A stretch of DNA of 58,258 nucleotides from Bacteroidales bacterium (GCA_007133565.1 SLMM01000057.1:1-58258); one strand, 5' to 3'. Counted from the first letter of the stretch, positions 1-58,258 are shown. Numbers and translations are program-made. The notes: generated by a model from the sequence alone, not told the origin.

Positions 1-163
1 ACTCATTGTCTGCCTCAATATATGTTGGTATCATACGAAGGGAGCCCTCCTCCCCCGCCAGCCCCTTTTCCATCTCATCGGTGAAATCGGAAACGACTGA
101 GTCAATATCAATATCTTCTGCACGCAGTTTATGCTTTACAATGAACTTATCTGTGTTTTCCAT
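1..163 (-). CDS. Probable hexokinase, N-terminal part (runs off the left edge)
   Basis: An open frame runs leftward from an ATG at 163 to the window edge, giving about 54 residues beginning MENTDKFIVKHKL. It contains a segment reading DEMEKGLAGEEGSLRMIPTYI, which resembles the conserved N-terminal region of eukaryotic-type hexokinases, where an E-M/L-x-x-G-L stretch precedes a hydrophobic M-x-P-x-x-(I/V) motif. Such hexokinases occur in Bacteroidales and phosphorylate glucose for glycolysis in the cytoplasm. The ATP- and sugar-binding parts lie outside the window, so the call rests on this short stretch. It lies 71 bases downstream of the M28 peptidase gene on the same strand and could be co-transcribed with it. 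Confidence 0.55.
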   Translation of the reverse strand, partial: MENTDKFIVKHKLRAEDIDIDSVVSDFTDEMEKGLAGEEGSLRMIPTYIEADNE

Positions 164-234
164 CTGTGTATTTTTTATAAATCAATAATAACGCTAAAAA
201 TAATCATTTCGGCAAACAATCTGAAGTGAGAGGG

Positions 235-1707
235 TCAGAACCTGTACCCGATTGTAAAAAACCCTCCTGTATCCTGCGCACGGGTGCCGGGAAGCGGAGA
301 AATGTCAGTCAGCCCCCTGCGCCAGGTATAAGCGACCTGCACTCTCATTACCTCCATCCCAAACCCGAAATTGAGGCCCCACTCACTTGATGGGTGAAGG
401 CTATCAAAATCGAGGCTGGCATCACCGTCTTTACCGGCAAAACTGTACCTGAAATAACCTCCGGCAATCGGGTAAGCCTTGACCAATCCCCTGTCGTCAC
501 CGGCAATATAAAGATGGAGGTTAACAGGAATGGTTACCGAATGTCGCCTGTAGGTACCCTGTGGCGACTTGCTCCCGTTATAATCATACAGAACCTCAGG
601 CTGAAGTGCAAACTTATTTCCGAACTGCATCCTGAAAAACAGTCCGGGTGCAAATGAAAATACCTCGTCTGCCTGAAAAAACTCATCGGGGTACCTGTGG
701 TAGGTGGAGCCAAGATGCGCCATTGCTCCTGCCCTGAAGCGCAGTCCCCATGGCCTCATATACCTGGTAAATCTTGCCGAAGTCACCAGTTCCGGCATTA
801 GCGACATCTCAGTAATCAATGCCCCCAGGTATTCAGTAATAAGTGCCATGCCCTCATAATCAAGAAGATCATATGTATCTTCCGGCTTATGATAGGGCGA
901 CTTAAGGCCGGTGAATGCCTGTGATGCCGGGATCCCGGCGTCACCAAAAGGTCGGGTGTCGGTGCGCGATTCTATTTCTGATGTGGTCCTGGTCAGCCGC
1001 AAAGCCCTGTCAGCGGCCACACTTTCCGCCAGATCTGTACCACCCTCAAGGGTGCCGATACCGCGCAGATGCAGTCCGCTGTTTGCTTCATACATCCCAA
1101 CCATATCAAGGCTGAACATCTTTTTTATATTATCAATTTCAAAATATCCGTTTTCGGTGACAAACCTTTCAGCTCCAAGCAGACCGCTCTCTTCAGCATC
1201 GAATGCAATAAATATAATGCTGCGGCCGAACGTGCCGGGATTGGCGGCAAAATGGCGGGCAAGCTCTATCATTGCAGCTGTTCCGGAGGCATTATCATCG
1301 GCTCCGGGGTAGATAACACGCTGATCGTTCCTGTATTCATATCCGAGGTGATCATAATGCGCCCCTATCACTATGTATTCATCTTTCAGAACCGGATCTG
1401 AACCCGGCAGGTATCCAACCACATTGGTGGCGGGCACCCTGGCAAGGCCTATCCGAAGGTCCATATGCTGGAAATAATCATCGCCGGCAGGCTTCAGTCC
1501 GATCTCACTGAACTCCCCGGCTATATAGTGCTTTGCAATGATCTTGCCCCCGGTACCAAGTCCACGTCCTTCAAGAGAGTCGGAGGCCAGCAATGCAACA
1601 TGGTTTTCAAGGCGTTTCGCAAGGTTGCCTTTATCAGCATTATTGACTGCGATTGCCGGGAGTATGGCAAACGCACAAAGAGTTAAAAATAAGCATCTTG
1701 TTTTCAT
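235..1707 (-). CDS. M28-family metallopeptidase fused to a C-terminal outer-membrane beta-barrel
   Basis: This is a 490-residue exported protein with a signal peptide in the first ~20 residues. Residues ~90-300 form an M28 (aminopeptidase-like) zinc peptidase domain with all expected metal and catalytic positions: His117 (GAHYDH), Asp137/138 (ADDNASG), Glu172-Glu173 (AEESG), Asp201 (SLDMVG) and His273 (PYHKPED). From ~310 to the end the sequence changes to alternating hydrophobic/polar strands with many aromatic and glycine residues, ending in Tyr-Arg-Phe. This is typical of small PorT-type (OMP_b-brl_2) barrels and a terminal aromatic BAM signal. The inferred topology is a peptidase tethered to the outer membrane. 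The substrate is unknown; plain M28 enzymes are aminopeptidases. It may share a transcript with the antiporter 79 bases upstream. Confidence 0.85.
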   Translation of the reverse strand: MKTRCLFLTLCAFAILPAIAVNNADKGNLAKRLENHVALLASDSLEGRGLGTGGKIIAKHYIAGEFSEIGLKPAGDDYFQHMDLRIGLARVPATNVVGYLPGSDPVLKDEYIVIGAHYDHLGYEYRNDQRVIYPGADDNASGTAAMIELARHFAANPGTFGRSIIFIAFDAEESGLLGAERFVTENGYFEIDNIKKMFSLDMVGMYEANSGLHLRGIGTLEGGTDLAESVAADRALRLTRTTSEIESRTDTRPFGDAGIPASQAFTGLKSPYHKPEDTYDLLDYEGMALITEYLGALITEMSLMPELVTSARFTRYMRPWGLRFRAGAMAHLGSTYHRYPDEFFQADEVFSFAPGLFFRMQFGNKFALQPEVLYDYNGSKSPQGTYRRHSVTIPVNLHLYIAGDDRGLVKAYPIAGGYFRYSFAGKDGDASLDFDSLHPSSEWGLNFGFGMEVMRVQVAYTWRRGLTDISPLPGTRAQDTGGFFTIGYRF

Positions 1708-1786
1708 GAACTAAGTTTAAATATTAATATTACATGCAATAATATCACCAGAGGTTTTATAATGTAATCTCAGAAACAACGGGTGA

Positions 1787-3475
1787 CTATTTTTTCCGGC
1801 TCTTTCCGTTATTACCTGCACATGTTTCCTTATCATCATCAAAACAATCTTCGAGCCTGGTCAGGAACCCCGTACCTACCGCATCAACAAACGGAAACAG
1901 TATCATGTCGGCCCCTGCATCGATAAGCTTCTTTGCATTGCCGGCATGATGCTGGGTCAGCACAATTTTGCCATCATAATCATGATGACGGATTATGTTG
2001 AGCAGGTGCAGGTTAATTTCAAAATCGGACAATGTACTTATTATCACCTTTACCTTTTTAAGCGGGAGTGTTTCCGGCAGGTCAGGGTCCTCAGCATCAC
2101 CAAACTGTGCAGTTCTTCCCTTTTTTCTCCATCGCTCAACGGCACCCGGATCAAAATCTACCCCCATAACCTTCTTCCCTGCCCTCTCAAGGCTCTTGGC
2201 AACATTGTTGCCATAACGACCAAGTCCGATGACTATTACATCAAAATGCTCCTTTTCAAGCTTTTTTACCATGCTTTCGCGGAAGGGGTCCTTTTTCTCA
2301 AAGATTCCAAGCAGGGGCGACAGAAACTCAAAGATCTGATGCGAATAGAGTATCATGTAGGTTGAAAGGCCTATGGTGATCAATCCCACAAGGGTAATCA
2401 AACCCATAGTGTTATCGTCAATATGCCCCAGATGTAATCCGAGCGCTGCCAGTATAAGCGAAAATTCGCTAATTTGGGCAACAGCCAGCCCAGCCAGGAA
2501 AGAGGTGCGTTTCTTGTACCCCATAATACCCATTATCACGAGAACTATCAGTGGATTGCCCAGCAGTACGAAAAGCGAAAAAACCACTGCCGGTTTGATC
2601 TGTTCGCCAATCAGGGAAAGATCCAGTTCCGCCCCGAGGTTAATAAAGAAGAATAATAGAAGAAAGTCCCTCAGAGTGGTCATCCTTCCACTTATGATCT
2701 CCCGGTATTCTGTCGATGCAAGGGAAACACCTGCAAGAAATGCCCCTACCTCTTTGCTGAAACCAAGCCAGTCGCCTACCGCAGCAAGCGAGATAGCCCA
2801 GGAAATGGCGAAAAGCACCATCAGTTCCTGGGAATTGCCCAATAGCTTGATAAGATGGGGCAGCACATAACGCATCAATAGGCCTATTACAGCAAGCATT
2901 CCAAACCCCTTGAGGACAACTATGGCAATGTCGAAGGCCGGGCTGCTTGCTGTCCCGGCGCCAAGTGCAGAGAGGAATATCATTACCAGAACCACAACTA
3001 TGTCCTGCACTATCAGAAAACCTATCGATATCTGCCCGTGCAGAGAATCTATCTCCTTCTTGTCTGACAAAAGCTTCACAATAATGATGGTGCTGGAGAA
3101 TGTGAGTGCAACGGCAACATATAGCGCCGTCATTGTAGAAAAACCGAATGCTACGGCAATTATGTATCCGAAAAACGAGGTGAAGAGCACCTGGCCCAAT
3201 CCTGTCAGCAGCGCTACCTTCCCTGTCGATTTGATAAGCGTGAGGTCAAGCTTCAGTCCGATGGCAAAAAGCAGAATTGCAATCCCCAGTTCAGCAAGCA
3301 AGTGCACCTTATCTATTGATTCCAGAAGGTCGAGTCCCCACGGCCCCACGAGTATGCCAACACCAATAAAAGCAACAATAAGCGGCTGCCTGAGAAACCG
3401 TCCCACAAGTCCAACCAGCGCCGATATTATCATTATCGCTGCCAGCTCAAAAAAGGGGTTGGAAAATGCCTCCAT
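1787..3475 (-). CDS. Kef/CPA2-type monovalent cation:proton antiporter with RCK (TrkA-N) domain
   Basis: This is a 562-residue inner-membrane protein. Residues ~5-385 are a run of about 12 hydrophobic segments with the Na_H_Exchanger fold signature, including a conserved membrane stretch around GIAILLFAIGLKLDL and the FSSTIIIVKLL segment. Residues ~410-530 form a cytosolic Rossmann-type TrkA-N/RCK domain with the nucleotide-binding pattern VIVIGLGRYGNNVA followed by an acidic residue (VDFD). CPA2 proteins of this layout (YbaL/KefB/KefC relatives) exchange K+ or Na+ for H+ under nucleotide or thiol control. The length is normal for the group. A candidate promoter element lies at 3560-3567. The gene is divergent from the S9 peptidase; the exact ion cannot be told. 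Confidence 0.9.
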   Translation of the reverse strand: MEAFSNPFFELAAIMIISALVGLVGRFLRQPLIVAFIGVGILVGPWGLDLLESIDKVHLLAELGIAILLFAIGLKLDLTLIKSTGKVALLTGLGQVLFTSFFGYIIAVAFGFSTMTALYVAVALTFSSTIIIVKLLSDKKEIDSLHGQISIGFLIVQDIVVVLVMIFLSALGAGTASSPAFDIAIVVLKGFGMLAVIGLLMRYVLPHLIKLLGNSQELMVLFAISWAISLAAVGDWLGFSKEVGAFLAGVSLASTEYREIISGRMTTLRDFLLLFFFINLGAELDLSLIGEQIKPAVVFSLFVLLGNPLIVLVIMGIMGYKKRTSFLAGLAVAQISEFSLILAALGLHLGHIDDNTMGLITLVGLITIGLSTYMILYSHQIFEFLSPLLGIFEKKDPFRESMVKKLEKEHFDVIVIGLGRYGNNVAKSLERAGKKVMGVDFDPGAVERWRKKGRTAQFGDAEDPDLPETLPLKKVKVIISTLSDFEINLHLLNIIRHHDYDGKIVLTQHHAGNAKKLIDAGADMILFPFVDAVGTGFLTRLEDCFDDDKETCAGNNGKSRKK

Positions 3476-3559
3476 ACAATTATTCCGTTAACCAGCCTGA
3501 AATAAATAGTCTTCAATCCGGGCAGGCACCGGATATTACCAGAAAATTTACCCGCGATG

Positions 3560-3567
3560 CAAAAATA
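3560..3567 (-). promoter_or_regulatory. Candidate -7 element for the antiporter gene
   Basis: Read on the minus strand the bases are TATTTTTG, an exact match to the Bacteroidetes -7 consensus TAnnTTTG. No good -33 TTG is visible at the usual distance, so support is partial. It would give a leader of roughly 80 bases. Confidence 0.35.
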
Positions 3568-3693
3568 AAGTATTCTGATTTAAATAATTCATAATTTGGA
3601 GCCAACCTCATCTTCCGGAGCATAATTGCTGAAGACCTGCCATAACGGTAACTGCTTGCTTAACCGGAAGGATTAATTATCTTTATAATCCTG

Positions 3694-3713
3694 TAATCTG
3701 TCAGGACAGATTA
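3694..3713. promoter_or_regulatory. 20-bp perfect palindrome with 2-bp centre, possible operator
   Basis: Two 9-base arms, TAATCTGTC (3694-3702) and GACAGATTA (3705-3713), are exact inverted repeats separated by AG. A two-base centre is too tight for a stable RNA hairpin, so a site for a dimeric DNA-binding protein is the likelier reading. It lies about 50 bases before the S9 peptidase start and about 220 bases from the antiporter start, in a divergent region. No regulator gene is adjacent. Confidence 0.4.
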
Positions 3714-3763
3714 TGGTTTAACATGTGATTTTCCAGAACCATTTATAAATCAATCAAAAAAAC

Positions 3764-5806
3764 ATGGAACGAATAATTAAAATCAGGACAATGTCAATCC
3801 TGATCCTTTTATCGATGATCGTCTTGCCGGCATTGCCGGCCGACAGGGTGATGACACCCTACGATATTTTTAACCTGAAGGATGTCTCCGAAGTCGCTGT
3901 ATCACCTGACGGAAAACTGATTGCCTATACCGTAAATGTTCCGAGGCCCTTCTCAGACAATCCCGGCACTGACTACAGGGAACTGTACGTGTACAACATT
4001 GATTCAGGGGAGATAATACCGCTCCTTACGGGAAAAAGCAGGATGTTCTCGCCCGGATGGACTCCCGGCGGAATGGTGTCATTCAGGTACAGCGGGCCCG
4101 GTACTGCCGGCATGCAGATTTTTGCCATCCACCCGGATGGAGGCGAACCTGTTCAGATCACCCGTTTCGAAAGGCCGGTCGGCTCCTATGAATTCATTGA
4201 TGAAAGCAGGATAGCGTTTACCGCGCAATCAGCAACAGACCCTGAAAGGGCCCGCTTGCTGGAAATGGGCTTCGATGCAGAAATATACGAAGAGGAGTAC
4301 CTCGACATCAACCTGTACATATATGATACCGGCACCCACGAAGCCAGGCAGGTAACCAGCAATGTTACGGTATTTAATTTTGCAGTCAGTCCCGACGGAC
4401 GCTATGCGGCTGCAGCCATAGCCGACAAAAACCTGGTAGACTACTCCTTTATGTTTAAGGACATATACATAGTTGACCTGGAAACCGGCGGGAAAACAAA
4501 ACTCCTCGAGGTGCCCGGTAAACTCGGTGGCATTGTGTGGAGCCCTGACGGCAGGAGAATAGCTTTTACTGCTGCCTCTGACGTACACGATTCTGTAATA
4601 GGCAGCCTTTTCGTTGCCGGCGTACCTGAAAGCCGCCGCTTTGAAGATCTCAGGAATTATGCAGAAGGAATGAGGGCATCGATAATCAATGCCCGCTGGA
4701 AAGATAACAACACCCTGCTTTATGTTTCTGAAGAAGGAGTTGACATGGTGCTCAGCGAACAGGTTGTTGACGCGCCCGGCAGTAGGGTGCTGATTGAGGG
4801 AGGCAGACTGGTATTCCGTTCATTCAGCCTTTCAGGAAACATTATTGCCCTTTCGGGGAATACACCGCAGCACCCCAATGAGCTCCACCTCTATGATCTG
4901 GATAACCGCAGGCTGGAGAGACTCACCCATCATAACCCTTGGCTTGCCGGAATAAAAAAGGGCAGGCAGGAGATGATGGTTTACCATGCACGCGACGGGC
5001 TCGACATTGAGGCGGTGCTAATTTACCCGGTAGGTTATGAACCCGGAGAATCATACCCTGTTATTACCTATATACATGGCGGACCCGAAGCGGCAAACCA
5101 GAACGGATGGGTGACCCGCTACAGTATCTGGGGACAGGTTGCTGCGGCCCGTGGCTACTTCTTCTTCATGCCTAACTACCGTGCCGGATCAGGACGGGGA
5201 GTCGATTTTACAATGGAGGGCTTCGGCGACCTTGTCGGCAAGGAGTATGACGATGTTCTTGACGGCATTGACCATCTTATCGATATCGGTTATGTTGATA
5301 AGGAACGTGTTGGCATAGGCGGCGGCTCTTATGGCGGCTACTTTTCAGCCTGGTCGGCAACCCGCCACACCGAAAGGTTCGCGGCTTCCGTGGTTTTTGT
5401 CGGCATCAGCAACCAGATATCCAAGCGTAACACCACCGACATACCATGGGAGGATTACCTGGTCCACTGGGGGTTCTGGACACACGAGGACCCCGAAAAG
5501 GTCTGGGGAGCCAGTCCCATCAAATACGCCCCCGGGAGCGTGACCCCAACACTGATCCTTCACGGTACAGAAGATCCGAGGGTGCCTCCGTCGCAGGGAC
5601 TTGAGCTTTACCGGAAGCTGAAGCTTCACGGGAAAGCTCCCGTCAGACTTATATGGTATCCTGGCGAAGGGCACGGCAACGCAAAGAATACCAACAGGCT
5701 CGACTATATTGTCAGGACCATGGAGTGGTTTGACTGGTATCTGAAAGATAAGGGCCCCCGGGATGAAATGCCGCATAAGTATATTGATTTTGACATCAAC
5801 CGGTAA
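3764..5806 (+). CDS. S9-family (prolyl oligopeptidase-type) serine peptidase, exported
   Basis: This 680-residue protein has an N-terminal signal peptide (hydrophobic stretch ending near ALPAD). A beta-propeller of WD40/PD40-like repeats spans ~35-390, visible as repeated SPDG motifs. The alpha/beta-hydrolase catalytic domain (Peptidase_S9) spans ~440-660. The catalytic triad is readable: Ser522 in GGGSYGG, Asp604 in HGTEDPRVP and His637 in GEGHG. The family (dipeptidyl/acylaminoacyl peptidases) cleaves short peptides and in this phylum is commonly periplasmic. Length and domain order are normal. The gene is followed after 21 bases by an aldo/keto reductase and may be co-transcribed with it. 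Exact cleavage preference is not predictable. Confidence 0.92.
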   Translation: MERIIKIRTMSILILLSMIVLPALPADRVMTPYDIFNLKDVSEVAVSPDGKLIAYTVNVPRPFSDNPGTDYRELYVYNIDSGEIIPLLTGKSRMFSPGWTPGGMVSFRYSGPGTAGMQIFAIHPDGGEPVQITRFERPVGSYEFIDESRIAFTAQSATDPERARLLEMGFDAEIYEEEYLDINLYIYDTGTHEARQVTSNVTVFNFAVSPDGRYAAAAIADKNLVDYSFMFKDIYIVDLETGGKTKLLEVPGKLGGIVWSPDGRRIAFTAASDVHDSVIGSLFVAGVPESRRFEDLRNYAEGMRASIINARWKDNNTLLYVSEEGVDMVLSEQVVDAPGSRVLIEGGRLVFRSFSLSGNIIALSGNTPQHPNELHLYDLDNRRLERLTHHNPWLAGIKKGRQEMMVYHARDGLDIEAVLIYPVGYEPGESYPVITYIHGGPEAANQNGWVTRYSIWGQVAAARGYFFFMPNYRAGSGRGVDFTMEGFGDLVGKEYDDVLDGIDHLIDIGYVDKERVGIGGGSYGGYFSAWSATRHTERFAASVVFVGISNQISKRNTTDIPWEDYLVHWGFWTHEDPEKVWGASPIKYAPGSVTPTLILHGTEDPRVPPSQGLELYRKLKLHGKAPVRLIWYPGEGHGNAKNTNRLDYIVRTMEWFDWYLKDKGPRDEMPHKYIDFDINR

Positions 5807-5827
5807 CTACTAATAAAACAAACAGTA

Positions 5828-6826
5828 ATGGAATACAGATTTTTAGGAAGATCAGGGCTGAAGGTATCGGCCCTCTCATTCGGGTCGTGGGTCACCTTCG
5901 GCTTCCAGGCCGACACCTCACAGGCCCTTAATCTTATGATAAAGGCTTATGATCACGGCGTCAATTTTTTTGATAATGCCGAGCAGTATGCCGGCGGCAG
6001 GTCCGAGACCATAATGGGCGAGGTGCTGAAAAAGACCGGTTGGAAAAGAGGCGACCTGGTGTTGTCAACAAAGATATTCTGGGGAGGTGATGGCCCCAAT
6101 GACCAGGGCCTTTCGATGAAGCACATCATTGAAGGCACCGATGCAGCTCTCAGGCGCCTTCAGACTGATTATGTTGATCTTATATTCTGCCATCGCCCCG
6201 ATAAATACACACCTGTTGAAGAGACGGTCCATGCCATGAACCAGGTCATACGGCAGGGGAAGGCGCTCTACTGGGGTACCAGCGAGTGGAGCGCCCTGCA
6301 GATCAAGAATGCCTGGCATTTCGCCAGGAACAGCGGGTTGATCCCGCCGGTAATGGAGCAGCCTGAATACAACATGTTCAAGCGTCACAGGGTGGAGGTC
6401 GAATACCTGCCGCTATACAGTGAGATCGGACTGGGGACAACCATCTGGAGCCCGCTTGCATCTGGTATTCTTACCAACAAATATGCAGGTGGTATACCTG
6501 GCGACAGCCGCATGGCTCTCAAGGAGTACGACTGGCTCAGAAAACACCTGGAATCGGAACAGGGCCGGGAGAAAATCAGGAAAGCTGGCGGACTGGCAAA
6601 AGTGGCCGATGAACTGGGAGTGAGTCTTCCTCAGCTCGCAATTGCCTGGTGCCTGAAGAAACCATACGTGAGTACGGTGATCACTGGTGCATCAAAACCT
6701 GAACAGATTGATGACAATATGAAGGCCCTTGATGTTGTTCAAATGCTGACTGAACAGGTTAGCGAAAAAATTGAAAGCATACTTGAAAATAAGCCTGAAG
6801 AAGACAGAGACTGGCGTACATCCTGA
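5828..6826 (+). CDS. Aldo/keto reductase of the Kv-beta/YghZ type
   Basis: This is a 332-residue cytosolic NADPH-dependent oxidoreductase. The N-terminus has the family opening [12 protein letters not shown]. The active-site region [14 protein letters not shown] supplies the catalytic Asp and Tyr, followed by STKIFW with the catalytic Lys, and then LIFCHRPD carrying the His. Near the C-terminus, [12 protein letters not shown] is the NADPH phosphate-binding motif. The sequence style ([18 protein letters not shown]) matches the subgroup related to potassium-channel beta subunits and bacterial YghZ, whose members reduce aldehydes such as methylglyoxal. Length is standard. The physiological substrate is not inferable. 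Confidence 0.93.
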
Positions 6827-6876
6827 ACACCTGAAAATAACCCTCTGTTTTTCGTGTACCACGATATTTATCCCTG

Positions 6877-7296
6877 TCACTCCTCCTGCAGTGTCAGGTC
6901 ACCCCGGGGCTCAACCACCTCGCCCTGGATGCGCAATATGGCAGTCTGACGGTTGGAGGCATTCGACTGAACGGTCACTGTACGCCTTATACGGTGGGGC
7001 TGAGGAACGATCCTGAACTCAACCTCAACATAACCGCTGTCGGCCGGTGCGATGGGCTCCCTGGTGAAACCATTTACCCTGGTGCCACAACATGCGCGCA
7101 CGTTTGAAAGAACAAGGGGCTGATTTCCATTGTTATATACAACAAAACTCAACTTGCCATCGGGCACTTCGTCACTTGACATCTGCCCGAAATCGTGCAG
7201 CTCACGGTCAAATTCTATGAATGGGCCCTGGCGATCCTGAGATACCAGGATTACTGCTGTGAACAACGATATGAACGCGATAAGTACAATCCTCAT
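6877..7296 (-). CDS. DUF1573 domain-containing exported protein
   Basis: This 139-residue protein has a signal-peptide-like N-terminus (MRIVLIAFISLFTAVILVS). A single Ig-like DUF1573 domain follows, with the hallmark FDRELHDFGQ opening, a central CCGT pair of cysteines and the closing NASNRQTAILRIQGEV strand pattern. Such proteins are very common in Bacteroidetes, exported, and of unknown function; an adhesive or structural beta-sandwich role is usually assumed. It converges on the aldo/keto reductase (50-base gap) and is divergent from the acyl-CoA synthetase. No clear promoter was seen. Confidence 0.85.
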   Translation of the reverse strand: MRIVLIAFISLFTAVILVSQDRQGPFIEFDRELHDFGQMSSDEVPDGKLSFVVYNNGNQPLVLSNVRACCGTRVNGFTREPIAPADSGYVEVEFRIVPQPHRIRRTVTVQSNASNRQTAILRIQGEVVEPRGDLTLQEE

Positions 7297-7633
7297 GATA
7301 CTATAATATTATTTAATTAAACCGCCTTTAACTCATTGGATGCCGCCTGTCTGGCGTTACCTGCTTTTTCCTTGTATATTACGTCAATCAAACAAAATTG
7401 TTGCATAAAATTAACCTATTAATCTGGAATCAGAAATAATCCTGTAATGAATTTAATATTAATTAACACCTTATCTGGCTGCTATCTATCAAACAAATAT
7501 CCTGCCATTACGTTTAAAATATAAAGGATAATATTGCCCCCAGACATAAATTGGATTACAGGTACCCGTATAACCAATTATTTTATATACTTTTATCAGG
7601 CAATTTACCTGTCAGTGAAACCAATACCAGAAG
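7297..7633. other. 337-base divergent intergenic region
   Basis: This AT-rich spacer separates the DUF1573 gene (leftward) from the acyl-CoA synthetase gene (rightward). I see no tRNA, no convincing ORF and no full TTG-N20-TAnnTTTG promoter. A weak 6-base inverted repeat (AATTGG at 7549-7554, CCAATT at 7574-7579) encloses a GGTACC, and TACTTTTA near 7587 is one mismatch from a -7 element. Promoters for both flanking genes must lie here. Confidence 0.5.
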
Positions 7634-9349
7634 ATGAGCATACCCGAAAAACTAACTCTTGCAGAGTTACTTAGAAACAGCAATAAAAATTATCCGGAGC
7701 GTCCTGCATTGTCATTTGTGGGGCAGGACCCTTACACTTACAGTGACCTTTTTGCACTTGCTGGAGATATTTCATTCCTACTGCATTCAAAAGGTGTCAG
7801 TAAAGGCGACAGGGTCGCAATTCTCAGCCAGAACATGCCAAACTGGGGCGTCTCCTACCTGGCCGTAACCTCCATGGGAGCTGTTGCGGTGCCAATACTT
7901 ACAGAATTTAATGAAAATGAGATAAAAAAGATCCTGGAACACTCCGAATCAAGTGCTGTAATTGTTTCTGCCCGGCTGGCACCCAGGCTCAGGAAATCTC
8001 TGCCAGACACCACTCACACCGTTGTGATTGCAGATACGCTCGATCTTGCCGACCGTGACGTGATAAATGAGACAGGCAATGTACTTGTTACCGAAACAAG
8101 GGAAAAATGGAGGCCTGAACCGGATCAGGTTTCTGAAGGTGCCGGCCGGGGGGAGCCCGGAGAAGATGATCTTGCGGCGATCCTTTATACCTCCGGCACC
8201 ACAGGTAATCCAAAGGGTGTAATGCTTACACACAAAAACCTGGTATCCAATGCAGTGAACACCGGGCACATTCAGGAGGTGAACCAGGAAGACCGCCTTC
8301 TCTCTGTACTTCCGTTGTCACATACATACGAATGTACTATCGGATTTATAATCCCCGTAATGAACGGCGCATCGGTCTATTACCTTGAAAAGCCCCCTAC
8401 AGCAAGTATACTGGTGCCGGCAATGCAGCTGGTAAAGCCCACGATGATGCTTACCGTGCCGCTTATAATTGAAAAGATATACAAGTTACAGGTATTGCCT
8501 AAGCTTACAGGCTCACCACTCATGAAGGCACTCTTCAAAAGGCCTTTTTTCAGGAAGAAACTCCATAAACTGGCAGGTAAAAAGATCTACAAGACATTTG
8601 GAGGCGAGCTTCATTTTTTCGGGATAGGCGGGGCAAAGCTTGGAGCTGAAACAGAACAATTCCTGCGCGACGCCGGCTTCCCTTATGCCATCGGCTACGG
8701 GCTGACAGAAACATCACCACTTCTTGCAGGATGCAAGCCCACACTCACCAGGTATCAGTCCACCGGCTTCTGCCTGCCCGGACAGGAGCTGAAGATTGAC
8801 AACCCCAACCCGGCAACCGGCGAGGGAGAGATCCTGGCTAAAGGCCCTAACGTGATGAAGGGATACTACAAGGATGAGAAACAGACAAAACAGGTATTTA
8901 CCGATGACGGATGGTTCAAAACCGGCGACCTTGGTGCTTTTGACGAGGACAATTACCTCTATATCAGAGGAAGGCTCAAGAACATGGTACTAGGGCCCAG
9001 CGGAGAGAATATCTACCCTGAAGAGATCGAAGCTGTAATTAACAACCAATCCATGGTGCTCGAATCGGTAGTTTACGAAATGAAAGGCAAGTTGGTAGCC
9101 CTGATTCACCTGAACTACGAAGAGCTCGAGAAATACTATAACGAGTTAAAGGATAGCGCAAGGAATATGCAGATGCAGATGAACGAGTTCATCAGTGAAA
9201 AACTCAACGAGATCAAGAATAAGGTTAATACCGAGGTTAACAAGTTTTCAAGGATCAATAAGGTGATCGAGCAGCAGTCACCTTTTGAAAAAACTCCTAC
9301 ACAGAAGATAAAGAGGTTCCTTTACCAGAAAAAGGATAAGGCCGGCTGA
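7634..9349 (+). CDS. AMP-binding long-chain acyl-CoA synthetase (first of two)
   Basis: This is a 571-residue adenylate-forming enzyme. The P-loop-like motif YTSGTTGNPKG lies near residues 184-195, the A5 motif YGLTETSP near 357, and the A7/A8 region TGDLGAFDEDNYLYIRGR near 434. These define fatty-acid:CoA ligases, which activate acids via acyl-AMP. The C-terminal ~80 residues (from EELEKYYNEL) are Lys/Glu-rich and helical, a common variation in Bacteroidetes FadD homologues. It acts in the cytoplasm or at the inner membrane, in lipid synthesis or recycling. A paralogue with the same core motifs lies at 28244-30094. It converges on murF. Confidence 0.9.
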   Translation: MSIPEKLTLAELLRNSNKNYPERPALSFVGQDPYTYSDLFALAGDISFLLHSKGVSKGDRVAILSQNMPNWGVSYLAVTSMGAVAVPILTEFNENEIKKILEHSESSAVIVSARLAPRLRKSLPDTTHTVVIADTLDLADRDVINETGNVLVTETREKWRPEPDQVSEGAGRGEPGEDDLAAILYTSGTTGNPKGVMLTHKNLVSNAVNTGHIQEVNQEDRLLSVLPLSHTYECTIGFIIPVMNGASVYYLEKPPTASILVPAMQLVKPTMMLTVPLIIEKIYKLQVLPKLTGSPLMKALFKRPFFRKKLHKLAGKKIYKTFGGELHFFGIGGAKLGAETEQFLRDAGFPYAIGYGLTETSPLLAGCKPTLTRYQSTGFCLPGQELKIDNPNPATGEGEILAKGPNVMKGYYKDEKQTKQVFTDDGWFKTGDLGAFDEDNYLYIRGRLKNMVLGPSGENIYPEEIEAVINNQSMVLESVVYEMKGKLVALIHLNYEELEKYYNELKDSARNMQMQMNEFISEKLNEIKNKVNTEVNKFSRINKVIEQQSPFEKTPTQKIKRFLYQKKDKAG

Positions 9350-9435
9350 ACGGGTGTACCTTTCAGCAGCATGTGTACCGTGTTATGCTGACTGCATGAA
9401 CGTTCAATACCGTTTTGCAGAGCTGGATACCTGCT

Positions 9436-10737
9436 TCACAGAAGCGGCACGCATCTTTCAAGTTCAATACCGCGTGACCCCTTGAGAAGGATGAACCTGC
9501 CGCGTAAAGGATTCTTTCTGAGCCACTCCATGAGCCCGCACGTATCTTCAAAGCGGATAAAACCGGAAGGGGCGCTGATGCCGGCGAATATTCTCCCTAC
9601 AAGGATTACCTCTCTGTAATCATTATCTGATAACATCCCTGCGATCTTACTGTGCTCTTCTTCTGCATAACGGCCAAGCTCCAGCATATCTCCCAGGATT
9701 ACCGATTTATTTTCCCCGGGCAATGCCCTGAAGTTGACAAGTGCGGACATCATGCTGTCGGGGTTGGCATTGTAGGCATCCAGCAACAATTTGTTGCTAC
9801 GGGTTTTTATTATCTGCGACCTGTTATTGCCGGGTAAATAACCGGCTATTGCATCAGCTGCCTCTTCGGGTGACACCCCGAAATATGTCCCCACACATAG
9901 AGCGGCGAGGATGTTCTCAAAGTTATAGGAACCGGAAAGAGTACTTCTGACCTTGTATTTAAAGGGAGGGTCACCTGCTGTAACTTCAGCTTCAATGCCT
10001 CCTGGGGCGGTCACCATCTTCCCTTGTACATAACATCCTTCCCTCCTTCCGTAGTGCAACGAATGGAGTCCAAGCTCCGAGGCCAGTTCCCGCAGCATAG
10101 CCTGGTCGTCATTTACAAATGCCTTCCCTCCCGTCTCTTTAATATACCTGTAAAGTTCGCTCTTTGCCATGAGAACCCCTTTAAGTGATCCGAAGCCTTC
10201 CAGATGCGCCTTGCCAATATTTGTTATCAGGCCATGGCCGGGCCGGGCAATCCTGCACAACAGATCTATTTCTCCCGTGTGGTTGGCTCCCATCTCAACA
10301 ACCGCAATCTCATGCTCCCTTTTCAGTTCCAGCAGTGTAAGCGGAACACCAATATGGTTATTGAGATTACCCGTGGTTGCCAGTGTCCTGAATTTCCGCT
10401 GCAGCACATCGCGCATCAACTCCTTAGTGGTTGTCTTGCCGTTGGACCCTGTAACAGCCACCACAGGAATATCAAACATGTTCCTGTGGTACAGGGCAAG
10501 TTGCTGCAGGGTTGAAAGGACATTATCAACCAGCATTGTCTTTCCCTTAACGGCATGGCTGCCATCATCAATAACTGCGAGGGAACAACCGGCACAGAGC
10601 GAATCCCCTACAAATCTGTGGCCATCGTAGTTTTCCCCCCTGAGGGCAAAAAAAATCTTTCCATCAACCCTTCCCCTGCTGTCGGTCGTTATTCCTTCAG
10701 ACCTGAGGAATTCCCCGTATAATTCTTTAATATTCAT
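9436..10737 (-). CDS. murF: UDP-N-acetylmuramoyl-tripeptide--D-alanyl-D-alanine ligase
   Basis: This 433-residue Mur ligase adds D-Ala-D-Ala to UDP-MurNAc-tripeptide in cytoplasmic peptidoglycan synthesis. The N-terminal substrate-binding domain has the family motif TDSRGRVDGKIFFALRG. The ATP-binding P-loop VTGSNGKTTTKE lies near 95-106, followed by the NNHIGVPLTLL motif typical of MurF. The C-terminal domain contains LLDAYNANPDSM, the MurF-type D-A-Y-N-A-N-P-x-S-M signature that separates it from MurC/D/E. Length is normal. It sits directly downstream of the gldJ-like gene, an order also known from Flavobacterium. A terminator-like hairpin and a possible -7 element lie in the short gap. Confidence 0.96.
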   Translation of the reverse strand: MNIKELYGEFLRSEGITTDSRGRVDGKIFFALRGENYDGHRFVGDSLCAGCSLAVIDDGSHAVKGKTMLVDNVLSTLQQLALYHRNMFDIPVVAVTGSNGKTTTKELMRDVLQRKFRTLATTGNLNNHIGVPLTLLELKREHEIAVVEMGANHTGEIDLLCRIARPGHGLITNIGKAHLEGFGSLKGVLMAKSELYRYIKETGGKAFVNDDQAMLRELASELGLHSLHYGRREGCYVQGKMVTAPGGIEAEVTAGDPPFKYKVRSTLSGSYNFENILAALCVGTYFGVSPEEAADAIAGYLPGNNRSQIIKTRSNKLLLDAYNANPDSMMSALVNFRALPGENKSVILGDMLELGRYAEEEHSKIAGMLSDNDYREVILVGRIFAGISAPSGFIRFEDTCGLMEWLRKNPLRGRFILLKGSRGIELERCVPLL

Positions 10738-10751
10738 ACAAAATGCAAAAA

Positions 10752-10781
10752 TAAAAAAACCCCATCTTCTAATGAGGTTTT
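10752..10781 (-). terminator. Rho-independent terminator after gldJ, just before murF
   Basis: On the minus strand an 8-bp stem (AAAACCTC with GGGGTTTT, one T-G wobble) closes a 10-base loop and is followed by a T-rich run. It lies 24 bases past the gldJ stop and 14 bases before the murF ATG. CAAAAATA at 10746-10753 (TATTTTTG on the minus strand) matches a -7 element and overlaps the T-tract, so murF may start its own nearly leaderless transcript here. Confidence 0.6.
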
Positions 10782-10805
10782 CTTACAGTCATTTCAAATG
10801 GTTTT

Positions 10806-12275
10806 TTAATTACTGCGGGGCCCGCCTACACGGTTCATTGCACACCTGAAACCAAGGTCGTCTCTCGACTCCTCCTGGTGCAGGAACCTCCTGGTACCGG
10901 GTGACAGCCAGTATGCCCTGTCTCTCCATGATCCTCCCTTGTATACCCTTACCTCATCATTGATAAGCGAAGTAAAATCACCGTCACGCTGGGAATACAT
11001 CCTGTGCTCACCGGAAGAGTCTTCGCTGTCGTAAAAAATGCTTGACCTGAGGTCGCCGTCACGGTAATTAATATAATCTGCCTGGGTGATATTGGGACTG
11101 CGGAAAGCATCCTCTTCGGATATAGGCTCACGCTGCAGCCGCCCAAGCTCATCTTTCTGAGCGATGTTGCCTTCTTCGTCAGTAACAAGCTTCGTGAAAA
11201 CGTTGCCGCGGAAAGGCCTGAACTCATCCACATCCTGATGCGACAGAGGCCTGTAAACATCCTGCACCCATTCGTTTACGTTGCCCGCCATATTGTAAAG
11301 GCCATAGTCATTGGGCCAGAAGGACCTTACCGGGGATGTTATCTCCGCACTTTCATCAGCGTGTCCCGCAACACCCATATAGTCGCCTCGGCCCCTTACA
11401 AAGTTGGCCCTCATCTGGCCGAGATGCCTCCTGGAGTCATTTCTTGTATGGTGCCCGTCCCAGGGATAAATCCGCCTTCCGTAAATCCGTTCCTCATAGG
11501 TATTGCCGATAAGCCCCACCGCAGCAAACTCCCATTCGGCTTCGGTAGGAAGCCTGTACCTCGGAAGAAGTATCCCATCCTCGAACTGAACCCGGCGCTC
11601 TCCGCCCTCCGGAGAGAGATCGGGAAGGTTCTGCAATACCAGCCCCTCATACTGGCCGGCAAGATAAGCCTCAGTGTTAAAGTTGTTTTCATTTATCTGG
11701 TTCGGATCCCATTCAATGATACCTTCCCTTATGAGTATCATCTCATTCACGCGGTCGGTCCTCCAGACACAATAATCGGTTGCCTGCATCCAGCTTACTC
11801 CTACAACCGGATAGTCATTGAAAGCAGGATGCCTGAAATAGGTCTCCACATAGGGCTCATTATACCCCAGCGGGCTCCGCCATACGGTCGTGTCGGGAAG
11901 GGCATTCCTGTAGACATCAGGGAAATCAACATATACCCTTCTTAACCAGTGAAGGTATTCCCTGTAATCGACATTTGAAACTTCTGTCTCATCCATAAAA
12001 AATGAACTGACAGTAACCCTCCTGGGAATATTGTTCCAGTCGAGCATCACATCCTCCTGGGTCCGGCCCATTGTAAATGTGCCTCCCTCAATGAAAACAA
12101 GACCCGGGCCGACCTCCTGCTCATAGAGCTGCCTTACCTCAAATCCGCCCATCTCCGGGTCATTGTAACGCCATCCGGTAGTGGGTGATACGTCAGTCCT
12201 CCTACCTCCCAGCAGTCCGCAGGAAGTTATCAGCACCGACAAAGCCACAAGCGAGAAAATGCTTCTTAATCTCAT
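10806..12275 (-). CDS. gldJ: GldJ-like gliding/type IX secretion lipoprotein (SUMF1/FGE domain)
   Basis: This 489-residue protein has a lipoprotein signal peptide with lipobox LITSC (Cys19). An FGE-sulfatase/SUMF1 fold spans ~50-485. Its opening GLVFIEGGTFTMG, the central YRLPTEAEWEFAA and NMAGNVNEWVQD, and the closing KGGSWRDRA and DLGFRC motifs are all visible. Catalytic formylglycine-generating enzymes are related, but in T9SS this fold is structural: GldJ and GldK/PorK are outer-membrane-associated lipoproteins. The gene lies beside porU, porV and murF, matching the Flavobacterium johnsoniae gldJ neighbourhood, so GldJ is preferred over PorK/GldK. A good promoter precedes it (12301-12332). 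Which SUMF1 paralogue it is remains the main uncertainty. Confidence 0.83.
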   Translation of the reverse strand: MRLRSIFSLVALSVLITSCGLLGGRRTDVSPTTGWRYNDPEMGGFEVRQLYEQEVGPGLVFIEGGTFTMGRTQEDVMLDWNNIPRRVTVSSFFMDETEVSNVDYREYLHWLRRVYVDFPDVYRNALPDTTVWRSPLGYNEPYVETYFRHPAFNDYPVVGVSWMQATDYCVWRTDRVNEMILIREGIIEWDPNQINENNFNTEAYLAGQYEGLVLQNLPDLSPEGGERRVQFEDGILLPRYRLPTEAEWEFAAVGLIGNTYEERIYGRRIYPWDGHHTRNDSRRHLGQMRANFVRGRGDYMGVAGHADESAEITSPVRSFWPNDYGLYNMAGNVNEWVQDVYRPLSHQDVDEFRPFRGNVFTKLVTDEEGNIAQKDELGRLQREPISEEDAFRSPNITQADYINYRDGDLRSSIFYDSEDSSGEHRMYSQRDGDFTSLINDEVRVYKGGSWRDRAYWLSPGTRRFLHQEESRDDLGFRCAMNRVGGPRSN

Positions 12276-12582
12276 AATTCTTAATGTTTATTCGCGAAGT
12301 CAAATATAATAATTCTTTTATTTAATAAACAAGCCAAAACTTTTTTTAACTCCTGTAAGCCACGTATCCTGCATTTAATCAAGCACCTAAGCAAGCAAAG
12401 CCCACGAATTAAACTGCTTATCATAATCTAAACATCATACGTTTAATTTATTACGACAATAATGATAAAATTGTTTCCGTTTATCCAAAAATTTTGTCAA
12501 ATTTATCCCCACAGACGGCAACAACTGCGAATAACCAGTGATGTCAGTATGCCGGTAAAACTTCCAATAACACTTCCCTGGT
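12276..12582. other. 307-base divergent control region between gldJ and porU
   Basis: This AT-rich region separates the two arms of the T9SS locus. It contains a good leftward promoter for gldJ (12301-12332). For porU I see no exact TAnnTTTG element. No small ORF or RNA gene is convincing. Joint control of gldJ and porU through this region is possible but unproven. Confidence 0.5.
12301..12332 (-). promoter_or_regulatory. Promoter of gldJ (Bacteroidetes -33/-7 type)
   Basis: On the minus strand a TTG (12332-12330) is followed by 21 bases and then TATATTTG (12308-12301), an exact TAnnTTTG. This is the architecture recognised by the Bacteroidetes primary sigma factor. The predicted start leaves a leader of about 20 bases before the ATG at 12275. 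Confidence 0.55.
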
Positions 12583-15500
12583 ATGTTCAAGATCCTTACT
12601 GTAACAGCCCTCCTGATCTCAATCACCCCGCTGCGGGAGGCTGAAGCTGCAGTAACAACTGAAAAACCTGTCTCATATTCATACATCTCCACCAATGAAT
12701 TAGATGAAGTTCAACCTGAAGACCCGGACCGGAAAAGATCATATGCGCCTGTCTCGGTTCTTGCATCCGGCAACTGGGTGAAAATCAAAACAAATCAAGA
12801 TGGTGTATACAGGCTGACGTATGAAGATCTTATAGCTATGGGCATCAACTCGCCGCAAAATGTCAGGATTTTTGGAAACGGGAACAGGAAACTGCCCAAA
12901 ATGAACAATAAGCCGAGACCTGACGATCTGGTTGAAACCCGTATATACATCCACACCGGGCCTGGCAATGTATTCGGGCCAGGCAGCTATATACTCTTTT
13001 ACGGGCAAGGCCCGGTAAGCTGGGAATACGATGAGCAGGACCGGATTTTCAGGCACACCAGGCACCTCTATTCTGACGGCAGCTATTATTTCGTCACCTC
13101 ATCAGCATCCGGAAAACCGCGTATCGGAGTTAAAGACGCCCCGTCAGGATTCCCGGTTGCCTCAGTAGATGAATTTGACGATTATTCTTTTCACGAAAAC
13201 AACCTCGTTAATCTTCTTAAGTCGGGAAGGGATTGGTACGGAGAGCACTTCAGAGTCGTGACAGCCCGCACATTCAACTTCAGTTTCCCGGGGGCAGTAC
13301 AGGGAAGCCAGGCAAAAGTCAGATGGAGGGTTGCAGCGCGATCGCCGATTACTTCTTCATTCACGCTCCGGGCAAATTCAGGAGATTCCGACTATTTGAG
13401 CATGCCAGCGGTTACACCGGGGAGTGTGGTTTCTGACTACGCCTCAGTAAGAGAAAGCATGTTCACGGTATCTGAAGCCGGCCCTGAATTTGAGCTGACA
13501 CTTACCTACGACCAGGTAACCCCTTCTGCCGAAGGGTGGTTGGATTACCTGGTTGTCAATATACGCAGAACTCTTGCTATGAACAGTAGCCAGGTGCTGT
13601 TCAGGGATACAAGGTCGGTTGCTGAAGGTGCCGTTTCTGAATTCAGGATTGTTAACACCACTGCCGGGGTAAGGGTTTGGGATGTTACCGAACCGGCAGA
13701 TATATCTGAGTATGAGACACAACTCACAGCTGGCACAACACTGTTCACCGACGAAACAGGCAGCATTAACCAGTATATAGCCTTTGACGGCAGCGAATTC
13801 CTTGAGCCGGAAATTATCGGTCCGGTACCCAACCAGAACCTTCACGGGGTTACATCGGCAAACATGGTCATCGTATCGCATCCCCTGTTCCTTGACCAGG
13901 CAAACCGGCTCGCTGAACACAGAAGGGTGAACGACGGACTCGGAGTCATAGTGGTTACACCTGAAATGATATACAATGAGTTCTCTTCCGGCAAACCAGA
14001 TGTTACGGCTATAAGGGACTTCATGAAAATGCTGTATGACCGATCTGATGAAAACAGTGATACGTTAAGGTACCTGCTGCTGTTTGGGAACGGTTCCTAT
14101 GACAATCGACCGGGAGATCCTTCGGGCATGAACTTCATCCCCACCTATCAGTCGCCCAACTCCCTCCGGCCGACACAATCCTTCGTGAGCGATGATTTTT
14201 TCGGCCTGCTGGATGATGATGAAGGGGAGTTTAGCGGACTAATGGACATTGGCGTCGGAAGAATTCCGGTAACCACCCCCGAACAGGCAAGGGCAGTGAT
14301 AAACAAGATCATCAACTATAACTCTAAGGAAAAAAAAGGAGACTGGCAGAATGTACTCTGCTTCATTGCAGATGACGGCGACAATAATATTCACATGAGG
14401 GACTCTGATATACTGGCCACGGAGGTAGCTGCAAATTACCCTGTTTTCAATATTGACAAGATCTATCTCGACGCCTGGCCAAAAATCGGAACATCTCTGG
14501 GACAAAGATATCCGGAGGTTAATCGCACAATTTCCGAAAGGGTAAGGAAAGGCGCCCTTATTATCAACTATATGGGGCACGGTAACGAACTGAGGCTTGC
14601 AGACGAGAACATACTGGACATAAACGATGTGATGTCATGGACAAACCGGCACAGGCTCCCCATATTCATGACGGCAACCTGTGAATTCAGCCGTTATGAT
14701 AATCATGACAGAACCAGTGCAGGCGAAATGCTGTTGTTAAACCCGAACGGAGGAGCCATCGCGCTTTTTTCAACCACAAGGCTGGTGTATGCCACACCTA
14801 ACTTCTTCCTTAACCAGAACTTCTACCGGTTTGCCCTGGAAAGATTCCATAACGGCCGGGTTACGAGGCTTGGTGATATTATGAGGCTTACCAAGGTCAA
14901 TTCAGGTACAGGGATAAACAAGAGAAGCTTCGCCCTGATGGGTGATCCTTCAATGGAATTGGCCTTACCTGAGCACAGGGTAGAAATAACCTCTGTAAAC
15001 AGCCTGCCTGTAGCTGAAGGGCCAGACACGCTGAGAGCAATGGGGCATGTAAGGATATCGGGCGAAATAAGGAATAACCGGGGAGGTATGATGGAAAGCT
15101 TCGGTGGTGTAATCTATAATACGGTATATGATAAGGAGACTGAGAATACCACACTGGGAAACGATGGAGCCACACCCTTCAATTACACTGACAGAAGCAA
15201 TATTATTTACAAGGGAAAATCAAGCGTGTCAGGCGGAAAGTTCAGTTTTGAGTTCATCGTGCCCAGAGATATAGCTTACCATTACGGACACGGAAAGATA
15301 AGCTCTTTCGCCTCCGATGGGAACGATGACGCTGCCGGATACGCCAAAAATATAGTGATTGGGGGATCAGACCCGGATCCCGTAACTGATACCGAGGGGC
15401 CCGGAATTAAACTTTATATGAATGATACCAATTTCGTGCCCGGTGGTATAACAGACCGGAACCCGAGATTGCTTGCCTTCCTCACCGACAGCAGCGGGAT

Positions 15501-16050
15501 CAACACAACCGGAACCGGGATAGGACATGATATTACCCTTACCCTGAACAACGATCCTGCAACACTCATTGTACTCAACGATTATTACATTGCTGATGCC
15601 GACAGTTATCAGAGCGGAACATTAGAATATCCTTTCGAGAACCTGGATGAAGGAAGCTACAGTATCAGGCTGAAAGCCTGGGATGTTTTCAACAACTCTT
15701 CAGAAGCAGAGCTGGATTTTGTAGTAACTGCCACAGAAGAACTTACACTCAGGAATGTGTTCAACTATCCAAACCCGTTCACACAAAACACTACTTTTCA
15801 TTTTGAGCATAACCGCCCGGGAACCGACCTTGATGTCCTGATACAGGTATTCACAGTTTCAGGAAAGCTTGTAAAAACAATCAGCAGGACAGTCAGCACC
15901 CCGGGGTTCAAACCTGATCCGATACCCTGGAACGGTCTCGATGAATTTGGCGACAGGATAGGAAGAGGGGTATATATATACAGGCTGCGGGTGAGAACCC
16001 CTGAAGGAGAGACTGCAGAAAAATATGAAAGGATTGTTATACTAAAATAG
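12583..16050 (+). CDS. porU: Type IX secretion system sortase PorU
   Basis: This 1155-residue, gingipain-like (C25) cysteine protease removes the C-terminal signal of T9SS cargo at the cell surface and links cargo to its anchor. An N-terminal signal peptide (MFKILTVTALLIS) is followed by a long beta-rich pro/N-terminal region. The C25 domain spans ~430-790, with the putative catalytic dyad His666 (MGHGNE) and Cys700 (ATCEFSRYD). Beta-sandwich domains follow, and a last ~95 residues resemble a FlgD/type-B sorting fold (NYPNPF, WNGLDEFGDRIGRGVYIYRL). Length matches known PorU proteins of about 1150 residues. porV lies 118 bases downstream. No in-frame upstream start looked better. Confidence 0.95.
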   Translation: MFKILTVTALLISITPLREAEAAVTTEKPVSYSYISTNELDEVQPEDPDRKRSYAPVSVLASGNWVKIKTNQDGVYRLTYEDLIAMGINSPQNVRIFGNGNRKLPKMNNKPRPDDLVETRIYIHTGPGNVFGPGSYILFYGQGPVSWEYDEQDRIFRHTRHLYSDGSYYFVTSSASGKPRIGVKDAPSGFPVASVDEFDDYSFHENNLVNLLKSGRDWYGEHFRVVTARTFNFSFPGAVQGSQAKVRWRVAARSPITSSFTLRANSGDSDYLSMPAVTPGSVVSDYASVRESMFTVSEAGPEFELTLTYDQVTPSAEGWLDYLVVNIRRTLAMNSSQVLFRDTRSVAEGAVSEFRIVNTTAGVRVWDVTEPADISEYETQLTAGTTLFTDETGSINQYIAFDGSEFLEPEIIGPVPNQNLHGVTSANMVIVSHPLFLDQANRLAEHRRVNDGLGVIVVTPEMIYNEFSSGKPDVTAIRDFMKMLYDRSDENSDTLRYLLLFGNGSYDNRPGDPSGMNFIPTYQSPNSLRPTQSFVSDDFFGLLDDDEGEFSGLMDIGVGRIPVTTPEQARAVINKIINYNSKEKKGDWQNVLCFIADDGDNNIHMRDSDILATEVAANYPVFNIDKIYLDAWPKIGTSLGQRYPEVNRTISERVRKGALIINYMGHGNELRLADENILDINDVMSWTNRHRLPIFMTATCEFSRYDNHDRTSAGEMLLLNPNGGAIALFSTTRLVYATPNFFLNQNFYRFALERFHNGRVTRLGDIMRLTKVNSGTGINKRSFALMGDPSMELALPEHRVEITSVNSLPVAEGPDTLRAMGHVRISGEIRNNRGGMMESFGGVIYNTVYDKETENTTLGNDGATPFNYTDRSNIIYKGKSSVSGGKFSFEFIVPRDIAYHYGHGKISSFASDGNDDAAGYAKNIVIGGSDPDPVTDTEGPGIKLYMNDTNFVPGGITDRNPRLLAFLTDSSGINTTGTGIGHDITLTLNNDPATLIVLNDYYIADADSYQSGTLEYPFENLDEGSYSIRLKAWDVFNNSSEAELDFVVTATEELTLRNVFNYPNPFTQNTTFHFEHNRPGTDLDVLIQVFTVSGKLVKTISRTVSTPGFKPDPIPWNGLDEFGDRIGRGVYIYRLRVRTPEGETAEKYERIVILK

Positions 16051-16135
16051 CATGTATATATGTTATTAGTTCATTAACGCCTGAACGGGATCTCAAATTG
16101 CACAGGGAAGTATGCAACTGTATTATCAAATATAT

Positions 16136-16143
16136 TAGTTTTG
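16136..16143 (+). promoter_or_regulatory. Candidate -7 element for porV
   Basis: TAGTTTTG matches TAnnTTTG exactly and lies 25 bases before the porV ATG, inside the 118-base porU-porV gap. No TTG sits at the usual -33 distance; the nearest (CTG at 16118-16120) is too close. It suggests that porV can be transcribed separately from porU. Confidence 0.35.
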
Positions 16144-16168
16144 TAATTTTTAATCATTCAGACTTATT

Positions 16169-17383
16169 ATGGCTCACAGGTCTTTTGTGCTGTTTGGATT
16201 ACTGATCATTTTCAGTACCATCCCGGTAAATGTCCTTGCCCAGGAAATTGCTCCCTATGAGCTTGGCGGACAAATCAATGTTGTTCATGTGGCTGTTCCG
16301 TTCCTCACTGTTGCTCCTGATTCAAGGGCCGGGGCAATGGGCGATGCAGGAATTGCAATCCGTCCCGATGTTTATTCGATGCACTGGAACCCTGCCAAAT
16401 ACGCATTTATTGATAATGACTTCGGTGCAGCATTTTCCTACACACCGTGGCTCAGGAATCTTATCGACGACATTAACCTGGCCTATCTCTCGGGTTATAA
16501 AAGAATAGACAATTACCAGGTGCTCGCTGCCTCACTCACATATTTTTCACTGGGTGAGATAATCTTTACCAACATGGCGGGCGAACCCGACGGGCATCAT
16601 AATCCAAATGAGTTTGCAATTGATGTTGCCTATTCAAGGCTCTTTTCAGATAATTTCAGCGGAGGGCTGGCTTTCAGGTATATCCGTTCTGACCTTACCG
16701 GCGGCGCATATGTCCAGGGCATGGCCTCCAGGGCCGCATGGGCATTTGCAGCCGATGTATCAGCATACTACAGGAATGACATAAGCGTGTCAGGCCGGGC
16801 AGGGGAAATTGCCCTTGGAATGAACATATCAAACATCGGCAACAAGATCACTTACAGTGACGATCAGAACGCCCAGTTCATACCCATTAACCTCGGAATA
16901 GGCAGTTCACTGAGTCTTGATCTCGATCCTTACAACAGCATTGCTGTTGCCGTCGACTTTAACAAGCTCCTGGTCCCGACTCCTCCGGTATATTACCAGG
17001 ACAGGACCGATGATGACGGCAACCCTGTTATACGAGCCGGCATGGATCCGAATGTATCGGTCCCTATGGGCATGCTGCAGTCGTTCTATGACGCACCGGG
17101 AGGTTTGAGGGAAGAACTGAGGGAGATATTCTACTCTGTTGGACTGGAGTACTGGTACCTCAACCAGTTTGCCATCAGGGGCGGATATTACCACGAGCAT
17201 GAGACCAAGGGTAACCGCAAATACTTCACCACCGGCATAGGGTTGAAGCTTAATGTGTTCACTCTGGATGTTGCATACCTGGTGCCGGTATACCGTACAA
17301 ATCCGCTTGCCAACACCCTCAGGTTCTCCCTGGCCTTTGATTTTGATGCGCTTCGCAGGACCACTCCCGAAGAGGTGTTCTGA
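16169..17383 (+). CDS. porV: Type IX secretion system outer-membrane shuttle PorV
   Basis: This 404-residue outer-membrane beta-barrel of the FadL-like PorV/LptO family collects cargo from the SprA translocon and delivers it to PorU. It has a signal peptide ending near VLAQE. The conserved N-terminal PorV signature VPFLTVAPDSRAGAMGDAGI is followed by the MHWNPAKYAF motif. The rest is strand-forming sequence through the last strand ending NTLRFSLAFDFDA. Length is typical (about 390-410). Its position directly after porU is the well-known conserved pairing, and the two proteins form the surface attachment complex. ispF follows after 28 bases. Confidence 0.95.
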   Translation: MAHRSFVLFGLLIIFSTIPVNVLAQEIAPYELGGQINVVHVAVPFLTVAPDSRAGAMGDAGIAIRPDVYSMHWNPAKYAFIDNDFGAAFSYTPWLRNLIDDINLAYLSGYKRIDNYQVLAASLTYFSLGEIIFTNMAGEPDGHHNPNEFAIDVAYSRLFSDNFSGGLAFRYIRSDLTGGAYVQGMASRAAWAFAADVSAYYRNDISVSGRAGEIALGMNISNIGNKITYSDDQNAQFIPINLGIGSSLSLDLDPYNSIAVAVDFNKLLVPTPPVYYQDRTDDDGNPVIRAGMDPNVSVPMGMLQSFYDAPGGLREELREIFYSVGLEYWYLNQFAIRGGYYHEHETKGNRKYFTTGIGLKLNVFTLDVAYLVPVYRTNPLANTLRFSLAFDFDALRRTTPEEVF

Positions 17384-17411
17384 AACCATAATGATTTAAG
17401 GTCTTTTTCAG

Positions 17412-17894
17412 ATGCATATAAGATGCGGAATAGGATATGATGTTCATCAGCTGGCTGATGGCAGAAAGCTTGTGATCGGGGGAGTTGACATTCCCCACAG
17501 CAAAGGATGTGTTGCACATTCAGACGGCGATGTGCTTCTTCATGCCGTTTGCGATGCACTGCTTGGTGCGGCTGCACTCGGCGACATCGGCACCCATTTC
17601 CCCGACAACGACAATAGTTACAAAGATATAGACAGCAGGATACTTCTGCGCAAAACCGTAGAGCTTCTGGGCGAGAAGGGGTATCAGACAGGCAATATTG
17701 ATTGCGTTGTCACCTTGCAGAAACCCAAAATAAAAGTTCATGCTGCAGAAATGAGGGAGGTTATCGGCAGTATTACCGGAGCAGGACCTGAAAATGTATC
17801 AGTAAAAGCCACCACCACAGAAAAGCTCGGCTTTGCCGGAAGGGAAGAGGGGGTTGCGGCATGGGCTGTCGTAACGATTTATCGCCGGGAATAA
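17412..17894 (+). CDS. ispF: 2-C-methyl-D-erythritol 2,4-cyclodiphosphate synthase
   Basis: This 160-residue enzyme of the non-mevalonate (MEP) isoprenoid pathway cyclises CDP-methylerythritol phosphate with loss of CMP in the cytoplasm. The metal-binding residues are visible as Asp10-x-His12 in GYDVH and His44 in the HSDGDVLLHA region. GDIGTHFPD and the closing TTEKLGFAGREEG motif (CDP contact) are both conserved. Length is standard. The MEP pathway would supply precursors for the carotenoid cluster 30 kb away, as well as for quinones and undecaprenyl phosphate. It lies 28 bases after porV and is probably co-transcribed. Confidence 0.97.
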   Translation: MHIRCGIGYDVHQLADGRKLVIGGVDIPHSKGCVAHSDGDVLLHAVCDALLGAAALGDIGTHFPDNDNSYKDIDSRILLRKTVELLGEKGYQTGNIDCVVTLQKPKIKVHAAEMREVIGSITGAGPENVSVKATTTEKLGFAGREEGVAAWAVVTIYRRE

Positions 17895-17963
17895 AGAGTA
17901 AAAAAATTGTAAAAAAGAATTAATTTAGCCGGGAACAGAGAAGATTATATATACTGGCAAAAA

Positions 17964-18329
17964 ATGACAGAGAAAAAGACAATGGTGCTTGGAGCCAGCC
18001 CCAACCCCATGAGGTTTTCATACAAGGCGGTAAAAAGCCTCCAGCGGCACAATGTTCCGGTTGTACCCGTGGGAATAAAAAACGGGGAGATAGGCGGTAT
18101 CGAAATTCTTAAAAACAAGCCCCATCTTGACCACATACACACCATTACCCTCTACATAGGGCCTGCAAGGCAGAAGGAGTACTATTCATACATACTTTCA
18201 ATCCAGCCGGCCAGGATTATTTTCAATCCGGGCACCGAAAACAAGGAGCTCATGGATATGGCCAGAGAAGAAGGTATCGAGGTGCTTGAGGATTGTACAC
18301 TCATCATGGTTAATGGAGGCAGGTACTGA
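17964..18329 (+). CDS. CoA-binding domain protein (YccU family)
   Basis: This 121-residue single-domain Rossmann protein of the CoA_binding_2 family has the nucleotide-binding turn VLGASPNPMRFSY near the N-terminus, and PVVPVGIKNGEIGG and IIFNPGTEN as later conserved strands. Bacterial YccU-type proteins bind CoA but have no settled function. The start ATG follows a 69-base AT-rich gap after ispF. It converges with the small lipoprotein gene, with only 12 bases between stops. Confidence 0.88.
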   Translation: MTEKKTMVLGASPNPMRFSYKAVKSLQRHNVPVVPVGIKNGEIGGIEILKNKPHLDHIHTITLYIGPARQKEYYSYILSIQPARIIFNPGTENKELMDMAREEGIEVLEDCTLIMVNGGRY

Positions 18330-18341
18330 CCACGGTCATTG

Positions 18342-18737
18342 CTAATTTTTATCAAAAACCGCAGTATAGTTTGCACCGTCAATCCTGTAGGTCCAGTTTA
18401 TTCGCCGGAGATTTGAGGTCGCTGTCCCGCTGCCGCTGATGCGGTATGAACCGCCACGGCCCCGGACAGTTTGCTGGTCTATTGTAAGTGATAGTCCCTG
18501 AACGTTTGCAACAACCTCAACACCAAGATCCAGGTTTGAGAAATTGCCTATTAGTACCCTGCTGCTGTCACCGGCGAAGTACCCTATGCCAACGATAAAA
18601 GTCTGCCTGCCGAAGGCCTCACTCTCTTCGGTTACCCTCCATGTCCCTTCGAGTGAACGGGGGCCGAAGATGTCATCATCGCACGAAACAATCGACAGAG
18701 CTAATAACGAGATAAACAGTACATTCCGGATTTTCAT
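18342..18737 (-). CDS. Small lipocalin-like hypothetical lipoprotein
   Basis: This is a 131-residue lipoprotein when the ATG at 18737 is used. That start gives a clean signal peptide MKIRNVLFISLLALSIVSC with the lipid-bearing Cys at 19; an upstream in-frame ATG would add 14 residues that disrupt the signal. The mature part begins after an acidic DDD and contains LEGTWRVTEES, the usual opening of lipocalin-like beta-barrels in Bacteroidetes, then alternating strands to the end. Function is unknown. It lies 83 bases after hutU on the same strand and may be the last gene of that operon. Confidence 0.75.
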   Translation of the reverse strand: MKIRNVLFISLLALSIVSCDDDIFGPRSLEGTWRVTEESEAFGRQTFIVGIGYFAGDSSRVLIGNFSNLDLGVEVVANVQGLSLTIDQQTVRGRGGSYRISGSGTATSNLRRINWTYRIDGANYTAVFDKN

Positions 18738-18820
18738 GTTATTTTTTCTGACGAAGGTTAATGCGGGTTTCATCTGCACTTCTGAAATTACTGCCCCGGA
18801 ATTATCCGGGGTTTCTGTTT

Positions 18821-20830
18821 TTACTGTAATCCATCAATCAAGTCGTCACTGACAATATTTGGGATTGTTACCCTCAGTAAAGGGGTTCGGTTCATTTCCC
18901 GCTTTATAGTCTTCATTGCACCTTCATTTCGTGCCCAGCTTCGCCGTGCTATACCGTTGTTAACATCCCAGTGCAGCATCATCTCAAGACGCCGGTCAGC
19001 TTCGGATGTACCATCAAGAAGAAGCCCGAATCCCCCGTTAATAACCTCACCCCATCCTACACCTCCTCCGTTATGAATGGATACCCATGTGGCACCCCTG
19101 AAAGCATCGCCTATTACATTATGAACAGCCATATCGGCGGTAAATGAAGATCCGTCACAAATATCTGATGTCTCCCTGAATGGTGAGTCTGTTCCGGAAA
19201 CATCGTGATGATCTCTGCCAAGTACTACAGGTGCGGAAATTCTCCCATCCCTGATGGCTTTGTTGAAAGCAGATGCAATTTTTATCCTTCCGTTTGCATC
19301 AGCATAGAGTATTCTGGCTTTTGATCCCACCACAAGATTATTTTTCCCCGCCTGCCTGATCCACATCAGGTTGTCCTCCATCTGCGGCATTATCTCAGGC
19401 GGAGCTGTCCTGATGATATCTTCCAGTACGGAAGCCGCAATTGAGTCAGTCTCAACGAGGTCACTGTCAAGCGACGAAGTGCAGACCCATCGGAAAGGCC
19501 CGAAGCCGTAATCAAAAAAGAGGGGGCCCATAATATCCTGGACATATGAGGGATATCTGTACCTGCCCGAATTATCGAAAACATCCGCTCCGGCCCGGCC
19601 TGCCTCCAGGAGAAAAGCGTTCCCGTAATCCCAGAAGTACATTCCTTTTTCAACAAGGGCATTCACAGCAGCAACATGCCGTCGAAGCGAGGCACGCACA
19701 AGCTCACTGAATTTTGCAGGATCGGAAACCATCATCTCATTCGCCTCTTCAAATCCAATTCCTGCCGGGTAGTACCCTCCCGACCATGGATTGTGCAATG
19801 AAGTTTGGTCCGAGCCCAGCTCAATATGCACATTATCGCTAACAAGCCTTTCGAGCAGTTCGACGACATTTCCGCGATAAGCGAGTGAAACAGCCTCTCC
19901 CCTGCTTCTTGCGTCCAAAGCCCGCTTAATGAGCATGCCAGTGTCATCGAAAACCTCGTCAACCCAACCCTGCGAATAACGCAGGGCGGTTGCCTTCGGG
20001 TTTACCTCCGCCACCAGGCATATGCCGCCGGCAATGACCGTAGCTTTGGGCTGGGCACCCGACATCCCCCCAAGTCCGCTTGTCACAAAAATCTTACCGC
20101 GCAGGTCAGCCTTCTTATGCCCGGAGATTAGCCGTCCTGCATTCAGCACCGTGATAGTTGTACCGTGCACTATGCCCTGGGGACCGATATACATGAAAGA
20201 GCCCGCTGTCATTTGTCCGTATTGACTAACCCCCAGCGAGTTAAGCCTGTCATAATCCTCTCTTGAAGAATAATTGGGAATTACCATTCCATTTGTGACC
20301 ACAACCCTCGGGGCATCGGTATGAGAAGGGAAAAGACCCAGCGGATGACCTGAATAAAGCACAAGTGTCTGGTTGTCGGTCATCGTGGCGAGATACTGCA
20401 TCGTCAGGAGGTATTGTGCCCAATTTTGAAAGACTGCCCCGTTACCTCCGTATGTTATTAGTTCATGCGGATGCTGTGCAACCGCTTTGTCCAAATTATT
20501 ACTGAGCATCAGCATTATCGCTGCTGCCTGCTTCGATTCGTGTGGGTAGTCATCTATACTGCGCGCCTTTATCTCATAAGGAGGCCTGAACCTGTACATA
20601 TATATCCTGCCGTACTTTTCAAGCTCACCTGCAAATTCACTTGCAAGAACCTTGTGATGAAGCGGCTGAAAATATCTCAGAGCATTTCTGAGGGCCAGTT
20701 TTTTTTCCTCTGCGCCAAGTACCAGGTTTCTCGGGGGGGCATGATTTATATCGGAATCATAAACCGGAGCGGAAGGCAGTTCGTCAGGAATACCTTCAAG
20801 AATAAACTTTCTGAGTTCTTCCCGTGTCAT
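18821..20830 (-). CDS. hutU: Urocanate hydratase (long Bacteroidetes form)
   Basis: This 669-residue enzyme converts urocanate to 4-imidazolone-5-propionate in histidine degradation, using tightly bound NAD+. The N-terminal core motif YGGNGAVFQNWAQY, the NAD-binding GLGGMSGAQPKATV, SLHNPWSGGYYPAG and the C-terminal SIHNGGGVGWGEVINGGFG are all clear. It is about 110 residues longer than the common 550-residue form, mainly in the first ~100 residues, as seen in other Bacteroidetes members. No hutH, hutI or formimino enzyme is nearby. Instead it is third in a leftward operon after a Nif3-like gene and a zinc-ribbon gene, with a 10-base gap to the latter. Confidence 0.93.
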   Translation of the reverse strand: MTREELRKFILEGIPDELPSAPVYDSDINHAPPRNLVLGAEEKKLALRNALRYFQPLHHKVLASEFAGELEKYGRIYMYRFRPPYEIKARSIDDYPHESKQAAAIMLMLSNNLDKAVAQHPHELITYGGNGAVFQNWAQYLLTMQYLATMTDNQTLVLYSGHPLGLFPSHTDAPRVVVTNGMVIPNYSSREDYDRLNSLGVSQYGQMTAGSFMYIGPQGIVHGTTITVLNAGRLISGHKKADLRGKIFVTSGLGGMSGAQPKATVIAGGICLVAEVNPKATALRYSQGWVDEVFDDTGMLIKRALDARSRGEAVSLAYRGNVVELLERLVSDNVHIELGSDQTSLHNPWSGGYYPAGIGFEEANEMMVSDPAKFSELVRASLRRHVAAVNALVEKGMYFWDYGNAFLLEAGRAGADVFDNSGRYRYPSYVQDIMGPLFFDYGFGPFRWVCTSSLDSDLVETDSIAASVLEDIIRTAPPEIMPQMEDNLMWIRQAGKNNLVVGSKARILYADANGRIKIASAFNKAIRDGRISAPVVLGRDHHDVSGTDSPFRETSDICDGSSFTADMAVHNVIGDAFRGATWVSIHNGGGVGWGEVINGGFGLLLDGTSEADRRLEMMLHWDVNNGIARRSWARNEGAMKTIKREMNRTPLLRVTIPNIVSDDLIDGLQ

Positions 20831-20840
20831 AAGCAGGGGG

Positions 20841-21632
20841 CTATTCCGGAGCCGCCTCTGAAGTCATTATCTCACTGTCAACAAGAATGCGGCCGCAATA
20901 TTCACAAACGATGATTTTCTTTCTCGACCTTATATCGAGCTGCCTCTGGGGCGGTATCTTATTAAAACATCCGCCGCAGGCATCTCTTTCAACGGTCACT
21001 ACCGCCAGTCCGTTCCGTGCATTCTTCCTGATCCTCTTATATGCGGTAAGCAACCGGGGATCAATAAGCTCAGCGAATTTCTCTGATCTTGATTTTAGCT
21101 CTTCTTCCTCTTTCTGGGTTTCAGAAATGATGCTGTTCAGCTCATCCTTCTTTTCTTCAAGGTCTTTGGTTCTCTCGTCAAACAAAACCCGTGATTCAGC
21201 CTCCAGTTGCTTCTTCTCCTCAAGCTGGGCAGTGAACTCCTTTATCCTCTTTTCCGAAAGCTCAATCTCCAAAGTCTGGAATTCAATCTCTTTTGAAAGC
21301 GAGTCGTATTCCCTGTTATTCCTCACATTCATCTGCTGCTCCTGATATTTCTTGATCAGTGACTGGGAATCGACAATCTCATTTTTTTTATTTTGCACTG
21401 ATGTTTCCAGCTCCTTCAACTCTTCGAGAATATTTGCCAACCTGGTCTGAAGACCGGCTATCTCATCTTCAAGGTCCTGTACTTCCAGGGGCAACTCTCC
21501 CCTGAGAATCTTGATCTTGTCAACTTCAGAGTCAACCATCTGCATTTCATAAAGGAACCTGAGTTTTTCCTCTGTTGATCTCTCTGTCTGTTCCTGTGAT
21601 TGTGATTTTTTTGTGTCGGTTGTCATAGCCAA
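20841..21632 (-). CDS. Coiled-coil protein with C-terminal C4 zinc ribbon (CT398/DUF164-type)
   Basis: This 263-residue protein is almost entirely helical. Residues ~25-200 form a long Glu/Lys/Leu-rich coiled coil, and the last ~60 residues carry a zinc ribbon with paired cysteines CGGC and CEYC. The layout is that of the bacterial C4-type zinc-ribbon family typified by chlamydial CT398, proposed to be an adaptor in protein-complex assembly. In Bacteroidetes it is commonly found next to a Nif3-like gene, as here. Its start overlaps the end of the Nif3-like gene by 10 bases, showing translational coupling. Function is not established. Confidence 0.88.
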   Translation of the reverse strand: MAMTTDTKKSQSQEQTERSTEEKLRFLYEMQMVDSEVDKIKILRGELPLEVQDLEDEIAGLQTRLANILEELKELETSVQNKKNEIVDSQSLIKKYQEQQMNVRNNREYDSLSKEIEFQTLEIELSEKRIKEFTAQLEEKKQLEAESRVLFDERTKDLEEKKDELNSIISETQKEEEELKSRSEKFAELIDPRLLTAYKRIRKNARNGLAVVTVERDACGGCFNKIPPQRQLDIRSRKKIIVCEYCGRILVDSEIMTSEAAPE

Positions 21633-22720
21633 TAATGAATGGGATTTGTGTTTGTATCTGAAAAATGAACCGCAAAGTTAGGGATTTTTTTTGTAATCAG
21701 TTCATGAAAAATTTCCATCGTAAACTGTTCGCTTTCATAATGTCCGATGTCGGCAATCATCATATCGTTGCCGGCCCCGAAAAAATAGTGGTATTTAAAA
21801 TCCCCCGAAACAAAAACATCAGCACCGGCCCTCCTGGCAGCACCGGTAAGCTGACTGCCACTTCCTCCACAAACCGACACCCGTTTGATATTTTTACCCG
21901 GGAAGGTCGTATGCCTTATGACAGGTGTTTTAAAATTCTCTTTAAGCAAATCCAGGAAGCCGGCTGGTTTCACTTCTTTTTCAAGTTCACCTGTAATCCC
22001 CATGCCGGCCCTTTCATAACTGTTACCTAACGGATATATGTCATATGCGACCTCCTCATAGGGATGGGCATCAATCATTGCCGAAATGACCGACTTCTCA
22101 ATATGCTCCGGATAAACAGTTTCAATACGCAGTTCTTTTTCAAAATGCAGTGAGCCCGCTGCTCCCGCATAGGGGTTGGTATTTTCACCACCCCTGAAGC
22201 TGCCCTCTCCTGTAATATTGAAGCTGCACTGGTCATAATCCCCTATATGGCCTGCACCGGCATTGAAGACAGCCTCCCTTACGGCCGGCGCATCATTAAC
22301 AGGTACAAATACCACAAGCTTTCTGAGAATGCCCCTTGCCGGTGAGAGTATCTCCTGGTTAACGAGCCCTATCTTGTCCGCAATCCGGGTGTTAACGCCG
22401 CCCCATACACTGTCAATGTTGGTATGTGCAGCATAAACCGATATATTGTTTCGCACTGCCTTAAGTATTATCCTTCCGGCAGGGTCATCTGCAGTCAGCT
22501 TTTTAATCCCCCCGAAGATTACCGGATGATGAGAGATAATGAGCCCGGCTCCTTTTTCAACAGCCTCTTCAACGACCGCTTCTGTTACATCCAGGCACAA
22601 GAGAGCCCCTTCGGCAACCTGTTCTCCGTCACCTACAAGCAGTCCCGCGTTATCGTAAGGCTCCTGAAAAGAAAGGGGGGCAAAATCCTCGATCACACTT
22701 GTTACCTCTTTAATTTTCAT
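21623..22720 (-). CDS. Nif3-like dinuclear metal-centre protein
   Basis: This 365-residue member of the Nif3/DUF34 family (YqfO-type) has metal-ligand motifs ISHHPVIFGG and AHTNIDS in the N-terminal half and GDFKYHYF with DIGHYESEQ near the C-terminus. Between them, residues ~130-235 form the PII-like insertion seen in the longer Gram-positive/Bacteroidetes version. The family forms toroidal hexamers with two metals per subunit; suggested roles include GTP cyclohydrolase-like or metal-chaperone activity, none certain. First gene of the leftward operon with the zinc-ribbon and hutU genes. Confidence 0.92.
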   Translation of the reverse strand: MKIKEVTSVIEDFAPLSFQEPYDNAGLLVGDGEQVAEGALLCLDVTEAVVEEAVEKGAGLIISHHPVIFGGIKKLTADDPAGRIILKAVRNNISVYAAHTNIDSVWGGVNTRIADKIGLVNQEILSPARGILRKLVVFVPVNDAPAVREAVFNAGAGHIGDYDQCSFNITGEGSFRGGENTNPYAGAAGSLHFEKELRIETVYPEHIEKSVISAMIDAHPYEEVAYDIYPLGNSYERAGMGITGELEKEVKPAGFLDLLKENFKTPVIRHTTFPGKNIKRVSVCGGSGSQLTGAARRAGADVFVSGDFKYHYFFGAGNDMMIADIGHYESEQFTMEIFHELITKKIPNFAVHFSDTNTNPIHYWL

Positions 22721-22818
22721 ATTATTTTTTTCAATAATGGTTAATCAGATGCTATTCCCATTACCAAGATCCTCCTGCCACATCAAAATTTCCCCTAAGG
22801 AAAATAAACAGGGAACAC

Positions 22819-22826
22819 CAAATGTA
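22819..22826 (-). promoter_or_regulatory. Candidate -7 element for the nif3-zinc ribbon-hutU operon
   Basis: The minus strand reads TACATTTG, an exact TAnnTTTG, about 100 bases upstream of the Nif3-like start in a 202-base gap with no other gene. No -33 TTG is found at the standard spacing, so this is tentative. Confidence 0.3.
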
Positions 22827-22922
22827 TAAATATAGATTATTGTGAAAGGCGCAGGGTCAGGTGGTGCAACCCTCATAAGCATTCAGCAGACAGAATAAAA
22901 AGTAATTGGTGATGCCCGCAGT

Positions 22923-23258
22923 TCAGAGGCCCCCCTTAATTTCAATCAGCATTCCCCTCACCTCTTTCAGGATTTTGACAAGCTCCAGGTTCTTTACTGT
23001 ATCATCTCTGTTATCCTTAATTTTCTTTTTTGCCCCCTTCAGTGTCATACCTCTCTCCTTGACCAGTTCATGGATAAGGTAAAAATTATTAATATCCTCA
23101 ATGGTAAAAAACCGGTTCCCTTTCTTGTTCTTCTTTGGCTTGATAATATCAAACTCCTTTTCCCAGTAACGGATAAGCGAGGTGTTCACATTGAACATAT
23201 CGGCAATCTCGCCGATGGAATAGTAAAGCTTCTCAACTTTTTTTTCTTTATAAGGCAC
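22923..23258 (-). CDS. MerR-family transcriptional regulator
   Basis: This small regulator has an N-terminal winged-helix MerR domain: YYSIGEIADMF, then NTSLIRYWEKEF and the wing segment GNRFFTIEDI. A short helical tail follows. There is no C-terminal effector domain or cysteine set, so it is of the minimal type. I chose the GTG at 23258 (about 111 residues) because the longer ATG frame from 23291 would overlap the M23 gene by 23 bases and adds residues unlike the family. It lies directly downstream of the M23 peptidase gene, an arrangement common in Bacteroidetes, and probably shares its promoter. Targets are unknown. Confidence 0.85.
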   Translation of the reverse strand: MPYKEKKVEKLYYSIGEIADMFNVNTSLIRYWEKEFDIIKPKKNKKGNRFFTIEDINNFYLIHELVKERGMTLKGAKKKIKDNRDDTVKNLELVKILKEVRGMLIEIKGGL

Positions 23259-23268
23259 GGCAATAAAA

Positions 23269-24249
23269 TTAGAACCCCATGAAAGAACCACCCTGCATAG
23301 ACATCTCGATCATCGCATCAAATTCCTCGGGCGACAAATCGCCAAAGAAATAGTTGATCGGATCAACCGGCCTGTTGTTACGGTGTACCTCATAGTGCAG
23401 ATGCGGAGCGGTTGATGCTCCTGTATTTCCGACATGCCCGATTACATCTCCACGAGTTATTTCCTGGCCCGCCCTGACAAGCACCCTGTCAAGGTGAGCA
23501 TACCGCGTACGGTACCCAAATCCGTGGTCTATATCGACAAAAGTCCCGTATCCCCTTCTGGACCTGTCATTTATTACACGCAGAACAACACCGTTACCGG
23601 TTGCAAAAACATCGGTGCCGGTAGGCGCAGTAAAGTCCATGCCTTCATGGAACATAGGTATCTTGTAAATAGGATGAACCCTCCTTCCAAAATAACCTCC
23701 TATCCTCCTGATATCCCTGATTGCAACAGGCTGGATAGAAGGAATGCTTGCCAGCATATTTTCATTATTGACTGCAAGATCAATCACCTCATCATATGAA
23801 ATAGACTGGACATATAACTGCTTTTTCAATATGTCAAGGCGCCTGGCAGTTTCGACAACAATATCGCTGTTCTCGTATCCTTCAAGCTCCGTGTAACGGT
23901 TCACCCCTCCAAAACCTGCCGTGCGTATAGATTTTGGAATAGGGTCGGCATTGAATACAATCCTGTAAATATTGTCATCACGGTTCTGGATATCATCCAG
24001 CACATAACTTATATGATCCAGTTGCTTGTTAAGTATTTCGTATTGAAGCGTCAGGTTGTTCACCTCTCTTTTCAGGACTTTCTCCCTGGGAAGGTCAAAG
24101 AAATAGCTGACAACAAGAAAGTATAAAAGTGCTAAAACTATACTGGCCGAAAAATATGTAAGGAAACTGAACAACTTATCCCTGAAAGTGTGATTGATCC
24201 TGTCGTATTGAAGAGAGTCGGGATTAAATCTGTATTTTTCCTTTGCCAT
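23269..24249 (-). CDS. M23-family metallopeptidase, membrane-anchored, LytM-type
   Basis: This is a 326-residue protein from the ATG at 24249; a longer frame from 24285 exists, but MAKEKYRFNPDSLQYD is the typical family start and fits the promoter. Residues ~25-52 form a single transmembrane helix, followed by a coiled-coil stretch to ~100 (EVNNLTLQYEILNKQLD). The C-terminal Peptidase_M23 domain spans ~185-300, with zinc motifs HEGMDF (His, Asp) and HLHYEVH (His-x-His). Members cleave peptidoglycan cross-bridges or serve as amidase activators at division; the metal ligands are intact, so catalysis is likely. Divergent from alaS. Confidence 0.92.
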   Translation of the reverse strand: MAKEKYRFNPDSLQYDRINHTFRDKLFSFLTYFSASIVLALLYFLVVSYFFDLPREKVLKREVNNLTLQYEILNKQLDHISYVLDDIQNRDDNIYRIVFNADPIPKSIRTAGFGGVNRYTELEGYENSDIVVETARRLDILKKQLYVQSISYDEVIDLAVNNENMLASIPSIQPVAIRDIRRIGGYFGRRVHPIYKIPMFHEGMDFTAPTGTDVFATGNGVVLRVINDRSRRGYGTFVDIDHGFGYRTRYAHLDRVLVRAGQEITRGDVIGHVGNTGASTAPHLHYEVHRNNRPVDPINYFFGDLSPEEFDAMIEMSMQGGSFMGF

Positions 24250-24296
24250 AGACCTGATTTTGAAAAATATAAAGTGGAAAGTCATCTTCCGAACAA

Positions 24297-24327
24297 CAAA
24301 TCTAAATGAAATAAACTAATTTTACAA
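24297..24327 (-). promoter_or_regulatory. Promoter of the M23 peptidase-merR operon
   Basis: On the minus strand TTG (24327-24325), a 20-base spacer and TAGATTTG (24304-24297) fit the Bacteroidetes consensus exactly. The implied transcript leader to the ATG at 24249 is about 40 bases. This placement also supports the shorter start chosen for the M23 gene. Confidence 0.55.
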
Positions 24328-24400
24328 GATGTTTTTCAACAAAAATCCGTTACAATTTAATCAAAATAACAAACACCATCTCTTTATAAAGTAATATTTT

Positions 24401-27022
24401 ATGGATTCCAACCATCTCAGGACCCTTTTTCTGGACTATTTCAGGAAAAAGGACCACAGGATACTTCCCTCCGCCCCCATAGTTGTAAAGAATGACCCCA
24501 CCCTCATGTTCACCAATGCCGGCATGAACCAGTTCAAGGACTTTTTCCTTGGCAACAGGCAGCCTGACCATCCAAGGGTTGCCAACTCCCAGAAATGTCT
24601 CAGGGTATCAGGAAAACACAATGACCTTGAGGAGGTTGGTTATGACACCTATCATCACACCATGTTCGAAATGCTGGGCAACTGGTCATTCGGCAACTAT
24701 TTCAAAGAAGAAGCCATACATTGGGCATACGATTTTCTGGTAAAAGAGTTACAAATATCTCCTGATCGTTTATATGCAACTGTATTTGAAGGGAGCGCCG
24801 AAGAAAACCTGGGCACTGACACCGAAGCTTCAGAATGCTGGGAAAAACACCTGCCTGCTGACCGCATTCTGCCGGGAAGCAAGAAGGATAATTTTTGGGA
24901 AATGGGTGATACCGGGCCATGCGGACCCTGCTCAGAAATCCATATTGACATGAGGCCAGATGCGGACAGAGAAGCAGTGCCGGGCGCCGGACTGGTAAAC
25001 CGTGAGCACCCGCTTGTGATTGAAATTTGGAATCTGGTCTTTATCCAGTACAACCGAAAATCTGACGGCAGCCTTGAGACCCTTCCCGCCCGGCATGTTG
25101 ACACGGGCATGGGCTTTGAAAGACTCTGCATGATAGTGCAAGGCAAGCTGTCAAGCTATGATACAGACCTGTTCCGCCCGATAATAGGCAAGTTATCTGA
25201 GATAACAGCTTTAGCTTACGGGAGGAATGACAAACAGGACATTGCAATGCGTGTTATTGCCGACCATCTCCGTACCCTTTCATTTTCCATAGCCGACGGC
25301 CAGATACCTTCCAACAACAAAGCCGGGTATGTTATCAGGCGAATCCTGAGACGGGCAATCAGGTATGGGTTCAGTTTCCTTGCGCAATCAGAACCTTTTA
25401 TATACCGACTCGTCCCCACACTTACAGATATAATGGGAGATGCATACCCTGAATTAAAAGCACAACAGGATCTCATAGAAAGAGTAATTGAAGAAGAGGA
25501 GGGTGCATTCCTGAAAACACTCGACACCGGCATCAGAATGCTGGACCAGATGGTCTCAGGGACAGATTCCAGGGTGCTTGACGGAAAAGATGCATTTATT
25601 CTTTACGACACATATGGCTTCCCGCCCGACCTTACTGAGCTTCTTCTCAGAGAAAAGGGATGTACAATTGATAAAAAGCAGTTTGAGAGAGAAATGGAGG
25701 CCCAGAGGAACCGTTCAAGGCAGGATGCAAAAGTTGACGCGGGCGACTGGATAGTGCTTGATAAGGATACAGGCATTAGTTTTACCGGATACGACATGCT
25801 TGAAACTGACGTGAAAATAACCAGATACCGGAAGGTCAGTACAAAGGGAAAGGAGTTGTTCCATCTGGTATTCGACAAAACCCCCTTTTATGCTGAAAGC
25901 GGGGGGCAGATAGGAGATACGGGGGTTCTGGTATATGATACCGGGAAAACAAAGATTCTGAATACCATAAAAGAGAACGATCTTATTATTCACATTGTGC
26001 CGGACATGCCTCCGGTATCAAACAAAAAGTTCAGGGCAATAGTTGATGTAGAAAAAAGGAAGCTTACTGCAAACAACCACACGGCTACACACCTTCTTCA
26101 TGATGCCCTGAGGGAGATTCTGGGTCCTCATGTTGAACAGAAGGGCTCGCTTGTCCATTATGACTACCTTAGATTTGACTTTTCCCATTATCAAAAACCA
26201 ACTGAAAAGGAAATCACAGACCTGGAAAACACTATAAACAAGAAAATAAGGGAAAATATTACCAGGGAAGAACAAAGGCAAATACCATTCAAAGAGGCAA
26301 AAGCAGCCGGGGCGATTTCCCTTTTCGGTGAAAAATACGGCGATGAGGTCCGTACAATCAGATTTGGCAATTCAATCGAATTATGCGGAGGCACCCACGT
26401 CGATAGTACAGGCCAGATCGGGTTGTTTAAAATAACCTCTGAGTCTGCAATTGCAGCGGGAATTCGCAGGATAGAAGCTGTTACGGGTCCCCTGGCAGAA
26501 AAATGGGTAACCAACCAGCTGAAAAAGCTGAAAGAAGTAAAGGCCCTGCTCCGTTGCACCGGCGACCCTGTTAAAACAATCAGACAGCTTATAGAGGAAA
26601 AAAACCTTCTCGAAAAGAAAGTTAATGATTTAAACCGGGACAAGGCTGCAGGATTAAAATCAAGCCTTCTTCAAAAAGCTGAAAAGAAGGAAGGAATGAC
26701 AATAATCGCCGAAACAGTAACCGCAGATTCTCCCGGCACCCTGAAAGATCTGGCTTTTCAGCTCAAGGGTGAGATTCCGGAGTTATTCCTGGTGCTGGGT
26801 GCGGAGATCGAAGGCAAGGCCCACCTTGCAGTAATGGTATCAGAGACCCTGATTGAAAAGACCAACCTGAAAGCAAACGAATTGATAAGGCAGGTTGCAG
26901 TTCACATTCAGGGAGGCGGTGGGGGCCAGACGTTCTTCGCGACTGCTGGAGGGAGAAGGCCTGAAGGACTTGAAAATGCGGTCAATGAGCTCGCAGAGGT
27001 GGCAAGGAAAGCTTCCGCTTAG
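24401..27022 (+). CDS. alaS: Alanine--tRNA ligase
   Basis: This 873-residue class II synthetase charges tRNA-Ala. The N-terminal catalytic core opens with LFLDYFRKKDHRILPSAP and contains TNAGMNQFKDFFLG and GDTGPCGPCSEIH. The editing domain carries the zinc/His motifs NHTATH (~558-563) and CGGTHV (~661-666). The C-Ala domain ends with the Gly-rich GGGGGQ segment. Length matches bacterial AlaRS (about 870-880). It is divergent from the M23 gene, and its stop codon overlaps the stop of the convergent chaN-like gene by 4 bases. Confidence 0.98.
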   Translation: MDSNHLRTLFLDYFRKKDHRILPSAPIVVKNDPTLMFTNAGMNQFKDFFLGNRQPDHPRVANSQKCLRVSGKHNDLEEVGYDTYHHTMFEMLGNWSFGNYFKEEAIHWAYDFLVKELQISPDRLYATVFEGSAEENLGTDTEASECWEKHLPADRILPGSKKDNFWEMGDTGPCGPCSEIHIDMRPDADREAVPGAGLVNREHPLVIEIWNLVFIQYNRKSDGSLETLPARHVDTGMGFERLCMIVQGKLSSYDTDLFRPIIGKLSEITALAYGRNDKQDIAMRVIADHLRTLSFSIADGQIPSNNKAGYVIRRILRRAIRYGFSFLAQSEPFIYRLVPTLTDIMGDAYPELKAQQDLIERVIEEEEGAFLKTLDTGIRMLDQMVSGTDSRVLDGKDAFILYDTYGFPPDLTELLLREKGCTIDKKQFEREMEAQRNRSRQDAKVDAGDWIVLDKDTGISFTGYDMLETDVKITRYRKVSTKGKELFHLVFDKTPFYAESGGQIGDTGVLVYDTGKTKILNTIKENDLIIHIVPDMPPVSNKKFRAIVDVEKRKLTANNHTATHLLHDALREILGPHVEQKGSLVHYDYLRFDFSHYQKPTEKEITDLENTINKKIRENITREEQRQIPFKEAKAAGAISLFGEKYGDEVRTIRFGNSIELCGGTHVDSTGQIGLFKITSESAIAAGIRRIEAVTGPLAEKWVTNQLKKLKEVKALLRCTGDPVKTIRQLIEEKNLLEKKVNDLNRDKAAGLKSSLLQKAEKKEGMTIIAETVTADSPGTLKDLAFQLKGEIPELFLVLGAEIEGKAHLAVMVSETLIEKTNLKANELIRQVAVHIQGGGGGQTFFATAGGRRPEGLENAVNELAEVARKASA

Positions 27023-27888
27023 TAAGTACGGGTCATTGTGTCCGGAACTACCAGGATGAAATCAGCCCTTCCTTCGGCTTCTTCATCCAGTTTTCCCGGA
27101 TTTTCCTGAGAAACCGTGGCAATTGTAACTATGTTAAGTCCGGGTTTCTTTCGCTTCAGATACCAGTATATTCCCTCAAAATTATCAGAGTGATAAGTGC
27201 CATGCAGATGTATAAGCAGCCTGTCAGGCTCCTTTCTCTCAAGAATAAAATGTGCCATTGTTGCATCTTTTATTGCCTGGGCCATTGGCAGGGTTTCACC
27301 GGCATGCCCCATACCCCCGCTGCTCATTTCCAACATAGCCCGGTAACCCGGAAGTTCAGGGTCATACTCCACCGGAAGGGGCGCTATATAGGACAAAGCT
27401 TTATCATCAAGCTGCTCCAGTGCCTCAAAACCGCCATTAAACACCATATTTGCATATCTTCGGGGAATATTCGAGGCTATAAACGGTATGGAATGTTCCC
27501 TGGCAAACTCAACCAGTGGTTTGTAGTCGGTTTGGTAATTCCTCCAGAGCCTGGCTTCATCCTCAAATCTGCTTTGAGATATAAGCTTACCAAGGTATTC
27601 ATCCAGGATCAACTGATTATCCGCCTCAAACATCTCTGCAGCAAGCATTATCATGCCATCAAGAGCATTATGCAGACCTTTGGCAACCTCATACTGCAAC
27701 CAGTGTGAAATCGGGTTGCCGTGAATTTCGCCGAAAAGCAGGATATCTGCATCACTGATCTCCCTCATCATTCTCCGGTAACTAACCTCCTTCCCGTTCT
27801 GATTGTAGATTACATAGGCAGGTTTATGCCTGTCAAACCCCGAAGCAGTCAGAAAGACAACCATGATAATAACAACCGGTATTCTCAT
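27019..27888 (-). CDS. ChaN-like (Cofac_haem_bdg) exported protein
   Basis: This 289-residue protein has an N-terminal signal-like stretch (MRIPVVIIMVVFLTASG) and a ChaN/DUF399 domain. The domain is recognised by DILLFGEIHGNPISHW, MLAAEMFEADNQLILDEYL and the C-terminal LLIHLHGTYHSD. ChaN of Campylobacter is an iron-regulated lipoprotein that binds two haems as a dimer. Here no Cys follows the hydrophobic segment, so this copy is probably not a lipoprotein. Haem binding is a family-level inference. It converges on alaS with a 4-base overlap of the two stop codons. Confidence 0.85.
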   Translation of the reverse strand: MRIPVVIIMVVFLTASGFDRHKPAYVIYNQNGKEVSYRRMMREISDADILLFGEIHGNPISHWLQYEVAKGLHNALDGMIMLAAEMFEADNQLILDEYLGKLISQSRFEDEARLWRNYQTDYKPLVEFAREHSIPFIASNIPRRYANMVFNGGFEALEQLDDKALSYIAPLPVEYDPELPGYRAMLEMSSGGMGHAGETLPMAQAIKDATMAHFILERKEPDRLLIHLHGTYHSDNFEGIYWYLKRKKPGLNIVTIATVSQENPGKLDEEAEGRADFILVVPDTMTRTY

Positions 27889-27953
27889 ATCATTATGTAT
27901 TTATAAAACAACAGTCCAGTTATATAAAGGGAAAAAGACCGGAAATGTTTTGT

Positions 27954-27961
27954 CAAATTTA
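27954..27961 (-). promoter_or_regulatory. Candidate -7 element for the chaN-like gene
   Basis: TAAATTTG on the minus strand fits TAnnTTTG and would give a leader of about 60 bases. No -33 TTG at normal spacing is visible, so confidence is low. Confidence 0.3.
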
Positions 27962-28203
27962 TCGGGTTTACTGCAAGCCTGTTCTTACCAGTCATGTTGA
28001 TAACTCCTGATGCTGCAATATAGTAAATTTCCAGACCACAATAATTTCCGCATATAATCAATCAACCGGGCAACCTTTATGGTCGAAAACAAGTCAAAAA
28101 TTTCGTGCACATATATTGTTGCTTGTCAAGCCTTTATCTTGAATATGCATAAACTTTTAAACCAATTCCTGTTTTCGGTCTATTTTTTTTCGCCGAAATG
28201 CAA

Positions 28204-28211
28204 TATATTTG
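28204..28211 (+). promoter_or_regulatory. Candidate -7 element for the second acyl-CoA synthetase
   Basis: TATATTTG matches TAnnTTTG and lies 32 bases before the ATG at 28244. The -33 region is T-rich without a proper TTG. A 6-base inverted repeat directly upstream could be a regulator site. Confidence 0.4.
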
Positions 28212-28243
28212 GTTGAAAACAATAATAAACTAAACACAACAAC

Positions 28244-30094
28244 ATGCAAGTAACCAGAACATTCGACATTTTAGATGCATTCCTTCAGAAATGGCCTGAC
28301 AAGCCGGATGCACTTGCTTCCAAACAGGCAGGGGAATGGAGAAAATACAGCATATCCGAATATGCCGAAATGGCAAGGAATTTTTCCTGCGGACTTTTAA
28401 GTATGGGGTTTAAAAAGGGGGATAAGATAGCCACCATCTCCAACAACCGTCCCGAATGGAACTTTGCAGACATGGGAATGTCGGCGATTGGTGCAGTGCA
28501 TGTTCCGATCTATCCGACAATCAGTGATGAAGAGTTCAAATACATCCTGGGCCATTCTGATGCCAGGATGCTAATAGTTTCTGATAAGGCTTTGTATTCC
28601 AGACTTAACCCAATAGCAGATTCAATTCCTAAACTGGAAAAAGTTTATACCTTCAATGAAGTTGAAGATGCTCCGAACTACATTGAGATAACCGAACTGG
28701 GAAGGAAAAATTCTGACAAATACAAAGATGAGGTTGATAAAATTAAGGCCGGGATTGATCCGGGCGACATGGTTTCAATCATCTACACCTCTGGTACCAC
28801 AGGTGTGTCAAAAGGAGTAATGCTCTCTCACAACAACATTGTAAGCAATGTAAAGACTGTTGATCCGAGATTCAACATAACCAGTGACTTCAGGGTGCTG
28901 AGCTTTCTTCCGCTGTGTCACATATACGAAAGGATGGTAAATTACATTTACCAGTACAAAGGGGTCAGTATATATTACGCCGAAAGCATGGCAACAATTG
29001 CTGATAACCTTAAGGAACTGCAGGTAAATCTGTTTGTTACCGTACCAAGGCTTCTTGAAAGGGTATACGACAAGATCATCGGAAAGGGAAAGGACCTGAA
29101 AGGAATTAAGAAATCACTTTTTTTCTGGGCGGTTTCACTCGGTCTTAAATACAAGGATAACGGTAACAGTTGGTGGTACAATTTCCGGCTGAAAATTGCA
29201 CGCAAGCTGATATTCAGCAAATGGCAACAGGCACTTGGCGGCAAAATAGAATTCATCATGACGGGAGGCGCTGCGCTCCAGGTGCGCCTTGCCCGTATAT
29301 TCTGGGCTGCGGGCATTCCTGTCCTCGAAGGATACGGGCTTACTGAAACATCGCCTGTGCTTGCAGTAAACTATTTTGAAGAGCCGGGCAACGTAAGATT
29401 CGGAACAGTGGGGCCGCCGGTCGACAATACCGAGATAAAAATAGCCGAAGATGGAGAAATACTGGCACGGGGACCCGGTATCATGCTTGGTTATTACAAG
29501 GATCCGGAACAGACAGCACAGGCCATTGACGATGATGGCTGGTTCCACACCGGAGATATAGGAGTTCTGGAAGACAACAAATTCCTCAGGATAACTGACA
29601 GAAAAAAAGAGATATTCAAAACATCAAGCGGCAAATATATTGCTCCGCAGGTCATTGAGAACAAATTGAAGGAATCGCTCTTCATTGATCAGGCTATGGT
29701 TGTAGGCGAGAATGAAAAATTTGTGTCGGCAATCGTCGTGCCCAACTTTGAATTCCTCCACAACTGGTGTTCAATTCATAAGGTAAATTACAGGGATAAC
29801 GCAGAGTTGATAAAGATACCTCAGGTTGTGGCAAGATACCAGAGGGAGATCAACGAGCTGAACGGCAAGCTCGGTGTTACCGAGCAGATCAAAAGGTTCA
29901 GGCTTGTTCATGAAGAGTGGACGCCAGCCAGCGGTGAACTCAGCCCAACCCTCAAGTTGAGGAGAAATATAGTTTATAACAAATACGCACACATTCTTCA
30001 GGATATATACGGACACAGCGGCACAAAAGATGAGGCTGAATTGCTGGAGAGGATGAAAAAGAAGGCGGGCGGCAATTCGGTTAACAAGAAATAG
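28244..30094 (+). CDS. Long-chain fatty-acid--CoA ligase (second of two)
   Basis: This 616-residue AMP-binding enzyme is of the FadD15/eukaryotic-like long-chain ligase type. The P-loop YTSGTTGVSKG is near 182-192, YGLTETSPVL near 364, and HTGDIGVLEDNKFLRITDRKKEIFKTSSGKYIAP near 433 with the catalytic Lys region. It activates fatty acids to acyl-CoA at the cytoplasmic membrane for phospholipid synthesis or degradation. Compared with the first copy at 7634-9349 it is longer and has the DRKKEIFKTSSGKYI motif typical of true long-chain ligases. Ends before a strong bidirectional terminator. Confidence 0.94.
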   Translation: MQVTRTFDILDAFLQKWPDKPDALASKQAGEWRKYSISEYAEMARNFSCGLLSMGFKKGDKIATISNNRPEWNFADMGMSAIGAVHVPIYPTISDEEFKYILGHSDARMLIVSDKALYSRLNPIADSIPKLEKVYTFNEVEDAPNYIEITELGRKNSDKYKDEVDKIKAGIDPGDMVSIIYTSGTTGVSKGVMLSHNNIVSNVKTVDPRFNITSDFRVLSFLPLCHIYERMVNYIYQYKGVSIYYAESMATIADNLKELQVNLFVTVPRLLERVYDKIIGKGKDLKGIKKSLFFWAVSLGLKYKDNGNSWWYNFRLKIARKLIFSKWQQALGGKIEFIMTGGAALQVRLARIFWAAGIPVLEGYGLTETSPVLAVNYFEEPGNVRFGTVGPPVDNTEIKIAEDGEILARGPGIMLGYYKDPEQTAQAIDDDGWFHTGDIGVLEDNKFLRITDRKKEIFKTSSGKYIAPQVIENKLKESLFIDQAMVVGENEKFVSAIVVPNFEFLHNWCSIHKVNYRDNAELIKIPQVVARYQREINELNGKLGVTEQIKRFRLVHEEWTPASGELSPTLKLRRNIVYNKYAHILQDIYGHSGTKDEAELLERMKKKAGGNSVNKK

Positions 30095-30166
30095 CAATTA
30101 TCCTAAAGACCGCCCGGAGAATTATCGGCAATTTACGCAATTCAAAAGCCAGTGTGTGTTCGTATA

Positions 30167-30207
30167 AAGGCTGCCTTCCAGCAGGCAATTAAAAGGAAGG
30201 CAGCCTT
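30167..30207. terminator. Bidirectional terminator between convergent genes
   Basis: A perfect 13-bp inverted repeat (30167-30179 AAGGCTGCCTTCC; 30195-30207 its complement) with a 15-base loop lies between the stop of the acyl-CoA ligase (30094) and the stop of the symporter (30224). The stem can form on either strand. T-runs on the 3' sides are weak, but position and stem strength fit a shared terminator. Confidence 0.75.
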
Positions 30208-30223
30208 ACTTATTAATTGCCGG

Positions 30224-31687
30224 TCAGCTGCCTGCACCGGATCTTTTAATCAACAGCAATCCGGCAAAAGTAATCAGTCCGTTTAGCACAACAATCTCAT
30301 AGCCAAAATGATACCCTGCAAGGTATCTCTCGGAGACTGAATCAATCAGCCATGTCAGAACAGGTGAAAGTATTGCAACCAGTGGCACCAGCCGGTCCTT
30401 AACACTTATCCTTGTGAATATCCCAAATGAAAACAACCCCAGCAAGGGCCCGTATGTGTATCCAGCCAGTGTCAGAACCAGGCTTATAACGCTCTGGCCA
30501 TTAAGTGTTCTGAATAAAATTATGAATATCACCAGTGCAAGTGCCATCGCCGCATGAACAATTTTGCGCGTAGCAAGCGGGACAGCTTCGGGCTTTCGCC
30601 CCCGGCCGATAATATCAACGCTGAATGAGGTGGTGAGTGCCGTTAGTGTGGAATCAGCACTTGAATATGTGGCCGCCACCAGCCCTACAATAAAAAAAAT
30701 TGTAATAAAAGATGGCAGGTATCCATGTGTGGCTATAACCGGGAATATGTCATCTGCTCTATCCGGGAGGATAATCCCCGTCTCTGATGCAAATATCAGC
30801 AGAAGCGCACCCAGGGCCAGAAGCAGCAGTTTAACAGGCACAAGGGCAATGCTGAACCAGTACATATTTTTTTTGGCCTCATTAATATTCCGGCAACTCA
30901 GGTTCTTCTGCATCATATCCTGGTCAAGCCCGGTCATCACGATCGCAATGAATACCCCGCCGGCAAACTGCTTGAAAAAGAACCTGCCATCCCGCCAATC
31001 CTCAAAAAAGAACACCTTTGAATGTTCACTATCATATATCGCCCCCAGGAGACCTCCCGTATCAAGGGAAAGCTCACCTGCCACAGCATAAACGGTTGCT
31101 CCGGCAGCCACAATCATGAAAAAAGTCTGCAAAGTATCTGTCCAGATAATTGTCCTTATCCCTCCCCTTACCGTATATAACCATATCAGAATAACCGTTA
31201 CTGCCACAGAAACAAAAAAGGGCACACCCCATGCATCAAAGACCGTTACCTGGAGCACACCTGCCATCAGGTAAACTCTGAGCGACACACCTACCAGCCT
31301 GGATAATATGAAAAACAATGCACCTGTCTTATATGAGTAAAACCCGAATCTGTCTTCAAGATAGGTATAGATTGAGGTAAGGTTGAGCCTGTAATATAAT
31401 GGCATCAGCACATTGGCAATGATGAAATACCCCACGAGATACCCCAGGACCATCTGCATGTAGGAAAAACTGCTCTCCCCCACCCATCCCGGAATGGAGA
31501 TAAAAGTGACACCCGAAAGTGTAGCCCCGATCATTCCAAATGCAACAATATACCACGGCGATTGCCTGTTGCCAAGGAAAAAAGCAGCATTCCCCTGATC
31601 CCGGCCGGTAATCCGGGATATTGCAATCAGTACAGCGAAATACGCCAGTACAACAGTAAGTACCAGATAGGGTGACATATTCTGCAA
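30224..31687 (-). CDS. Sodium:solute symporter (SSS family)
   Basis: This 487-residue inner-membrane transporter has about 13 hydrophobic segments in the LeuT-like SSS fold. Conserved stretches are the N-terminal FFLGNRQSPWYIVAFGMIGATLSGVTFI, a membrane segment LSRLVGVSLRVYL, and AATYSSADSTLTALTTSFSVDII, the sodium-site helix with paired Ser/Thr. Members import sugars, amino acids, sialic acid or other solutes with Na+; the substrate cannot be assigned here. Length is normal. It stands alone between a strong terminator and the recR promoter region. Confidence 0.93.
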   Translation of the reverse strand: MQNMSPYLVLTVVLAYFAVLIAISRITGRDQGNAAFFLGNRQSPWYIVAFGMIGATLSGVTFISIPGWVGESSFSYMQMVLGYLVGYFIIANVLMPLYYRLNLTSIYTYLEDRFGFYSYKTGALFFILSRLVGVSLRVYLMAGVLQVTVFDAWGVPFFVSVAVTVILIWLYTVRGGIRTIIWTDTLQTFFMIVAAGATVYAVAGELSLDTGGLLGAIYDSEHSKVFFFEDWRDGRFFFKQFAGGVFIAIVMTGLDQDMMQKNLSCRNINEAKKNMYWFSIALVPVKLLLLALGALLLIFASETGIILPDRADDIFPVIATHGYLPSFITIFFIVGLVAATYSSADSTLTALTTSFSVDIIGRGRKPEAVPLATRKIVHAAMALALVIFIILFRTLNGQSVISLVLTLAGYTYGPLLGLFSFGIFTRISVKDRLVPLVAILSPVLTWLIDSVSERYLAGYHFGYEIVVLNGLITFAGLLLIKRSGAGS

Positions 31688-31754
31688 GGATAATCAAAAA
31701 AAAATAAAGAGGTTGTAAAACATCCTGATTGCAATCCTGTTTAAAAAGCTTATG

Positions 31755-31786
31755 TTTGTTTATGGTGTTAATAGGTATTAATTTTG
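31755..31786 (+). promoter_or_regulatory. Promoter of recR (strong Bacteroidetes consensus)
   Basis: TTTG (31755-31758), a 20-base spacer and TAATTTTG (31779-31786) match both halves of the Bacteroidetes primary-sigma consensus. The expected transcription start leaves only about 10-15 bases before the recR GTG at 31806, too little for a classic leader. This is the best promoter seen in the window. Confidence 0.65.
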
Positions 31787-31805
31787 TGTTGCAAAAAGTG
31801 TTAAA

Positions 31806-32444
31806 GTGAGCCCTGACCACTATCCTTCAAAACTTCTTGAGGCGGCAATTTCAGAATTTGCCGGTCTGCCCGGCATAGGCAGAAAGACTGCACTGAGGCT
31901 GGTATTGCACCTGCTTAAACAGAATGAAGCTGATGTGGAAAGATTTTCCGGGGCAATGCTGAGACTCAGAAAAGAGGTCAGGCATTGCGTGGTTTGCCAC
32001 AATATTTCAGATTCAGAGGTATGCACCATATGTTCTGATCAGAAACGGGATCACGGCACAATCTGCGTTGTTGAGAATATCAGAGATGTAATGTCAATTG
32101 AGAACACCAGGCAGTTTCCGGGTGTGTATCATGTACTGGGAGGAATAATATCTCCCATGGACGGCACGGGTCCGGGTGACCTGAACATAGAGTCTCTTGT
32201 TGAAAAAGTTTCAGAAGGTGGTATTGAAGAGGTGATTCTGGCACTCAGCACAACAATGGAAGGTGACACAACCAACTTCTACATATACAGAAAGCTGAAC
32301 GAATACCCGATAACCATTTCAACCATTGCCAGGGGAGTTGCCGTAGGTGACGAACTTGAATATGCCGATGAGATCACACTGGGCCGTTCAATTGTGAACA
32401 GAACCCTGTTTGAAGCATCATTTACCAATAAGAAAGCATATTAA
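31806..32444 (+). CDS. recR: Recombination mediator protein RecR
   Basis: This 212-residue DNA-repair protein works with RecO/RecF to load RecA at gaps. It has the helix-hairpin-helix [17 protein letters not shown], a C4 zinc finger CVVCHN...CTICSD, and a Toprim domain with [14 protein letters not shown] and [15 protein letters not shown]. The start is a GTG: an in-frame TAA lies a few codons upstream and no ATG fits, and the promoter directly before it supports this. The aminotransferase gene follows after 28 bases. Confidence 0.96.
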
Positions 32445-32472
32445 CCTGATCCCCGTTAAAGAATCATATACT

Positions 32473-33684
32473 ATGGTAAGCGACCTTGACAAAGTATTTA
32501 ACCGGCAGATCCGTGCACAGAAAAAATCAGCAATCAGAGAGGTCCTTAAGCTGACCCAGAGACCTGATATAATTTCATTTGCCGGAGGTTTGCCCTCACC
32601 CGAATCATTCCCTGTTGAACATCTTCGTAAGATTGTATGTAACATATTCGATTCAGAAGATGCTTATCTTGCTCTTCAATACGGCACAACTGAAGGAGAC
32701 CAGCGGCTCAGGGAACTGCTTGTTGAACGGTACCGGCAGCAGGGCCTTGAAATAGACACCGGGAACCTTATGATTACAACCGCGTCACAACAGGCGCTGG
32801 ACCTGCTCCCCAAAGTTTTTATCGATCCCGGCGACAAGATAATATGCGGCCTCCCTTCTTACCTGGGTGGTATAAGTGCATTCGGCTTTTACGGTGCAAA
32901 AATGGAAGGTGTAAAGCTGGATAATTACGGCATGAGGTCAGATCTTCTGGAAGACAAGCTGAAAAAGATGAAAGCATTCGGGGAGAAGCCCAAATTCATA
33001 TATACGATACCCGATTTTCAGAACCCTGCAGGCATCACCATGCCCGAATCAAGAAGGCAGGAAATTATTGATATAGCACGCAAACACGATGTCCTGATAG
33101 TTGAGGACAGCCCCTACAGGGAGCTGCGCTTTGAAGGCAATCCACAGAAAATGATATTCGCCATGGACAACACCGGCCAGGTGATTTCGCTGGGAACTTT
33201 CTCCAAGATACTGGCACCCGGCTTCCGCATAGGCTGGGTTATCGCTCATGAAGAGATTATTGACAAACTGGTAACGGCAAAACAAACAGCCGATCTTTGC
33301 ACATCTCCCTTTGTTCAGAAAATTGCAGCAAAATATCTTGAAACTGGTATATTTGAAAAGCATCTTGAGACTATTAAGAATATGTATCGTGACAAGAGAG
33401 ACACAATGCTTTCTGCCCTGAAGGAACACATGCCTGCAGGTGTTACATGGACAGAACCGGAGGGCGGACTGTTTCTTTTCCTCACTCTCCCTGAATACAT
33501 GGATGCCGAAAAACTTTTCATGCAGGCCATTGAGGAAAAAGTTGCGTTCGTTCTGGGTAATGTCTTTTATTGTGACGGCAGCGGAAGAAATACCATGAGG
33601 CTGAATTTTTCCTTCGCTTCCAGGGAAATGAATATAGAAGGAGTTAAAAGACTTGCAAAAGCAATCAGAAAAAATATCAAGTAA
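32473..33684 (+). CDS. PLP-dependent aminotransferase, class I/II (LysN/2-aminoadipate type)
   Basis: This is a 403-residue fold-type I aminotransferase from the ATG at 32473; a longer frame begins at 32410 but overlaps recR. The N-terminus IISFAGGLPSPESFP and the stretch YGTTEGDQRLRELL are typical of the LysN/aromatic aminotransferase group. TIPDFQNPAGITM and EDSPYRELRF line the cofactor site. The PLP-lysine lies in GTFSKILAPGFRIGW near residue 245, and Arg in NTMRLNFSF binds substrate carboxylate. Relatives act on 2-aminoadipate, aromatic or branched amino acids; the real substrate is unknown. Probably co-transcribed with recR. Confidence 0.92.
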   Translation: MVSDLDKVFNRQIRAQKKSAIREVLKLTQRPDIISFAGGLPSPESFPVEHLRKIVCNIFDSEDAYLALQYGTTEGDQRLRELLVERYRQQGLEIDTGNLMITTASQQALDLLPKVFIDPGDKIICGLPSYLGGISAFGFYGAKMEGVKLDNYGMRSDLLEDKLKKMKAFGEKPKFIYTIPDFQNPAGITMPESRRQEIIDIARKHDVLIVEDSPYRELRFEGNPQKMIFAMDNTGQVISLGTFSKILAPGFRIGWVIAHEEIIDKLVTAKQTADLCTSPFVQKIAAKYLETGIFEKHLETIKNMYRDKRDTMLSALKEHMPAGVTWTEPEGGLFLFLTLPEYMDAEKLFMQAIEEKVAFVLGNVFYCDGSGRNTMRLNFSFASREMNIEGVKRLAKAIRKNIK

Positions 33685-33738
33685 ATCAAAAACGATCCGG
33701 TTCCCCAACATATTCAGAAGAGATACCTGTAATCGCAC

Positions 33739-34992
33739 ATGACAAAACTTTCAGTAATAATTGTCAGCTACAACGTAAGGAATCTGCTGGAATCATGCCT
33801 TCAGACGGTTTGCGAGGCTGCCGCAGGGATCGAAACAGAGATATTTGTTGTTGACAATAACTCTTCCGACAACTCAGCAGATATGGTGGCGGAAAGGTTC
33901 CCGGGAGTAAAACTCCTGGCTAATGACAAGAACCTGGGTTTCTCGAAAGCAAATAACCAGGCGCTGAAACTTGCCTGCGGTGAGTATATCCTGTTCCTTA
34001 ACCCGGACACCCTTGTTGAGAAACAAACCTTCAGAGTGTGCATAGAGTTTATGGATTCAACCCCCCGGGCCGGAGCAATGGGTGTTAAAATGGTAGACGG
34101 GTTGGGCAGGTACCTGCCGGAATCAAAAAGAGCTTTGCCCACCCCGACCGTTGCTTTTTATAAAATAAGCGGACTTACTGCGCTTTTTCCGGGATCTGAA
34201 AAATACGGAAGGTATTATCTTGGTCATCTTGACAAAAACAAGACCCAGAAAATAGAAGTGCTTACCGGCGCCTTCTTTTTTGCCCGAAAAACAGCGTTGG
34301 ATAAGACAGGATATTTTGACGAATCTTTTTTCATGTATGGTGAGGATATAGACCTCTCTGTCAGGTTACTGCATAACGATTACGAAATTTATTACCACCC
34401 GGGCACAAAAATCGTCCACTTCAAGGGAGAAAGCACAAGGAAGTCAAGTGTAAATTATGTCCTGGTTTTCTACAGAGCCATGGCAATATATGCCAAAAAG
34501 CATTTCAGAGCCCCGGGCAGATCGTTGCTGGTGATCCTTCTTTTTATTGCAATCTATTCACGTGCAGGCTTATCAATAATTAAGAGGCTGACAGGCAGGA
34601 TAGTCCTCCCTGCAGCAGATGCCGCCATACTGTATGCAGGTTTCCTGGTATTCCCGGCAGGAGAGGGAACCCGTCTATCCATATTGCAACAGGGATATCC
34701 CGATGAAAACCCGGTGGTTCTCATCCCTGCACTGATCATAATATGGATGGTTTCGATCCTTTTGACAGGAGGTTACAAAGGTCCTGTACGGATTGGCGGG
34801 AGCCTTAAGGGACTGCTTTTCGGCAGCATTGCCATACTACTTGTGTACGCCATGCTCAACCCGGACTGGTATTACAAAGTATTTACAATTATCCCCATTG
34901 CTCTGTGGGGCATGGCGGTAACAGTAATTGTGCGGATGGTCATGGTATCCATCAGAGGGAGGATACGCAAACGCCGCTCATTTTTTCCGTGA
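33739..34992 (+). CDS. Membrane-bound family 2 glycosyltransferase (WbbL-like)
   Basis: This 417-residue protein has an N-terminal GT-A domain (1-~250): LSVIIVSYNVRNLLESCLQTV, IFVVDNNSSDNSADM and the metal/sugar site LFLNPDTLVE. The acceptor region TGAFFFARKTALDKTGYFDESFFMYGEDIDLS is typical of rhamnosyltransferase-like GT2. The last ~150 residues hold about four or five hydrophobic helices, so the enzyme is membrane-embedded. It likely adds a sugar to a lipid-linked surface glycan. No polysaccharide gene cluster surrounds it. Confidence 0.9.
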   Translation: MTKLSVIIVSYNVRNLLESCLQTVCEAAAGIETEIFVVDNNSSDNSADMVAERFPGVKLLANDKNLGFSKANNQALKLACGEYILFLNPDTLVEKQTFRVCIEFMDSTPRAGAMGVKMVDGLGRYLPESKRALPTPTVAFYKISGLTALFPGSEKYGRYYLGHLDKNKTQKIEVLTGAFFFARKTALDKTGYFDESFFMYGEDIDLSVRLLHNDYEIYYHPGTKIVHFKGESTRKSSVNYVLVFYRAMAIYAKKHFRAPGRSLLVILLFIAIYSRAGLSIIKRLTGRIVLPAADAAILYAGFLVFPAGEGTRLSILQQGYPDENPVVLIPALIIIWMVSILLTGGYKGPVRIGGSLKGLLFGSIAILLVYAMLNPDWYYKVFTIIPIALWGMAVTVIVRMVMVSIRGRIRKRRSFFP

Positions 34993-35046
34993 TTCTTAAA
35001 CAAAGAAGCAGCCTCTATGTTATACATTCCATAAATCTGACCTGCA

Positions 35047-36405
35047 ATGGCAAAGATCGAAATATTACTGCCTGCAATGGGCGAAGGGATTATTGAGGCA
35101 TCCATTACCAGGTGGCTTGTATCGGAAGGAGATCATGTTGAAGAAGACCAGCCTTTGCTGGAAGTTGCAACCGACAAAGTCGATTCCGAAATACCATCGC
35201 CAGTTAGCGGTTTAGTAACCAAAATTTTAATTGCGGCAGGTGAAACTCCGCAAACAGGAAGCATCCTGGCGATAATAGAGACAACAGCAGATCCGGGCAG
35301 GACAGATCCGGATGAGGTTGAGCGTGAAGTTGCAAGAATAAAGGAAACGAAAGACACATCCGCTCCTGAGGCCGGATTTGCAGATGATCAGGATACCGCA
35401 ACCCACTCCTATCCGCGATCCGGAGGAATCCCCAGACAGACTCCATCGGGAAAGTTTCTCACACCCCTGGTGCGAAGCATTGCAAAAAAAGAAAACATTT
35501 CGCTCAGTGAGCTCGACAACCTTCCAGGCAGCGGTGAAGCCGGAAGGATAACAAAGAATGACCTGGCCAGCTATATCGCAAGCAGAGATCAAAAATACGA
35601 ACCTGGCATTGCAGGCCCGGAAGTCCACGTCGCAACCAAAGAGGCAGCCCCCGCACCCTCCGCTTATCCGGCACCGGGGCGGGCAGTTCCCGGCGAAGAA
35701 GACAAAATTGTCGAAATGAGCCGTGTGAGAAGAATCATAGCAGGACATATGTTGGCCTCAAAACAGATATCCCCTCATGTAACATCTTTTATAGATGCCG
35801 ATGTAAGTGAGCTTGTAAGATGGCGGGAGAGCAACAAAACCGGATTTTTTGAGCGGGAAAACCAGAAAATCACCTATACACCCCTGTTCATAGAAGCTGC
35901 TGCAAAGGCTCTTCGTGATTACCCCATGGTCAATGTTTCCGTTGACGGGACAAGAATAATTGTAAGAAAGAATGTCAATATTGGTTTCGCCGTTGCTTTG
36001 CCCGACGGCAACCTCATTGTACCGGTAATAAAGAATGCTGATGAAAAAAGCCTGGTAGGACTTGCAAGAGCAGTGAATGATCTTGCAGAAAGAGCCAGGA
36101 GCAATAAACTCCAACCTTCTGAAACATCCAATGGTACTTTCACCATAACAAATTTTGGAACCTTCAGGAATACCGCCGGGACACCCATAATCAACCAACC
36201 TGAAGCAGCCATACTGGGTGTGGGGGCAATAATAAAAAAACCTGTGGTAGTTGAATCCCCAAAAGGCGATGTCATTGCCATAAGAAACATAATGACTCTT
36301 TCACTATCTTATGATCACAGGGTTGTAGACGGCGCACTCGGGGGCATGTTTCTGGAGCGCATAGCCAGCTACCTTGAGAACTTTGACGCCCAAAGGAAAA
36401 TATGA
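35047..36405 (+). CDS. 2-oxo acid dehydrogenase dihydrolipoyl acyltransferase (E2)
   Basis: This 452-residue E2 component has a lipoyl domain at 1-78 with the lipoylated Lys in VATDKVDSE. A peripheral subunit-binding domain (~139-178) reads LTPLVRSIAKKENISLSELD then GRITKNDLASYI. The C-terminal catalytic domain (~218-450) carries the HRVVDGALGG active-site motif (His, Asp). It transfers acyl groups to CoA in pyruvate or branched-chain 2-oxoacid dehydrogenase. Ala/Pro-rich linkers join the domains. No E1 or E3 gene is adjacent, so which complex it serves is unclear; a branched-chain type is plausible because Bacteroidetes make iso/anteiso fatty acids. Confidence 0.93.
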   Translation: MAKIEILLPAMGEGIIEASITRWLVSEGDHVEEDQPLLEVATDKVDSEIPSPVSGLVTKILIAAGETPQTGSILAIIETTADPGRTDPDEVEREVARIKETKDTSAPEAGFADDQDTATHSYPRSGGIPRQTPSGKFLTPLVRSIAKKENISLSELDNLPGSGEAGRITKNDLASYIASRDQKYEPGIAGPEVHVATKEAAPAPSAYPAPGRAVPGEEDKIVEMSRVRRIIAGHMLASKQISPHVTSFIDADVSELVRWRESNKTGFFERENQKITYTPLFIEAAAKALRDYPMVNVSVDGTRIIVRKNVNIGFAVALPDGNLIVPVIKNADEKSLVGLARAVNDLAERARSNKLQPSETSNGTFTITNFGTFRNTAGTPIINQPEAAILGVGAIIKKPVVVESPKGDVIAIRNIMTLSLSYDHRVVDGALGGMFLERIASYLENFDAQRKI

Positions 36406-36517
36406 TCAATTAACTGGTATGTCTCCGTGCCCAAACTTTACATATTTTTTTTAAATTTGCTCTCAATATTGACTTATCCATTCAATCCGGTTATGATTTA
36501 TTTGTAAAACAAATTCA

Positions 36518-36525
36518 TAATTTCA
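36518..36525 (+). promoter_or_regulatory. Candidate -7-like element before the TPR-PD40 operon
   Basis: TAATTTCA lies within TAATTTCACGGTATAA (36518-36533), which differs at one base from the sequence in front of crtI (47614-47629). It is a near match to TAnnTTTG, lying about 40 bases before the start codon. Confidence 0.3.
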
Positions 36526-36563
36526 CGGTATAACAGTTTGGTTTCTGAGCTATACTTACTTTT

Positions 36564-38915
36564 ATGAACAGAACAATCACTTTACTCATAACCGGATTAT
36601 TGTTCACCAGCCAGGCAGGAGCACAGATCTATTCACAACTTTATTCAGGAAGGCAGGAGATGTTTCTTGAGGCAGAATCATTCCATCTTTTTGAAGAATA
36701 TAACGAAGCTCTTCCACTATACCTTGAACTCCTGAAAGACGATCCGGAAAATGCATTCCTGAATTACAGGGCAGGTTCGTGCTATCTGAATATACCGGGA
36801 GAGAAGGAGAATTCCATTGATTACCTTGAAAAAGCCATTACCGACACAGACAGACGTGACAGAAGGCCCACCTTCCGGACCAGGCAAGCCCCGCTGGATG
36901 CCCTTTTTCTTCTCGGCCAGGCTTATCACATCAATTACCAGTTTGATAAAGCACTCGAAAAGTATTTTGAATTCAGGGAGAAGCTCGACCCCTCCGTATA
37001 CGATATTGATATTGTCGATGAACATATACAGGCAACTGAAAATGCCATTGAAAGCGTCAAAAACCCTGTCTTCTTCCTTGAAGAAAACCTTGGAGAAAGG
37101 ATAAACACAAGATTTTCTGAATCAAATCCTGTTGTATCGGGTGATAAGAGTGTGCTGGTGTTTACACGCAAACTGCCTTTCTATGACGGTGTGTTCTTTT
37201 CGGTAAAAGATGATGAGGGAGAATGGTCATGGCCCATTGAGATAACCCCCCAGATAGCAAGTGACGGTGATTGTTATCCGGTGTCGCTCTCATACGATGG
37301 CAAAGAACTATACCTTTACAAATCGGATGACCTCGTAGGCAATATCTATGTTAGCCTCTATGAGAATGGGAGCTGGACACCAATAAGAAAACTTAATGAA
37401 AACATCAATACAAGATTCTGGGAGTCCCATGCCAGCATATCAAAGGATGGAAAAACACTGTATTTCACAAGCAACCGCCCGGGCGGTTATGGCGGGCTCG
37501 ATATTTACTATTCAGAAAGGAACCCCGGAGGTGACTGGGGTCCGGCAGTAAATTTGGGACCTGTAATAAATACTCCCTATAATGAAGAGACACCTTTTAT
37601 AACTGAAGACGGCACCACCATTTATTTCAGTTCTTTCGGGCACTACAATATTGGAGGCTATGACGTGTTCTACTCAACGAGGCTGGACGACGGCACCTGG
37701 TCGAGTCCGCTTAATGCAGGATACGGGATCAGCACTCCGGATGATGACCTGTTTTTCAGCCCCGTCAAAAACGGCATCTATGCTTTTGTCTCAAAATTCT
37801 GTGATGAAGGGTTTGGCGGCACTGATTTGTTCATGTATGAAATATTCTCAGATACCCATCCGCGCAAATTCCAGATCAGGGGCATCATGAGCAGAAAGGA
37901 CGGCCTGCAGACCGGCATCAATGCCAGTATAACCATTTTGGACAAGCACACCGGAGACACCGTTCACACTGCAAGACCCAGCCAGATCAGCGGTGAATAT
38001 GAAATAATGATCGAAGCCGGTGATTGGGAATTGATCTACAGTGAGGATGGACACAAGCAGGTGACCATGCCCCTCAGCCTGGCTGCAGATCATCCGGAAT
38101 CAGAAATAATAATTGACACTTCCATTGAAAGACCGGATCCTGAAATACCAGGCATTGAAGAAGTTATTACAGACAGGATCATAATTCCCAAAGAACTGAT
38201 CCCCGCCCGGACCCTTGGAATTACCCGTCACCGTTACGATATTGCAGACGAGGAGAGTATCAAGGTCACCATGAGACTTGACAGGGATACCTCTCTTGAA
38301 ATTGAAAAATATCTGGACGGTGAGCTTTTTGATACCGAATATATAAATGTCCGCAGCAGGCATTTCAGTTATTACTACACACCACTTCCGGGAGAAAATA
38401 TTCTTAGATTTATATATACTGACAGTTACGGCGATGTCATTACCGAAGAGGTGTTGATAAGCTTCAGCCCAATCATGCCGGCGCCCCCATCTCTTGAGGA
38501 TATCCTGAGTGAGCAGCATTTAACAGTTATTGCAGAACAGGAACAAAAATATGCTTCACCTGCAGAGTTCATAAGCGCACTGATCCCCCACTTGTCAGCA
38601 GAGCTGGCTGCCTACCTGCAGGAACTGAGTGATGAGAGACGGCTGCCCTCGTCAATTGCCGGACTTATTAGAATTATTGTTGAGAATAGTAAAGTGTACG
38701 GATATGACCCTGATGAAATATTCCGGGTTATAATGGAACTTGATGCCCGGGATGAATTTGAGACTGCCGATGATGAGGTTGATGATCCTGACTATGATGA
38801 AGTTGATGATCCTGACGGCAGAAGGATTATCTGGTGGATATTGCTTCTTGCAATCCTGTTACTGGCAGCATGGTATTTTAAAGAACGATCGGACCGTAAG
38901 AGAAATAATCTTTAA
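36564..38915 (+). CDS. PorE-like TPR-PD40 envelope protein with C-terminal membrane anchor
   Basis: This 783-residue protein has a signal peptide ending near AGAQI and TPR-like helices at ~25-170. A PD40/WD40-like propeller spans ~185-430 with repeated units such as GKTLYFTSNRPGGYGGLDIY. A carboxypeptidase-regulatory-like beta domain follows (~435-520), then a second beta domain to ~640 and a helical region. An Asp/Glu-rich segment (DDEVDDPDYDEVDDPD) precedes one C-terminal transmembrane helix (IIWWILLLAILLLAAWYF) with a basic tail. The domain order resembles T9SS component PorE, but the usual OmpA domain is replaced by the membrane helix. It is paralogous to the next gene, 14 bases downstream. 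Exact role unknown. Confidence 0.85.
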   Translation: MNRTITLLITGLLFTSQAGAQIYSQLYSGRQEMFLEAESFHLFEEYNEALPLYLELLKDDPENAFLNYRAGSCYLNIPGEKENSIDYLEKAITDTDRRDRRPTFRTRQAPLDALFLLGQAYHINYQFDKALEKYFEFREKLDPSVYDIDIVDEHIQATENAIESVKNPVFFLEENLGERINTRFSESNPVVSGDKSVLVFTRKLPFYDGVFFSVKDDEGEWSWPIEITPQIASDGDCYPVSLSYDGKELYLYKSDDLVGNIYVSLYENGSWTPIRKLNENINTRFWESHASISKDGKTLYFTSNRPGGYGGLDIYYSERNPGGDWGPAVNLGPVINTPYNEETPFITEDGTTIYFSSFGHYNIGGYDVFYSTRLDDGTWSSPLNAGYGISTPDDDLFFSPVKNGIYAFVSKFCDEGFGGTDLFMYEIFSDTHPRKFQIRGIMSRKDGLQTGINASITILDKHTGDTVHTARPSQISGEYEIMIEAGDWELIYSEDGHKQVTMPLSLAADHPESEIIIDTSIERPDPEIPGIEEVITDRIIIPKELIPARTLGITRHRYDIADEESIKVTMRLDRDTSLEIEKYLDGELFDTEYINVRSRHFSYYYTPLPGENILRFIYTDSYGDVITEEVLISFSPIMPAPPSLEDILSEQHLTVIAEQEQKYASPAEFISALIPHLSAELAAYLQELSDERRLPSSIAGLIRIIVENSKVYGYDPDEIFRVIMELDARDEFETADDEVDDPDYDEVDDPDGRRIIWWILLLAILLLAAWYFKERSDRKRNNL

Positions 38916-38929
38916 TCAAGTAATGCAAA

Positions 38930-40921
38930 ATGCGTTTGTTGATTGCCGGTGTATTCATTTTCACGGTTCTCCTTCAGGAGAGCATATCGCAGTGGAGAAT
39001 GAGCAACCAGGACATCTTTGCGGAATCCTATGAGTTCCTGCTGTTCGGCGAATATTCAGAAGCACTGCCCGGGTTTAGGGCACTTCTGCGTGATGACGAA
39101 AATAACGACCACCTCAGTTATCTTGCAGCTGTATGTTACCTGAACATTGAAGGCCAAAGGCACAGAGCGCTGCCTTTCCTTCAACAGGCAAAAGATAATA
39201 TATCGCCAGACCACTCCGAAGGAAGTTTTGAAGAGAGGTCTGCGCCCGTTGAGGCGCTCTATTACCTTGGCATTGCCTACAGGCTGCAGTACATGTTCAA
39301 AGAATCGGTTAATGCCTTCAGCGAATTGATAGAGCTGCTTGAAGGGCGTTATGATATGCAATTAATAGAAAGGGAAATAGAGATTACCTTAAATGCGGAA
39401 ATGTTTTACATCAACAGCCATGAAACCGGGATATTGCCCTGTGCTGTCATGCCTCCTGTTGAATCGCACCACAGGAACCTCGCCATAAGCAACGATCGCC
39501 TGGTCGCTGTGTATTCTGAAGAACAAAAATTTTATGACGCCGTTGTTTTTACAATCTATAATGGATATGAGTGGTCAAGGCCAAGGAACATAACCATGCA
39601 GATCGGTTCTGACGGGTTGGCTTACCCGGTATTTCTGAACCATGACGGAACAGAGTTATACCTGGCTAAACATGACAGGTTCCAGGGTACAAACATATAC
39701 ATAAGCCGAAGAGCCGGAAACCGTTGGTCGGCTATGGAAAAGCTAGGAGGCCCTGTCAGCTCATCAGCATTTGAGCAACATGCATCGGTTACCGCAGACG
39801 GTTCCGCACTTTACTTTTGCAGTAACCGGTCAGGAGGCGAAGGAGGGTTTGACATCTACAGATCATTTCTTGATGAAAACGGGGAATGGGGTCCTGCTGA
39901 AAATCTGGGCTACCCGGTGAACACCCCCTACGATGATTCTTTTCCTAATATCAGTCCCTGTGGAAACATTTTGTATTTCAGCTCAAAAGGGCACACAGGC
40001 ATGGGGGGTTATGATATTTTTGTTTCTCATAAGCAGGATAACGGAACCTGGTCCGCGCCCCGTAACCTCGGGCACCCGGTTAACACCCCTTTCAATGACC
40101 TGATCCTTCTGCCTTCTGCCGACGGACAGAGTGCATTATTAAGCCTGAGGTCGCCGGAGTGGCCTGACCCGGGTAAATATGAGCTGATCAGGCTACATGA
40201 TGTCGAAATGACACCATCGGCAACATCCATAATTTCATGGTGTACAGATAGTGGCGACACCGGCGAGCCGGCTGCAGTAAACGTTGAAATCAACCGGACT
40301 TTCCCATACGAATCAACATTCCGGATCTGTATTGAAAGGGGGAGGGAATATACAACGAAACTCCCGTGGGGTGAGTATAATGCTGTATTTACTGCCCCTG
40401 GACATGACCCGGTGCAACAGCACTTTATGATTCCTGAATATTATCCCGATAACGAATATCTTGTTTCTGCCAAACTCAGCAAAGGTGCACAGGAGGCCGA
40501 TTATCACATAATTGAAATAACCCCTGTATTTTTCGGATTTGACAGTAACGATCCCGGCCCGGCTTCACTTGAGATAATTTCTGTTGTGGCCGGTTTCCTG
40601 AATGAGTTTGAAAATGTAGCAGTTGAATTGAAAGGGTATACAGATTCAATGGGGCCCGAACTCTATAATAAATACCTTGCAGGACTCAGGGTTGAAACTG
40701 TAGCTTCAGTGCTTCATGACAAAGGGGTTGAAGCGGAAAGGATAACTGTTACCCCTGTCGGAATGGGAAATTACATTGCGATAAACACTGACTGTGAAGG
40801 GCGTGACAGCGTCGAAGGAAGAAGGTATAACAGGAGAGTTGAATTTGTTTTTATAAATTTACCTGGTAATACCGAAGTAATGAGCTCACTTGAAATACCT
40901 GATAATCTTATAATAAAATAA
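38930..40921 (+). CDS. PorE-like TPR-PD40-OmpA envelope protein
   Basis: This 663-residue protein has a signal peptide (MRLLIAGVFIFTVLLQES). TPR-like helices (~30-170) align well with the previous gene (LLFGEYSEALPGF). A PD40 propeller spans ~185-430 (GSALYFCSNRSGGEGGFDIY), followed by a short beta domain. A C-terminal OmpA peptidoglycan-binding domain (~535-645) reads ELKGYTDSMGPELYNKYLAGLR and GRRYNRRVEFVF. This is the domain set of PorE and related Bacteroidetes proteins that link outer-membrane machinery to the cell wall. Whether this is the T9SS PorE orthologue or a separate family cannot be settled from this window. The GNAT gene starts 2 bases after its stop. Confidence 0.87.
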   Translation: MRLLIAGVFIFTVLLQESISQWRMSNQDIFAESYEFLLFGEYSEALPGFRALLRDDENNDHLSYLAAVCYLNIEGQRHRALPFLQQAKDNISPDHSEGSFEERSAPVEALYYLGIAYRLQYMFKESVNAFSELIELLEGRYDMQLIEREIEITLNAEMFYINSHETGILPCAVMPPVESHHRNLAISNDRLVAVYSEEQKFYDAVVFTIYNGYEWSRPRNITMQIGSDGLAYPVFLNHDGTELYLAKHDRFQGTNIYISRRAGNRWSAMEKLGGPVSSSAFEQHASVTADGSALYFCSNRSGGEGGFDIYRSFLDENGEWGPAENLGYPVNTPYDDSFPNISPCGNILYFSSKGHTGMGGYDIFVSHKQDNGTWSAPRNLGHPVNTPFNDLILLPSADGQSALLSLRSPEWPDPGKYELIRLHDVEMTPSATSIISWCTDSGDTGEPAAVNVEINRTFPYESTFRICIERGREYTTKLPWGEYNAVFTAPGHDPVQQHFMIPEYYPDNEYLVSAKLSKGAQEADYHIIEITPVFFGFDSNDPGPASLEIISVVAGFLNEFENVAVELKGYTDSMGPELYNKYLAGLRVETVASVLHDKGVEAERITVTPVGMGNYIAINTDCEGRDSVEGRRYNRRVEFVFINLPGNTEVMSSLEIPDNLIIK

Positions 40922-40923
40922 TT

Positions 40924-41469
40924 TTGAGCATATTAACAGGCAACAGTATTAAGCTAAGGGCTTTGGAGCCATCAGATGTAGACCTTCTCTACAGCTGGGA
41001 GAATAACTCTGAAATATGGTGCGTAAGCAATACCCTGGTCCCGTTTTCAAGATTTGTTCTTGAAAAATATATAGCCGATTCCCATATGGACATCTTCCAG
41101 GCAAAGCAGCTAAGACTTATGATAGACCATTTCAATCCTGGGGGGCGGAATGAAACAATCGGGGCAATCGATCTGTACGATTTTGATCCTATGCACAGAA
41201 GAGCCGGGATTGGAATTTTAATAAGCGATGAAAAACACCGGAACCGCGGTTTCGCATCAGAAGCCCTGCATTTACTTATAAATTACTCTTTCTCGGTATT
41301 ACAGCTGCATCAGCTTTTCTGTTATATTGACTGCGACAACAAGATCAGCATAAAGCTCTTTGAGAAATTCAGGTTTAAAATCACAGGAGAGAAAAAAGAC
41401 TGGAACAGGACGCCTGAAGGCTGGAAAAGTGAGTATATGCTGCAGCTCATCAACCATCACTCAGGGTGA
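40924..41469 (+). CDS. GNAT-family N-acetyltransferase (RimJ/RimL type)
   Basis: This 181-residue acyltransferase starts with TTG, two bases after the preceding stop. The N-terminal half reads IKLRALEPSDVDLLYSWENN, typical of the RimJ/RimL (Acetyltransf_3) group. The acetyl-CoA-binding motif A is AGIGILISDEKHRNRGFASEAL, followed by NKISIKLFEKFRFKITG. Targets may be protein N-termini, amino sugars or small molecules. It is apparently translationally coupled to the PorE-like gene, which may only reflect operon packing. Its end overlaps the convergent HsdR-N gene by 20 bases. Confidence 0.9.
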   Translation: MSILTGNSIKLRALEPSDVDLLYSWENNSEIWCVSNTLVPFSRFVLEKYIADSHMDIFQAKQLRLMIDHFNPGGRNETIGAIDLYDFDPMHRRAGIGILISDEKHRNRGFASEALHLLINYSFSVLQLHQLFCYIDCDNKISIKLFEKFRFKITGEKKDWNRTPEGWKSEYMLQLINHHSG

Positions 41470-41914
41470 TCTCATCATATCCCGGTATCTGATCAAGAAA
41501 TTCCCACGACTCCGACTTTTTATCAAACCTGGCACAGTAATGCTCAATGCCGTTGGTTATAATCAGATAACATACTTTAAGCACTATATTGTAACGTACA
41601 GCCTGATCAAGTGCTTCCTGGGTTATTTTTATCGTGGGAGCCTTGCACTCGGCTATCAACAGGGGATTGCCCTGTTTTGAGAAAAGAACCAGATCAGCTC
41701 TTCTCTCCATACGGTTGTACTTAAGGGGCATCTCAACCGAAATAAGCGAAGCAGGATATTTCCTGTCCTCTACAAGGTAAGATACAAGATGTTGCCTGAC
41801 CCATTCCTCAGGGGTCAAAACAACATATCGTTTTCGGATATTGTCGAAAATGTGTTTTCTTTGTCCTGCAGATTTAATTCTGAATGAATAACCCGGAAAT
41901 CTCAGCGACTGCAT
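41450..41914 (-). CDS. Orphan HsdR N-terminal (PD-(D/E)XK nuclease-like) protein
   Basis: This 154-residue protein matches only the N-terminal nuclease domain of type I restriction HsdR subunits. A PD-(D/E)XK core is visible as RADLVLFSKQGNPLLIAECKAP (Asp, then Glu-x-Lys), preceded by TPEEWVRQHLVSYL and followed by a Gln/Tyr-bearing helix QAVRYN. The helicase/translocase part is absent, and no hsdM or hsdS is nearby, so it is not a restriction system. It sits between a GNAT gene and AMP nucleosidase-holA, a neighbourhood seen in other Bacteroidetes. A nuclease role in DNA metabolism is possible but unknown. Confidence 0.85.
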   Translation of the reverse strand: MQSLRFPGYSFRIKSAGQRKHIFDNIRKRYVVLTPEEWVRQHLVSYLVEDRKYPASLISVEMPLKYNRMERRADLVLFSKQGNPLLIAECKAPTIKITQEALDQAVRYNIVLKVCYLIITNGIEHYCARFDKKSESWEFLDQIPGYDEITLSDG

Positions 41915-41936
41915 AATACAGACAGTTAAATTACAG

Positions 41937-41944
41937 CAAAGGTA
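41937..41944 (-). promoter_or_regulatory. Candidate -7 element for the HsdR-N gene
   Basis: The minus strand reads TACCTTTG, a good TAnnTTTG match, 22 bases upstream of the ATG at 41914 and just before the divergent amn start. A TTG exists upstream but at a non-standard 14-base spacing. Confidence 0.35.
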
Positions 41945-41951
41945 TCAATAA

Positions 41952-42722
41952 ATGAAGACAAAACAGGAGATAGTAAACAACTGGCTACCCAGATATACAG
42001 GCAACCCTATAGAAAATTTCACCAGCCACATACTGCTCACCAATTTCAGCAATTATCTTGACCTTTTCTCAGATATGTTCGATGTTCCCGTCATTGGAGA
42101 AAACAATCCGATGCCATGTGCTGTTGCAAATGGTATTACCATAATAAACATAGGGATGGGGAGCGCCAATGCCGCTACTATAATGGATCTGCTCAGTGCA
42201 GTTCATCCCAGGGCGGTTCTTTTCCTGGGCAAGTGCGGGGGACTAAAGAAAAAAAACAAGCTTGGCGACCTGATCCTGCCCATAGCTGCAATAAGAAGCG
42301 AGGGAACCTCCAATGATTACCTCCCGCCGGAAGTTCCTGCATTACCGGCCTTTAACCTGCAAAGGGCCGTTTCAACGGCAATCGTCCAGGCAGAGAGAGA
42401 CTATTATACAGGAACCGTTTTTACCACTAACAAAAGAGTATGGGAGTATGATGAACGATTCAAAAAATACCTTATGAAAACCCGTGCAATGGCGATAGAT
42501 ATGGAAACAGCAACCATCTTTATAGTTGGCTTTGCAAACAGTATCCCATCGGGGGCTCTCTTGCTGGTATCAGACCAGCCCATGATATCAACCGGTATCA
42601 AAACCTCCGAAAGCGACAGGAGGGTTACCGAATTATTTGTAGAAGACCATCTCAATATAGGGATCAATGCACTGCGTGAGCTTATAAATCATGGTTCTAC
42701 CGTTAAGCACCTGAAGTTCTGA
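41952..42722 (+). CDS. amn: AMP nucleosidase (Bacteroidetes type)
   Basis: This 256-residue member of the nucleoside phosphorylase/MTAN superfamily hydrolyses AMP to adenine and ribose 5-phosphate. The start MKTKQEIVNNWLPRYTG is characteristic of the short Bacteroidetes AMP nucleosidase family, lacking the N-terminal half of the E. coli Amn. The phosphorylase core is GKCGGLKKKNKLGDLILP, and AIDMETATIFIVG carries the ribose-contacting Met-Glu. LLVSDQPM contains the catalytic Asp. It is separated from holA by only 3 bases, so the two are co-transcribed. Confidence 0.9.
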   Translation: MKTKQEIVNNWLPRYTGNPIENFTSHILLTNFSNYLDLFSDMFDVPVIGENNPMPCAVANGITIINIGMGSANAATIMDLLSAVHPRAVLFLGKCGGLKKKNKLGDLILPIAAIRSEGTSNDYLPPEVPALPAFNLQRAVSTAIVQAERDYYTGTVFTTNKRVWEYDERFKKYLMKTRAMAIDMETATIFIVGFANSIPSGALLLVSDQPMISTGIKTSESDRRVTELFVEDHLNIGINALRELINHGSTVKHLKF

Positions 42723-42725
42723 TTG

Positions 42726-43730
42726 ATGACTGCAAATGAGATAATCGGTGAAATAAGGGCAGGTAAATTCCGCCCGTTTTACATGCTGTCTGGCGAGGAA
42801 CCATACTACATAGACCTTGTTACAGACTACATTGAGGCAAATGTACTTACCGAAGAGGAGAAAGCTTTCAACCAGACAGTCCTCTACGGCAAGGACACAG
42901 ATGTTGCTGACCTTATAAATGCAGCACGCAGGTTTCCCATGATGGCAAGCCACCAGCTGATAATCCTCAGGGAGGCGCAATTGATGAAAGATTTTGATAA
43001 GCTCATCCATTACGCTGAAAAACCGCTTAAATCGACAATACTGGTAATTAACTACAAGTACGGGTCTTATGACAAGCGCAAAAAGTTATACAAAGCTATA
43101 CAGTCAGCCGGCGGAGCCCTTATGGAATCGCCAAGGCTTTATGAGAATAAGGTACCGGACTGGGTAAAGGAATGGTTAAAGAAAAGAAAATGCAATATAG
43201 ACTCCAATGCAGTCATGCTGCTTGTCGAGTATCTTGGGACAGACCTGGGCAAAATTGCCAATGAGCTTGAAAAGCTGATAATAGCACTTCCTGAGGGAAA
43301 CAGGACCATAACCCCTGCAACTATTGAAAGGAACATAGGTATCAGCAAGGATTATAATAACTTTGAGCTACAAAAAGCCCTTGCACAAAAAAAAGTGGTT
43401 AAAGCTAACCGTATAATCAATCACTTTGCCCAAAACCAGAAAGCGAATCCTTTTGCCCTTACCATGTATTCGCTATACTCTTTCTTCAGCAAAGTCTTCA
43501 CCTGGCACCTTGTTAAGGACAAGTCTCCCAAAAATATGGCATCAGTCCTTAAGGTGAGCCCTTATTTCATTTCAGAATATGAACTTGCCGCAAAAAATTA
43601 CAACCCGCGCAAAACAGCCCTTATTATATCATGGCTCAGGGAGTATGACATGCGGTCCAAAGGTTTTGGCAACTTATCGGCCAACGAAGGAGACCTGTTA
43701 AAGGAACTGGTTTATAAGATACTGCACTAA
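42726..43730 (+). CDS. holA: DNA polymerase III subunit delta
   Basis: This 334-residue clamp-loader subunit opens the sliding clamp during replication. The N-terminus GKFRPFYMLSGEEPYYIDLVTDYI is the usual delta opening, followed by QLIILREAQLMKDFDKL in the AAA+-like fold and a helical C-terminal domain (~205-334). As expected for delta, no intact Walker A is present. Start: the ATG at 42726 is chosen over the TTG directly before it. Length is close to the normal 330-345 residues. It follows amn with a 3-base gap. Confidence 0.93.
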   Translation: MTANEIIGEIRAGKFRPFYMLSGEEPYYIDLVTDYIEANVLTEEEKAFNQTVLYGKDTDVADLINAARRFPMMASHQLIILREAQLMKDFDKLIHYAEKPLKSTILVINYKYGSYDKRKKLYKAIQSAGGALMESPRLYENKVPDWVKEWLKKRKCNIDSNAVMLLVEYLGTDLGKIANELEKLIIALPEGNRTITPATIERNIGISKDYNNFELQKALAQKKVVKANRIINHFAQNQKANPFALTMYSLYSFFSKVFTWHLVKDKSPKNMASVLKVSPYFISEYELAAKNYNPRKTALIISWLREYDMRSKGFGNLSANEGDLLKELVYKILH

Positions 43731-43831
43731 AGAACCGCAGGCCACCCAAAAAAGGGACCTGCCATATCTGGCAGCAGGAAAAACATATTAATGCCCTGGG
43801 GTATTTCACTATATTTACAAAAACTGGCAAA

Positions 43832-44449
43832 ATGACATTATACATAGTACTTTTCACATCAGTTATCTCAGTACTTGCCTTCTCCAGGCCGGAGCTGATG
43901 TACCGGCTTCAGTTCAACCCATACCAGGTATACCACCGGAAGGAATTCTACAGGCTGATCAGTCATGCACTGCTGCATGCCGACTGGGTGCACCTGTTCA
44001 TAAACATGCTGGTACTGTTTTCATTCGGCACCGCTGTTGAAAGGTATTTCGCGCGTCTTGAAAGTATGGATATGCTGAGATCTTCGGTTTTAAGCTACCT
44101 GTTACTGTATATAGGTGCAGTTGTTGTATCATCGCTCGCAACACTTAAAAAGCATAAGGATAACCATTGGTATAATGCAGTGGGTGCATCAGGCGGGGTT
44201 TCGGCAGTAATTTTTACAAGTATCTTTTTTGCTCCCTGGCAAAACCTGCTGCTCTGGGCCATAATTCCCATACCGGGAATACTTTTCGGAGTGCTATACC
44301 TGGTATATTCGCATTACATGAGCAGAAAAGCATCCGACAATATCAACCATGATGCACACTTCATAGGGGCGGTTTACGGACTGCTTTTCCCGCTTTTAAT
44401 AGATTTCAGCCTGCTCAGGACATTTATCGATCAGCTGTTCGGAATTTAA
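43832..44449 (+). CDS. Rhomboid-family intramembrane serine protease
   Basis: This 205-residue inner-membrane protease has six predicted transmembrane helices. The HLFINMLVLFSFG motif on the second helix, the nucleophile Ser120 in VGASGGVSAVIF and the general base His176 in HDAHFIGAVYG are all present, so it should be catalytically active. Rhomboids cleave membrane-protein substrates within or near the membrane; the target here is unknown. Length is that of the minimal bacterial form. It is followed after 22 bases by gmhB. Confidence 0.94.
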   Translation: MTLYIVLFTSVISVLAFSRPELMYRLQFNPYQVYHRKEFYRLISHALLHADWVHLFINMLVLFSFGTAVERYFARLESMDMLRSSVLSYLLLYIGAVVVSSLATLKKHKDNHWYNAVGASGGVSAVIFTSIFFAPWQNLLLWAIIPIPGILFGVLYLVYSHYMSRKASDNINHDAHFIGAVYGLLFPLLIDFSLLRTFIDQLFGI

Positions 44450-44471
44450 CCTCTAACTGAATAATTAAGGA

Positions 44472-44981
44472 ATGCAAAATAAAGCAGTGTTTCTTGATCG
44501 TGACGGGGTGATAAACATGGAAACCGGTGATTTCGTATTCGAGACCGGTAAATTTGAATTCACTGATGGCATCTTTGATGCCCTTTTCAGATTGCAGGAA
44601 GCAGGTTTCATGCTTATTGTCATAACAAATCAAAGCGGCATATCGACCGGAAGGTACACCCATCAACATGTTGACAGGGTTCACGCGATGATGCTCAGGG
44701 AGCTCTCATCACAGGGAATATCAATCACTGAAATATACTACTGCCCTCACCATCCATCCACAGGCAAATGCCTGTGTCGCAAACCGGAGTGTCTTCTTAT
44801 AGAGAAGGCCATTGCAAGATTCAATATCGACCCTGCCCGCTCCTGGATGATAGGTGACCGGGATCGGGATATCGAAGCTGCAGCAAAAGGGGGGGTGAAA
44901 GGTCTTTTGATCAATTCCAATGAGCCGATCCACCAGTGTGTAAACGAGATAATAAGGGAAAAGGGTGGTATTACGTTATAA
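44472..44981 (+). CDS. gmhB: D-glycero-beta-D-manno-heptose 1,7-bisphosphate 7-phosphatase (HAD-IIIA)
   Basis: This 169-residue HAD phosphatase has catalytic Asp9 and Asp11 in FLDRDGV, Thr/Asn in VITNQSGISTG, and MIGDRDRDIEAA as the final metal motif. The GmhB zinc loop CPHHP...CLCRKP is present and separates it from histidinol-phosphatase. In the ADP-heptose route it removes the C7 phosphate for LPS core synthesis in the cytoplasm; heptose use by this organism is inferred from this gene only. Length is normal. Confidence 0.9.
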   Translation: MQNKAVFLDRDGVINMETGDFVFETGKFEFTDGIFDALFRLQEAGFMLIVITNQSGISTGRYTHQHVDRVHAMMLRELSSQGISITEIYYCPHHPSTGKCLCRKPECLLIEKAIARFNIDPARSWMIGDRDRDIEAAAKGGVKGLLINSNEPIHQCVNEIIREKGGITL

Positions 44982-45020
44982 TCAACAGATAATTCCGGAC
45001 AAACTGAATATTTTTGCGGC

Positions 45021-45881
45021 ATGCACAAACAGTACATATGTATCAACGGAGGGATGATGCCTTCAGCAGAGCCGTCGCTTTATCACAACAACCGTGCATT
45101 CTGCTACGGGGATGCCCTGTTTGAAACAATACACGCCAACGGGACAGCGCTGCAGTTATTTGCATACCATTACAAAAGGCTCATGAATGGAATGGACCTG
45201 CTGGGTATGGACAAAAAGAGTCTCCCGTCGAAAGATAAACTGGAATCAGACATTATCCGGCTGCTGAACAAAAACCACCTGTATTCCGGGGTCCGGGTCA
45301 GGCTCAGTGTATTCAGGAACTACGGCGGCTTTTACACACCGGCCGACAATTCGGTATCTTATCTTGCAGAAACCACGCCTCTTCCTGCAGGGCTTTATGA
45401 ATTGAACGAAAAGGGTTTCAAAACCGGAACGTACGATGAAATGAAGAAGCAACCCTCTGCCCTTGCCAATATGAAAACGGCAAACTCAATTCTTTATATC
45501 CGGGCAGGTATGTTTGCAAGGGAGAAAGGGCTGGATGACTGCCTGATAAAAAACACGACGGGGAACCTGGCCGAAACAACAAGCTCAAATATATTTATCA
45601 TCAGAAACGGGAATTTATATACTCCGTCACTTGAGCAAGGATGTGTTGCAGGAGTGATGAGGGCTCATATTATAATGCTTGCCCGCAGAGAGGGAATTGA
45701 ATGCTTTGAAACATCGGTTACTGAAAACGACCTTCTTGAAGCGGACGAGTGTTTTCTTACAAATGCTGTGTCAGGTTTGCAGTGGGTAATAGCATTCGGC
45801 AACAGGAGATATTACAATAAAACTGCAAAAATGATGACCGGGCTGCTTAATAAGGATCTGTTCGACAGGTTTTCCCGTTAA
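45021..45881 (+). CDS. Class IV PLP aminotransferase (PabC/IlvE-like)
   Basis: This 286-residue fold-type IV enzyme opens with YICINGGMMPSAEPSLYHNNRAFCYGDALFETIHA, the standard family start, with the Arg and FCYGDALFE. The cofactor-phosphate loop EQGCVAGVMR and TTSSNIFIIRNG are also clear. The Lys region is MKTANSILYIRA. Candidates are 4-amino-4-deoxychorismate lyase (folate), branched-chain or D-amino-acid aminotransferase; the short length and single-copy style favour PabC but do not prove it. It lies 39 bases after gmhB on the same strand. Confidence 0.88.
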   Translation: MHKQYICINGGMMPSAEPSLYHNNRAFCYGDALFETIHANGTALQLFAYHYKRLMNGMDLLGMDKKSLPSKDKLESDIIRLLNKNHLYSGVRVRLSVFRNYGGFYTPADNSVSYLAETTPLPAGLYELNEKGFKTGTYDEMKKQPSALANMKTANSILYIRAGMFAREKGLDDCLIKNTTGNLAETTSSNIFIIRNGNLYTPSLEQGCVAGVMRAHIIMLARREGIECFETSVTENDLLEADECFLTNAVSGLQWVIAFGNRRYYNKTAKMMTGLLNKDLFDRFSR

Positions 45882-45933
45882 ATGTTGCCGGCATGTTTGC
45901 AGGTTTTACTTCTGGCAGTTGAATCCAAGTTTT

Positions 45934-46524
45934 TCAGTTCATGCCGGGGTTTTCAGGAAAGTTGGTCCATAGCCTGTATTTACCGCCCATGTCATTAAGG
46001 ATCATCTGCCATGCCTCTTTTGTCCGGCTTCCCATAATAATTCTGGTATCAAGCTCGCTTACGACCCACGAATTCTCAGAGATTTCCCTTTCAAGCTGGC
46101 TTGGCTCCCAGCCTGAATAACCCACGAAGAAACGTATCTTATCTTCATCCAGCGTACCGCCTTTGATAAGATGTTTGATAACCTCAAAATCGCCTCCCCA
46201 CCAGATATTATTGGTTACCTTTACACTATTGGGTATTATATCCCCAAGTTCGTGTATATAATGAACTGAATTTGTACCCACAGGGCCTCCGACCGAAATT
46301 GTAGTACCAATATCGGGAAAATCAGCAAGTATATCGTTTATAGCCACATCAACCGGTTTATTCAGAACAAAACCCACAGTCCCCTTGTCACCGTGTTCTG
46401 TCAGGAATACCACCGAGCGTTTGAAATAGGCATCGTTAAGGAAGGGATCTGATATGAGGACCCTGCCCTGCCTTGGCAGAATATTGTTGTGGTCAATCTT
46501 GAATATGTCAAACAATAGATCCAC
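45934..46524 (-). CDS. YqgE/AlgH family protein (DUF179)
   Basis: This is a 196-residue protein from the GTG at 46524. A longer ATG frame from 46611 adds a Cys/Leu-rich stretch unlike the family, while the GTG start gives VDLLFDIFKIDHNNILPRQG, matching the typical Bacteroidetes opening. Conserved family motifs are GRVLISDPFLNDAYFKRSVVFL, GFVLNKP, VGGPVG and WWGGDF. YqgE/AlgH is a widely conserved bacterial protein; links to alginate control are known only in Pseudomonas, and its biochemical role is not clear. It lies alone, leftward, downstream of proC. Confidence 0.88.
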   Translation of the reverse strand: MDLLFDIFKIDHNNILPRQGRVLISDPFLNDAYFKRSVVFLTEHGDKGTVGFVLNKPVDVAINDILADFPDIGTTISVGGPVGTNSVHYIHELGDIIPNSVKVTNNIWWGGDFEVIKHLIKGGTLDEDKIRFFVGYSGWEPSQLEREISENSWVVSELDTRIIMGSRTKEAWQMILNDMGGKYRLWTNFPENPGMN

Positions 46525-46652
46525 AGTATCTGTTTTTAAGCAATTTATGCAATTATGACAGCAAAGCAAAAATCTACATGCTTTTTTTATTAACAACAAA
46601 ACATATACCACTGTTCGAATGTGAAAAGAACTTAAAGCGTATTTAAGTTTTT

Positions 46653-47483
46653 TTAAATATTATCGGACCTGTACAATTGAGTTGCTTTTTCGGCTGACAA
46701 AGAAATACCCTTGATCATTGCAGAGCTGAAGCCCTCGTACTCCATCAGATTCAGTCCCGCGATAGTACAACCTTTAGGGGTGGTGACCTTGTCAATCTCC
46801 TGTTCGGGATGACTTTTTGCAGAAAGCAGCAATGCCGCAGCACCTCTTGCAACTTGTGTTGCAATGGTCAGGGCATGTTCAGACTGCAGGCCTATCTCAA
46901 TGCCTCCCTGCGAGGCCGCCCTGATGGCCCGAAGGAAAAAGGCTACCCCACATGCTCCTATTGCAGTTGCCGCAATCATCTCATCCTCGTTAATAACAAG
47001 GGTGAGCCCGACAATGTCAAAAAGGCTGTGTGCATAGTCAAGTGCCTTGTCATTATTACTGTTCCCGGCAATGCAGGTCATCGATTCACCCACTGATATG
47101 GCAATATTGGGCATGGCCCTTACAATAGCAACGCCTTCGCCGGTGATCTGCTCTACCTGTTTTATTGTAACACCCGTTACAACCGAAATAATCGTATGCC
47201 TTCCCCTGTCAATGACCGGACGTATAGCCCTCAATACGCCGTCAATCTGCTGAGGTTCTACAGATATGATCACGATATCAGACATTTCGACAGCTTCAGC
47301 ATTATCCTTAAGGATATGCACACCCGAACCTTTGATATGAGACAGCAGGTGGGTCCTTCTGCGGGTAAGGCAAAGATTACCCGGTAAGATCTTCTGCGAT
47401 CGCAGAAAACCCTCAGCAAGGGAGAGACCTATATTTCCGGCACCCAAAATGGCAATCCTGCAATTTTCAAAATTTTTTTTCAT
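46653..47483 (-). CDS. proC: Pyrroline-5-carboxylate reductase
   Basis: This 276-residue enzyme reduces pyrroline-5-carboxylate to proline with NAD(P)H. The Rossmann motif IAILGAGNIGLSLAEGF opens the protein. Later conserved positions include SVEPQQI, ISVVTGVTI, VRAMPNIAISVGESMT and the C-terminal signature region VTTPKGCTIAGL (P5C reductase signature, with Thr/Pro/Gly). Length is normal at about 270. A -7-like element lies just upstream. Confidence 0.95.
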   Translation of the reverse strand: MKKNFENCRIAILGAGNIGLSLAEGFLRSQKILPGNLCLTRRRTHLLSHIKGSGVHILKDNAEAVEMSDIVIISVEPQQIDGVLRAIRPVIDRGRHTIISVVTGVTIKQVEQITGEGVAIVRAMPNIAISVGESMTCIAGNSNNDKALDYAHSLFDIVGLTLVINEDEMIAATAIGACGVAFFLRAIRAASQGGIEIGLQSEHALTIATQVARGAAALLLSAKSHPEQEIDKVTTPKGCTIAGLNLMEYEGFSSAMIKGISLSAEKATQLYRSDNI

Positions 47484-47505
47484 TATTTCTGTATGTTATA
47501 CAACA

Positions 47506-47513
47506 CAAAGGTA
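47506..47513 (-). promoter_or_regulatory. Candidate -7 element for proC
   Basis: Minus-strand TACCTTTG, a typical Bacteroidetes -7 sequence, lies 22 bases before the ATG at 47483. The nearest TTG upstream is only 12 bases away, shorter than usual. Confidence 0.38.
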
Positions 47514-47613
47514 ATCGAAAAAATACAACATGGTAACCAGGGGCAGGTCAATCAAATAAATTAAAAATACCCACAGACAAGGCTTCAATAAACCCTGTTA
47601 GCAAAAAAACACC

Positions 47614-47621
47614 TAATTTCG
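47614..47621 (+). promoter_or_regulatory. Candidate -7-like element before crtI
   Basis: TAATTTCG within TAATTTCGCGGTATAA (47614-47629) is near the TAnnTTTG consensus. It is about 105 bases before the crtI start. The 16-base string recurs with one change upstream of the PorE-like operon. Confidence 0.3.
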
Positions 47622-47725
47622 CGGTATAAAGAGGCAGAAGGCAATTCCGCCGGCCTGAAGTAAGGAAATAACAGCACATATGAAACACGCATCAACCCTG
47701 GGCAGACAAAATAATATGAATAAGA

Positions 47726-49210
47726 ATGGGACCTGTACATAAAAAACATGCTGCAATAATCGGATCAGGCATCGGTGGACTCGCAGCATCAATCAGGCTG
47801 GCAGCAAAAGGCTATAAGGTAAGTGTATTTGAGCAGGCAAACCAGACGGGAGGCAAGATCTCCCAAATCCATCACAAGGGATTCAGGTTTGACCGGGGGC
47901 CCTCACTGCTGACCCTGCCGCACCTGATAGATGAGCTTTTTTCCCTGGGTGGTGAAAATCCGGGCGACCATTTCAAATACAGCAGACTTGAACTTTCATG
48001 CAAATACTTCTGGGAGGATGGAGCAATTATCACCGCATGGCAGGATGATGAGTTGTTTGCCAATGAGGTCGGTTCGCAGTGTGATGTAAAACCATTTCAA
48101 CTGGCAAAATTTTTCCGGAAAAGCAAGCAGTTGTATGACCTGACAGCAGAACCTTTCCTGTTCAATTCTATTCACAAGGCTTCCAACTACAGGTCGAAAA
48201 AGTTCATTAAGACAATCATGAACTCATACAAGCTTGACTCTTTTATAACAATGCACAGCCGCAACAAAAGATGGTTCAAAGACTACCGGATCGTGCAACT
48301 CTTTGACAGGTACGCCACCTACAACGGATCAGATCCCTACAGGACACCAGCCACCCTGAATATTATAGCACACCTTGAGCACTCCGAAGGAACATGGTTC
48401 CCCGATAAGGGAATATACGATATTGCAGCATCACTGACCGGACTGGCCAAAAGGATGGGTGTAGAATTCCACATGGGCTCCAAAGTAAGCGAGGTTATTC
48501 ATTCAAATGGCACAGTTAAAGGGATAAGGATTAATAATGAATTCATACCGGCACTGCTTGTGGTTAATAACACTGATGTAAGTTTGCTTTACAAAGACCT
48601 TATGCCCACTGTCAGAATGCCCCGAAAGCTTGAGCGGGCGGAGCGCTCAACATCGGCGCTGATCTTTTACTGGGGTATTAAAAAAAGCGAGCCGCGGCTT
48701 AAATTGCACAATATCCTGTTTTCAAAAGACTACCGTGAGGAATTCAGACATCTTTTCGGCACGCAAACCATATATGATGATCCCACGGTATATATATACA
48801 TCAGTTCAAGGGCAGTTGCGGATGATGCCCCCGCGGGATCAGAAAACTGGTATGTAATGATTAATGCGCCTGTTAATGGCGGACAGGATTGGGACGCGTT
48901 AATAGCCGAAGCACGAAAAAACATTGTAGCAAAGATCAACCGCATGCTGGAAGTTGATATCGAAAAAGAGATAATATTTGAGAAGTCAGCCGACCCGGTG
49001 ACGATTGAAAAGGAAACCGGCTCAATTGGTGGATCGCTCTACGGTACAAGCTCCAACAGCATGTTTGCCGCATTCAACCGCCACCCCAATTTCAGGAAGC
49101 CTCTCAAAAACCTCTACTTTACCGGAGGCAGCGTTCATCCGGGCGGAGGCATTCCCCTCTGTCTTGCCTCGGCAAAGATCATTGACAATGAAATTGAGCC
49201 CTGTCGGTAA
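47726..49210 (+). CDS. crtI: Phytoene desaturase (CrtI-type)
   Basis: This 494-residue FAD-dependent desaturase of the CrtI family carries out successive desaturation of phytoene toward lycopene at the membrane. The dinucleotide-binding motif AAIIGSGIGGLAASIRLAAKGYKV opens the protein, followed by GGKISQIHHKGFRFDRGPSLLTLP. The C-terminal FTGGSVHPGGGIPLCLASAKI is the conserved flavin-contacting tail. Length is normal (about 490-500). It leads a carotenoid cluster with four downstream genes on the same strand. No phytoene synthase (crtB) or cyclase lies in the window, so other pathway genes are elsewhere. Confidence 0.94.
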   Translation: MGPVHKKHAAIIGSGIGGLAASIRLAAKGYKVSVFEQANQTGGKISQIHHKGFRFDRGPSLLTLPHLIDELFSLGGENPGDHFKYSRLELSCKYFWEDGAIITAWQDDELFANEVGSQCDVKPFQLAKFFRKSKQLYDLTAEPFLFNSIHKASNYRSKKFIKTIMNSYKLDSFITMHSRNKRWFKDYRIVQLFDRYATYNGSDPYRTPATLNIIAHLEHSEGTWFPDKGIYDIAASLTGLAKRMGVEFHMGSKVSEVIHSNGTVKGIRINNEFIPALLVVNNTDVSLLYKDLMPTVRMPRKLERAERSTSALIFYWGIKKSEPRLKLHNILFSKDYREEFRHLFGTQTIYDDPTVYIYISSRAVADDAPAGSENWYVMINAPVNGGQDWDALIAEARKNIVAKINRMLEVDIEKEIIFEKSADPVTIEKETGSIGGSLYGTSSNSMFAAFNRHPNFRKPLKNLYFTGGSVHPGGGIPLCLASAKIIDNEIEPCR

Positions 49211-49369
49211 TATCGGCTGATGACCTGAACCTCGGCCCGGATAGGATCAGCGACCGCAATACACAAATTCCGGGTAGTTTTGAACAACAATGCACCATTT
49301 TGGTTTAGTTTACAAAATGACTAAGATGATTGCACAAAACCTTGAACAAAACAAATTACTTATAATATC

Positions 49370-50062
49370 ATGAACCCCCTATCAGCGTTAAGCAGGCAGA
49401 ATAACATGAACAAAACATGGCCTTTCCATACATTGGAAAGCAGAATAATGATAATTCTGATAATATTTTATACCGTTGGCATTGTGAGCCTCTCACTGCC
49501 GGCAACCAAGGAATATATTGAACTGCTTACCCCTTATACGCTGTTGATGAATTTAGTGCTTCTGTTTATTTTCCACAGGCCGTGGAAAACTCTTCATGTA
49601 GTTCTATTTTCTGTCATTGCAGTGACAGGATTCCTGGTTGAGGTTGCAGGGGTATATACCGGACTGGTCTTTGGTGACTACCAGTATTACCATACCCTGG
49701 GAATAAGGTTGTTTGACACCCCGCTTATTATCGGGATAAACTGGCTCATGCTGATATATTTTGTTTACCATCTGACCGGACTTACCCGGATGAAGAGGAC
49801 TTTAAAGGTTATTGCAGGCTCCCTCCTTATGGTGGCCTATGACTTATTACTTGAGCCTGTTGCAATCAGGATGAATATGTGGGACTGGTCGGGCGGCAGC
49901 ATCCCGGTTCAGAATTATGTGGCATGGTTTGTGATATCCATAGTGTTTCTGTCTTTGCTTCATTTGTTTAAAATACGTTTTGAGAATAAAATTTCACCGG
50001 GACTGTTTGCAGTCCAGGCAGGCTTTATCCTGTCACTTAACATTATCTACCGGTTTATATGA
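49370..50062 (+). CDS. cruF: Carotenoid biosynthesis protein, CruF-like
   Basis: This 230-residue membrane protein has about 6-7 hydrophobic helices and belongs to the carotenoid biosynthesis (DUF422/CruF) family. The motif EVAGVYTGLVFGDYQYYHTLGIRLFDTPLIIGINW is diagnostic, with a second conserved block around DLLLEPVAIRMNMWDW. CruF hydrates the 1,2 double bond of gamma-carotene-like psi-ends, giving 1'-hydroxy carotenoids that can be glycosylated. An alternative ATG 12 codons later (49406) cannot be excluded. Its end overlaps the next gene by 4 bases. Confidence 0.85.
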   Translation: MNPLSALSRQNNMNKTWPFHTLESRIMIILIIFYTVGIVSLSLPATKEYIELLTPYTLLMNLVLLFIFHRPWKTLHVVLFSVIAVTGFLVEVAGVYTGLVFGDYQYYHTLGIRLFDTPLIIGINWLMLIYFVYHLTGLTRMKRTLKVIAGSLLMVAYDLLLEPVAIRMNMWDWSGGSIPVQNYVAWFVISIVFLSLLHLFKIRFENKISPGLFAVQAGFILSLNIIYRFI

Positions 50063-50679
50063 TAGAGGCAAATCATTTCTGGTTTCAGAGGCTTTTTTTT
50101 AACGCTTATATCCCCTTCATACTTCGCAGGGACTTTAAATCCCATAATATAACAGGCAAATTTGAAGACCGGGGATTACCTTTACTGCTGATAGGCAACC
50201 ATTTCAGCTGGTGGGACGGATTTTTCCCCTATGCACTTAACCGCAAAATGTTTAAACGGCGCCTGTACCTTATGATGCTGGAGGAGCAGCTTGCATCAAG
50301 ACGTTTCCTCAGGAGGCTGGGAGCCTTTTCAATCAACCCGGGCAGCCGGACTGCAGTTGATTCAATCAATTATGCCTCACAAATATTGAAAGATAAAAAT
50401 AACCTGCTGATAATTTTCCCTCAGGGTAACATCCGGTCACAATATGACAATGAAATTGTTTTTCAGAAAGGATGGTTCAGGATATTGAAAAGTACGGCAC
50501 ACCCCGTTCATGTATTGTTCATGGCAAACCTCACCGACTATTTCTCAAACAGGAAGCCATCGCTTTACACATACATTGAAGATTATCCGGAAACAGTTAA
50601 TTTTGTTTTTGAAGAACTGTCATCTGGCTTCAGCTCTTTTTTTAAGAGGTGCATTGATCAGCAAAAACAACTGGTATGA
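50059..50679 (+). CDS. PlsC-family acyltransferase, probably acting in carotenoid cluster
   Basis: This 206-residue protein of the lysophospholipid acyltransferase fold has the catalytic HX4D motif in NHFSWWDGFF and a second conserved block IIFPQGNIRSQ equivalent to motif III. It starts inside the end of the cruF-like gene (ATGA overlap) and overlaps the glycosyltransferase in the same way, so translation is coupled. By analogy with CruD of green sulfur bacteria, an acyltransferase beside a CruC-like glycosyltransferase could acylate a carotenoid glycoside. A general glycerolipid role cannot be excluded. Confidence 0.82.
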   Translation: MIEANHFWFQRLFFNAYIPFILRRDFKSHNITGKFEDRGLPLLLIGNHFSWWDGFFPYALNRKMFKRRLYLMMLEEQLASRRFLRRLGAFSINPGSRTAVDSINYASQILKDKNNLLIIFPQGNIRSQYDNEIVFQKGWFRILKSTAHPVHVLFMANLTDYFSNRKPSLYTYIEDYPETVNFVFEELSSGFSSFFKRCIDQQKQLV

Positions 50680-51821
50680 TCTGGCTTGCATATTTTATCT
50701 ATTTCTTTTTAGTGCTGCGCTTCGTGGTAAGCCTGTCAAACCTGCTTACACTTCAATGGCTGAGGAAATTGCGTGACGACCTGCCCATGCAAGGCGGCAA
50801 ACAGCCACTCGTATCGGTCCTGATCCCCGCACGCAACGAAGAGAATAATATTTGTAACCTTCTTGAAGATCTTTCATCGCAGAATTATGAAAATATTGAA
50901 ATACACGTATACGACGATTTGTCAGAAGACAATACCGGGAACCTGGTTAAAAACTGCAGGAAAAAAGACTGCAGGATTAAACTGATTGAGGGAGGGCCGC
51001 TTCCCGAAGGATGGACCGGAAAGAATCATGCATGTCACCAGCTTTCAAGATACGCCAACGGAGATTACCTGCTTTTCCTTGACGCTGATGTAAGGATTGG
51101 AAAGTCAGCTATAACAAACAGTCTTGCACACCTTGCGAAACATCAACTGTCACTCTTTTCTCTGTTCCCCGTGCAGAAAATGCATACACCGGGCGAAAAA
51201 ATAACGGTACCGGTTATGAACTGGGTACTGGCAGGCCTGCTTCCCCTCATCCTTACGAAAATTTCCTCAAGATCTTCACTTTCTGCTGCTAACGGACAAT
51301 TTATGTTTTTCAGGGCAGAAGATTACCACAGGTACAGGTTTCACGCTGAGCACAAAAACAGTATAGTAGAAGATATCAGGATATTCCGGTCGGTAAAGAA
51401 GAAGGGACTGAAGGCACATACAATTCTCAGCAACGGCGATATATCATGCAGGATGTACAATTCATATAAAGATTCTGTCAACGGCTTTTCCCGAAGTGTA
51501 GCAGAGTTTTTTGGCGGCCATTTGCATCTTGCCGCACTTTTTGCAAGTGTGACAACCTTTGGATTTATACCGGTTTTGGTTTTCCTGCCATCATTTTACC
51601 AGTTCACTTTTTTAACTATGCTGATTATACACAGGACCCTGATATCATGGCTCAGCCGCCAGCATGTTCTGCAAAACCTGCTACTTGCACCGCTTCAGCA
51701 GGTTTCATTCTGTTTAATGGTAATAATGGCTTACCATCACAAACTAAGACACAACCTTAACTGGAAAGGCAGAAATGTGTACCAGGCCAGCATGCAATCT
51801 TCCAACACTATAAAAGCATGA
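50676..51821 (+). CDS. Membrane-anchored family 2 glycosyltransferase, probably carotenoid glycosyltransferase
   Basis: This 381-residue enzyme has an N-terminal hydrophobic helix (FIYFFLVLRFVVSL), a GT2 domain (VSVLIPARNEENNICNLLEDL, YDDLSEDNTGNLV, LLFLDADVRIG with the DxD motif) and several C-terminal hydrophobic helices. Domain layout matches CruC/CruG-type carotenoid glycosyltransferases. Placed after crtI, a CruF-like hydratase and an acyltransferase, it most likely transfers a sugar to the 1'-hydroxyl of a carotenoid at the cytoplasmic membrane. Sugar and exact acceptor are unknown. Confidence 0.85.
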   Translation: MIWLAYFIYFFLVLRFVVSLSNLLTLQWLRKLRDDLPMQGGKQPLVSVLIPARNEENNICNLLEDLSSQNYENIEIHVYDDLSEDNTGNLVKNCRKKDCRIKLIEGGPLPEGWTGKNHACHQLSRYANGDYLLFLDADVRIGKSAITNSLAHLAKHQLSLFSLFPVQKMHTPGEKITVPVMNWVLAGLLPLILTKISSRSSLSAANGQFMFFRAEDYHRYRFHAEHKNSIVEDIRIFRSVKKKGLKAHTILSNGDISCRMYNSYKDSVNGFSRSVAEFFGGHLHLAALFASVTTFGFIPVLVFLPSFYQFTFLTMLIIHRTLISWLSRQHVLQNLLLAPLQQVSFCLMVIMAYHHKLRHNLNWKGRNVYQASMQSSNTIKA

Positions 51822-51846
51822 CAAATTAAGTTTGATACGAGATCTT

Positions 51847-52605
51847 ATGGTTTTTACCAAAATATTAAAAATAACGCTTCTCTCTTTCTGTATCATTTCA
51901 TACATACTGATATTTCCGGTAAAAGCAGGCGAACGGGAAACCCGTCAGATGATATACCAGGCGTTTACCGAAGACAGAATGGATATATGGCTGGAGGCCA
52001 TAAACATGCTTGAACGGGAATATGAGAGATCGGGCAGTCCGGATGTTCTTTATGAACTCACCCTTGCCAGGTACGGATATATAGGTTACAACCTGGGAGT
52101 TGACAACCGTGATGAAGCCCGCGCCCAGATTGCATTGGCAGAGGAGACAATGGATATACTTATGCGATCGCCACGATATGAATCATCGGCTTATGCTCTG
52201 CAGGCAGCCATGTATGCATTCAGGATATCCATGGCACCATGGCGGGCAGTTTTCTGGGGCCGCAGAAGTATGAACCTTATAGATAAGGCAATTGAAACAG
52301 ATCCCACCAATCCTTCAGCCTGGATTGAGCACGGCAATGCCATGTTCTATGCACCGGCAACTTTTGGGGGATCAAAGGAGAAGGCAATAGATAGCTACAG
52401 AAAGGCGATAGGCTTGCTTGAAAATGAAATGGAGGACAGCCACCGGTGGCTGTACCTCAATACCCTGGTGGCCCTTGCCAAAAGCTATATTGAAACCGGC
52501 AACAGACCATTGGCGCTGATAACCTATAAAAAAGCTCTCGAATTTGAGCCGGGGTTCACATGGGTGCGCGACAAACTGCTGCCTGAGCTTATGCAGCAGC
52601 AATAG
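51847..52605 (+). CDS. Exported TPR-containing protein of unknown function
   Basis: This is a 252-residue protein from the ATG at 51847 (an earlier TTG at 51832 adds five residues). A signal-type hydrophobic segment (ILKITLLSFCIISYILIFP) precedes an all-helical mature part with TPR-like repeats, visible as AIETDPTNPSAWIEHGNAMF and AKSYIETGNRPLALITYKKALEFEP. Such proteins bind partner proteins; no catalytic motif is seen. It lies 25 bases after the glycosyltransferase and appears to be the last gene of the carotenoid cluster. Confidence 0.75.
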   Translation: MVFTKILKITLLSFCIISYILIFPVKAGERETRQMIYQAFTEDRMDIWLEAINMLEREYERSGSPDVLYELTLARYGYIGYNLGVDNRDEARAQIALAEETMDILMRSPRYESSAYALQAAMYAFRISMAPWRAVFWGRRSMNLIDKAIETDPTNPSAWIEHGNAMFYAPATFGGSKEKAIDSYRKAIGLLENEMEDSHRWLYLNTLVALAKSYIETGNRPLALITYKKALEFEPGFTWVRDKLLPELMQQQ

Positions 52606-52619
52606 GATACCGTTACATT

Positions 52620-53228
52620 TCAGCCACCTTTATTGGTCGCCGATTGCAACATACCCGACACCTTTCCGGCAAAGTTCCTGATACCTGTAACAAAACTCTG
52701 ATATAACCCGGCAGATACGTCGTATGAAAAACCTTCATGACCCGGCCTGGCATCTTTGCTGACCACTATCTTTCCCACTCCTGATTTCTTCTGCAATTGC
52801 AGTGAGAGCTCCATGAGCCTGTCAAGCCTCTCTTTACCTATCCTTTTTCTGAACCGGGGCAGGTCGCTTGGATCACAAGGTGAATGGTTCAGGAACACAT
52901 TACCCCCGCAAAAATACTGGAAACAGGGATCGCGTGCCCATTCAGAAACAATGCCCTCATCACTTGCATTGAATATCTGCTTAAGTATCAACAGGCCGGC
53001 CATGAGCCGCACCGGTTTTGCCGGTGCTCCCTTTTCGGAATAAAGTGATGCATACTCCTTTTCGATGTCATCCCATGGAAAGTGGTCAGCCATTACCCGT
53101 AGCGGGTGATCATGCTGCACTATCTGCCTGAGCACCGGTTCAAACAGGTTCAGCTCAGACTGGTCAGGAGATTTTCCTCTCATTGAATTAAGGGGAATGG
53201 TGCCATCACAAGATAAATCATTCTGCAT
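52620..53228 (-). pseudogene. Transposase-derived remnant (IS5-type N-terminal domain only)
   Basis: This ORF of 202 residues begins at the ATG 53228. Residues ~15-130 match the N-terminal DUF772 domain of IS5-family transposases: LFEPVLRQIVQHDHPL, KPVRLMAGLLILKQIF, CFQYFCGGNVF and DLPRFRKRIGKERLDRL. The DDE catalytic domain that should follow is absent; instead there is an unrelated ~60-residue tail with no recognisable motif. No matching inverted ends or target duplications were seen. It is most simply a decayed insertion sequence, though an intact frame leaves open a domesticated DNA-binding protein. Confidence 0.7.
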
Positions 53229-53293
53229 AAAAAGTAAAGAGCTGCAATACGGAGTTATTAACAATCAGCTAAAAATGCAGCCATTACAAAAAC

Positions 53294-53383
53294 GGGTGGC
53301 CAGCCCTGAAGCCTGCCAGGAACCGGCATAAATAACGCATACCGGCAGGCCCCTATCTGACCGGAGATGCAGCAGGACCACCC
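53294..53383. repeat. Nested inverted repeats (possible structured element)
   Basis: An outer 6-base pair of arms, GGGTGG (53294-53299) and CCACCC (53378-53383), encloses a 7-base pair, GCCTGCC (53311-53317) and GGCAGGC (53344-53350). The region lies between the transposase-derived ORF and the histidine kinase stop. It could be a folded RNA, a terminator for the kinase operon or debris of an IS end. Confidence 0.4.
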
Positions 53384-53400
53384 AGTAATACGAAATTGTA

Positions 53401-54267
53401 TCAGGGTCTTCTGTGAGGTATAGTGAAGTAGAATGACGATCCGAGGCCAGGGGTTGATTCTACCCATATCCTTCCTCCGAGCATTTCGACATAGGCACTG
53501 CATATTGAAAGGCCGAGGCTGGATTCGCAGTAATAATGATTGTCAACGGGTTCTGGATTTTCAAACCTCTTAAAAATGACTTTCTGCAATTCAACTGGAA
53601 TGCCAATTCCGGTATCCTTGACAAAGAAAAGAAGCTCCTTGTGCTTAATGCCGTAACCGAACCGGACCTTACCCTGGCCTGTAAACTTAATGGCATTTAT
53701 CAACAGGTTTGACAGTATCCGGGTGAGTTTGGATTTGTCGGTTATAATCTTCGACTTTTTATCACCAAGGCCATTTTTTAATTTGAAAATACTGTTCTGT
53801 TCCCGGGCACGAGGCGAATACTCTTCGTACAATTGTTCCATCAGCCGGTTAAGGTTGAATCTGTCGTCCTGAATGATTCTCTTGCTATCACCAGTATGGG
53901 CAACATTCAGAATATCGGTTACAACAGAAAGCAACTGCTCGCCGCTTTCATTAATTATCCGGGCAAATGCGCTTCTTTTCTCGGCAGTCAGTGCCGGATC
54001 TGACAAAAAAGAACAAAAGCCCGTCAATGTATTCAATGGTGTTCTTATCTCCCTGGAAATATTGTGCAGCAGCGAAGTATTCAACCTGTCCCTTTTCTCA
54101 AGGAATTCAAGCCTGGCCCGCAGCACCTCATTTTCGATCCTAAGCTCGTCATATCCCACATCATCCCCTTTACCGGTATCCTGATCTGGTTCAGCATCCT
54201 GACCTTTTACCCGGCTGCCGGCCTCCCCTGTTTTCTTTATTATCCTGTCTGACTGCTTAGAGCTCAT
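53401..54267 (-). CDS. Degenerate histidine kinase lacking the phosphoacceptor His
   Basis: This 288-residue protein has HisKA and HATPase_c domains but no sensor domain. The H-box reads NISREIRTPLN: Arg72 stands where the phosphorylated His should be (the neighbouring paralogue has SHEIRTP). The codon is AGG. The N-box (LLINAIKF, Asn191) and G1 (DTGIGIP, 218-223) are intact, but the G2 box is CESSLGLS instead of GxGLGL. It therefore probably cannot autophosphorylate. The ORF is undamaged, follows the intact kinase by 3 bases, and ends properly in SSFYFTIP. It may be a regulatory pseudokinase. Confidence 0.88.
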   Translation of the reverse strand: MSSKQSDRIIKKTGEAGSRVKGQDAEPDQDTGKGDDVGYDELRIENEVLRARLEFLEKRDRLNTSLLHNISREIRTPLNTLTGFCSFLSDPALTAEKRSAFARIINESGEQLLSVVTDILNVAHTGDSKRIIQDDRFNLNRLMEQLYEEYSPRAREQNSIFKLKNGLGDKKSKIITDKSKLTRILSNLLINAIKFTGQGKVRFGYGIKHKELLFFVKDTGIGIPVELQKVIFKRFENPEPVDNHYYCESSLGLSICSAYVEMLGGRIWVESTPGLGSSFYFTIPHRRP

Positions 54268-54270
54268 ACA

Positions 54271-55917
54271 TCAACGTTTACCATTTACTTTTTTATAAGG
54301 GATGGTGAAATGAAATGTTGATCCTGCCCCTGGCTCCGATTCCAAAGAGATCTTTCCTCCCAGAAGTTCCACATAAGCTTTAGCAATGGAAAGTCCAAGT
54401 CCCGGGCCGCCAAATTTGCCGTTTTCAGGCTTATCCAGCTGCCTGAATGGCTTGAATATTTCCTGGTGCATTCCGGCAGGAATTCCTATACCGGTATCAC
54501 TCACAAAAAATTCAATTATTTCACCGGATACTGAGTATCCAAATGCAACATCACCTTTCACAGTGAACTTTAAAGCATTGCTTACCAGGCTTGCAAGAAT
54601 CTGGTCAAGCTTGATCCTGTCGGTCATGATCTCAAAAGATCCCTGACCGATAGAAACAGAGTAACTGAGCCCGTTGTTCATCTCTCTTGCCTTAGGTTTG
54701 AACTGGCCGTATATCTTTGACAATAATGCATTCAGGTCAGTTTTAGTTTCATTGACCTGAACCTGGCTTGTTTCAATTGCAGAAATATTGATTATGTCGT
54801 TAAGTATGTTCAGAAGCTGGTCGCTGCTATCAATTATGATATTGGCAAATTCTTCACGCCTCTCATCAGAGATGCCAGGTTCTGCGAGAAGTGCGGAAAA
54901 ACCTGTGATGGCATTCATTGGTGTGCGAATCTCGTGTGAAAGATTATTAAGAAAGGAAGTTTTAAGACGGTCAGCCTCCTCAGCCTTTTCCTTGGCTTCG
55001 ATCAGATCCCGCAGCATCCTGTTTCTCTCCGTAACATCCTCACTTATCAGGATATAATTGCAAAGCCGTCCCTTCTCGTCAAGCAGTGGAGTGATGATAA
55101 CCTTTTCCTTGAAAAAAGTGCCGTCTTTCCTGCGGTTACGGGCTTCACCCCTCCAAGTATTGCCTGCCTTCAGTGTGCCCCACATCTCCTCATACTCCTC
55201 CCGGGGAATATGCCCCCGGTTGAATATCCTGGGGGTGCGTCCCTTTACGTCATCAAGGGTGTATTGCATAAGGTCAGTAAACCTCTCATTTACCCAGGTG
55301 ATGATTCCGGCAGCATCAGTTATTGAAATTGATGCCGGATTCTGCTCGGCTACACGGCTAAGGGTCCGTATTCGTTCGCCAGACAGTTTTCTTTCAGTTA
55401 TATCAGTAATGGTTCCTATATAACCGACAACCCTGCCCTCTGCATTGAACTGAGGCACCGAATTGCCAATTACCCACGATATTTTCCCATCCTTGTGGAG
55501 AAACCGGTATTCGGCATAAGACCTGGACTTCTCAGAAACGGCTTTTGCCCATCCGGCAACAAGTCCGGTTCTGTCATCCGGATGTACTGCTTTAAACCAG
55601 CCATCACCAAAAGCTTCATCACCGGATATACCCGATATTTTGCACCAGTGAGGATTGACATAGGTGGTGTTTCCCTCATTATCAGTACTGAATATCCCGA
55701 CAGGTGCAAGTTCGGTGAGAATATGGAATTTCTGTTCACTTTCCCGTAATTCTTCTATATTGCTTCTCAGGGCTTTGTTTTCAGCTTTCAGCTTTTCAAT
55801 GAGATCATTCATTACCTGCCGGTTTTCACCCGTTTCTACCCCGATATTATTTTTTGCGGTTTCATCATTACAGGATGCTGCAGGCCCGGACTGTATTTTA
55901 TCTATCATAATACCCAT
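54271..55917 (-). CDS. Soluble PAS-PAS sensor histidine kinase
   Basis: This 548-residue protein has a coiled-coil start (~35-62) and two PAS domains, ~62-177 (VGIFSTDNEGNTTYVNPHW) and ~183-298 (ASISITDAAGIITWVNERF), each followed by a PAC-type strand. A HisKA domain with His328 (LSHEIRTPMN) follows, then HATPase_c with N-box VSNALKF, DTGIGIPAG and GPGLGLSIAKAY. No transmembrane helix or periplasmic domain is seen, so it is cytosolic. All catalytic boxes are intact. No response regulator is adjacent, so the partner is unknown. It is probably co-transcribed with the degenerate paralogue downstream. Confidence 0.93.
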   Translation of the reverse strand: MGIMIDKIQSGPAASCNDETAKNNIGVETGENRQVMNDLIEKLKAENKALRSNIEELRESEQKFHILTELAPVGIFSTDNEGNTTYVNPHWCKISGISGDEAFGDGWFKAVHPDDRTGLVAGWAKAVSEKSRSYAEYRFLHKDGKISWVIGNSVPQFNAEGRVVGYIGTITDITERKLSGERIRTLSRVAEQNPASISITDAAGIITWVNERFTDLMQYTLDDVKGRTPRIFNRGHIPREEYEEMWGTLKAGNTWRGEARNRRKDGTFFKEKVIITPLLDEKGRLCNYILISEDVTERNRMLRDLIEAKEKAEEADRLKTSFLNNLSHEIRTPMNAITGFSALLAEPGISDERREEFANIIIDSSDQLLNILNDIINISAIETSQVQVNETKTDLNALLSKIYGQFKPKAREMNNGLSYSVSIGQGSFEIMTDRIKLDQILASLVSNALKFTVKGDVAFGYSVSGEIIEFFVSDTGIGIPAGMHQEIFKPFRQLDKPENGKFGGPGLGLSIAKAYVELLGGKISLESEPGAGSTFHFTIPYKKVNGKR

Positions 55918-56056
55918 GTTACAAATCTGTGGTGAAAAGCCGGACTAGCCGGGGCAAACGGGAATTTTGCATGCAATCCGCACATGTATGTTTGGAATGC
56001 AGCGTCTTTAACCAATTTCTACGGCAAATATCAGGATTTGTTACATTGCGGGCCGA

Positions 56057-58258
56057 TCAGCCATTACCGGCAATCCAGTTGCGGGCATTTACAAAAGCTT
56101 CGATCCATGGGGTAACTTCATCATTCTTACGCCCGGACGGATAAGCTGCCCAGTTGTAACGGTAAACAGACCTCTCAAGGTGAGGCATCATGGCGAGGTG
56201 ACGGCCGTCTGCACTACATACTGCAGCAGCCGCGTAATCAGATCCGTTGGGGTTTCCGGGATACTCAGCATATGAATACTTTAAAGGTATATGGTAGTCA
56301 TCCTTCAGGCCGGGGAGCACAAACTTACCCTCTCCATGGGCTATCCATATACCCAGCCTGCTGCCAGCCAATGATTTAAGCATTACCGAGTTATTAAGCG
56401 GAATGTCAACATTAAGGAAAGCAGATTCAAACTTATGGGAATCGTTGAAAAGCATTTGGGGTTTCTTTTCCCCTTCAATACCAAGAAGCCCGAGTTCAAC
56501 CATAAGCTGGCATCCGTTGCAAACTCCGAGGCTCAGGGTATCATTCCGTGCATAGAAACGGTCAAGTGACTCCCTGGCCTTTTCATTGTAGAGGAAAGCC
56601 CCTGCCCACCCCTTTGCCGAACCAAGGACATCGCTGTTTGAAAACCCTCCGACGAAAACGATCATATTCACATCATCGAGTGACTCGCGGCCGCTTATAA
56701 GGTCTGTCATATGCACATCCTTAACATCCATCCCGGCAAGGTACATGCTCCATGCCATCTCACGGTCGCCGTTAACACCCTTTTCCCTTATTATGGCAGC
56801 CTTTATTGCCGAAGGAGCCGTTCTGCCGGGGTCAATCGCGTATTGTGAGAGCTGGCCTGTGAAGCCATGGTGAAACCTGAATGACAATGGCTGAAGGCCA
56901 TAATTCCTGAACCTTTCAAGCGCAAGCTTTTCTGTCGACTGCTTCCTGTCGAGCAGGTATGAGGAGCGATACCAAACATCCCTCAGCTTGTCAACTTTCA
57001 GCTCATAATGACCGTCATCATGCATTATAATGAATTCCCTGCTGTTGTTATACTGGCCTATCAGCCGGGCCTCAACTCCTTTTTCTGCAAGATCGCCGAT
57101 CACCTTGCCCGCGTCAGCCACCTGAAGCAGCAGGGCAGGCTTCTCGCTGAAAAGTATGTTAATAATCTTCTCACCGAAAACCGAAAGATCAACCTCAATT
57201 CCGGCTTCCCTTTCGGGGAAACACATCTCGAGCAGCGCTGTAATCAGTCCCCCCCCCGAAACATCATGCCCCGCCAGAACAAGCTGACGGGTGACCAGAT
57301 CCTGCACGGCATCAAAAGCTACTGAAAAATATTCCGGGTCGCTAACCGTGGGGCACTGACGCCCAACAAAGTTGATCGACTGCGCAAAACTGCTTCCACC
57401 AAGGTAAAAGCCGTCTTTTGACATATCGATATACAGAAGCGAACTGCCAACCACATTCTTAAGCCCGGTACTTACCGCCTTCCTGATACCGGTAACCTCA
57501 GCTGCAGCCGAAATTATAACGGTTCCGGGAGCAAAAACAACAGTCCCGTCCTTGTATTTCTGGGTCATCGACAAAGAATCCTTTCCCGTGGGAATATTTA
57601 TACCCAGAGCCTTTGCAAAATCTGATGCAGCCTCAACAGCACGGTAAAGCCTGCTGTCTTCTCCCTCGTGCCTGGTCGGCCACATCCAGTTTGCACTGAG
57701 CGAAACACCCCTGATACCATCCTGAAGAGGTGCCCAGATGATATTCGTGAGCGCCTCTGCAATTGACAGCACCGAGCCCTTTGCAGGGTCAACCATTGCC
57801 GCCACCGGGGCGTGTCCGATAGCAGTTGCAATACCATGCTCACCACCATAATCGACTGTCATTACCGCCAGGTTGTTAAGCGGTAGCTGTATGCTTCCGG
57901 TGGTCTGCTGCATGGCCACCTTGCCGGTAACGCTCCTGTCTACCTTATTGGTGAGCCAGTCCTTGCAGGCCACCGCCTCAAGCTGCAGTACCGATACCAG
58001 GTACTCCCTGAACCGTTTTTCATCAAACTCAAGCTCATCAAAACCACTCTCCACGGTTTTGTCTTTCATGATGGTGCGGGGCGGATTTCCGAAAAGCCAT
58101 TCAAGCTTAAGATCGACCGGCCTGATATTCTTACTGCGGTCTTCAAAGGTAAACTGCATATCGCCGGTAACCTTTCCTATATCATACATTGGCGATCTCT
58201 CCCTTTCAGCGACTTTCCTGAGCATATCGACATCCTTCCGGTGAAGCACAAGGCCCAT
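56057..58258 (-). CDS. purL: Phosphoribosylformylglycinamidine synthase, C-terminal part (runs off the right edge)
   Basis: These 733 residues are the C-terminal portion of the large, single-chain FGAM synthase (about 1200-1300 residues), which converts FGAR to FGAM with glutamine and ATP in purine synthesis. Visible parts are the AIRS-type domain with MTVDYGGEHGIATAIGHAP, PTGKDSLSMTQKY and AGHDVSGGGLITALLEMCFP, then the class I glutaminase domain with the nucleophile Cys in LGVCNGCQLMVELG and a His-x-Glu in AHGEGKF. The end matches the family (AFVNARNWI). The N-terminal region and true start lie beyond the window. Confidence 0.95.
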   Translation of the reverse strand: MGLVLHRKDVDMLRKVAERERSPMYDIGKVTGDMQFTFEDRSKNIRPVDLKLEWLFGNPPRTIMKDKTVESGFDELEFDEKRFREYLVSVLQLEAVACKDWLTNKVDRSVTGKVAMQQTTGSIQLPLNNLAVMTVDYGGEHGIATAIGHAPVAAMVDPAKGSVLSIAEALTNIIWAPLQDGIRGVSLSANWMWPTRHEGEDSRLYRAVEAASDFAKALGINIPTGKDSLSMTQKYKDGTVVFAPGTVIISAAAEVTGIRKAVSTGLKNVVGSSLLYIDMSKDGFYLGGSSFAQSINFVGRQCPTVSDPEYFSVAFDAVQDLVTRQLVLAGHDVSGGGLITALLEMCFPEREAGIEVDLSVFGEKIINILFSEKPALLLQVADAGKVIGDLAEKGVEARLIGQYNNSREFIIMHDDGHYELKVDKLRDVWYRSSYLLDRKQSTEKLALERFRNYGLQPLSFRFHHGFTGQLSQYAIDPGRTAPSAIKAAIIREKGVNGDREMAWSMYLAGMDVKDVHMTDLISGRESLDDVNMIVFVGGFSNSDVLGSAKGWAGAFLYNEKARESLDRFYARNDTLSLGVCNGCQLMVELGLLGIEGEKKPQMLFNDSHKFESAFLNVDIPLNNSVMLKSLAGSRLGIWIAHGEGKFVLPGLKDDYHIPLKYSYAEYPGNPNGSDYAAAAVCSADGRHLAMMPHLERSVYRYNWAAYPSGRKNDEVTPWIEAFVNARNWIAGNG

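Follow-up and report, generated by a model that had tools for sequence, protein, structure and literature searches.

PorE, a lipoprotein fastening a complex of the outer membrane to the cell wall, binds both the barrel PorP and peptidoglycan (PMC9143113, PMC7192894); its peptidoglycan-contact residues are Asp576, Tyr583, Asn584, Ile587 and Arg591, and it binds diaminopimelate (PMC7192894). It has been interpreted as a fused CpoB-TolB-Pal tether (PMC12204202). PorE homologues also occur outside the core T9SS: in F. johnsoniae, PorE-like genes (for example, Fjoh_3950) share operons with SprF-like shuttles and type B substrates, and wall anchoring of complexes is presumed (PMC12618676). A TPR-PD40-OmpA layout is likewise found in the CHU_0125 family OmpA-like outer membrane integrity protein (NF053607). 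Here we describe two adjacent Bacteroidales genes, A and B, which appear to be a variant within this PorE-like TPR-PD40 kind. What seems new lies in A: a membrane anchor kept throughout its family and a stalk of repeats private to it. The function we propose is an inference.

Two tandem paralogues with a common head

The window, a stretch of 58,258 nucleotides from a Bacteroidales bacterium (GCA_007133565.1 SLMM01000057.1:1-58258), encodes gene A (36564..38915, plus strand, 783 aa) and gene B (38930..40921, plus strand, 663 aa), both confirmed as open reading frames. A gap of 14 nt separates the two on their common strand, and a GNAT gene starts 2 nt past the end of B. Aligned to each other, A and B were 34% identical over 529 aa (E = 9e-92), and Pfam matched PD40 and, weakly, TPR in both; judged by this alignment they are tandem TPR/PD40-propeller paralogues with a common head, as the first-pass annotation had proposed. 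No Bacteroidetes-type promoter (TTTG...TAnnTTTG) was found upstream of A, and matches to that pattern across the window were at chance level; sigma-70-like and terminator-like sites were near chance, and no RNA families were found within the window.

We modelled A with AlphaFold2 from 34 homologues (mean pLDDT 84.7; at a pTM of 0.59, the positions of the domains relative to one another are unreliable). Behind the signal peptide come TPR helices (residues 30-166, 36651..37061; AlphaFold2 helices and Pfam TPR matches) and a five-bladed PD40 propeller (residues 170-428, 37071..37847; Pfam, AlphaFold2 and fold search), followed by a carboxypeptidase-regulatory-like (CRD-like) beta domain (residues 434-521, 37863..38126), recognized from the model and from a CarboxypepD_reg match in a homologue (L044). 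A loose linker in the model leads to an Ig-like beta-sandwich (residues 557-634, 38232..38465; AlphaFold2 and fold search), and then to a helical stalk unit (residues 644-733 in the model) in which the repeat profile marks a single copy of an A-only helical repeat of ~67 aa (residues 679-725, 38598..38738). The chain closes with a disordered acidic linker (residues 732-753, 38757..38822; pLDDT <50), a predicted transmembrane helix (residues 755-772, 38826..38879; hydrophobicity, AlphaFold2 and insertion energy) and a basic tail read from the sequence (38880..38912), all on the plus strand; the order is linker, RIIWWILLLAILLLAAWYF, KERSDRKRNNL. Net charge over the 40 aa preceding the transmembrane helix is -15, and the model places a lone helix (752-782) behind the disordered residues 732-753. 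The CRD-like domain, the Ig-like domain and the helical unit were absent from the first-pass annotation.

B runs from a signal peptide through TPR, PD40 propeller and CRD-like domain to an OmpA-like peptidoglycan-binding domain (residues 525-640, 40502..40849, plus strand). Pfam found OmpA (PF00691) in B at 5.7e-8, with 33.4 bits against a gathering cut-off of 27.2, and none in A. Solved peptidoglycan-binding domains matched this region, among them PDB 6top (E = 7e-6), which we take to be the PorE domain. Within it, D572-x6-YN-xx-L-xxx-R587 (40643..40690, plus strand) has the same spacing as the PorE contact residues, and this pattern is retained in 79 of 80 OmpA-ended B relatives, in keeping with the earlier claim that B ends in a peptidoglycan anchor. 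Across three pairs of congeners, identities were 65, 49 and 52% for B versus 69, 63 and 62% for A, B diverging faster in all three.

Relationship to PorE was visible in the TPR region, PD40 propeller and CRD-like domain that A and B have in common with it (NF052230; P. gingivalis PG1058), which bears out the paralogy first suggested. B further resembles PorE in its OmpA domain, whereas A has an Ig-like domain, a stalk and a predicted membrane helix where PorE has OmpA. PorE is a lipoprotein, but A and B lack a lipobox: Cys is absent from the signal regions of both, and a loose lipobox pattern occurred in 2 of 76 A, 3 of 80 B and 1 of 92 C relatives. Neither protein is PorE itself, an identification we rejected because their scores against the PorE model (NCBIfam NF052230), 115.7 bits for A and 160.4 for B, lie far under its cut-off of 600 bits, and a separate PorE of 715 bits is encoded on a different contig of this genome; most genomes of relatives also hold a PorE over the cut-off. 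Scores against NF053607 (A 142, B 146 bits) were below the cut-off of 620. In a tree of 98 rows built from TPR and propeller columns only, C-terminal columns excluded (search type 'quick'), PorE formed its own clade (support 99) and A, B and C fell outside it. All but one of 31 A proteins grouped in a single clade (support 96), with B and C types outside both the A and PorE clades, and several B rows formed long branches. The single A protein placed apart from the A clade (L129) is only weakly supported in that position, so the anchor may have had one origin.

Fold search placed A's propeller nearest to the solved propellers of TolB. B unites a TolB-like propeller and a Pal-like domain on a single polypeptide, an arrangement also proposed for PorE (PMC12204202). 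TolB differs from A in having six blades and an N-terminal PF04052 domain; A has five blades, lacks PF04052 and carries a predicted membrane anchor. We found PF04052 neither in A or B nor in 13 genomes including that of the window, an absence which leaves room for a Tol-like role of A and B but is not proof of one.

The predicted membrane anchor and the stalk of the A family

Relatives of A were collected with a profile of residues 170-645, a query that does not cover the C terminus. Public genomes yielded 80, nearly all MAGs; every title reads as a MAG from Bacteroidales or another Bacteroidota group, with the single exception of one labelled Chlorobiota. Counting the window's A, 78 sequences had a complete C terminus, and every one of them contained a hydrophobic segment inside the last 60 residues. 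The predicted insertion energy of this segment had a median of -3.3, whereas nothing else in A, nor any part of 157 mature B/C paralogues, fell below +3.4, and none of these paralogues had a segment like A's C-terminal helix; these energies use what we assume to be the values of the biological hydrophobicity scale. The tails behind the helix were mostly basic, with a median net charge of +4 (n = 78). By the positive-inside rule, which is well established, we take the helix as a stop-transfer anchor in an N-out/C-in orientation. The inner-membrane anchor envisaged for A thus recurs across the family as one strongly hydrophobic helix with a positive tail, and the reservation that the segment might not be membrane-inserted is countered by these figures. 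Of the C-terminal features in the first-pass annotation, the helix and basic tail held family-wide, whereas the acidic stretch ahead of the helix was strong only in the window's genus; on the sequences compared, it is a feature of that genus outside the conserved design.

A helix followed by a basic tail is also the general form of a sorting or processing signal, of the LPXTG, PEP-CTERM or GlyGly-CTERM style or one released by a rhomboid, in which case mature A would not be membrane-bound. A rhomboid gene (43832-44449) lies in the conserved neighbourhood, but it is parted from A by B and four more genes. Inspection by eye of the 78 A C termini revealed no common motif ahead of the helix, and we rejected LPXTG, PEP-CTERM and GlyGly-CTERM signals on this basis. 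We consider processing of this kind highly improbable.

The same architecture might instead belong to a receptor: a ligand or a mechanical state would be detected by the propeller and Ig-like domain, and the helix would relay the signal to a partner in the cytoplasm. The fold matches included hybrid two-component sensors of Bacteroides (BT4663); the periplasmic part of BT4663 runs from a propeller through an Ig-like domain to a membrane helix, as in A. One locus (G019 L057:2528-7030) fuses a TPR-PD40 protein to a membrane helix and an apparent histidine kinase. The match to BT4663 has a low TM-score, however, blade number and sequence differ, and A has no kinase; its cytoplasmic tail of ~4-17 residues varies in sequence and holds no output domain. 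A receptor seems unlikely to us.

Some A proteins in the window's genus retain the helix but have neither Ig-like domain nor stalk, which marks the anchor as the constant part and the spacer as dispensable. Where present, the stalk lies between the Ig-like domain and the membrane helix and is built of a ~67-residue helical repeat (consensus L...A.GdL...L..lDL...gI.s..dLi.yL...A...gYt.eDV..Ll) in 0-10 copies per protein, the window's A having one, rather diverged, and the L093 homologue ten. A repeat profile whose seed included the window's own unit matched only the A gene at E <= 0.01 in the 12 genomes searched. Against Pfam and PDB sequences the repeat gave nothing significant, and candidate names, EF-hand-like proteins included, were dropped as chance-level matches. 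The model of a homologue with five repeats reached a pLDDT of 74.5 and a pTM of 0.35, and a fold search with it returned Ig/Fn3 domains, plus a few longer matches that were weak and unspecific.

The A branch turns out to be a conserved but unnamed Bacteroidales protein family with its own repeat stalk. Our search of the open full-text literature turned up no account of a TPR-PD40 family with an inner-membrane anchor. Within the order, an A-specific CRD-plus-Ig profile had matches in 37 of the 393 genomes, counted over the listed matches with E <= 1e-20 and spread over ten families; in a phylum-wide draw of 396 genomes at E <= 1e-15, the window's own genome was the sole match. The family is narrow on both counts.

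Gene neighbourhood and proposed role

The next same-strand gene was another TPR-PD40 gene for 69 of the 78 A genes with downstream DNA, a count over related rows that does not amount to 69 independent events. An OmpA-ended gene lay within six genes in 58 of these 69, and many of the remaining arrays end at contig ends. Upstream, the neighbour of A was an E2 acyltransferase in 42 of 72 cases and elsewhere a glycosyltransferase or a gene for an unrelated coiled-coil-like protein; the association of A with TPR-PD40 genes persists where upstream neighbours change. In L051, the anchor is a SPOR domain.

The pairing of A with B is not obligatory, contrary to what the first annotation implied. At least five congeners (L059, L060, L061, L062 and L073) have A directly followed by GNAT with B missing, so B is not needed for A's role; four of the five genomes (all except G012, the source of L061) were searched with B, and the matches were confined to A and to paralogues of greater divergence. 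A also occurs without PD40 neighbours in L106, L107 and L122. Such losses of B, together with the several to many additional TPR-PD40 genes in these genomes, would suit two PD40 genes that are adjacent by chance and work apart. That view sits poorly with an association that recurs where the surrounding genes differ and with the subtrees of the array members, which are in large part mirror images, and we think it quite unlikely. The idea of independent OmpA-family variants without co-occurrence fails on the sequence evidence, since the co-occurrence extends across families.

A role as T9SS accessories would have A and B, as PorE paralogues, keep specific PorP/SprF shuttles and surface proteins in place, with A linking to the inner-membrane (motor) side. 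The F. johnsoniae operons described above lend this some weight (PMC12618676), as does a PorE over the cut-off in 15 of 17 A-bearing genomes tested, both exceptions being incomplete assemblies; PorE is common in the order, however, so its presence in these genomes says little. Fjoh_3950-type operons hold shuttle and substrate genes, whereas we saw no PorP/SprF or T9SS substrate gene in the A/B arrays, and the PD40-PorP pair of the window's genome is located elsewhere (L054). The predicted inner-membrane anchor of A is a further difference from the Fjoh_3950 type. With PorE a separate gene as well, the attachment to T9SS or another outer-membrane machine suggested at first found no support, and we regard an accessory role as rather unlikely.

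Our best reading of the sequences is that A acts as a scaffold tethered to the inner membrane, with its peptidoglycan-anchored sisters as the likely partners. More fully, A and B would be two anchor variants of one periplasmic head, and the scaffold encoded by the array would link inner membrane and wall and position or stabilize an envelope complex; we give this a probability of roughly 0.5. Counted against it are the congeners that keep A but not B, the A genes that have no PD40 neighbours and the A proteins that dispense with the spacer; adjacent paralogues are also compatible with an old tandem duplication kept by vertical inheritance.

Under the scaffold reading, Sec would export both proteins, each with a head of TPR, five-bladed propeller and CRD. 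A would halt in the inner membrane via its C-terminal helix, its N terminus periplasmic and its basic tail cytoplasmic in vivo, and the Ig-like domain and helical repeat stalk would space the head from the membrane at a distance that varies by species. B would be freed into the periplasm, where its OmpA domain would bind diaminopimelate-type peptidoglycan. The heads might then bind one another or a common client, so that the array scaffold would position or stabilize an envelope complex between inner membrane and wall, much like PorE where the wall meets the outer membrane. The simplest reading is a common head that comes with different anchors (membrane helix, OmpA, SPOR or none), which would allow one kind of client to be held at different layers of the envelope.

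In a lineage without detected TolB, the A family and its sisters might alternatively form a tether of their own between inner membrane and wall, reaching the outer membrane via the heads, with the number of repeats setting the spacing like a ruler; we hold this version to be doubtful. For the scaffold reading, the consequence would be that inner-membrane-to-wall scaffolds are made from PorE parts, an inner-membrane anchor replacing the wall anchor. The A family would thus offer a concrete case for a poorly known question, how Bacteroidales hold the layers of their envelope together.

Neighbours of gene A

Immediately upstream of gene A, which encodes a TPR-PD40 protein with a C-terminal transmembrane helix, lies an E2 acyltransferase (35047-36405). 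The same arrangement was found in 42 of the 72 loci with an upstream ORF, and the adjacency is old synteny with no obvious functional link. A rhomboid-type membrane protein (43832-44449), carrying the motif GASGG and a late HDAH, shares a conserved neighbourhood with gene A. Rhomboids cleave single-pass N-out/C-in proteins as their substrates.

Related systems in the genomes searched

The true PorE of the window's genome (G000) is encoded on another contig (locus L053:5630-7603, G000:C58) and scored 714.9 bits against the PorE cut-off of 600. At a further locus of this genome, away from genes A and B, a PD40-PKD protein (L054:5205-7561, G000:C58) has as neighbours a member of the PorP/SprF family and a gene of 1206 aa, a group that looks like a T9SS shuttle set. 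The TolB N-terminal domain (PF04052) was detected in none of 13 genomes searched (G000-G008 and G016-G019), with positive controls in E. coli, Caulobacter and Bacteroides ihuae.

Other C-terminal partners of the TPR-PD40 head

A 1501-aa protein (L057:2528-7030, G019:C91) runs from TPR-PD40 through TPR-like repeats and a membrane helix to what looks like a histidine kinase. Two further TPR-PD40 proteins end in a SPOR domain, one in the window's genome (L051:3028-4998, G000:C168) and one in which it follows an OmpA domain and falls just under the Pfam cut-off (L048:2629-5241). This ending is a third type of wall anchor on the shared TPR-PD40 head.
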